A DNA stretch of 33,495 nt from Planctomycetota bacterium. Its GTDB lineage: Bacteria; Planctomycetota; MHYJ01; JACPRB01. How positions within the stretch are numbered: position 1 is the stretch's first letter; every line of letters starts with the position of its first letter. The position numbers and the translations under genes are program-made. Positions 1 through 33,495 of the stretch are shown here, in pieces. The stretch spans positions 1-33,495 of the forward strand of contig JACPRB010000163.1 in NCBI GenBank assembly GCA_016190155.1. The letters run 5' to 3'. The notes beneath the pieces were generated by a model. That model saw only the letters and a program-made list of their open reading frames with translations, was not told the origin of the DNA and ran no database searches.

Positions 1-231
1 ATCACGATCGGGCCGATGAGCGGCAAGTCCAACATCGTCTACTGGTTGGAGAAGCGGGGGCGCGAGGCGCGAGAGGATCTGGTGAACGCGATCTTCGAGA
101 AGGCCAAGCAGTCGGATCACATCCTGACGGATGCGGAGGTGGAGGGGATTGTGGGCGGGGTTCGGGTTGAGGAGTCAGAGGGGAACAGAGGAAGCAGAGA
201 AGACTCGAACCCCAACACCAGAGGAGGCTGA
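1..231 (+). CDS. C-terminal fragment of an isopropylmalate/homocitrate (HMGL-like) synthase family protein, 5' end outside the window
   Basis: Open from base 1: ITIGPMSGKSNIVYWLEKRGREAREDLVNAIFEKAKQSDHILTDAEVEGIV, resembling the C-terminus of LeuA-like synthases (GPMSGKSN). The last ~20 residues are encoded by low-complexity CAGAGG repeat DNA. Confidence 0.6.
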   Translation: MTIGPMSGKSNIVYWLEKRGREAREDLVNAIFEKAKQSDHILTDAEVEGIVGGVRVEESEGNRGSREDSNPNTRGG

Positions 232-247
232 GGACGCTGAGAAGAGG
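176..247. repeat. Low-complexity ~8-9 nt period (CAGAGGAAG/CAGAGAAG/CTGAGGACG) intergenic-type repeat, family A
   Basis: cagaggggaacagaggaagcagagaagactc...ccagaggaggctgaggacgctgagaagagg; similar units at 23189-23250. Confidence 0.55.
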
Positions 248-291
248 GCGGTGTCGGATCCTGCGCCGTTCGAAGTGCTGAGGGTCCGGAA

Positions 292-699
292 CTATCGGAG
301 CAGCTCCTCGGCCCATTCGCGGAAACGCTCCGCGTGTTTTCGAATGGCCTCCACCTCGTCGCGGTGAAAGGACTGGCCGGTATAGGCCAGACGGTTCTTC
401 TCGCGCACGATTCGCATCAAATGACTCGATGCTTGCTTTGAGTTCTCAAGGCGTGTCGTCGATTCCTCAAGCAGGGCTATCGCATCCATGTGGTTGTCGC
501 TCGTCGACTTCCAGGCGGCGTACTTGATGCATAGGGCGTCCGCGTACGCGATGGACGCATGCACGAAGAGGAGACCGGCCGCGTTCCAGTAGTCATGGCC
601 GGCGGCAAGCTCGGCCGCGTGGAAGAACTCGCTACCGATGCCCTGATGGCTTCTTGCTTCGCGACGCTCTACGATCTTTCGTGAGACTTTTCTTGCCAC
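292..699 (-). CDS. HEPN-like domain protein, partner of upstream MNT nucleotidyltransferase (GTG start)
   Basis: 135 aa, all-helical composition, C-terminal IVREKNRLAYTGQSFHRDEVEAIRKHAERFREWAEELL typical of HEPN helix 4; overlaps the NTase gene by 68 bp. Confidence 0.6.
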   Translation of the reverse strand: MARKVSRKIVERREARSHQGIGSEFFHAAELAAGHDYWNAAGLLFVHASIAYADALCIKYAAWKSTSDNHMDAIALLEESTTRLENSKQASSHLMRIVREKNRLAYTGQSFHRDEVEAIRKHAERFREWAEELLR

Positions 700-1339
700 C
701 CGTCACCTCGGCGAGATCGGGTCCGAAGAAGGGAAGGGCGTCGCGCAGAATCTCTCGGAAGAGAGGTTTTCCGCTCCGATAGCCCTTGATGAACTCCTCT
801 CGGTTGAACTCCAACATGGATAGAGTGACGCCGAACTGTTCGCGCATCGCACCGAAGATGCGCTCCGCCGCCTGACGCACGGGCTCCTTTTGGGATTCGT
901 CCTGGGTGATGATGCAGACGTCAAGATCGCTTTCTTCATGCTCTTCACCGCGGGCCATGCTTCCGAAGATCACCCCTGCGTCGGAGTGGTCTTGGAAAGC
1001 ATCGGCAAGCGCGCTCATCATCCGCTTGCGAAATTCTCGCTCGCCGGCGAGGAGAGGGAGAATGGCCGATTGGACGAGGACATGCTGGCGGTTGAGCTCA
1101 AAGAGGTAGGCCGTCCCGGCGGGACGCCGAGTGACGATCCGGCGGCTTTCCAGACGCGCGAGCGCGCCGTGAGCCGCCTGATGGTTCATTCCGGCCAGCC
1201 GCGCGATCTCGCGTCCGGTGGCTCCGTGAGCCGTACCTTCCAAGGCGCGCAGCACAGCGACGTCGCCGGCAAGTTGGAGAATGCGATCGAGCGGACGACG
1301 GACATATCCACCCCCTCGGGGAGTCACCAATCGACCCAT
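632..1339 (-). CDS. Winged-helix HTH + MNT-type nucleotidyltransferase
   Basis: GSMARGEEHEESDLDVCIIT matches the GSxARGxxxxxSDxDL signature; N-terminal VLRALEGTAHGATGREIARLAGMNHQAAHGALARLESRRIVTRR is a wHTH. Start chosen at MGRLVTPRGGG (1339) rather than the longer ORF. Confidence 0.75.
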   Translation of the reverse strand: MGRLVTPRGGGYVRRPLDRILQLAGDVAVLRALEGTAHGATGREIARLAGMNHQAAHGALARLESRRIVTRRPAGTAYLFELNRQHVLVQSAILPLLAGEREFRKRMMSALADAFQDHSDAGVIFGSMARGEEHEESDLDVCIITQDESQKEPVRQAAERIFGAMREQFGVTLSMLEFNREEFIKGYRSGKPLFREILRDALPFFGPDLAEVTGGKKSLTKDRRASRSKKPSGHR

Positions 1340-1346
1340 ACGGAAA

Positions 1347-1352
1347 AAGATA
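1347..1352 (-). promoter_or_regulatory. Putative -10 box (TATCTT) of the HTH-MNT/HEPN pair
   Basis: TATCTT-7 nt-ATG(1339) on the minus strand. Confidence 0.3.
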
Positions 1353-1392
1353 GCATGCATGTGGATGAATAGAAAGACACTTGTTCGTTGAG

Positions 1393-1408
1393 TCATCCGA
1401 TTGGATGA
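1393..1408. promoter_or_regulatory. Putative operator palindrome TCATCC-GATT-GGATGA
   Basis: Perfect 6-bp inverted repeat with 4-nt spacer, 54 bp upstream of the HTH-MNT start. Confidence 0.4.
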
Positions 1409-1447
1409 TGTATCGTTCGCCAGACGCCGCTCGAATCCATTGGGTTC

Positions 1448-1969
1448 ATGAGGTCCGGCAAGACCTCGACAGCCTGTTCGGTCGGCGGGGAATCCCGACC
1501 CCCGACTTGGGATGAGCCCGTTGAACCGCAGAACGTCGTGGTGGTGGAGGGCGCCCGGAAGATCATCGTCATGGACCACGCCTCCAGCCTGCGCAAGGTG
1601 GTGGAGATCGTGCGACTGCTGGATGTCCCGCGCCCATCGATGGCCTGTCGCGTCGACGTGACTGTTCCGGAGGTGACGGCGGGCGAGGCGTCCGTCCCGG
1701 AGGCATTTCGGGATCTGGACCTCGGGGGCGCGACGGGATGCGCGCGCTTTGTGGTGATCGCCGAGGCGTCCGCGCGGGGTCGGGGGTCGACGTCGTTGGC
1801 ATCGGTGGACCTGGGCGGTACGCCCGCGCTCGTGGCGGAGGTCGATCGCCCGATCTTCGAGACGCGCGTTCAGTTGACGGAGGACTGGACGCTGTTGGGG
1901 GTAGGGACGAGCGGCAGGCAGGGATCGAAATGGGTCTTCCTCGCGCGGGGCGTGAGGACGGCCAAGTGA
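1448..1969 (+). CDS. Secretin N-domain-like (T2SS/T4P secretin short domain) protein, possibly a 5'-truncated relic
   Basis: NVVVVEGARKIIVMDHASSLRKVVEIVRLLDVPRPSMACRVDVTV resembles the secretin N1 fold (…VTD…LRRIEEIIRLLDVP…). No signal peptide; in-frame TGA at 1406-1408 just upstream, so the start is uncertain. Confidence 0.45.
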   Translation: MRSGKTSTACSVGGESRPPTWDEPVEPQNVVVVEGARKIIVMDHASSLRKVVEIVRLLDVPRPSMACRVDVTVPEVTAGEASVPEAFRDLDLGGATGCARFVVIAEASARGRGSTSLASVDLGGTPALVAEVDRPIFETRVQLTEDWTLLGVGTSGRQGSKWVFLARGVRTAK

Positions 1970-1976
1970 CGCAAAG

Positions 1977-1991
1977 CCGAGATTCCCTCGG
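1977..1991. terminator. Small hairpin CCGAG-ATTCC-CTCGG between convergent genes
   Basis: 5-bp perfect stem 8 bp after the 1969 stop; no T-tract. Confidence 0.25.
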
Positions 1992-2032
1992 AGCGATTCC
2001 TTGGTCGTTTGGCGCCCGGCACAGCCGGAACA

Positions 2033-2695
2033 TCATCTGTCCCTAAAGCACAGGATGACGTAGGCGATCGCCAGCACGGGAAAGGCGGTGACCGAGAGCG
2101 TCGTGAGCCCCAGGAGCACCGGATAGGCGTCGTCATCGCGGGGGCCCTCCAAGTACAGCCCTCCCATGAGGTCGAAAACCGCTTGCTGCACGTTCATCAG
2201 TGTGAGCGCCGTGACGATGAGCGTCAGCGGTAGAAGGGTGCCGACAATCGTCGACCAGATGTCGAGTTGCGCGAGGCGCCTGAGGTAGAAGAACAGCAGC
2301 GCCACCCGCCACGTCGCTACCACCGCCAAGAAGGTCATGTTCACCGAGCGCGCCGTCTCGATCGCCATGAAACGTTCCACCGGTATCGCGTACAGGATCG
2401 CCGGAGGCGACGTGAGCGTAACGAAGGTCAGCAGCCGCGTGATGCTCCAGTCGTACGGCCGCAAGTACGAGAGGATCTTCCACAAGCCGGCCGAAAGCAC
2501 GACGACATAGATGACGGATCCGAGACCCAGCTGCTGCGCCAGGTGGGGCTGTGGGTGGTCCCAGTATCGCCCGATCCCGGCCAACCACGTCATCACCATC
2601 CCGAAGATCAGATGACGGCGATCGAGCGCCAGGAGCTCCTCACGACGGGCCATGAAGAAGAGCACCCGAAAGGCCGTGCGAAGCACGCTACCCAC
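2033..2695 (-). CDS. Multi-pass integral membrane protein, Yip1-like topology, unknown function
   Basis: 220 aa with about 5-6 hydrophobic segments (e.g. LGSVIYVVVLSAGLWKIL, LTLIVTALTLMNV); overlaps the upstream radical SAM gene by 8 bp. Confidence 0.6.
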   Translation of the reverse strand: MGSVLRTAFRVLFFMARREELLALDRRHLIFGMVMTWLAGIGRYWDHPQPHLAQQLGLGSVIYVVVLSAGLWKILSYLRPYDWSITRLLTFVTLTSPPAILYAIPVERFMAIETARSVNMTFLAVVATWRVALLFFYLRRLAQLDIWSTIVGTLLPLTLIVTALTLMNVQQAVFDLMGGLYLEGPRDDDAYPVLLGLTTLSVTAFPVLAIAYVILCFRDR

Positions 2696-4004
2696 CGCTC
2701 CTCCCCGCGTCGCGTCGCGCGCGCACGCACCGGCGGAACAATGCCTTGCGCCGCGCCGTCTCGCGCGCCTCGTAGAGCGCGCTCATCAGGGAACGGAATC
2801 CCTCCTCGAGCTCCCGCACCGACATTCGCTTGGGCTCGAACATGACGTCGAAAAGCGTGCACCGGTCCCACGCCGCCGGCGAAAGGAGGCGTCCCTCGGC
2901 CGCGAGCTGCCGGTAGAGCGCGGTTCCTGGAAAGGGCGTGCGAATCGTGATCTGCACCTGCGACAGGCCGCTCTCGCGGACGAAGTCGCGCGTCTCCTCG
3001 AAGATGCCGGGGTCGTCCTCGTCGAAGCCCAGGACGAAGCAGCCGTTGACGGAGATTCCGTACGATTGGATCTTCCGGATCGCATTGATGGTGCGCGGGT
3101 GCCGGTCGTATTTCCATCGCCGGCTATCGAGGTCGTGAAGGGACGCCCGGCGTGTCGATTCGAAGCCGATCAAGAGCTGCGCGCAGCCCGACTCCGCGAG
3201 TTCCTCGAGAAGCGCGTCGTCGTCCGCGATCGAGATATCCGTCTCCGTGAACCACCGCACGGGGTATTCGCCCAGGAGGCGGGCGACCGCATGGGCGTGC
3301 CGCTTGTGGGCGAAGGTGTTGTCGTCGGCCAGCTCGATGAAGGGACGTGGCCAGCGCGCCAGCACCGCCTCAAGCTCGCGTCGGATCTGCGCGGCCGGCT
3401 TCACTTGGAACGCGCTGAGGAGCCGCGACGCGCCGCAGAAGGTGCAGTCCAGCGGACACCCGCGGGCCGTCTGGATCGTGAGCCGGTTGTAACGTCGAAT
3501 ATCGAGCAGGTCGTAGCGCGGCACGCGCGCCCGCGTGAGTGAGAATGGCCGCGGTCCGTAGCGTCGACGAAGCCGTCCGGCCTCCAGATCGCTGAGCAGC
3601 TCTTCCCACACGGCCTCGCCTTGGCCGACCACGACGGCGTCGGCGTGCGGCTCGGCCTCGTCGGGCAGAGCGGAGACGTGCAGACCGCCGAGCACGACCT
3701 TGGTCCCGTCGGCTCGGAGGCGGTCGGCGAGGCCGTAAGCCTCATGAATGCGCGCCGAGAGCGACGAGATTGCCACCACATCCCAGCGGCCTGCAAGATC
3801 ACGCTCGTCGTCGCACTCGTGGTACTCGACCTCCCAGTGCGGCGGCGTGTGAGCCGCCAGCGTGAGAAGACCCAGGCTCGGCAGGGAGGCGACGACGCGG
3901 CCGCGCTCGATGAATCCCGGCAGCGTCATGCCCAGGCGGCGCAGCTCCTCGCTGCGCACCCGCACGCCGCTCATGGCGATCAGCAGTAGCCGCCGCGTCC
4001 TCAT
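2688..4004 (-). CDS. B12-binding-type radical SAM protein
   Basis: ARGCPLDCTFCGASR (CxxxCxxC) plus N-terminal B12-binding-like region VVLGGLHVSALPDEAEPHADAVVVGQGEAVWEELL. Start at MRTRRLLLIAMSGVR. Confidence 0.85.
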   Translation of the reverse strand: MRTRRLLLIAMSGVRVRSEELRRLGMTLPGFIERGRVVASLPSLGLLTLAAHTPPHWEVEYHECDDERDLAGRWDVVAISSLSARIHEAYGLADRLRADGTKVVLGGLHVSALPDEAEPHADAVVVGQGEAVWEELLSDLEAGRLRRRYGPRPFSLTRARVPRYDLLDIRRYNRLTIQTARGCPLDCTFCGASRLLSAFQVKPAAQIRRELEAVLARWPRPFIELADDNTFAHKRHAHAVARLLGEYPVRWFTETDISIADDDALLEELAESGCAQLLIGFESTRRASLHDLDSRRWKYDRHPRTINAIRKIQSYGISVNGCFVLGFDEDDPGIFEETRDFVRESGLSQVQITIRTPFPGTALYRQLAAEGRLLSPAAWDRCTLFDVMFEPKRMSVRELEEGFRSLMSALYEARETARRKALFRRCVRARRDAGRSGG

Positions 4005-4248
4005 GGCAGGACCGCGTCTATGCAAATCGCATACCGCGCGATCGTGTCATGGAAACGAAAGGGCCTGGGAAAGATGTTGCGCACCTACTCTCGGGTGGCG
4101 TTCTTCGCCGACACCCGCGTCGCTCTACCCATATTTCAAGAATTCCCCGAACGTCCCACCGCTTTTTGCCCTATCAGGACGGGACTTTTCGTTGGACGCT
4201 CATCCGGTCTCCTTGAAGTAGGATACGGCGCGTTCGGGGAGGGTTTCG

Positions 4249-5049
4249 GTGACGGCGCTCATGGTGGCAGGGATGTTCTTCTCGACGATGCTCCACGAGG
4301 ATCTGGAGGAGCAAATCGCCGGCGTCACGGAGGAACTCCGACAACGTCCGGCCGACGCCCGCCTGTACTTGAAACGGGGAGAACTGCACCGGGCCCATGA
4401 GGATTGGAAGGCGGCGCAGGCGGACTACGAGCAGGCCCTGAAGCTCGACGACGATCTGACGGTCGTCTACCTGGCCCGAGGCAAGATGTGGCTGGCCGCC
4501 GGCAAACCCCAGGCCGCCAAGGAGGATCTCGATCGGTTCCTCGCCAAGGAGCCGGAGCATCCCGACGGCCTCATCCACCGCGCCAAGGCGCTCCTGAAAA
4601 TGGGACGGCGCCCGGCTGCCGCCGAGGAGTTTACGCGCGGCCTGGCCCGTCACCCAGATCCCAAGCCCGAGCACTATTTGGAGCGCGCCGAGGCCCAGGC
4701 GAGTCTGGCGCGTCACGAAGAAGCCCTGCGCGGGTTGGAGGAAGGGCTTCGTCGATTGGGCCCCGCGCTCACGCTCCAGTTGAGGGCCGTGGAGCTCGAA
4801 TGTGCTCTGGGGCGATACGACGCGGCGCTGGCGCGCGTAGAGCAGGTGGCCGCGAGATTCTCTCGAAAGGAAATGTGGCTCGCCCGGCGGGGCGACATCC
4901 TCAAACAGGCGGGGCGATCCAAGGAGTCCCGCGAGGCATTCGCGGCGGCCCTGGCGGCCGTCGAGGCGCTGCCGGAAAGGCTGCGACGGACGAAAGCCAT
5001 GGTGGACTTGGCGACACGCCTTGGAGCTGAATTGGGAGGCGGACGATGA
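4249..5049 (+). CDS. TPR-repeat protein (GTG start)
   Basis: Repeated LYLKRGELHRAHEDWKAAQADYEQALKLDDD / VYLARGKMWLAAGKPQAAKEDLDRFL units; ATGA overlap with the next gene. Confidence 0.75.
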   Translation: MTALMVAGMFFSTMLHEDLEEQIAGVTEELRQRPADARLYLKRGELHRAHEDWKAAQADYEQALKLDDDLTVVYLARGKMWLAAGKPQAAKEDLDRFLAKEPEHPDGLIHRAKALLKMGRRPAAAEEFTRGLARHPDPKPEHYLERAEAQASLARHEEALRGLEEGLRRLGPALTLQLRAVELECALGRYDAALARVEQVAARFSRKEMWLARRGDILKQAGRSKESREAFAAALAAVEALPERLRRTKAMVDLATRLGAELGGGR

Positions 5050-7262
5050 GAGGCACGTCGTTGTTCCTGGTCGTCTTCATGCTCGCCGGCTCGACGCCGG
5101 CGTGGGCGCAGACGGTCTCGCGCGGTCCCTACCTGCAACAGGGCACGTCCACGAGCGTCATCGTGCGTTGGCGCACCAACACGGCCACCGCAAGCCGCGT
5201 TCGCTACGGAACGGCTCCCGGAGCCTTGGGCTCGTTTGCGGACGGTCCCGGAGTCAGCACCGAGCACGTCGTCGCGCTCACCGGCCTGAGCCCCGACACG
5301 ACCTACTACTACTCCGTCGGTACGCCGACCGCGCAGCTCGCCGGGGATGCGACGTACTTCTTCGTCACGTCTCCCGTCCCGGGAACCGCCAAGCCGACGC
5401 GGATCTGGGTGCTCGGCGATTCCGGCTCGGCGAACTCGTATGCGCGGGCGGTGCGGGACGCGTACTACGGATTCGTCGGGAACGCGCGCACCGATCTCTG
5501 GCTGATGCTGGGCGACAACGCCTACACCAACGGGACCGACAGCGAGTATCAGGCGGCCGTGTTCGACATGTACCCCGGCATGTTGCGCAAGTCCGTCCTG
5601 TGGTCGACGCTCGGCAATCACGACGGCTACTCGGCCGATTCGGCCAGCCAGAGCGGCCCTTACTACGACATCTTCACCCTGCCCACCAACGGCGAGGCGG
5701 GAGGCGCGCCTTCCGGAACGGAGGCCTACTACTCGTTCGACTACGGCAACATCCACTTCATCTGTCTGGATTCCTACGGGACGAGCCGTTCGTCGACCGG
5801 CGCCATGGCGACCTGGGTCCAAGACGACGTCGCCTCCACGATGGCGGAGTGGGTGATCGCCTTCTGGCATCATCCGCCCTACAGCAAGGGCTCGCACAAT
5901 TCGGACACCGAATCGGAACTCATCCAGATGCGCCAGAACTTCCTGCCGATCCTGGAGTCGGCCGGAATCGATATGGTGTTGACGGGCCACAGCCATTCGT
6001 ACGAGCGATCCTTCCTGATCAACGGACATTACGGTTCTTCCGGCACCTTCAACGACTCCTTCAAGAAGGACGGCGGCAGCGGGCGCGAAAACGAGACGGG
6101 GGCGTACATGAAATCCCCCGGAACCGCCGCGAACGACGGCGCCGTCTACGTGGTGGCCGGCAGCTCGGGACAAACGAGCGGGGGATCGCTCAATCATCCG
6201 GCGATGTTCATCTCCATGAACAACTTGGGCTCGATGGTTCTGGACGTCGATGGCGGCCGTCTGGACGCCAGGTTCCTGCGCGAGAACGGGATGATCGCCG
6301 ACCGCTTCACGATCGCGAAAGGGCCGATGCCTTTGACGCTGACCTCGCCTAACGGCGGCGAGACCTGGACGCCAGGCTTGACCGCCATGGTCGGGTGGAG
6401 CGGGGGGCAATCCGTCTCCAGCGTCACACTTCGACTTTCCGTCGACGGAGGGGCGACCTATCCTTTCGTGTTGGCGAGTTCCGTCCCCAACTCCGGCAGC
6501 GCCACGGTCAACGTGCCTTCGGTGACCACCTCGCAGGCCCGCGTTCGGATCAGCGCGGCGTCCGACGACGCCGTCGCCGACGCCAGCAACGCGGATTTCA
6601 CGATCGACAACGTCAGCGTCGCGACGTTCGTCGCGCCGAAGTCGACATGGAAGGTCAACGACCAGGGACAGGATCTTGGAACGGCATGGCGCGGCGCGAG
6701 CTTCAACGACACCGCATGGAGCAACGGCGCGGGCGTGCTGGGCTACGGAGAGAGCTACATCGATACGCCCGTCTCGTTCGGTCCGAGCTCCGCCAACAAG
6801 CACCCCACGACGTATTTCCGTAAGACGTTCCAGGGGGTTGATCCGGCGCAGGCCCTCTCGCTGACTTTGCGGGTCATGGTCGACGACGGATTCGTCGCCA
6901 CCTTGAACGGCACGGAGATCGCGCGCGGGAGCATGCCCGCGGGAGTGGTCGCGTACACGACGCCGGCGTCCGGCCATGAGGCGAACAACACGTATGAGAT
7001 CTTCGATGTCGGCGCGTCGAAGTCGCTCTTGGTGAACGGCACGAACGTCCTGGCGGTGGAGGTGCACCAGTCGGACGGGAGCAGCTCCGACCTGGTGTTC
7101 GACGCCGAACTGAGCGGGCAGATCCGAACCGCGGCGATTAGTGGAGGCGGAGGTTCACCTCCGCCGGGTCCCTCTCGCTCGGGGAAGCGCTGCGGTCTGC
7201 TCGGGGTCGAGGCGTTGCTGGTTCTCGCGCTCTTCTGGAGACGCGCTAGAATGAGCGAATGA
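5046..7262 (+). CDS. Secreted purple-acid-phosphatase-like metallophosphoesterase with C-terminal Ig/galactose-binding-like modules and a sorting-tail-like C-terminus
   Basis: Signal peptide; N-terminal Fn3-like PAP domain; metal motifs GDSG, GDNAYTNG, GNHDG, GHSHSYERS; LTSPNGGETW module; C-terminal RSGKRCGLLGVEALLVLALFWRRAR. Confidence 0.85.
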   Translation: MRGTSLFLVVFMLAGSTPAWAQTVSRGPYLQQGTSTSVIVRWRTNTATASRVRYGTAPGALGSFADGPGVSTEHVVALTGLSPDTTYYYSVGTPTAQLAGDATYFFVTSPVPGTAKPTRIWVLGDSGSANSYARAVRDAYYGFVGNARTDLWLMLGDNAYTNGTDSEYQAAVFDMYPGMLRKSVLWSTLGNHDGYSADSASQSGPYYDIFTLPTNGEAGGAPSGTEAYYSFDYGNIHFICLDSYGTSRSSTGAMATWVQDDVASTMAEWVIAFWHHPPYSKGSHNSDTESELIQMRQNFLPILESAGIDMVLTGHSHSYERSFLINGHYGSSGTFNDSFKKDGGSGRENETGAYMKSPGTAANDGAVYVVAGSSGQTSGGSLNHPAMFISMNNLGSMVLDVDGGRLDARFLRENGMIADRFTIAKGPMPLTLTSPNGGETWTPGLTAMVGWSGGQSVSSVTLRLSVDGGATYPFVLASSVPNSGSATVNVPSVTTSQARVRISAASDDAVADASNADFTIDNVSVATFVAPKSTWKVNDQGQDLGTAWRGASFNDTAWSNGAGVLGYGESYIDTPVSFGPSSANKHPTTYFRKTFQGVDPAQALSLTLRVMVDDGFVATLNGTEIARGSMPAGVVAYTTPASGHEANNTYEIFDVGASKSLLVNGTNVLAVEVHQSDGSSSDLVFDAELSGQIRTAAISGGGGSPPPGPSRSGKRCGLLGVEALLVLALFWRRARMSE

Positions 7263-7930
7263 GAAAACCGCTTATCGGACTGAACTGCCGGCTGGTCGTC
7301 GAAGAGGCGGACACGTATTACAAGCTGGACCGGCACTATCCGCGGGCGATCGAGAAGGCCGGCGGCGTGCCGTTCATCCTGCCTTTCGTACGTTCACCCG
7401 AAGAGGCGAGCGAGTGGCTGGATCGCGTCGACGCCGTGGCGTTCACGGGCGGGCCCGACATCGACCCGTGCCGCTGGGGCGAGCCGCCGCATCCGGAGGC
7501 GCAGCTCATGCATCCGGAGAAGGAGGAGTCGGATTTCCTGTACGCCGCGGAGGCGTTGCGGCGCGACATACCGGTGTTGGGGATCTGTCTGGGCAGCCAG
7601 CTCCTGAACGTGGCCTTGGGCGGATCGCTTCACCAACACATCGGCGAGCACCATCGCAACGCGCGCCATGGGGTGGAGGTCGGGGCTTCACGGACGCGGG
7701 AGGTGTTGGGCATGGCGCGGCCTCAGGTGAATTCGAGTCACCATCAGGCGGTCCACCGGGTGGGGGCGGGGTTGCGCGTGACGGCGATGTCGCCGGACGG
7801 CGTCATCGAGGGGACGGAGAGCGAGAAGCACCGCTTCGTCGTCGCCGTTCAGTGGCATCCGGAGCGGATCGCCGACCAGCCGGAGCAACTGGCGTTGTTT
7901 CAGGCTCTGGTGCGTCAGACCAACCGATAG
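7259..7930 (+). CDS. Gamma-glutamyl-gamma-aminobutyrate hydrolase family (peptidase C26, PuuD-like) glutamine amidotransferase
   Basis: FTGGPDIDPCRWGE, GICLGSQLLNVALGGSLHQHIG, QWHPE; ATGA overlap with the upstream phosphoesterase gene. Confidence 0.9.
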   Translation: MRKPLIGLNCRLVVEEADTYYKLDRHYPRAIEKAGGVPFILPFVRSPEEASEWLDRVDAVAFTGGPDIDPCRWGEPPHPEAQLMHPEKEESDFLYAAEALRRDIPVLGICLGSQLLNVALGGSLHQHIGEHHRNARHGVEVGASRTREVLGMARPQVNSSHHQAVHRVGAGLRVTAMSPDGVIEGTESEKHRFVVAVQWHPERIADQPEQLALFQALVRQTNR

Positions 7931-7976
7931 GGCCCGATCGCGGGACGTTCCGCGTCCTCCTAAACGTTGTATAAGC

Positions 7977-8855
7977 GTGGAAAAGAGTCCTTTCGACGCC
8001 TTCTCGGAGACCGTCGTCTCGGTCGTGGAGCGGGTCGGGCCCTCGGTGGTCGCGATCGAGGCAGACCGTTCCCGCGGCATCGGATCGGGGTCCGGTTTCA
8101 TCTTCGGTCCCGGTGGCACCGTGCTGACCAACAGCCATGTCGTGCACGAGGCGGAGGATATTCGCGTCGTCCTGCCGGACGGTCGCCGGCTTGATGCGGA
8201 GACGATCGGAGAGGATCTCCACACGGACGTGGCCGTGCTGCGCGTGTCCGATCGCAATCTCGCGCCGGTCTCGCCGGGCAATTCAGCGGTACTGCGCGTG
8301 GGACAGCTCGTGATCGCGATCGGCAATCCGTTGGGATTGCAAGCCACGGTGACCACGGGAGTCGTCAGCGCCCTGGGGCGCTCCATGCGCACGGCCTCCG
8401 GACGTCTGATCGACAACGTCATCCAGACCGACGCCGCGCTCAATCCGGGCAGCTCGGGAGGACCGCTGGTCACCTCCCAGGCCGAAGTGGTCGGAGTCAA
8501 TACCGCGATCATCCTGCCGGCGCAGGGGATTTGCCTTGCCATTCCGATCAACATCGCGCGGTTCGTCGCCGAACGCCTGATCCGAGACGGGGAGATCCGC
8601 CGGGGCTATCTCGGTGTGGCGGGCCAGACGTTTGCCGATGCGGTGCTCGTCGTGGAGGTGGAGCGCGGAAGCCCGGCCGATTGGGCGGGGGTGCGTTCGG
8701 GCGATCTCATCGTCTGGGCCGGCGAGCATCCGGTGACGAGCATGGATGATCTGCAGCGCGCGCTGACCGACGACATCATCGGCCGGCGGCTCGACCTGGT
8801 GGTGGTGCGCGAAGGCCGGAAGGTCGTGCTCAAGGCGACTCCGCAAGCAGCGTGA
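7977..8855 (+). CDS. HtrA/DegP-like trypsin-type serine protease with PDZ domain (GTG start)
   Basis: LTNSHVV, HTDVAVLRV, NPGSSGGPLV catalytic motifs; C-terminal PDZ (GYLGVAGQ…DLIVWAGEHPVTSMDDLQRAL). No obvious signal peptide. Confidence 0.88.
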   Translation: MEKSPFDAFSETVVSVVERVGPSVVAIEADRSRGIGSGSGFIFGPGGTVLTNSHVVHEAEDIRVVLPDGRRLDAETIGEDLHTDVAVLRVSDRNLAPVSPGNSAVLRVGQLVIAIGNPLGLQATVTTGVVSALGRSMRTASGRLIDNVIQTDAALNPGSSGGPLVTSQAEVVGVNTAIILPAQGICLAIPINIARFVAERLIRDGEIRRGYLGVAGQTFADAVLVVEVERGSPADWAGVRSGDLIVWAGEHPVTSMDDLQRALTDDIIGRRLDLVVVREGRKVVLKATPQAA

Positions 8856-9717
8856 GCGTGTTCGCGTGGATGGCGACCACGTCCTCCGTGCGCCGCGCGT
8901 AACCGCCCCCGAGCGTCACGGCGATCGGCCGCCGGCGCGCGCGGCATTCGCGATAGACGATCCGATCGCGCTCCGCCAGTCCCTCGATCGAGAGCGCGAG
9001 TCCGCCCAGCTTGTCCTCCCGGTAGGGATCGGCGCCCGCCTGGTAGAGGACGAGGTCCGGCTGGAACTCGGCCAGGATCTTCGGCACGGCCTGCCGCACG
9101 TGTTCCAGGTACTCTTCGTCGCCGGTCCCGTCGTCCAGTCCGATGTCCCAGGTCGAGCGCTCTTTGCGCGGGTAGTTGTGTTCCTGGTGCATGGAGAACG
9201 TGTAGACCGATGGATCGTCCGCGAAGATGCGCGCGGTGCCGTTTCCTTGGTGAAGATCGAGATCGATGACGGACGCGCGCCGGATTCGTCCCTCGTGCTG
9301 AAGCTGACGGATCGCGACCGCCAGATCGTTGATCAGACAGAAACCCTCGCCGTGATCGGCAAACGCGTGGTGGAATCCCCCGGACAGGTTGGCGGCCGCC
9401 CCTTCTTCCAAGGCGCGGCGCGCGGCGAGAATCGTCCCGCCCGTGGCCAAGCGGAACGTCTCGATCACGCGTTCCGTGACGGGCACTTCGAACTCAGGGT
9501 AGCCCAGCTCGGGCGTTCGAGTCAGCTCGCGCAGGCGCGCCAGGTACGCTTTCGTGTGCACGCGCTCGAGTTCGGCGTCGGTGGCGGGCGGCGGTTCGAC
9601 GAGCGTGATTCCCTTCTGCGCGAGCCGCTCGGCGACGAGCGCGTATTTCTCGACGGGGAAGACGTGTTCGCCCCATTCCAAGGCATAGCGGGGCGAGTAG
9701 ACGTAGGTGGGGCTCAC
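8830..9717 (-). CDS. Histone deacetylase-like (HDAC superfamily) amidohydrolase (GTG start)
   Basis: ANLSGGFHHAFADHGEGFCLINDLAVAIRQL, VIDLDLHQGNGTA, YQAGADPYREDKLGGL, VTLGGGY; 26-bp convergent overlap with the htrA-like gene. Confidence 0.9.
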   Translation of the reverse strand: MSPTYVYSPRYALEWGEHVFPVEKYALVAERLAQKGITLVEPPPATDAELERVHTKAYLARLRELTRTPELGYPEFEVPVTERVIETFRLATGGTILAARRALEEGAAANLSGGFHHAFADHGEGFCLINDLAVAIRQLQHEGRIRRASVIDLDLHQGNGTARIFADDPSVYTFSMHQEHNYPRKERSTWDIGLDDGTGDEEYLEHVRQAVPKILAEFQPDLVLYQAGADPYREDKLGGLALSIEGLAERDRIVYRECRARRRPIAVTLGGGYARRTEDVVAIHANTLTLLAESP

Positions 9718-9726
9718 GGCGGATCG

Positions 9727-9954
9727 CTAGGTGACCAGGACGCTCTGAATGGCCGAATAGGGGATGACCATCTTGGCCTTCTGTCCTTTGCGCCGTCCCA
9801 TCGTGACGGTCACGAGGAAGCCGAGCTGCTGCGCCTCGTCGTCGAGATACTCGAGTTGATAGAGGGTATCCGGAACACCGAGGGCGATGGTGGTGCCATC
9901 GACGAGCTTGATCTCCGTAACCGCGTCCCCTCGAATCGTCTCCGCGAGCTTCAT
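9727..9954 (-). CDS. Small conserved-looking hypothetical protein
   Basis: 75 aa MKLAETIRGDAVTEIKLVDGTTIALGVPDTLYQLEYLDDEAQQLGFLVTVTMGRRKGQKAKMVIPYSAIQSVLVT; start overlaps the yacP-like stop. Confidence 0.55.
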   Translation of the reverse strand: MKLAETIRGDAVTEIKLVDGTTIALGVPDTLYQLEYLDDEAQQLGFLVTVTMGRRKGQKAKMVIPYSAIQSVLVT

Positions 9955-10409
9955 GGTTTGTCCCTTTCCAGGCCGAACCGACGCAGCCATACCTTGGCTT
10001 CGGCATCGGAAATCCCTTCGCGCTTGGCCGCCGGCTCTGAGTCCGAAGGGGAAGGGGTCAAAGCGCGCAGGAACTCCTCCGAAGACGTGGCCGCCATCTT
10101 GTGCTGTCGGGCGGCCTCGACCACGGCACGATCAGATGATACCACGTGAAACGCCGTTCGGTCGGAGGTGCCCGCCACCAGTTGTTCGATCGCCTCATCC
10201 GCTGTCGTGTCGGCGGAGAGGAACACGACGTCGACATGTTCGCTGCGACCGCGAAACGGGCCGTCGCGGCCGTCGAAGTACACGCGGGCACGCTGTCCGG
10301 TAGCGGCGCAATAGGTCTCGATTCGGGCCAGCAGGTCGCTCCGCGCGGCCGGAATATCGCGGACGGCGCCCGTCGCGAACAGCACGTTGTATCCGTCGAT
10401 GAGGAACAT
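9951..10409 (-). CDS. YacP-like NYN domain (PIN-fold) RNase
   Basis: MFLIDGYNVLF, RARVYFDGRDG, VDVVFLSADTTADEAIEQL, HVVSSDRAVVEAAR. Confidence 0.85.
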   Translation of the reverse strand: MFLIDGYNVLFATGAVRDIPAARSDLLARIETYCAATGQRARVYFDGRDGPFRGRSEHVDVVFLSADTTADEAIEQLVAGTSDRTAFHVVSSDRAVVEAARQHKMAATSSEEFLRALTPSPSDSEPAAKREGISDAEAKVWLRRFGLERDKP

Positions 10410-10417
10410 CCTTACAT

Positions 10418-10423
10418 AGTGTA
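10418..10423 (-). promoter_or_regulatory. Putative -10 box (TACACT) 8 nt upstream of the yacP-like ATG
   Basis: TACACT-ATGTAAGG-ATG on the minus strand; weak -35. Confidence 0.3.
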
Positions 10424-10462
10424 GCACCGGTCTTCGAGGCGGTGGATGTGCGGTAGGTTCCA

Positions 10463-10524
10463 CGCGGAGATTCCCCCAATATCGGAAAAAACCGAAAGGG
10501 GAGATGAGGAGATTGGGAGATCGG
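10463..10524 (+). repeat. Dispersed intergenic repeat family C, copy 1
   Basis: CGCGGAGATTCCCCCAATATCGGAAAAAACCGAAAGGGGAGATGAGGAGATTGGGAGATCGG; aligns with 30709-30775 (+) and 30909-30966 (-). Confidence 0.6.
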
Positions 10525-10610
10525 TGAATTCATCGTTCATGCGCGACTCAATCGCTCCGTAGAACCTGCTGGGAGCACCTGGCCGCAGCCCGCTTGGGCG
10601 TTGTAATCGG

Positions 10611-10800
10611 GGATGGGCTTCTGGGACCGGTTGCGCATCGAGCAGATCGTGACGAATCTGCTGACCAACGCGTTGAAGTTCGGCCTCGGCCGTCCCGTGC
10701 ATCTGCAGGTGGAGGGTCGCCCGTCGGCGGCGAGGCTGGTCGTGCGGGACTTCGGGATAGGCATCGGGCCCGATGACACGCAGCGGATCTTCTGTGCTTT
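10611..10800 (+). pseudogene. Histidine-kinase HATPase_c relic (N-box to G1-box only)
   Basis: GFWDRLRIEQIVTNLLTNALKFGLGRPVHLQVEGRPSAARLVVRDFGIGIGPDDTQRIF; in-frame TAA directly upstream; no DHp/HisKA domain and homology-like sequence ends abruptly. Confidence 0.7.
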
Positions 10801-10829
10801 GGGGAATCTCTGCGGATCAGACCGTTCTT

Positions 10830-10858
10830 TTGAAAAGATCACCGCTTTGCGCTACCCT
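10830..10858 (+). promoter_or_regulatory. Putative sigma70-like promoter TTGAAA-17-TACCCT of the ECF sigma gene
   Basis: -10 box ends 7 nt before the GTG start at 10866. Confidence 0.4.
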
Positions 10859-10865
10859 TTGCGCC

Positions 10866-11570
10866 GTGCGCGATCCCGATACGAACCTTCACGACGGATC
10901 GTCGGACTTCCCCGAGACCACGTGGGGACTGGTCGCCCGCCTGCGCAAGCCGAAGGATCTGGAGGTGCTCTGCAGGAGATACTGGAGGCCGATCTATCTG
11001 TACGTGCGGGCGGCGTGGTCCAAGTCCAACGAGGACGCAAAAGATCTTTCCCAAGCGTTCTTCCTCTGGCTTATCGAAGACGATGTCCTGCGGAAGTACG
11101 AACCGCAGCGAGGGGGATTCCGGCATTACCTGAAGGGCCTCTTGAGGAATTTCGTGGGACATCGGGAGCGGGCCCTCGGCGCCCTGAAGCGCGGCGGAGG
11201 GGCGAAGATCCTCCCGATCTGCGAGGATGCGGTGGCGGAGGCGCTGGTAGACGGAGAAACGCCGGAGCAGGCCCTCGACCGCGCCTGGATGACCGAGGTC
11301 GTGAAGCAGGCGACGGAACGCGTGCGCGCGCGGCTCGCCGACGGCGATCGCGCCATCCTCTGGCGCGTCTTCGAGGAATACGACATCGCCGGCCGGGACG
11401 CCACCTACACGGACGTCGCCGCGCGGTTGGGGATCAGCGAGAGCGACGTGCGCAACCATCTCTTCGCCGTCCGTGAGAAGATCCGCGAGGAGATTCGCTT
11501 GGAGCTGTGCGACACGGTGTCCGACCCGCGCGAGCTCGAGGACGAGTGGCGGGCGCTCTTGGGCGCGTAA
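10866..11570 (+). CDS. ECF-type RNA polymerase sigma factor, Planctomycete-like
   Basis: FPETTWGLVARLRKPKDLEVLCRRYWRPIYLYVRAAWSKSNEDAKDLSQAFFLWLIE (region 2) and YTDVAARLGISESDVRNHLFAVREKIREEIR (region 4). GTG start. Confidence 0.8.
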   Translation: MRDPDTNLHDGSSDFPETTWGLVARLRKPKDLEVLCRRYWRPIYLYVRAAWSKSNEDAKDLSQAFFLWLIEDDVLRKYEPQRGGFRHYLKGLLRNFVGHRERALGALKRGGGAKILPICEDAVAEALVDGETPEQALDRAWMTEVVKQATERVRARLADGDRAILWRVFEEYDIAGRDATYTDVAARLGISESDVRNHLFAVREKIREEIRLELCDTVSDPRELEDEWRALLGA

Positions 11571-11595
11571 GCGTTCACCCGTTCAACGGTTACCC
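11568..11595. repeat. Intergenic repeat family B: TAAGCGTTCACCCGTTCAACGGTTACC
   Basis: Begins at the sigma factor TAA stop; related sequences at 19971-19986 and 23422-23530. Confidence 0.6.
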
Positions 11596-11599
11596 CGCG

Positions 11600-13396
11600 C
11601 TATTGCGTGTACCGGCGGGACGAGAGCAACTCGCCCTTGGCGTCGAACACGAACTCGCGGTACTCGTAGCCGATGATGAGGTCGATGTTGGAGTAGACCG
11701 GCTTCTTGTAGATCCAGACCTTCTTGCCGTTCGCATCCGGCATGTCCTCATCGGGACCGCCGTACCGGTCCCAGATTTGCCGCTGGCCCGGGCCGAGCGT
11801 CGCCAGAAAAGCCTTGCGGCGCTTCTCCATTTCTTCGGCGTACTTTCGGGCCTCTTCCTCGCTCTTGCGGACCCTCTCGAGCTGCTCTTCGTGCTGCTTC
11901 TTCAACTTCGCGATCAGGCCGCGGGCGTCCGCCGCATTGTGGGCGTTCTGGGGGATCTTCTCGAGGATTTGGATCGCCTCCAGTTCCTTGTTCGGAAAGG
12001 CGTCCAGCCGTTTCGTCACTTCCATGGCCTGCGCGTACTGCTTGGCATGGGTCAGCCGCAGGTGCTCGCCTTTCGCCCGTTCCGCGATGGGGCTGTCGTT
12101 GGGGATCATCTCCAGAATCGCCATCGCCACGTCGCCTTCGGAAATGCTCAGGACGTCGGGGGCTTGGTAGATCACGCTGCAAATGAAGTACTCGTTGGAG
12201 TGTTGCTCGCGCTGCCACTGATTGGGCTCCACATACGGCCATGGGCGTACGCCTTTGGAAGGACCATCGTAGCGCAAGAATCTGTGAATGCCGCCCACCT
12301 GCCCCGCGACCTTCAGGATCGCTTCGTGCCTGTCCGTTTTCGACAGGCTGGGGAAATCCTCGGCGATATGCCGAATGAAGTGCGCCCGGACGCGGTGGTC
12401 TCGATAGAGGGTGGAGGGCGTCAAGTCGTTGAGCTTGAGGGACGCCATCATCTCCTTCTTGTGCTTGAGGAACACCGGCACGAAGACCTTCTCGATGAGC
12501 TCCACTTGTTGCTCGTAGGTGAGCTTGTGGGAGGCCATCTCCTCGGTCCTGCTCTTCGTTAGCGTCTCGGTTGTCTTGGTCTCGATCTTGCCGAAGTCGC
12601 CCAGTAGCTCGGCCAGGGCCGTCTTCGCCAGCGCCTCGGGCGCGGCGCCTTTCTCCTCGAAGAGCGTCGCGGCTCCTTCGGGCTTGGCGGCCTTGCTCTC
12701 GGGCTTGCCCGTGAGCTCGGTCACCGACAGCCCCCTGCCATCCTTGTCGAACGCGATCACGGCGACGCCGCCGTAGTCGATCTTCCTGCGGTTATCCCAC
12801 GCGGCTTTCGCCGACCCCGCGAACGAGACGCTCTGGATCGCCTTCTGCGGATCCATCGGTTGATCCCCGGTGAAGGGGAAGAAATAGATGATGTAGTGAT
12901 CGATGCCGAACGCGGGCGTTTCCCATGAGAAGTACATGCCGATGTTCGGCTCGGGATACAAGCATCGGGTCGGAACTCTTCCTTCGGGAGGCGAGAAGAG
13001 CGGGAAGACGTGCGTCAGGGATTCGGCATAGGTGTCGGCTGTCACGCCCAGCTTCGTCACCGGTTGGGCCTTGCCTTGCGGATCGAATGCGACGAGGCCC
13101 GCGAAGTTGTAGGACCTTTCACATCGATTGTTGTCCCAGGCCGCTCGGACGGAGCCGGACAGTCGGTGTTTGGCGACGGCCTGGTTGGGCTTGCAGTGAC
13201 GGCCAGGTCCCTGGATGCTCTTGTCGGCGGCCTTGAAGAAGTAGAGCACGTAGTGATCGACTGGGCCCGCCGGCGGCTCCCAGGAGAAGACGGCGCCATG
13301 GGCGGGAGCCAGGTTCGAAAGCGATTCGAGCTTGACCGCAATGTCCGGCTCTTGCTGGCAGGTGAGCACGGCGGCGACGAAGATGGTGGTGACCAT
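11600..13396 (-). CDS. Exported-like protein with two tandem homologous N-terminal domains, coiled coil and a C-terminal small domain; function unknown
   Basis: Internal duplication: VFSWEPPAGPVDHYVLYFF…SGSVRAAWDNNR…GLVAFDPQGKAQPVTKLG versus YFSWETPAFGIDHYIIYFF…AGSAKAAWDNRR…VIAFDKDGRGLSVTELTG; C-term RQIWDRYGGPDEDM…VWIYKKP…YEYREFVFDAKGELL. SD AAGGAG upstream of ATG 13396. Confidence 0.75.
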   Translation of the reverse strand: MVTTIFVAAVLTCQQEPDIAVKLESLSNLAPAHGAVFSWEPPAGPVDHYVLYFFKAADKSIQGPGRHCKPNQAVAKHRLSGSVRAAWDNNRCERSYNFAGLVAFDPQGKAQPVTKLGVTADTYAESLTHVFPLFSPPEGRVPTRCLYPEPNIGMYFSWETPAFGIDHYIIYFFPFTGDQPMDPQKAIQSVSFAGSAKAAWDNRRKIDYGGVAVIAFDKDGRGLSVTELTGKPESKAAKPEGAATLFEEKGAAPEALAKTALAELLGDFGKIETKTTETLTKSRTEEMASHKLTYEQQVELIEKVFVPVFLKHKKEMMASLKLNDLTPSTLYRDHRVRAHFIRHIAEDFPSLSKTDRHEAILKVAGQVGGIHRFLRYDGPSKGVRPWPYVEPNQWQREQHSNEYFICSVIYQAPDVLSISEGDVAMAILEMIPNDSPIAERAKGEHLRLTHAKQYAQAMEVTKRLDAFPNKELEAIQILEKIPQNAHNAADARGLIAKLKKQHEEQLERVRKSEEEARKYAEEMEKRRKAFLATLGPGQRQIWDRYGGPDEDMPDANGKKVWIYKKPVYSNIDLIIGYEYREFVFDAKGELLSSRRYTQ

Positions 13397-13405
13397 ACTT
13401 GCTCC

Positions 13406-16400
13406 TTACTGTTGCTGAACGACTACGTCGTCGATCAGCCAGCCTTCGTGGTTGTTGGAGGTGCCGTCGACGGTGTCGAAGAAAAACCGGACGTTGATCG
13501 TGCCCCACGCGGGATCCAGATTGATCTCGTGCGTGTGCCAGGCCCCCATGGCGCCGCATCCGCCGGATGTCGAGGAGAATTGTCGCTGGAGCACCTGGGT
13601 GGTGAATCCGTCCTTGCTGATGTGCAGCCAGCGCTTGTCCCAGCTTGTGCCCGTCGTCTCGGTCCTGTACTTGCACCGGAACCGAAGCTTGGGAGAGGCG
13701 CTTCCCGACAGACCAATGGCGGGCGAAGTCGCGCTGCCGGCATTGGGAGACCCGCTGTCGTAATTCGTGCCGTTGTTGTACTGCAGGGCGTTCGCGCGCA
13801 TGGCCCATCCGACGCCGTTGGCCGTCGGGGTCGAGAACGTCCATCCGGCGGTGCCGCCGAAATCCGTCTGGTACAGGGCGCCGGCCGGCGGCAGTGGAGC
13901 CGCTTCTTCACGGATCGCGAAATCGTCGATGAACCACCCGGCGAACGCGTTGGACGTGCCGTCTATGGAGTCGAACCTAAAGCGGACTTGAACATTACCC
14001 CAGGAGGGTTCCAACTCGATGACATGTTGATGCCACGTTCCCGTGTCGGCGCAGCCCCCCGAGGTGGACGAAAGCTGCCGGTCCAGGAGCGGCGTCGCGA
14101 ATCCGTTATTGCTGACGCGCACGAAACGTTTGTCGTACGCGGTGCCCGCCGTTTCGGTTTGGTACAGGCACGCGAAGGCGAGCTGGGGATTCCTCATGCC
14201 GGAAAGATCGACGGCCATCGACGTGGCGCTGCCCGTGTTGCGGCTGTTGCCGAGGCTACGGTAATCGGTCCCGTTGTTGTAGTTCAGGCTGCGCGGCGCG
14301 CTCAAGCCGCTCAAGGGCGTGTCGTCTATCCCCCAACTCACGCCGCCCATTGGGGCGTCGAGTGTCCAGCCCGGCGGCAGCGTGTCGAAGGATGTGGCGT
14401 ATCCGAAGGCGCCTCCAGCGACGAAGTCGGCTGCCGTCTCGCTGTTCCCCCCGAACGAAACCCAGGCCGAGAAGTTGCTCGAGCCGCCGGCGGCCCGCGC
14501 CTGCCAGTGATACCGGCCCGAAGGGAGGCCGGAGACCGTGACGTCGGCCTGCGTTCCGCTGGCGAACCATCCGCTTGTCGCGGTCGGCGTGTTCGCGAAG
14601 GGCGTGCCGACCGGCTGGATCTCCACCTGGAGTCGGGCCGGGTCGCCATTGAGATCCGCGACCATCGCCTTCAGGACCAGGATCGAGCTCACGGTCGCTC
14701 CCGTCGCAAGTTCACTCGAGCCGTCGTACTGCGCCGGGGCGCTGACCGACGGTGGGTAATCCACGGCGACGATGAAGGACGGCGAGCCGACATAGAACTG
14801 AGTCCAGGGCGACAGTTGCCCTTGAGCCGTTCGAGCGCGCGCCCTCCAGTGGTAACTCCCGTTGGCGAGATCCGCGACGGTGACGGTGGCCTGGGCGCCG
14901 CTAGCCACGCTGGAGCTGCTCGCCGTCGGAGTCTCCGTGAACGATTCGCCCGCGGTTCGGACCTCGACCTGCAGTTGAACCGTGCCTCCGGTGGGATGGC
15001 TCACGACGCCTCGGAAGAGGACCGTCGAGCTGTTCGCGGTCTCGCCGACGGCCAGCGCAGCGCCTGTCGAATGATGTTGCGACAAGTCGCTCGGAACGGA
15101 AACCGCCATGGGCTCGTAGAGGGCGCTGACGGATCCGCTCGCGATGAGGACCTTGCCGGACGGGAGAGGGGTGGCCGTGTGGCTGACGACCGTCCATGTC
15201 GGGGAATCCGTCGCGGACCATGTGTCGGAAGTCGGATCATACAAGTGTGATCGGGGAGGAAAGCCGTTGGCGCCCGACCATCCGACGGCCAGGATCTTGC
15301 CGGAGAGCAGAAGAGACACGCTGTAGTTGTTGAGAACTTCGGGCATGGAGGCCGCGTTCGTCCATGTCTCGATAGCCGGGGTGTAGAGCAAGCAGGATGG
15401 CGTATTGCCATACCCGTACCAGGTCGATGACTCCCCTCCGGCGAGAAATACCTGGCCGGACGCGAGCACCTGCATGTCGTGATCGCGTCTGACGTCGGGC
15501 AGAGAACCAGTGGCCGACCAAGAGCCCGAAACCGGATCGTATAGTTCACAAGACGGAAGAGCAACCCCAACGGTATCTCCTCCGCTCACAAGCACCTTAC
15601 CCGACGGCACGAGCACGGCGGCATGACGTGTGCGGCTCGTACTCATCAGTCCGGTCGGTGACCATGCGCCCTGAATCGGGTCGTAAAGCTCGCACGAAGC
15701 CGTTGATGTTCCCCCGGCCGCCAACACCTTCCCTGTGGGTAGAAGCGTCAGCGTGTGATCATAGCGGCCGGCGCCCATGGATCCCGTGGTCGACCACACG
15801 CCAGTCGTGGGATTGTAGATCTCGCACGACGAGAGCCCGCCTTGGTTGCCGTAACCCCCGACAAGAAGCGCCTTCCCGGAGGGCATGAGAACGGTCCTAT
15901 GGCCGTATCGTCCGATTCCGAGGTTGCCCGTGGCCGACCAAGTTCCGGAGGCCGGATGGTACAGCTCGCAAGAGCTTAGATAGCTGCCCCAGCTGGTGGT
16001 GCCTCCCGCAACGAGCACCCGACCGTCGTAAAGCCGTGTGGCCGTGTGATCCGAGCGAGTATTCTCGAGCATCCCCCCGGTCGACGACCATCCCGGATCG
16101 ACCGCTACGGGGAAGGCCGCGTCGCTCAGATCGACCTTCGCGCGGGCGATCCATGTCTCGGAACGCCTCTCGATCTCCCACGCGCCGCGGATCTTCTTCC
16201 GATTCGCGTCCATCGCCTCGACAGGATTGAGCCGCAGGAACGGCGCCTCCTCGCTCCAGAGCTCCACGCTGCCGGCGGGCGTGACCTTGACGTCGGTCAC
16301 GGTCGAATCCGGAGTGAGCTCGTAAGCCAAGTCGGGCAACCGATCGGTCCGCTCCAGCACCACCAACTCCTCGACGCGGTCGTGCAGGGGCGCGCTGACG

Positions 16401-16885
16401 ACCGTGATGCCGCCGCCCAACCTGTAGGCGATGGCGTGCTCGATCGGTTCCGCCTGTCCGCGTCCGAAGAGCGGACGCACCTGCATGGCGTGGCCGCGCC
16501 ATGAAACACAAAGGCCGTCCTCGTAAGCTTTGGGGAGGTGCCCGCCGACGGGAATCGTCACTGGATCTTTCTCGCGGGCTACGTCGTAGTCCGGGCTTCC
16601 GAAGGCGTAGTGATCGCCTTGGTCCTCGAGCGCCTGGGCCGAGCCGCTCAGCAGTTCCGGTCTGCGGCCTTCGACGAAGGACGTCAGATCACGCACGTCG
16701 GCCACGAAGCCCTGCCACAGTGAGGCACGCGTGACGGCGGGCGTGGCGGCCGCGACGTTCTTTTCGAGCGGGGCCGGAGAGATTTGCGGCGCCGCGGGTG
16801 GCGCGTGACGGACGATCGACCCGGCCAGCAGGATCAAGCCGGCCACGACCCCGACGATGAGCAGAGCAGAGCGAGTGCGCTTCAT
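13406..16885 (-). CDS. Secreted/anchored Kelch-repeat protein (7 blades) with two Fn3-like and two tandem MAM-like C-terminal domains
   Basis: N-terminal hydrophobic segment MKRTRSALLIVGVVAGLILLAG; repeats such as RHAAVLVPSGKVLVSGG…CELYDPVSGSWSATGSL; duplicated TSGGC…GTWHQHVIELEPSWGNVQVRFRFDSIDGTSN…GWFIDDFAI. Confidence 0.85.
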   Translation of the reverse strand: MKRTRSALLIVGVVAGLILLAGSIVRHAPPAAPQISPAPLEKNVAAATPAVTRASLWQGFVADVRDLTSFVEGRRPELLSGSAQALEDQGDHYAFGSPDYDVAREKDPVTIPVGGHLPKAYEDGLCVSWRGHAMQVRPLFGRGQAEPIEHAIAYRLGGGITVVSAPLHDRVEELVVLERTDRLPDLAYELTPDSTVTDVKVTPAGSVELWSEEAPFLRLNPVEAMDANRKKIRGAWEIERRSETWIARAKVDLSDAAFPVAVDPGWSSTGGMLENTRSDHTATRLYDGRVLVAGGTTSWGSYLSSCELYHPASGTWSATGNLGIGRYGHRTVLMPSGKALLVGGYGNQGGLSSCEIYNPTTGVWSTTGSMGAGRYDHTLTLLPTGKVLAAGGTSTASCELYDPIQGAWSPTGLMSTSRTRHAAVLVPSGKVLVSGGDTVGVALPSCELYDPVSGSWSATGSLPDVRRDHDMQVLASGQVFLAGGESSTWYGYGNTPSCLLYTPAIETWTNAASMPEVLNNYSVSLLLSGKILAVGWSGANGFPPRSHLYDPTSDTWSATDSPTWTVVSHTATPLPSGKVLIASGSVSALYEPMAVSVPSDLSQHHSTGAALAVGETANSSTVLFRGVVSHPTGGTVQLQVEVRTAGESFTETPTASSSSVASGAQATVTVADLANGSYHWRARARTAQGQLSPWTQFYVGSPSFIVAVDYPPSVSAPAQYDGSSELATGATVSSILVLKAMVADLNGDPARLQVEIQPVGTPFANTPTATSGWFASGTQADVTVSGLPSGRYHWQARAAGGSSNFSAWVSFGGNSETAADFVAGGAFGYATSFDTLPPGWTLDAPMGGVSWGIDDTPLSGLSAPRSLNYNNGTDYRSLGNSRNTGSATSMAVDLSGMRNPQLAFACLYQTETAGTAYDKRFVRVSNNGFATPLLDRQLSSTSGGCADTGTWHQHVIELEPSWGNVQVRFRFDSIDGTSNAFAGWFIDDFAIREEAAPLPPAGALYQTDFGGTAGWTFSTPTANGVGWAMRANALQYNNGTNYDSGSPNAGSATSPAIGLSGSASPKLRFRCKYRTETTGTSWDKRWLHISKDGFTTQVLQRQFSSTSGGCGAMGAWHTHEINLDPAWGTINVRFFFDTVDGTSNNHEGWLIDDVVVQQQ

Positions 16886-16971
16886 ACGGTTTCTCCTCAC
16901 AAGGCGAATCCGCTCTCTGTTGCCAGTTCAGGGCGGGGCGTTTAAGAAATCCGGTATCCCGAACATCGCCC

Positions 16972-17001
16972 TTGCGGCGGCGCTGGAAGGATCGATATGA
17001 T
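16972..17001 (+). promoter_or_regulatory. Putative promoter TTGCGG-18-TATGAT upstream of the TPR kinase
   Basis: Good -10 TATGAT; followed by GGGGGAGTGAGG before ATG 17026 (leadered). Confidence 0.35.
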
Positions 17002-17025
17002 TTCGGCCGCTGTGGGGGAGTGAGG

Positions 17026-19977
17026 ATGTCCGACGCCGCGCGCGAGGTTCGCGTTCGCGCCGCTCTGATCACCCACGAGCGGGAGCGCGAAGAGGGCCGA
17101 TACGAACGCCTGGAGGTGCTGGGCCGCGGCGGCATGGCCGTCGTGCACCGCGCGCGGGATCGCAAACTCGGGCGCGAGGTGGCGCTGAAAGTCCTGCGGG
17201 ACGACCTCGAGATCACGCCGGAGGCGGTCGCGCGGTTTCGACGGGAAGCGCAGGCGGCCGCCCAACTGTCGCATCCGCACATCGTGACGCTGCTGGATGC
17301 GGGCGAGGAGTCGGGGCAACTGTATCTCGCGATGGAATTGGTGCGGGGGCAGCCGCTCAGCCGGGCGCTGAAGGAGGGGCGGTCGGGCTTGCGCGCGCTG
17401 GTCGGGCTCTTGGAGAAGGTGGCCCGGGCGGTGGAGCACGCGCACGAGCGCGGAATCGTTCATCGGGATCTCAAGCCGGACAATGTGTTGGTCACGCCGG
17501 AAGGCGAGCCGAAGGTGGGGGACTTCGGGATTGCCTACCTGATGAGGGGCGGAACGGCGTTGACGCGCACGGGAGACGTCGTGGGCACGCCGCTCTACAT
17601 GGCGCCGGAGCAGCTGGAGGGACGGTTCAGGGCGATATCGCCGGGGACGGACGTATATGCGTTGGGCGCGATCTTGTACGAAATGCTGACCGGGCGACCG
17701 CCGCATGAGGGGGCGACGACCTTGGAGGTGATCGGCAGGATCCTGCGATTGGAGCCGGTGACGCCGAGAAAGTTGGACCGTCGGATCCCCGTCGATCTGG
17801 AGACGATCTGTCTGAAGGCGTTGGAGAAGGAGCCCCGGCGGCGCTACCGGACGGCGCGGGAGTTGGCCGACGAGTTGGGGCGTTGGCTGGCCGGAGAGGC
17901 GATTCACGCGCGTCCGACATCGTTCGCCTCGAAGATTGCGCGGAAGGTGCGGCGGCACCGCCTGATCGCAAGTCTCGTCGCTCTGCTCGGAGTCGTGACG
18001 CTGGGTGGGATTTTCGTCACGTCGGTGATGCGGCGCTCGTTTCAATTATCGATCGAGGCTCGGGAGGCTTTGGAAGCGGCGCGCCTGGCGCTGCGGGATT
18101 GGGAAGGCCAACGCTACGGAAAGCCCCACGACATCACGCCGTGGCGCCATCGCCTTCGTGAGGCGGTGATTCAACTGGAGCGGGCGCTGCAGCGCCAGCC
18201 GGAAGCGTCCACCGTGTGGGGCGAGCTGGGATGGGCTTGCTTCGAGTTGGGCGACTTGGATCGCGCGCGGGCGGCGCTGGAAGAGGCGGTGCGCCGCGAG
18301 CCGACCGAAGGGAGTCATCATTACCGATTGGGTCGGACGTGGCTGAGGATCTACGAGCGGGAGCGGGCCTTCGCCTCGAGAGGGCGCCGGGAGCGGGCGC
18401 TCGAAGAGGTCGAGGCGTGTCGGCGGACGGCCGACCGTGAATTCCAGACAGCCCTGGCCGCTTCCACGTGGGAGTCCGGCAAGGCCTGGGAGCGCGATTA
18501 CGTCCTGGCCTACGCCTCTTCGCGGAGCGGGAAGCGCGAGCGCGCCCGCGAACTTTGCGAGGACATCGCGCGTCGCCATGCGCTCGGAGGAGAAGAAGCG
18601 CTGATCCTCCTGGGAGAGATGGAAGAGGCGTTCGTTCAGAAGATCGCTTTTCTGGATCGCGCGGTGGATCTGGCCAGGTCGTACGCCCCGGCCTATGCGG
18701 CCGCCGCGTCGGCCCGAACGCGTCTGGGAGCGGCACTGGGTCTGAAAGGAGGCGTCCTCGACGAGATTGAAACCGCGCTGCGCACGGCGCTCGATCAGGC
18801 CCAAACGGCCACCCAGATCGATGAGGACCTCCCGGCGGGTTGGTCGGCGCTGGGACACGCGCGCCTCAACTGGGCCGATCACCGCGGCAAGCGCGGCGAC
18901 GACGTCTCGGAGTCCTATCGGCGGGCGGTCGAGGAAGAGTGCGCGAGGGCGATTCTCCTGGAACCGCACCGGGCCGAGCCGTGGTGGATTCGCGCCGCCG
19001 GCCTGCACGAATGGGCCTCGTATCGGGCAGGGCGGGGCGAGGCGTCGCCGGATCTGTTCCGCAGATCCATCGAGGACTGCGATCGCGCGATCGAGATCGA
19101 GGGAGAATGTCCGGAAGCGTACAACAGCCGCGGGGCCGCGAAGGCGGACTCGGGGGATCCGGCGGGGGCGATTGCGGACTACGACCGGGCGATTGAAATC
19201 GACCGGGGTTATGCGGAAGCCTACGTCAACCGGGGGAACGCCCTGATGAAACTGGGCGACGCAGCTCGTGCCGTCACGGATTACGACCTGGCTATCGAGA
19301 TCTCGGACGTCTACGCGGGGGCGTACAATGGGCGCGGCGCCGCGAAGTTGGCGTTGAAGGACGTGGCGGGGGCGATCGCGGATTTCGACCGCGCGATTCA
19401 AATCAAGCCGGAGTACGCCGTCGCGTACAACAACCGCGCGACCGCCCGGCAGCAAGCGGGAGACCCGGCGGGAGCCGTCGCGGACTGCGACTGCGCGATC
19501 CGAATCAACGGCGCCTTCGCGCCGGCCTACTACAATCGAGCGGATGCGCGAGCGGCCCAGGGCGATCTTGCCGGAGCCATCGGCGACTATACGCGGGCGA
19601 TCGAGATCAATCCGGCCCATGCCGAGGCGTACGTCAATCGCGGGATCGTCAGAACCCGGCGTGGCGAGCTGGCGGCGGCTCTGTCCGATTACGATCGCGC
19701 GATCGAAATGCGTCCGGACCTTGCGCAAGGGTACGTGAATCGCGGGATCGCCAAGATGATGCAAGGCGATCCTGCGGGCGCGATGGCCGACTACGACCGC
19801 GCCATCGAGCTCGGCGCGAATTTCCCCGAAGTCTACGTCAACCGGGGCTTGTTACGAGAAGGGCGGGGCGATGTCGAGGGGGCGGCGGCGGACTTCGAGA
19901 CGGCGCTCGGGAAGGCGTCGCCGAATTGGCCGCCCCGTGGGAAAGTCGAGGAGTTTCTGAAGAGGGTCCGCCGGTGA
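17026..19977 (+). CDS. Transmembrane Ser/Thr protein kinase with C-terminal TPR array
   Basis: GRGGMAVVH, VALKVL, IVHRDLKPDNVLV, DFGIA, APEQ, TDVYALGAILYEMLTG; TM LIASLVALLGVVTLGGIFV; about 8+ tandem 34-aa TPRs (AYVNRGNALMKLGDAARAVTDYDLAIEI…). Confidence 0.92.
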   Translation: MSDAAREVRVRAALITHEREREEGRYERLEVLGRGGMAVVHRARDRKLGREVALKVLRDDLEITPEAVARFRREAQAAAQLSHPHIVTLLDAGEESGQLYLAMELVRGQPLSRALKEGRSGLRALVGLLEKVARAVEHAHERGIVHRDLKPDNVLVTPEGEPKVGDFGIAYLMRGGTALTRTGDVVGTPLYMAPEQLEGRFRAISPGTDVYALGAILYEMLTGRPPHEGATTLEVIGRILRLEPVTPRKLDRRIPVDLETICLKALEKEPRRRYRTARELADELGRWLAGEAIHARPTSFASKIARKVRRHRLIASLVALLGVVTLGGIFVTSVMRRSFQLSIEAREALEAARLALRDWEGQRYGKPHDITPWRHRLREAVIQLERALQRQPEASTVWGELGWACFELGDLDRARAALEEAVRREPTEGSHHYRLGRTWLRIYERERAFASRGRRERALEEVEACRRTADREFQTALAASTWESGKAWERDYVLAYASSRSGKRERARELCEDIARRHALGGEEALILLGEMEEAFVQKIAFLDRAVDLARSYAPAYAAAASARTRLGAALGLKGGVLDEIETALRTALDQAQTATQIDEDLPAGWSALGHARLNWADHRGKRGDDVSESYRRAVEEECARAILLEPHRAEPWWIRAAGLHEWASYRAGRGEASPDLFRRSIEDCDRAIEIEGECPEAYNSRGAAKADSGDPAGAIADYDRAIEIDRGYAEAYVNRGNALMKLGDAARAVTDYDLAIEISDVYAGAYNGRGAAKLALKDVAGAIADFDRAIQIKPEYAVAYNNRATARQQAGDPAGAVADCDCAIRINGAFAPAYYNRADARAAQGDLAGAIGDYTRAIEINPAHAEAYVNRGIVRTRRGELAAALSDYDRAIEMRPDLAQGYVNRGIAKMMQGDPAGAMADYDRAIELGANFPEVYVNRGLLREGRGDVEGAAADFETALGKASPNWPPRGKVEEFLKRVRR

Positions 19978-19986
19978 ACGCTTACC
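19971..19986. repeat. Family B repeat CCGGTGAACGCTTACC carrying the stop codons of both convergent kinases
   Basis: Contains TGA (19975-19977, + strand) and TAA (19982-19984, - strand); minus strand reads GGTAAGCGTTCACCGG. Confidence 0.55.
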
Positions 19987-22900
19987 TCTGTTCCACCCAC
20001 TCGCCGGTCGCCCCGCTGGGATCGATGGCCCTGACCCGCCAATGATGGCTTGTTCCTGGCTCCAGGGCCGGGCTCTTCGTCCAGGCGACGTTTCCGCTGA
20101 GGACCGGCTCACTCGTCAAGAGTCGGGTCCCGTTGAACTTCTCGCCGATCCGCTTGAGCTCCATCTGCAGGCGCACCAGGCCGCCGTCGGGGTCGCTCAC
20201 CACCGCTTGCACGCGGCCCCCGTCGGTGACGACGCCGCCGCTCGGCGCCCACGGACGATGGTTGGCTCCTCTTTCGTCTTCGTAGATTTCGGCCGTCGTG
20301 TGGAATCTCACGAACGTATCATCCGGCCGGCCGCCCACGATCAGCAGCTTCCCTTCCTCGATCCGCACCGCGACCGCGCGGTCGCGCTTCTCGTTCAGGA
20401 GAGGTACTCCGTCCCCAGGCCCGGTCCACCGGCCGCCTTCGTACCGGCGCACTTCGTCGGATGGCCCGAAGCTATTCCCGCCCGCCTGAAGGATGACGCC
20501 TTTGCTCCGCGTGACCTCCGCGGCGAGCGCGCCTCTGCTCTCCGGCATGGATCCCGTGGAGATCCACCGACCTTCGGAGAAGACCTCGCAATCGGCGACA
20601 CTCACGGCGCCGTCGTTGCCGCCTGATCTGAGCACGCCGCCGTCCGGCAAGCGAATCAGCGAGAAGTACCCTCGAGGGCCTTGCAGGGGAGGCGCCGCTT
20701 GCCATCGCCCGCCTTCGGCATCCGGCGCGTAGATCTCGCACGTGTCGCGGGCTCCCAGATTCCGCTTGAATCCGCCGGCCACGAGGACGCGGCCATCGTC
20801 CATGCGGATCGCTCCGAAGGCGCGCCGAGACTCGTTCATCGCGGCGGTGGGCACGAATGAATTCGTGGAGGGCACAAATAGGTCGCATTCGCCCGTGCCG
20901 CCCCGGGGATCGTCCGGAAGGTTGGGGGGCACCATGGTCGCTCCACCCAAGACCAGGACGCGACCGTCCTCCAGCAGGATGCCCTGGTGGTGAACGCGCC
21001 CCGTGCTCATGGGGTTGCTCGTCGGCATCCAGTCCCCTCCTGGATCCAAGCAGAAGGCGGTGCTCAGCACCCACAACCGGCGCGGAACGTATCCTCCGGT
21101 GAGCAACACCCGACCGTCCTTTAGGAGCGTCAGGACCGGGAAGTGCCGCCCCTCCGAGAGAGGAAGGCTCGCTTCGGCGCTCCACGTCTCGGTCACCGGA
21201 TCGAACACTTCGCAGCTGGACAGGAGATCCTGCGTGTTCCGTCCGCAAGCCACCAAGACCCGCTCGTCCTCGAGCAACACCGCGGCATGACGTTCCCGTG
21301 GCGTGGCCATGTGGCTGGTGCTCGTCCAGCTCACTCCGATGAGCGCCGGCAGGTAGGGTTCTCTCTTGGCATCGAACTGGACGCGGACCTCGAGCTTCCG
21401 CGCGTCGCCGATGGCCACGGAGGCGAGACGGGGATGGTCTGGTTCGACGCCGTTCACCAGGATCTTGCCCGTCCTTGGCGTCCCCTCGGCGTCGACCATG
21501 ATCGGGCGGAGCATCCGTAGCCAGGCGCAACCGGCGTGATCTCGAAGCTCGGCATATCCGTCGGGCGCCAATGTTACGGAACCGACCCTCGATCGCAGGT
21601 CCAGATCGTATTCCGGAGCTTCGGGGGCCGATACGGTCAGCCATTCCTCCAGTCGTTCCTCGCTCCGCGCGACCAGCGATACGACGCGGCCGTGGTCCAG
21701 GCTCACGCGAATCTCCTCCGCTTGGCTCATCCGACCCACGACGAACCTCACGCACTTCTCGGCGAAGCTTGATCGAGTCAGGGCCTCGCGGACTTCGTTG
21801 AGCGTCGCCCGTGTCCAAGGCAAGGGGCGGGAGTTCCGCCACGCCGTGCGCACCTCCACCGGGCCGTCGGAGATGACGGCCGATCCGTCCTGTTCGGGCC
21901 AGGTCACGTTCAACCGCCGCTTCAACAGTCGCCATTGGCGCGAGGGCCCTCGCGCCACGGGCATGTTCTTCGCCCCTTCAGGACGGGCCCCGATCTCCCG
22001 AAGAAGACGGATTCTGCGAAGACCTTGTTCGGCCTCCTCGTGCTCGGGCATGATCGCCAGCACCCGCAGATAAAGGCCCAGGGCGTCGTCCTGCCGTCCC
22101 TCCCGCTCGAGGATGGCCGCTTGCCTCAGCAGGTCCTTGATTTCCCGTTCTCGCCCCGCTTCCGAGACCATCCAGCCCGCGATCGCCAGGAAGCCGGCGA
22201 GCAGGACTGCCCCTGCCGCTGCGCTCAACGCCGGGCGCGTCCGGACCCATCGTGCCGCCTTCCTGAGCGTTCCCGGTGGCTTCGCCAGGACCCGCTTTGC
22301 CTCGCGATATCGTTGCAACTCATCGGCGAATTCGTTTCCGTTGCCGTATCGGAGGTCCGGATTCTTTTCCAATGCCTTGAGGCAGATCGCCTCCAAGGCC
22401 GAACTCACCTTCGGATTCGCCTTGCGTGGCGGATACGGTTCCTCCAGCAGGATCCGCGTGAAGAGCTTCGCGAGGGTGTCGTCGACGAACGGCGGCTTGC
22501 CGGTGATGATCTCGTAGAGCATCGCCCCCATGGCGTAGACATCCGTCCGCGGAGTCATCTCCTCCAAGGATCCTCTCACCTGCTCGGGTGCCATGTAGAG
22601 CGGCGTGCCCATCGCCGTCCCCGCGTTCGTGATCGCTGAGGTCGAATCCGCCAAACGTGCCATCCCGAAATCCCCGACCTTCGGTTCCCCTTCCGGAGTG
22701 ACCAGGATGTTCGCCGGCTTGAGATCCCGGTGAACGATTCCGCGCTCGTGCGCCGCTCCTACGCCCCTCGCCACTTTCTCCAGAGTTTCCAGCGCCGCCT
22801 TCTGGTCCATCGCCCTCGTCTGCAGGAGTCGGTCCAGCGACAGTCCCTGCACCAGCTCCATCACGATGCAGAGTCCCCCATGCGCTTCTCCCGCGTCGAA

Positions 22901-23101
22901 CACCTGGACCACGTTCGGGTGCGACAGCCCCGCCGCCAGCCGCGCCTCCCTCAGAAAGCGGTGCCGTGCCGCCTCGGTTGTTCCGCGATCCGACCGCAGC
23001 ATCTTGATCGCGACCATCCGATTGAGACTCTGGTCCCAAGCCTTGTACACCGCTCCTTGCGCGCCTTCCCCCAAATGCTCCCGCAGCTCGTAGCGCTCCA
23101 T
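19982..23101 (-). CDS. Receptor-like Ser/Thr kinase: kinase - TM - TPR-like linker - Kelch propeller - Fn3-like
   Basis: GEGAQGAVY, VAIKML, IVHRDLKPANILV, DFGMA, APEQ; TM AGAVLLAGFLAIAGWMV; about 6-7 Kelch units (MDDGRVLVAGGF…CEIYAPDAEGGRWQAAPPL). Start at MERYELREHLG. Confidence 0.9.
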   Translation of the reverse strand: MERYELREHLGEGAQGAVYKAWDQSLNRMVAIKMLRSDRGTTEAARHRFLREARLAAGLSHPNVVQVFDAGEAHGGLCIVMELVQGLSLDRLLQTRAMDQKAALETLEKVARGVGAAHERGIVHRDLKPANILVTPEGEPKVGDFGMARLADSTSAITNAGTAMGTPLYMAPEQVRGSLEEMTPRTDVYAMGAMLYEIITGKPPFVDDTLAKLFTRILLEEPYPPRKANPKVSSALEAICLKALEKNPDLRYGNGNEFADELQRYREAKRVLAKPPGTLRKAARWVRTRPALSAAAGAVLLAGFLAIAGWMVSEAGREREIKDLLRQAAILEREGRQDDALGLYLRVLAIMPEHEEAEQGLRRIRLLREIGARPEGAKNMPVARGPSRQWRLLKRRLNVTWPEQDGSAVISDGPVEVRTAWRNSRPLPWTRATLNEVREALTRSSFAEKCVRFVVGRMSQAEEIRVSLDHGRVVSLVARSEERLEEWLTVSAPEAPEYDLDLRSRVGSVTLAPDGYAELRDHAGCAWLRMLRPIMVDAEGTPRTGKILVNGVEPDHPRLASVAIGDARKLEVRVQFDAKREPYLPALIGVSWTSTSHMATPRERHAAVLLEDERVLVACGRNTQDLLSSCEVFDPVTETWSAEASLPLSEGRHFPVLTLLKDGRVLLTGGYVPRRLWVLSTAFCLDPGGDWMPTSNPMSTGRVHHQGILLEDGRVLVLGGATMVPPNLPDDPRGGTGECDLFVPSTNSFVPTAAMNESRRAFGAIRMDDGRVLVAGGFKRNLGARDTCEIYAPDAEGGRWQAAPPLQGPRGYFSLIRLPDGGVLRSGGNDGAVSVADCEVFSEGRWISTGSMPESRGALAAEVTRSKGVILQAGGNSFGPSDEVRRYEGGRWTGPGDGVPLLNEKRDRAVAVRIEEGKLLIVGGRPDDTFVRFHTTAEIYEDERGANHRPWAPSGGVVTDGGRVQAVVSDPDGGLVRLQMELKRIGEKFNGTRLLTSEPVLSGNVAWTKSPALEPGTSHHWRVRAIDPSGATGEWVEQR

Positions 23102-23109
23102 CTGTTGCA

Positions 23110-23138
23110 AGAATAACGCACCCGGCCTCGGGCACAAG
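23110..23138 (-). promoter_or_regulatory. Putative promoter CTTGTG-17-TATTCT of kinase 1
   Basis: -10 box ends 8 nt before ATG 23101; aligned counterpart at 26616-26644. Confidence 0.4.
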
Positions 23139-23188
23139 GGGGGCGGTTCAGCCTCGCCCGTCCGTGACCGCATTGCACCTCGCATAGC

Positions 23189-23250
23189 CGTTCACCGCAG
23201 CGCGCAGAGAGCGCGGAGAAGACGCAGAGCTTCCGAAGAATAAAGAGGTC
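23189..23250. repeat. Family A-like repeat (GCAGAGAGCGCGGAGAAGACGCAGAG)
   Basis: ttcaccgcagcgcgcagagagcgcggagaagacgcagagcttccgaagaataaagagg. Confidence 0.5.
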
Positions 23251-23421
23251 AGCGCATCCGAATCGGCGCAAGGGAGCCCCTGAAGTGCTCGTTCTTCAGT
23301 TGGAACGTCTTCTCTGCGATTCCGTCCGCGTCGCTCGGCGCTCTTCCTGGCGAACGCCTCGGCCTCAACGCGGACTTTCCGGAAGTCGGCGTGAACCGCG
23401 ATCACGACCCGGCGGTGTAAT

Positions 23422-23530
23422 CGTTCAGCCGTTCATTCGTTCTTCCGTTCATCGGTTCTCGCGTTTACCCGTTCCTGACGGACCAGAAGCCAGGAACGGA
23501 TGAATGGGTGAACCGGTGAACGGTTACCCG
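23422..23530. repeat. Family B heptamer/octamer cluster (CGTTCATTCGTTCTTCCGTTCATCGGTTC… / inverted GGTGAACCGGTGAACGG)
   Basis: Degenerate CGTTCAnC units on both strands; overlaps the kinase 2 TAA stop. Confidence 0.6.
23469..23499 (-). terminator. Hairpin CCGTTCCTG-13 nt-CAGGAACGG downstream of kinase 2
   Basis: Perfect 9-bp inverted repeat 24 bp downstream of the kinase 2 stop; no strong T-tract. Confidence 0.4.
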
Positions 23531-26500
23531 GGGGTTACGTCCGCGATCTCGAATTCCCCCTCCTCGAATTCCACCCACGCTCCGGCCGCTTCGTTCGGAT
23601 CGATGGCCCGGACGCGCCAATGGTAGCTTGTTCCGGGCTCCAGGGCCGGGCTCCTCACCCAGCCGGCGCTTCCGCTGGAGACCGCCTGGCTCGTCAGAAG
23701 CCGCGTTCCGTTGAACTTCTCATCGATCCGCTTGATCTCCACTTGGAGGAGCACCCTACCGCCGTCAGGGTCGCTGACCATCGCCCGCACGATGATGTCG
23801 CGCTCCGCAGAGCGGCTTCCGTCGACGATGACTTCGCCGCCAGGCCGGCACTGCTGCAAGCCGCTGGGTGCCGACGGACGTTGGTTGACTTCTCCTCCGT
23901 CGTCGTAGATCTCGGCCGTCGCGGAGAATCTTTCGAACGTATCATCGGGGCGGCCACCGACGATCAGCAACTTCCCTTCCTCGATCCGCATCGCGACCGT
24001 GCGGTCGCGCTTCTCGTTCAGGAGAGGTTCTCCGTCCCGCGGTCCGGTCCACCGGCCGCCTTCGTACCGATGCGTCTTGTCGGACGGCCCCCATATATTG
24101 CCACCCGCCTGAAGGACGATGCCTCTGACCGTGTCGATCTCCGTCGCGAGCGCGTTCCTGCCCTCCGGCATGGATCCCGTGGGCATCCACCGACCTCCGG
24201 AGAAGACTTCGCAATCGGCGACACTCACGCCGCCGTCATTGCCGCCCGATCGGAGCACGCCGCCATCCGGCAAGCGAATCAGCGAGAAATACCCTCGGGG
24301 GCCTCGCAGGGGAGGCGCCGATTGCCATCGCCCGCCTTCGGCATCCGGCGTATAGATCTCGCACGTGTTGCGCGCTCCCAGATCCTGCTTGAACCCGCCG
24401 GCGACGAGAACGCGGCCGTCGTCCATGCGGACCGCCCCGAAGGAACGACGGGACTCGTTCATCGCGGCGGCGGGCACGAAGGAATTCGTGACGGGAAGGT
24501 ACAGATCGCTCGTGGGGGTGCCGCCGCGCGGGTCCTCCAGATAACCCGGGGGCACCATGGTCGCCCCTCCTGCGACCAGGACACGACCGTCCTCGAGCAG
24601 GATGCTCTCGTGGCGGACACGCCCCGAACTCATGGGGTTCGTCGTCGGTGTCCAGTCCCCGCCCGGATCCCAGACGAACGCCGTGCTCAGCACGGAACGG
24701 AGGCTCGAAACGTATCCCCCGGTGAGCAGTACCTGGCCGTTCTTCAGGCACGTCAACACCGGGAGCAGCCGCCCCTCCGATGCGGGAAGACTTGCCGCGC
24801 TGCTCCACGTTTCCGTGACAGGGTCGAACACCTCGCAGGCGGACAATGCCTCGTCCTCTTCATTCTGCCCGCACCCCACCAGGACTCGCCCGTCTTCTAG
24901 CCGTGTAAGGCCATGCCATTCGCGGGAGACGGCCATGTGACTGGTGCCCGTCCATCCCACCCCGACGAGCGCCGGCAGGAGGTGTTCCTTCTTCGCATCG
25001 AACCGGACGCGAATCTCGAGCGTCCTCGCCTCGTCGATCGCGATGGAAACGAGATGAGGAGGGTCGGGTTCGACGCCGTTCACCAGGATCGTTTCCGCCG
25101 TTCTTGTTCCCTCAGCGTCGATGACGAGCGGACGGGGCATCCGTAACCAAGCCGAATCGACGAGATCCCGAAACTCGACGTATCCGTCGGGCGCCAAAGT
25201 CACGGAGCCGATTCCGGGTCCGAGTTCCAGCTCGTATTCCGGAGCTTCGGCGGAAGATACCGCCGACCATTCCTCCCATCGTTCCTCGCTTCTTGCGACG
25301 AGCGAAGCGAGGCGGCCATCGTTCAGGCTCAGCCGAATCTCCTCCGCCTGGCCCAGCCGATCCACGATGAATTTCAGGCACTTTTCGGTGAAGCTCGATC
25401 GGATCAGGACCTCACGAACCTCCGCCGGTGTCGCGGGCGTCCAAGGCGAGAGACGAGCGTTCCTCCGCGCCGTTCGCACCTCCACCGGGCCGCCGGCGAG
25501 GATGGCCGATTCGTCTTGTCCTGGCCGGGTCACGTTCAGACGTCTCCTCAGCAATCGCCATTCGCGGGATGAGCGGCTCCGCGGAACGGTCACCCCCTCT
25601 TTCACTGCATCATGCTTGGGCCCCACAGCCCGCATTCGCGCCTCCCGCTTCGTCGGTTCTCCCGTCTTGGCAATCAACCAGCCTACGGCCATGAAAAGCC
25701 CGGCGAGCAGGACCACGGCAGCCACCGGGCCGAGCGCTTGATGGGTTCGGATCCATCGTGCCGCTCTTCTCGCCCATCCGGGCGGTCTTGCCAAGACCTG
25801 CTCCGAGTCGCGATATCGTTTCAAGTCGTCCGCGAACTCGGTTCCGCTTGCGTATCGCAACTCCGGGTCCTTCTCCAGCGCCTTGAGGCAGATCGCTTCC
25901 AGCGCCGCGCTCGCCTTCGGATTCGCCTTTCGCAGAGGAACCGGTTCCTCCAGCAGGACTCGTTTGTAGAGCACGGGAATGGCGTTTTCAACAAACGGCG
26001 GCCTGCCTGTGACGATCTCGTAGAGCACGGCTCCCATCGCGTAAACGTCCGTCCGCGGCGTCATCTCCGCCAAGGACCCTCTTACCTGCTCCGGGGCCAT
26101 GTAGAACGGCGTCCCCACAGGCGTTCTCGCCCTGGTGATCGCCGAGGTCGAATCCACGAAACGCGCCATCCCGAAATCCCCGACCTTCGGTTCCCCCTCC
26201 GATGTCACCAGGATGTTCGCCGGCTTGAGATCCCGATGCACGATTCCCCTCTCATGGGCCGCCCCGACGCCGCGCGCCGCTTTCTCCAGTATCTCCAGGG
26301 CCGTCTTCTGATCCATCGTCTTCGCCTGCAGGAGCCGCGCCAGCGAAAGTCCGTGCACCCGCTCCATCACGATGTAGAGCTCTCCTCGCGCCTCTCCCAC
26401 GTCGAACACCTGGATCACGTTCGGGTGCGACAGACCCGCCGCCAGGCGGGCCTCCCTCAAGAAGCGGTGTCGCATGGCCTCGTTCGTTCCCCACTCCGGC

Positions 26501-26607
26501 CGAAGCAGCTTGATCGCCACGCTCCGATTGAGGCTGGTGTCCCAACCTTCGTACACCGTGCCTTGTGCCCCTTCACCCAGTTTCTTCCTCAGCTCGTAGC
26601 GCTCCAT
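23524..26607 (-). CDS. Receptor-like Ser/Thr kinase paralog: kinase - TM - Kelch propeller - Fn3-like
   Basis: GEGAQGTVY, VAIKLL, HRDLKPANILV, DFGMA, APEQ; TM VAAVVLLAGLFMAVGWLI; Kelch units nearly co-linear with 19982-23101. Start at MERYELRKKLG; upstream ORF extension rejected. Confidence 0.9.
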   Translation of the reverse strand: MERYELRKKLGEGAQGTVYEGWDTSLNRSVAIKLLRPEWGTNEAMRHRFLREARLAAGLSHPNVIQVFDVGEARGELYIVMERVHGLSLARLLQAKTMDQKTALEILEKAARGVGAAHERGIVHRDLKPANILVTSEGEPKVGDFGMARFVDSTSAITRARTPVGTPFYMAPEQVRGSLAEMTPRTDVYAMGAVLYEIVTGRPPFVENAIPVLYKRVLLEEPVPLRKANPKASAALEAICLKALEKDPELRYASGTEFADDLKRYRDSEQVLARPPGWARRAARWIRTHQALGPVAAVVLLAGLFMAVGWLIAKTGEPTKREARMRAVGPKHDAVKEGVTVPRSRSSREWRLLRRRLNVTRPGQDESAILAGGPVEVRTARRNARLSPWTPATPAEVREVLIRSSFTEKCLKFIVDRLGQAEEIRLSLNDGRLASLVARSEERWEEWSAVSSAEAPEYELELGPGIGSVTLAPDGYVEFRDLVDSAWLRMPRPLVIDAEGTRTAETILVNGVEPDPPHLVSIAIDEARTLEIRVRFDAKKEHLLPALVGVGWTGTSHMAVSREWHGLTRLEDGRVLVGCGQNEEDEALSACEVFDPVTETWSSAASLPASEGRLLPVLTCLKNGQVLLTGGYVSSLRSVLSTAFVWDPGGDWTPTTNPMSSGRVRHESILLEDGRVLVAGGATMVPPGYLEDPRGGTPTSDLYLPVTNSFVPAAAMNESRRSFGAVRMDDGRVLVAGGFKQDLGARNTCEIYTPDAEGGRWQSAPPLRGPRGYFSLIRLPDGGVLRSGGNDGGVSVADCEVFSGGRWMPTGSMPEGRNALATEIDTVRGIVLQAGGNIWGPSDKTHRYEGGRWTGPRDGEPLLNEKRDRTVAMRIEEGKLLIVGGRPDDTFERFSATAEIYDDGGEVNQRPSAPSGLQQCRPGGEVIVDGSRSAERDIIVRAMVSDPDGGRVLLQVEIKRIDEKFNGTRLLTSQAVSSGSAGWVRSPALEPGTSYHWRVRAIDPNEAAGAWVEFEEGEFEIADVTPG

Positions 26608-26615
26608 CTGAGGGA

Positions 26616-26644
26616 AGCATAGCGCACCGGGGCGCAGGAGCAAA
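26616..26644 (-). promoter_or_regulatory. Putative promoter TTTGCT-17-TATGCT of kinase 2
   Basis: -10 box ends 8 nt before ATG 26607. Confidence 0.4.
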
Positions 26645-26663
26645 GGGGCGCGGTCGCCGCCGG

Positions 26664-27929
26664 CTAACGCTCGTAGACGACGCGCCCACCGACGAGGGTC
26701 ACGACCGCCGCTCCGCGCAACTCCCGCCCCGTGAAGGGACTGGACCGGCCGCGCGATCGGAACCGCGCCGGATCCACCGTCCATCGCAGGTGCGGATCGA
26801 CGATCGTCACGTCCGCGACCGCGCCGTCGGCCAGCGTCCCGCGGTCGATCCCGAGGATCCGCGCCGGCGCCGTCGTCATCGCCTCGATGGTGCGCATGGC
26901 GGACACGCGCCCGGTCGCCACGAGATCCGTGAGCACGACCCCCAGCGTCGTCTCCAGGCCCACGACGCCGTTGGGGCACGCCGCGAGTTCGCGCTCCTTC
27001 TCCTCGACCGTGTGAGGCGCGTGGTCGCTGGCGATGGCGTCGATCGTGCCGTCCGCCAGGGCGGCGACGAGCGCGTCGACGTCCGCCTGCGCCCGCAGCG
27101 GCGGATTGACCTTGAATCGCGATTCGTAGGCGCGCAGGCACTCCTCGGTGCAGGTCAGGTGATGCGGCGCCGCCTCCGCGCTGACGGGGGCCCCGGCGGC
27201 CTTCATGAATCGGAGGATGTCCACGGTCTCGCGCGCGCTGACATGCGCCAGATGCAAGCGGCCGCCCGTGAGGCGCGCCAGCAGCGCATCGCGGGCCGCC
27301 ACGGAAGCCTCCGCGACCGCCGGCCAACCGCGCAGCCCGAGCTCGACGGAGACGCGCCCTTCATTCATGACCGCGTCGCGCGTCAGCATCGTGTCTTCGC
27401 AATGACTGATCACGACTTTGTTCCAGGGGCGCGCGTACTCCAACGCGCGGCGCAGGAGCTCCGAATTGGCGATCGGGTGGCCGTCGTCGGAGAAGGCGAC
27501 CGCGCCGGCCTGAGCCATGGTGCCCAGCTCCGCCAGCTCCTGGCCCGCCAGGCCCTTCGAGACGGCCCCGACGGGGAAGACGTTCGCCAGCCCTGTTTCG
27601 GCGGCGCGCGCGCGGACGTAGGCGACGCCGGCGGCGGAATCGACGGGCTGACCCGCGTTGGCCATCGCGGCGACGGAAGTGAAGCCGCCCGCCACGGCCG
27701 CGGCGGCGCCGCCGGCGATCGTCTCCTTGTCCTCGCGGCCGGGCTCGCGCAGGTGGACGTGCATGTCGATCAGTCCCGGGACCACCCATCGGCCGGAGGC
27801 GTCGATCGTACGGTCGGGTTTCCCGGGACCGCGCGCGATTCGTCCGTCTGCGATCCAGAGGTCGCCCGGTTCGTCTCGACGCGAGGCCGGGTCGAGGATG
27901 CGACCGCCGCGGATCAGGATCGTGCTCAT
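26664..27929 (-). CDS. pyrC: Dihydroorotase
   Basis: VVPGLIDMHVHLREPGREDKETIAGG, VISHCED, AHVSARETV, SAEAAPHHLTCTEE, IASDHAPH. ATGA overlap with pyrB. Confidence 0.93.
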   Translation of the reverse strand: MSTILIRGGRILDPASRRDEPGDLWIADGRIARGPGKPDRTIDASGRWVVPGLIDMHVHLREPGREDKETIAGGAAAAVAGGFTSVAAMANAGQPVDSAAGVAYVRARAAETGLANVFPVGAVSKGLAGQELAELGTMAQAGAVAFSDDGHPIANSELLRRALEYARPWNKVVISHCEDTMLTRDAVMNEGRVSVELGLRGWPAVAEASVAARDALLARLTGGRLHLAHVSARETVDILRFMKAAGAPVSAEAAPHHLTCTEECLRAYESRFKVNPPLRAQADVDALVAALADGTIDAIASDHAPHTVEEKERELAACPNGVVGLETTLGVVLTDLVATGRVSAMRTIEAMTTAPARILGIDRGTLADGAVADVTIVDPHLRWTVDPARFRSRGRSSPFTGRELRGAAVVTLVGGRVVYER

Positions 27930-28858
27930 CGCGCTTGATCCAGAAGGAGGAGAACGGCCATTCGTACGAAGACGCCGTTGGCGACTTGTTGGAGGATGAC
28001 GGAGCGGTCCGAATCGGCGGCCTCCGCGGATATCTCCAGGCCGCGGTTCATCGGGCCGGGATGCATGACGATGGCGCCTTTCTTGAGGCGCGCGAAACGC
28101 TCGCGCGTCAGGCCCCAGAAGCGGTGGTATTCCATCGTGGAAGGGAAGAGGCCCGCCTGCTGGCGTTCGAGCTGCAGGCGCAGCATCATGACGACGTCGG
28201 CCTCGGGCAGGACGGCGTCCAGATCGTACGTGATGCGCGCCCCAAGCGCCGCGGCCTCGCGGGGGACGAGCGTCGGAGGGCCGACGAGGGTGACCTCGTT
28301 GCCGAGCTTCGCGTGCGCCCACAGGTTGGACCGCGCGACGCGGCTGTGGGTGATGTCGCCGACGAGGGCGATCTTGAGGCCGCTCGTCCGACCCAGCGCC
28401 TCCTGCATCGTCAGCAGGTCGAGCAGCGCTTGGCTGGGGTGCTCATTGGCGCCGTCGCCGGCGTTGATGACCGCTCCGCGGACCGTGCGGGAGATGAAGT
28501 GAGGGGCGCCCGAGGCGGAGTGCCGCACGACGGCGAAGCGCACGCCCATCGATTCGATCGTGAGGGCGGTGTCCTTGAGGGTTTCCCCCTTGGTGAGGCT
28601 GCTGCCGCTGGGGGAGAGGTCGATGACTTCCAGGCCGAGGGCGCGCGCGGCGATGCCGAAGGAGAGCTTCGTGCGCGTGCTGGCTTCGGAGAAGAAGGCG
28701 AGGAGCCGCCGGCCTTTGAGCGGGGCGCCGAGGTCCTTCTCCTGTTTCAAGGCGCTCGCGACCGACAGGACGGCGAGGATCTCGTCGCGGGAAAGGTCTC
28801 TGATGCCCAGGAGGTGTCGTTGCGTCCACCGGACCTTCGCCAGCAGCGCGGAGAGCAT
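27926..28858 (-). CDS. pyrB: Aspartate carbamoyltransferase catalytic subunit
   Basis: FFSEASTRTKLSFGIAARALG, GDGANEHPSQALLDLLT, VGDITHSRVARSN, HPGPMNRGLEI. Confidence 0.95.
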   Translation of the reverse strand: MLSALLAKVRWTQRHLLGIRDLSRDEILAVLSVASALKQEKDLGAPLKGRRLLAFFSEASTRTKLSFGIAARALGLEVIDLSPSGSSLTKGETLKDTALTIESMGVRFAVVRHSASGAPHFISRTVRGAVINAGDGANEHPSQALLDLLTMQEALGRTSGLKIALVGDITHSRVARSNLWAHAKLGNEVTLVGPPTLVPREAAALGARITYDLDAVLPEADVVMMLRLQLERQQAGLFPSTMEYHRFWGLTRERFARLKKGAIVMHPGPMNRGLEISAEAADSDRSVILQQVANGVFVRMAVLLLLDQAR

Positions 28859-28870
28859 TGAAGTAGCGGG

Positions 28871-28899
28871 AGTATAGCGCGCTCGCTCGGGGAGGTCAA
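28871..28899 (-). promoter_or_regulatory. Putative pyrBC promoter TTGACC-17-TATACT
   Basis: Near-consensus hexamers with 17-bp spacing; -35 overlaps the upstream gene's stop codon; -10 ends 12 nt before the pyrB ATG. Confidence 0.5.
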
Positions 28900-29933
28900 A
28901 TCGCGCGCCCCCACAACATCCGTTCCTTCCAGTCGGATGGGGCCGCTTCCAGGATCCTCCGCTGGCGCTCGGTGAAAACGACGGGCGCTCCGGGGCGAAT
29001 CCTCTCGGACAGCCCCAATGCGCGAAGCATCGCCCGGCGCAGGCGGTCCAGCCCTTCGCCCTTTAGAGCGCACACCCCCAGCTCGCGACGGCCCGCCGGC
29101 TCCAGATCGATCTTCGTCCGGACCTCCAGGAGCGGGCGGTCGAGCCGCTCGGCGGCTTCCCGCCGCGCGAACTCGCGAAGCATCAATACGAGATCCGCCT
29201 TTCGGCCCTGCGCCCGCGCGCGTTCGATCGACAGCCGCTCCAGAAGCCCCGCGTCCGCAGTCAGCCCCGCGGTGTCGACGAGCACCAGCGGAATCCCTTC
29301 GATCGCGAGCGTCTCCTCGACGGGATCGCGGGTGGAACCGGCCGTGGCCGAAACCAGCGCGCGATCGCGCTCCACTAGGGCATTGAAGAGGGTGGACTTG
29401 CCGACGTTGGGGTCGCCCATGATGGCGACGCGCCGCGGAGTCACGAGCGCGCGTCCGAGCGCAGCAGTGGCCAGAAGGCTGTTCGGCCGCGTCGCGCGGC
29501 GCACCGCCTTCGCGAGCGCCCCGTCGGCTTGATCCGCCAGCATCGCCGCCGCGCGTCGCGTAAGCGCGCCGGGCAGCAGGAGCATCGCCTCCGCCCGTGT
29601 GCGATCGAGACGCCGTGCCGCGACGGCGCGGTCGAGCACGAATGCGCGATCGACCTCGCGTACGCCCAGAGCGGCGATGACGGCCCGCGCGGGTTCGACG
29701 CCGCCGTGACAGGAGATCTCCACCGCGGGCTCGCCCGTCGCGCCGCGCGGCACGGTGCGCGCCAACACCTCGTCGACGATGCGGCCGTAGGCGACGCGAT
29801 CGGGGGCGCCGATGGGGATGAACCGTCGCACGAGCTCGAGCGCGCCGGGTCCGAGAATCTCGACGACGGCGATGCCGCCCATGCCGGGGGCGGTCGCGCG
29901 GACCGCGACCGTCGCGTCAGCGGGAGAGCGCAT
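28896..29933 (-). CDS. MnmE/TrmE-like GTPase, short and divergent, lacking the C-terminal CIGK motif
   Basis: [80 protein letters not shown]; ends …LWGRAI. Confidence 0.75.
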
Positions 29934-30657
29934 ACGATACGGCGATGCCCTCGAGCGTGAGCGCGGGCACGACTTCGTCGAAGAGGTCGCGATAGAGGGG
30001 CGCGTCGCCGCCGGTGCCGATGGCGCGTGCGCGGCCGCCGACTTCGCGGCGGATGGCGGCGAGTCCCGTGCGGATGAGTCCTTCGAGCCCGAAAGAAACC
30101 CCGGCCTGGATGGCGTCCTCGGTCGTGCGGCCTACGGCGCGACGAGTTCGGCGCGGCGTCACCTCCGGCAGGAGCGCCGTGTGCTCGCGCAAGGCGCGGA
30201 CCTGCATCGCCAGTCCGGGAGCGATCATCCCGCCGATGAATTCCCCGCGCGCGTTGACGACGTCGAAGGTCACGGCGGTGCCCAGGTCCACGACCACGCA
30301 CGCGGCCCGCGCACGCGCCCATGCGGCGGCGGCGTTGGCCAGGCGGTCGAGCCCGGCCGCGGCGGGCGGCCGGTACCGGTTTCGGATGGCGGGAGGAAAA
30401 TCGTGGCCGAGCTGCGCCGGCGTGCGCCCCGTCGCCCGGAGGACGGCGTGCGTGAAGCGGGCTTCGACGGCCGGATGGACGGAGGAGTACGCGAAGGCCG
30501 CTTTCGCGAGGCGCGCATCGTGATACAGGGAGGGTGATCCGATCATGGCGTGCGAGAGCGCGGCGGAGGTCTTGAGGCGTGGATGGTCGCCGTGTTGGAG
30601 CTCGAATGTGGCGATGTGCCCGCGCGTGTTTCCGATGTCGACGGCGACGATGCGCAT
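29917..30657 (-). CDS. coaX: Type III pantothenate kinase
   Basis: [71 protein letters not shown]. Confidence 0.9.
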
Positions 30658-30664
30658 CGGTCAC

Positions 30665-30670
30665 AGACTA
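30665..30670 (-). promoter_or_regulatory. Putative -10 (TAGTCT) of coaX
   Basis: TAGTCT-7 nt-ATG 30657; TTGCGC/TTTGCG 17-18 bp upstream. Confidence 0.35.
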
Positions 30671-30708
30671 CAATCACGGGGCCCGGTGCGCAAACATGGT
30701 CGTCATCG

Positions 30709-30775
30709 CGCGGAGATTTCCCAGATGCCCGAGAAAGACGGTAGGAGATGGGGAGATCCGGAGATCGGGAGATGG
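30709..30775 (+). repeat. Dispersed intergenic repeat family C, copy 2
   Basis: CGCGGAGATTTCCCAGATGCCCGAGAAAGACGGTAGGAGATGGGGAGATCCGGAGATCGGGAGATGG. Confidence 0.6.
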
Positions 30776-30803
30776 AAAACAACGATCCGAGATGAAGCCG
30801 ACC

Positions 30804-30839
30804 AACCGCGGATTGCGCGGATCCGCGGAATCCGTGGTT
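30804..30839. repeat. 36-bp near-perfect palindrome AACCGCGGATTGCGCGG-AT-CCGCGGAATCCGTGGTT (family D)
   Basis: 17-bp arms, 15/17 complementary, centred on AT at 30821-30822. Confidence 0.75.
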
Positions 30840-30908
30840 GCTTCTCTTGAATCCATCATCGGCCTTAGCTTCGTCGCGGCTCATTGATGGAAGACACGAC
30901 TTTCATCG

Positions 30909-30966
30909 CCCCATCCTCCCCTCTCCACATCCCCCTTCGTCTCCCGGTGGTTCGGGGAATCTCCGG
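30909..30966 (-). repeat. Dispersed intergenic repeat family C, copy 3 (inverted relative to copy 2)
   Basis: Minus strand CCGGAGATTCCCCGAACCACCGGGAGACGAAGGGGGATGTGGAGAGGGGAGGATGG. Confidence 0.5.
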
Positions 30967-31887
30967 TCATCGCTGTCCGCGCTGGAAGTCCGGGCGGAAG
31001 TCGAGGGTGTAGGGGCGGCCGGCGCGTTCGACCACGACGATCATGGCGCCCGCGTTGCGGAACTGGGGGTTGTTGGCGATGTTGACCATGTCGGCGCGGT
31101 CTTTCACGGCCATGCCGTTGACGGTCTTGATCACGTCTCCGTCGAAGAATCCGCGCTGGGAGGCGAAGGTGCCGGCCATGTCGATCTTGATGCCGCCGCT
31201 GGGGTACGCGGACACTTGGACGTCCTGCATCAAGGTCTCGAGGTTGTTGTAGGCCCAGTCGATCTCCGTGCGGTCGATGAGCCAGGATTCGTGGGACTCG
31301 GTGGAGGCGGTTCGGCGGCTCTTCGATTGGGACAGGTCGAAGGGCGCGCCGTCTCCGTCACCCGATCGACGTGGGCCTCCGCCGGCGGTCGTGCCGCCCA
31401 TCGCGTCGTCTCGTCGCAGTTCGATCTGTCGCCGGCCGTCGGTGAAGAACGCGCCGTACCGGGTCAGACGCACGAGCTTCCACCCGCGCAGGTCGGACAC
31501 GGGCTGGCCGTGGCTGGTGATCTCCTGGCCGCAGTAGGCGTTCACGCCCATGCCGGAGGAGGTCACGATGAGGTAGGCGACTTCCTCCGGAACGGGACAT
31601 CCGCCGACGAACCGCGCGACGCGTTCCAATTCGTTCGGCCCTGCGGCCACGGCGGCCGGACCCGTGATGGGGGTCACGGGATTGCCCAGATTCGCCAGAT
31701 GCTTGTAACTCGCCTGCGCCGGCGGCGGGGTACGAATGCCCGTGCCCGGCGCGTCCAGGACCACTTGTTCCAGGTGGTTCTTGGACTCGAACAAGATCAG
31801 GTATTGGAAGGCGAACACGAGGATCGCCATGCCTAAGAGCACGTTCGCGACCCAGAGCAATCCGTTCAGCAGCTTCATGTACCGCAT
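30967..31887 (-). CDS. GspC-like type II secretion/pilus-associated inner membrane PDZ protein
   Basis: N-terminal TM NGLLWVANVLLGMAILVFAFQYLIL; SYKHLANLGNPV; C-terminal PDZ RGFFDGDVIKTVNGMAVKDRADMVNIANN…IVVVERAGRPYTLDF. SD GGAG upstream. Confidence 0.65.
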   Translation of the reverse strand: MRYMKLLNGLLWVANVLLGMAILVFAFQYLILFESKNHLEQVVLDAPGTGIRTPPPAQASYKHLANLGNPVTPITGPAAVAAGPNELERVARFVGGCPVPEEVAYLIVTSSGMGVNAYCGQEITSHGQPVSDLRGWKLVRLTRYGAFFTDGRRQIELRRDDAMGGTTAGGGPRRSGDGDGAPFDLSQSKSRRTASTESHESWLIDRTEIDWAYNNLETLMQDVQVSAYPSGGIKIDMAGTFASQRGFFDGDVIKTVNGMAVKDRADMVNIANNPQFRNAGAMIVVVERAGRPYTLDFRPDFQRGQR

Positions 31888-31981
31888 TCGCCGTCTCCGA
31901 GGGTTTAACGGCCTCACCTGGCGATGGGTTGGGTCGATCGTGACGGTCGCCGGGGAGATCCGCCTCGGCCGAACGGATCCT

Positions 31982-33088
31982 CTACTTCTTCCGGGCCTCC
32001 GATCCCCAGCGTCCTTGATTGTCCTTGGAGATGCCCCGCAGCTCGAGCTTCAACTCGTCGGGGTTGTCCGCCGAGTGCAGCGCGTCCTCCAGGGTGATCA
32101 GGTCCCTCTCCAGGAGCGACTTGAGCGATTGGTTGAACGTCATGCAGCCGTAGTAGCTGCCTTCGCGCAGCGCCTTGTACAGCTCGCGCGTCCTCCCGTG
32201 CAGCAGGTGCTCGCGCGTCGTGGGCGTGGCGATCATGAGCTCGATGCACGGCATGCGCGCCGATCCGTCCTTCGTCGGCAACAGGCGCTGCGAGACGACG
32301 CCTTCCAGCAGCTCCGAGAGCTGCAGCCGGAGAAACTCGTGCTGGTGGACCGGGAACATGTTCATGATGCGGTCCACGGTCTGCATGGCGTTGAGCGAGT
32401 GCAGCGTCGAGAAGACCAAGAGCCCGGTCTCGGCCGCGTTGATGGCGGCCTCCATCGTCTCCAGGTCGCGCATCTCGCCGATGAAGATGACGTCCGGCGA
32501 CTGCCGCACGGCGTGCTTGAGCGCCATGACGAAATTCTCCGTGTCCTGGCCGACCTCGCGCTGGTCGAGGACGCACTTGTTGTCCACGAAGGTGAACTCG
32601 ATCGGATCCTCGACCGTGATGATGTGTTTCTCCTCGGTGTTGTTGACGAAGTTGAGCATGGACGCGATGGTGGTGGACTTGCCGGAGCCGGCCGTGCCCG
32701 TCACCAGGATCAGGCCGCGCGGCACCAGGGCCAGCTTCTTGAGCTGCTCCGCGGGAAGGTTGAGCTCCTCCATCGACGGGATCTTCGCGTGGATGTGACG
32801 GAACACCATGCCGATGTAGCCGCGCTGGCGGAAGATGTTGGCGCGGAAACGTCCGACGCCGTAGATCTCGTAGCTGACGTCGATCTCGCCCCGTTCGGCG
32901 AATCGCTTCTTCGCGAAGTCGTCGGTGACTTCGTTGAAGATCTCCATCATGTTCTCTTCGGTGACCGGCGCGCCTCCGAGCGAGGTGACGCGGCCCACGA
33001 TGCGCATCGCGGGCGGCACGCCCACCTTCAAGAACAAGTCCGACGCGTCTTCCTTGACCATCGCGGCGAAAATGCTGGCGAGTTCCAT
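31982..33088 (-). CDS. PilT/PilU-like twitching motility ATPase
   Basis: DASDLFLKVGVPPAMRI, LVTGTAGSGKSTTIASMLNFVN, IITVEDPIEF, HAVRQSPDVIFIGEMRDLETMEAAINAAETGLLVFSTLHS. Confidence 0.92.
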   Translation of the reverse strand: MELASIFAAMVKEDASDLFLKVGVPPAMRIVGRVTSLGGAPVTEENMMEIFNEVTDDFAKKRFAERGEIDVSYEIYGVGRFRANIFRQRGYIGMVFRHIHAKIPSMEELNLPAEQLKKLALVPRGLILVTGTAGSGKSTTIASMLNFVNNTEEKHIITVEDPIEFTFVDNKCVLDQREVGQDTENFVMALKHAVRQSPDVIFIGEMRDLETMEAAINAAETGLLVFSTLHSLNAMQTVDRIMNMFPVHQHEFLRLQLSELLEGVVSQRLLPTKDGSARMPCIELMIATPTTREHLLHGRTRELYKALREGSYYGCMTFNQSLKSLLERDLITLEDALHSADNPDELKLELRGISKDNQGRWGSEARKK

Positions 33089-33118
33089 GGCTTCTCCGGA
33101 TTTCCTGCCGCTATCTTA

Positions 33119-33495
33119 TCACTTGATCTGAAGGCGCGAGAAGATTTCCCGGACGAGCGCCTTGAGCCCCTCGCCGGTGGCCGCCGAGAGGCCGATGACG
33201 TCCTTTCCGGCCGCTTTCCTGAACGCGGTCATGCCCTTCTTCGCGCCGGGGATGTCCAGCTTGTTGGCGACGACGATCTCCGGTTTGCCCGCCAGCGTCG
33301 CGCTGTACCGCTCCAGTTCCCGGCGGACGATGCCGTAGGCGTCCCCGGCCGGCGGCGTCGCGTCGGGGCCGACGTCCACCAGATGCAGGATGATCCGGGT
33401 GCGCTCGATGTGCCTCAGGAAGACGTCGCCCAATCCCTTGCCGGCGTGGGCGCCTTCGATGAGCCCCGGTAGATCCGCCAGGACCGCCGTGAGCG
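33119..33495 (-). CDS. obgE: Obg family GTPase, C-terminal part (5' end outside the window)
   Basis: LTAVLADLPGLIEGAHAGKGLGDVFLRHIERTRIILHLVDV … EIVVANKLDIPGAKKG … VIGLSAATGEGLKALVREI. Confidence 0.9.
   Translation of the reverse strand, partial: LTAVLADLPGLIEGAHAGKGLGDVFLRHIERTRIILHLVDVGPDATPPAGDAYGIVRRELERYSATLAGKPEIVVANKLDIPGAKKGMTAFRKAAGKDVIGLSAATGEGLKALVREIFSRLQIK

Follow-up and report, generated by a model that had tools for sequence, protein, structure and literature searches.

Two MITE-like elements, one nested within the other, between coaX and its upstream gene in a Planctomycetota bacterium

Bacterial MITEs such as Correia/NEMIS, RUP, and ERIC have been reviewed (PMC2229807), and an internal segment is present in some Correia variants and absent from others (PMC2229807). 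In pneumococci, the nesting of repeats came to light when one repeat was cut out of the sequence and the other was realigned (PMC3049150), and in Haloquadratum small repeats lie inside one another on a large scale (PMC3119063). Insertion sequences that target REP palindromes are also known (PMC1525189). Here, we analyzed a 33,495-nucleotide stretch of DNA from a Planctomycetota bacterium, hereafter the window. The analysis indicated that region 30702-30974 consists of two MITE-like elements, termed B and C, with B lying within C (Table 1). The region very probably arose by two successive insertions of transposase-less MITEs, C first and B into C later. B and C both appear to be new families within an established type, the bacterial MITEs.

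Table 1. Features of the nested region and its surroundings (positions in the window).
Feature	Position	Strand	Remarks
Left target-site duplication of C	30702-30710		GTCATCGC; 8 bp perfect, 8/9 if 9 bp are taken
Left arm of C	30711-30771	+	CGGAGATTTCCC..., with GGAGAT repeats
Left 8-bp duplication of B	30772-30779		ATGGAAAA; site in C where B landed
B, inner MITE	30780-30886	+	107 bp; TIR CAACGATCCGAGATGAAGC / GCTTCGTCGCGGCTCATTG
36-bp near-palindrome	30804-30839		Central stem of B
Right 8-bp duplication of B	30887-30894		ATGGAAGA; 7/8 against the left
Right arm of C	30895-30965	-	Ends in GGGGAATCTCCG
Right target-site duplication of C	30966-30974		GTCATCGC; includes the TGA stop of the upstream gene
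Solo C arm	10465-10526	+	Degraded
coaX, downstream gene	29917-30657	-	Type III pantothenate kinase, PF03309
Upstream gene	30967-31917	-	No Pfam match; earlier called gspC-like

The original prediction described a nested inverted element, in which copies 2 and 3 of one repeat (30709-30775, + strand; 30909-30966, - strand) face each other around a palindrome. The arms are indeed mutually inverted and exceed chance, with a local alignment score of 41 against a shuffle maximum of 35, but they belong to a single C, as its left and right arms, which can be told apart. Likewise, the palindrome is self-complementary at 32 of 36 positions, above shuffled sequences, but is the centre of the separate element B and not a free-standing structure. 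The predicted solo copy (10463-10524) resembled both arms, the scores being 60 (shuffle maximum, 35) and 50 (shuffle maximum, 30). Facing left and right arms of C recurred at four other loci (L005, L030, L019, and L018), in line with the expectation that paired inverted arms occur elsewhere.

Together with B, the outer element C is 255 bp long and carries the ends CGGAGATTTCCC and GGGGAATCTCCG; without B, it is about 140 bp. Among the matches listed, C with its ends was found at about 20 places in its own genome, and these copies share the defined ends CGGAGATTCCCC / GGGGAATCTCCG, that is, terminal inverted repeats (TIRs). The octamer at 30702-30709 is repeated at 30966-30973 with 8/8 identity. 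The probability of such a match by chance at fixed spacing in the window was about 5.5e-5, and that of an 8/9 match with register freedom was about 0.002. Most C copies are truncated or unclear at their flanks, and a probable flanking duplication was read at the window copy (8/8) and at one weaker case, L133, where the flanks AGGGTTTGG / AGGATCTGG agree at 7/9 positions. The duplication of C would thus measure 8 bp, or 9 bp if a single mismatch is allowed; the longer reading would fit L133.

The inner element B has TIRs of approximately 20 bp (CAACGAYCCGCGATGAAGCT), and its ends are of the type CAACGA..CGCGATGAAGCT (CAACGA.../...TCGTTG). Searching the 20-bp end with three or fewer mismatches yielded 31 matches in the own genome and none for the reversed pattern, and an end model located 44 B ends on many contigs of the 4.49-Mb draft genome (both among the matches listed). 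Nineteen copies, 39-258 bp in length, could be read at both ends. Their left and right flanks agreed at 75.7% of positions at a length of 8 bp, compared with 35.5% when left and right flanks were swapped between copies (z = 7.4; 0/5000 shuffles), while all other lengths from 4 to 13 gave z values of about 3 or less. The duplication was perfect at L003 and L007, and in the window it reads ATGGAARA. The duplicated sites are A/T-rich, A and T making up 232/304 bases; in the outer flanks, their share is one third. Thus, B shows several hallmarks of a MITE: TIRs, a target-site duplication of fixed 8-bp length, short size, many dispersed copies, and no room for a transposase gene.

The order of the insertions was read from unfilled sites. 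When B and one duplication were removed from the window sequence, the remainder aligned without a gap through the junction with the C copy of L005, which lacks B and whose right end is cut off by another repeat (GGGAGATGGAAAACACGACTTT vs GGGAGATGGGAAACACCACTTT); the sole gap, of 4 bp, lies about 10 bp past the junction. L030 contains both C arms and an unfilled tip, and unfilled tips were also present at L019 and L018. Since these C copies exist without B, and the alignment with L005 runs through the junction unbroken, we concluded that B arrived later than C. A second unfilled B site was identified: in L006, B interrupts a GTTC repeat that is found uninterrupted in L005. The predictions of a nested structure and of a small non-autonomous mobile element, for which a search for target-site duplications and empty sites had been proposed, are supported, as two distinct elements each have their own inverted ends and flanking duplication and the outer one also exists unfilled. 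Other repeats were also noticed. L005, L006, L004, and L008 contain a further intergenic family built of GTTCACCCGTTCAACCGTTC units. At L058, a B-type element (TIR 1501-1520, minus strand) is broken by a sequence of about 140 bp, GGGTCGTCACG...GGACAGGCCC, with TAAG on either side, another case of nesting. L072 (G000:C310) carries a second B-type element within a C arm, after CGGAGATTCCCAGGATGCCCGAGAAAACA and away from the tip.

At least two unrelated interiors occur between B ends, namely the 36-bp palindromic core AACCGCGGATT..AATCCGTGGTT, which is repeated at many loci in the genome, and the GTGTAAGAAAGGGAGA core. This raises a broader idea, which we regard as very unlikely: B-type ends could be a cassette for unrelated palindromic cores that are also found alone, with a preference for inserting at the tips of hairpins, and hairpins nested concentrically would then accumulate genome-wide in the lineage. 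A preference of B for palindromes was considered and rejected, as significant flanking complementarity was detected at only 3 of the 19 copies (L001, L002, and L006), and that at L002 is a short off-centre stem. The other 16 lie outside detectable palindromes, and the set shows no targeting. A repeat of about 165 bp at L014, L020, L021, L022, L026, and L028 has the ends AACCACGGATT.../...AATCCGTGGTT and a near-identical interior, GGACCTGTCGGACAAGGATGTAATGAGGGCGAGG..., and has its palindromic core in common with B.

Returning to the two-insertion reading, we compared relatives. In 59 relatives, B ends were no more frequent, or hardly more frequent, than matches of the reversed-pattern control. 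With the end model, G001 and G004 gave one marginal B match each among eight relatives, compared with the 44 in the own genome (matches listed). As far as these genomes allow testing, the predicted difference in copy number holds: B is essentially absent from relatives and, within the family, is restricted to the window genome. Searches of other species returned 11 single matches over unrelated phyla, near our rough estimate of the chance number, and these were not accepted. Plasmid and phage collections gave no match, and the sole Rfam match, to the n-myc IRES, was below threshold and was dismissed.

The GGAGAT core of C was distributed differently from its ends. Among the model matches listed, GGAGAT...ATCTCC hairpins mostly without C ends gave 119 rows in G003, which count both strands and so represent fewer distinct places, and 36 in G004; G001 and G002 had none. 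The GGAGAT hairpin therefore predates C or is more general than it. It is in this light that the outer arms could be viewed as a host-evolved 3' hairpin, a terminator or mRNA-stability structure, with B alone being mobile; some of the end-less hairpins seem to follow a stop codon directly (L081), and C in the window also starts at one. The common ends of the C copies, the 8-bp flanking duplication of the window copy, and the orthologous junction of G003, which lacks the hairpin, speak against this view and make it very unlikely. Intergenic GGAGAT/ATCTCC hairpins are abundant in G003 (L202, L204, L206, L074, and L081) and G004 (L201 and L205), and some appear to lie directly after a stop codon; ORF calling is noisy in this G+C-rich DNA.

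The region had also been called REPIN-like, that is, two REP sequences in inverted orientation that form a doublet and are mobilized by a RAYT (Y1) transposase. The inverted arms do lie in an intergenic region and fold into a hairpin, and Y1 genes are present in some relatives. Nevertheless, the own genome (88% complete) has no match to PF01797, the conserved ends are long CAACGA-type TIRs outside the palindrome in place of a REP tag (GTAG/CGTC) at its end, and B is surrounded by strict 8-bp duplications. To our knowledge, Y1 single-strand transposition makes no target-site duplications. The REPIN reading is highly improbable, and we dropped the label. A recombinational mosaic of repeats with chance flank matches is scarcely credible: the intergenic regions do contain several repeat families at high density, with many truncated copies, but identity between the flanks of the 19 B copies has its maximum at a length of exactly 8 bp, and the unfilled C matches through the junction.

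A helper transposase or RAYT, which the original prediction proposed to look for, did not emerge either. Ends in common with an autonomous transposon are expected of a MITE, although for many bacterial MITEs no such partner is known. Neither the surroundings of the B ends examined nor two DDE_Tnp_1 genes and one short Transposase_mut fragment of this 88% complete genome revealed an autonomous partner with B ends. This is not strong evidence of absence, because the assembly is a draft of 360 contigs and several B ends sit at contig ends. A candidate 7.3-kb composite transposon on C136, between two facing ends, was discarded, as these ends are parts of separate elements, each short or truncated. 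The DDE_Tnp_1 reading frame at L121:1138-2607 passes in its upstream part through a GTTCATCCGTTC-type intergenic repeat.

Under the two-insertion model, C would first have entered between two co-directional genes at the upstream stop codon, which would have duplicated GTCATCGC without disrupting the upstream reading frame. Subsequently, B would have entered C at its A-rich tip, with duplication of 8 bp. Each was presumably moved by a transposase acting in trans on the TIRs, probably of the DDE type. C is located at the TGA of the upstream gene, before coaX, and the stop codon falls inside the duplication. The upstream gene, which adjoins a T2SSE ATPase gene, is 309 nt from coaX in the window. 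In G003, of the same family, the orthologous pair is adjacent, with 13 nt from the stop codon to the coaX start and no hairpin at the junction; this spacing indicates that a compact gene pair received the element. On the coding strand, the 255-bp insert was predicted by RNA folding to form one continuous long hairpin (-123 kcal/mol, z = -3.5); since B entered close to the middle of C, a single fold of the entire insert is still possible. Were it part of the transcript of the gene pair, the predicted hairpin would separate the upstream gene from coaX. Elsewhere in the window, 19982-27327 holds two adjacent large minus-strand ORFs with long stretches of 72-82% DNA identity at a spacing of about 3.6 kb, a tandem gene duplication.

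That the locus is layered in order, C first and B second, with scars that can still be read, shows that the repetitive intergenic hairpins of this lineage are at least partly transposition products. The locus is also a natural case in which a compact gene pair gained a 255-bp hairpin, and the precise ends and the 8-bp duplication length provide a handle for seeking the helper transposase.

Compared with the known systems, the nested pair is a well-preserved case of a known type of genome parasite, ordinary in kind, and represents no new system or mechanism. The REPINs and REP elements with RAYT (PMC3116915, PMC3733652) similarly have inverted repeats forming intergenic hairpins, but the window genome has no detected Y1/RAYT gene and B has strict duplications and long TIRs. 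As with insertion sequences in REP palindromes (PMC1525189), a mobile element has landed inside a palindromic repeat; here, however, the intruder is a MITE, most copies of which lie outside detectable palindromes. The pneumococcal BOX, RUP, and SPRITE families (PMC3049150) likewise cluster, insert into one another, and form hairpins near genes, although their sequences, host, and duplication differ. The terminal repeats of B had no match to anything searched. The closest likeness is to the bacterial MITEs (PMC2229807), which, like B and C, are about 100-200 bp, noncoding, and intergenic, with TIRs. Their target-site duplications are shared by B and probably by C, and their long stem-loop transcripts have a predicted counterpart in the hairpin of the window. 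Most of the reviewed MITEs have TA termini, whereas B has CAACGA.../...TCGTTG and an 8-bp A/T-rich duplication.
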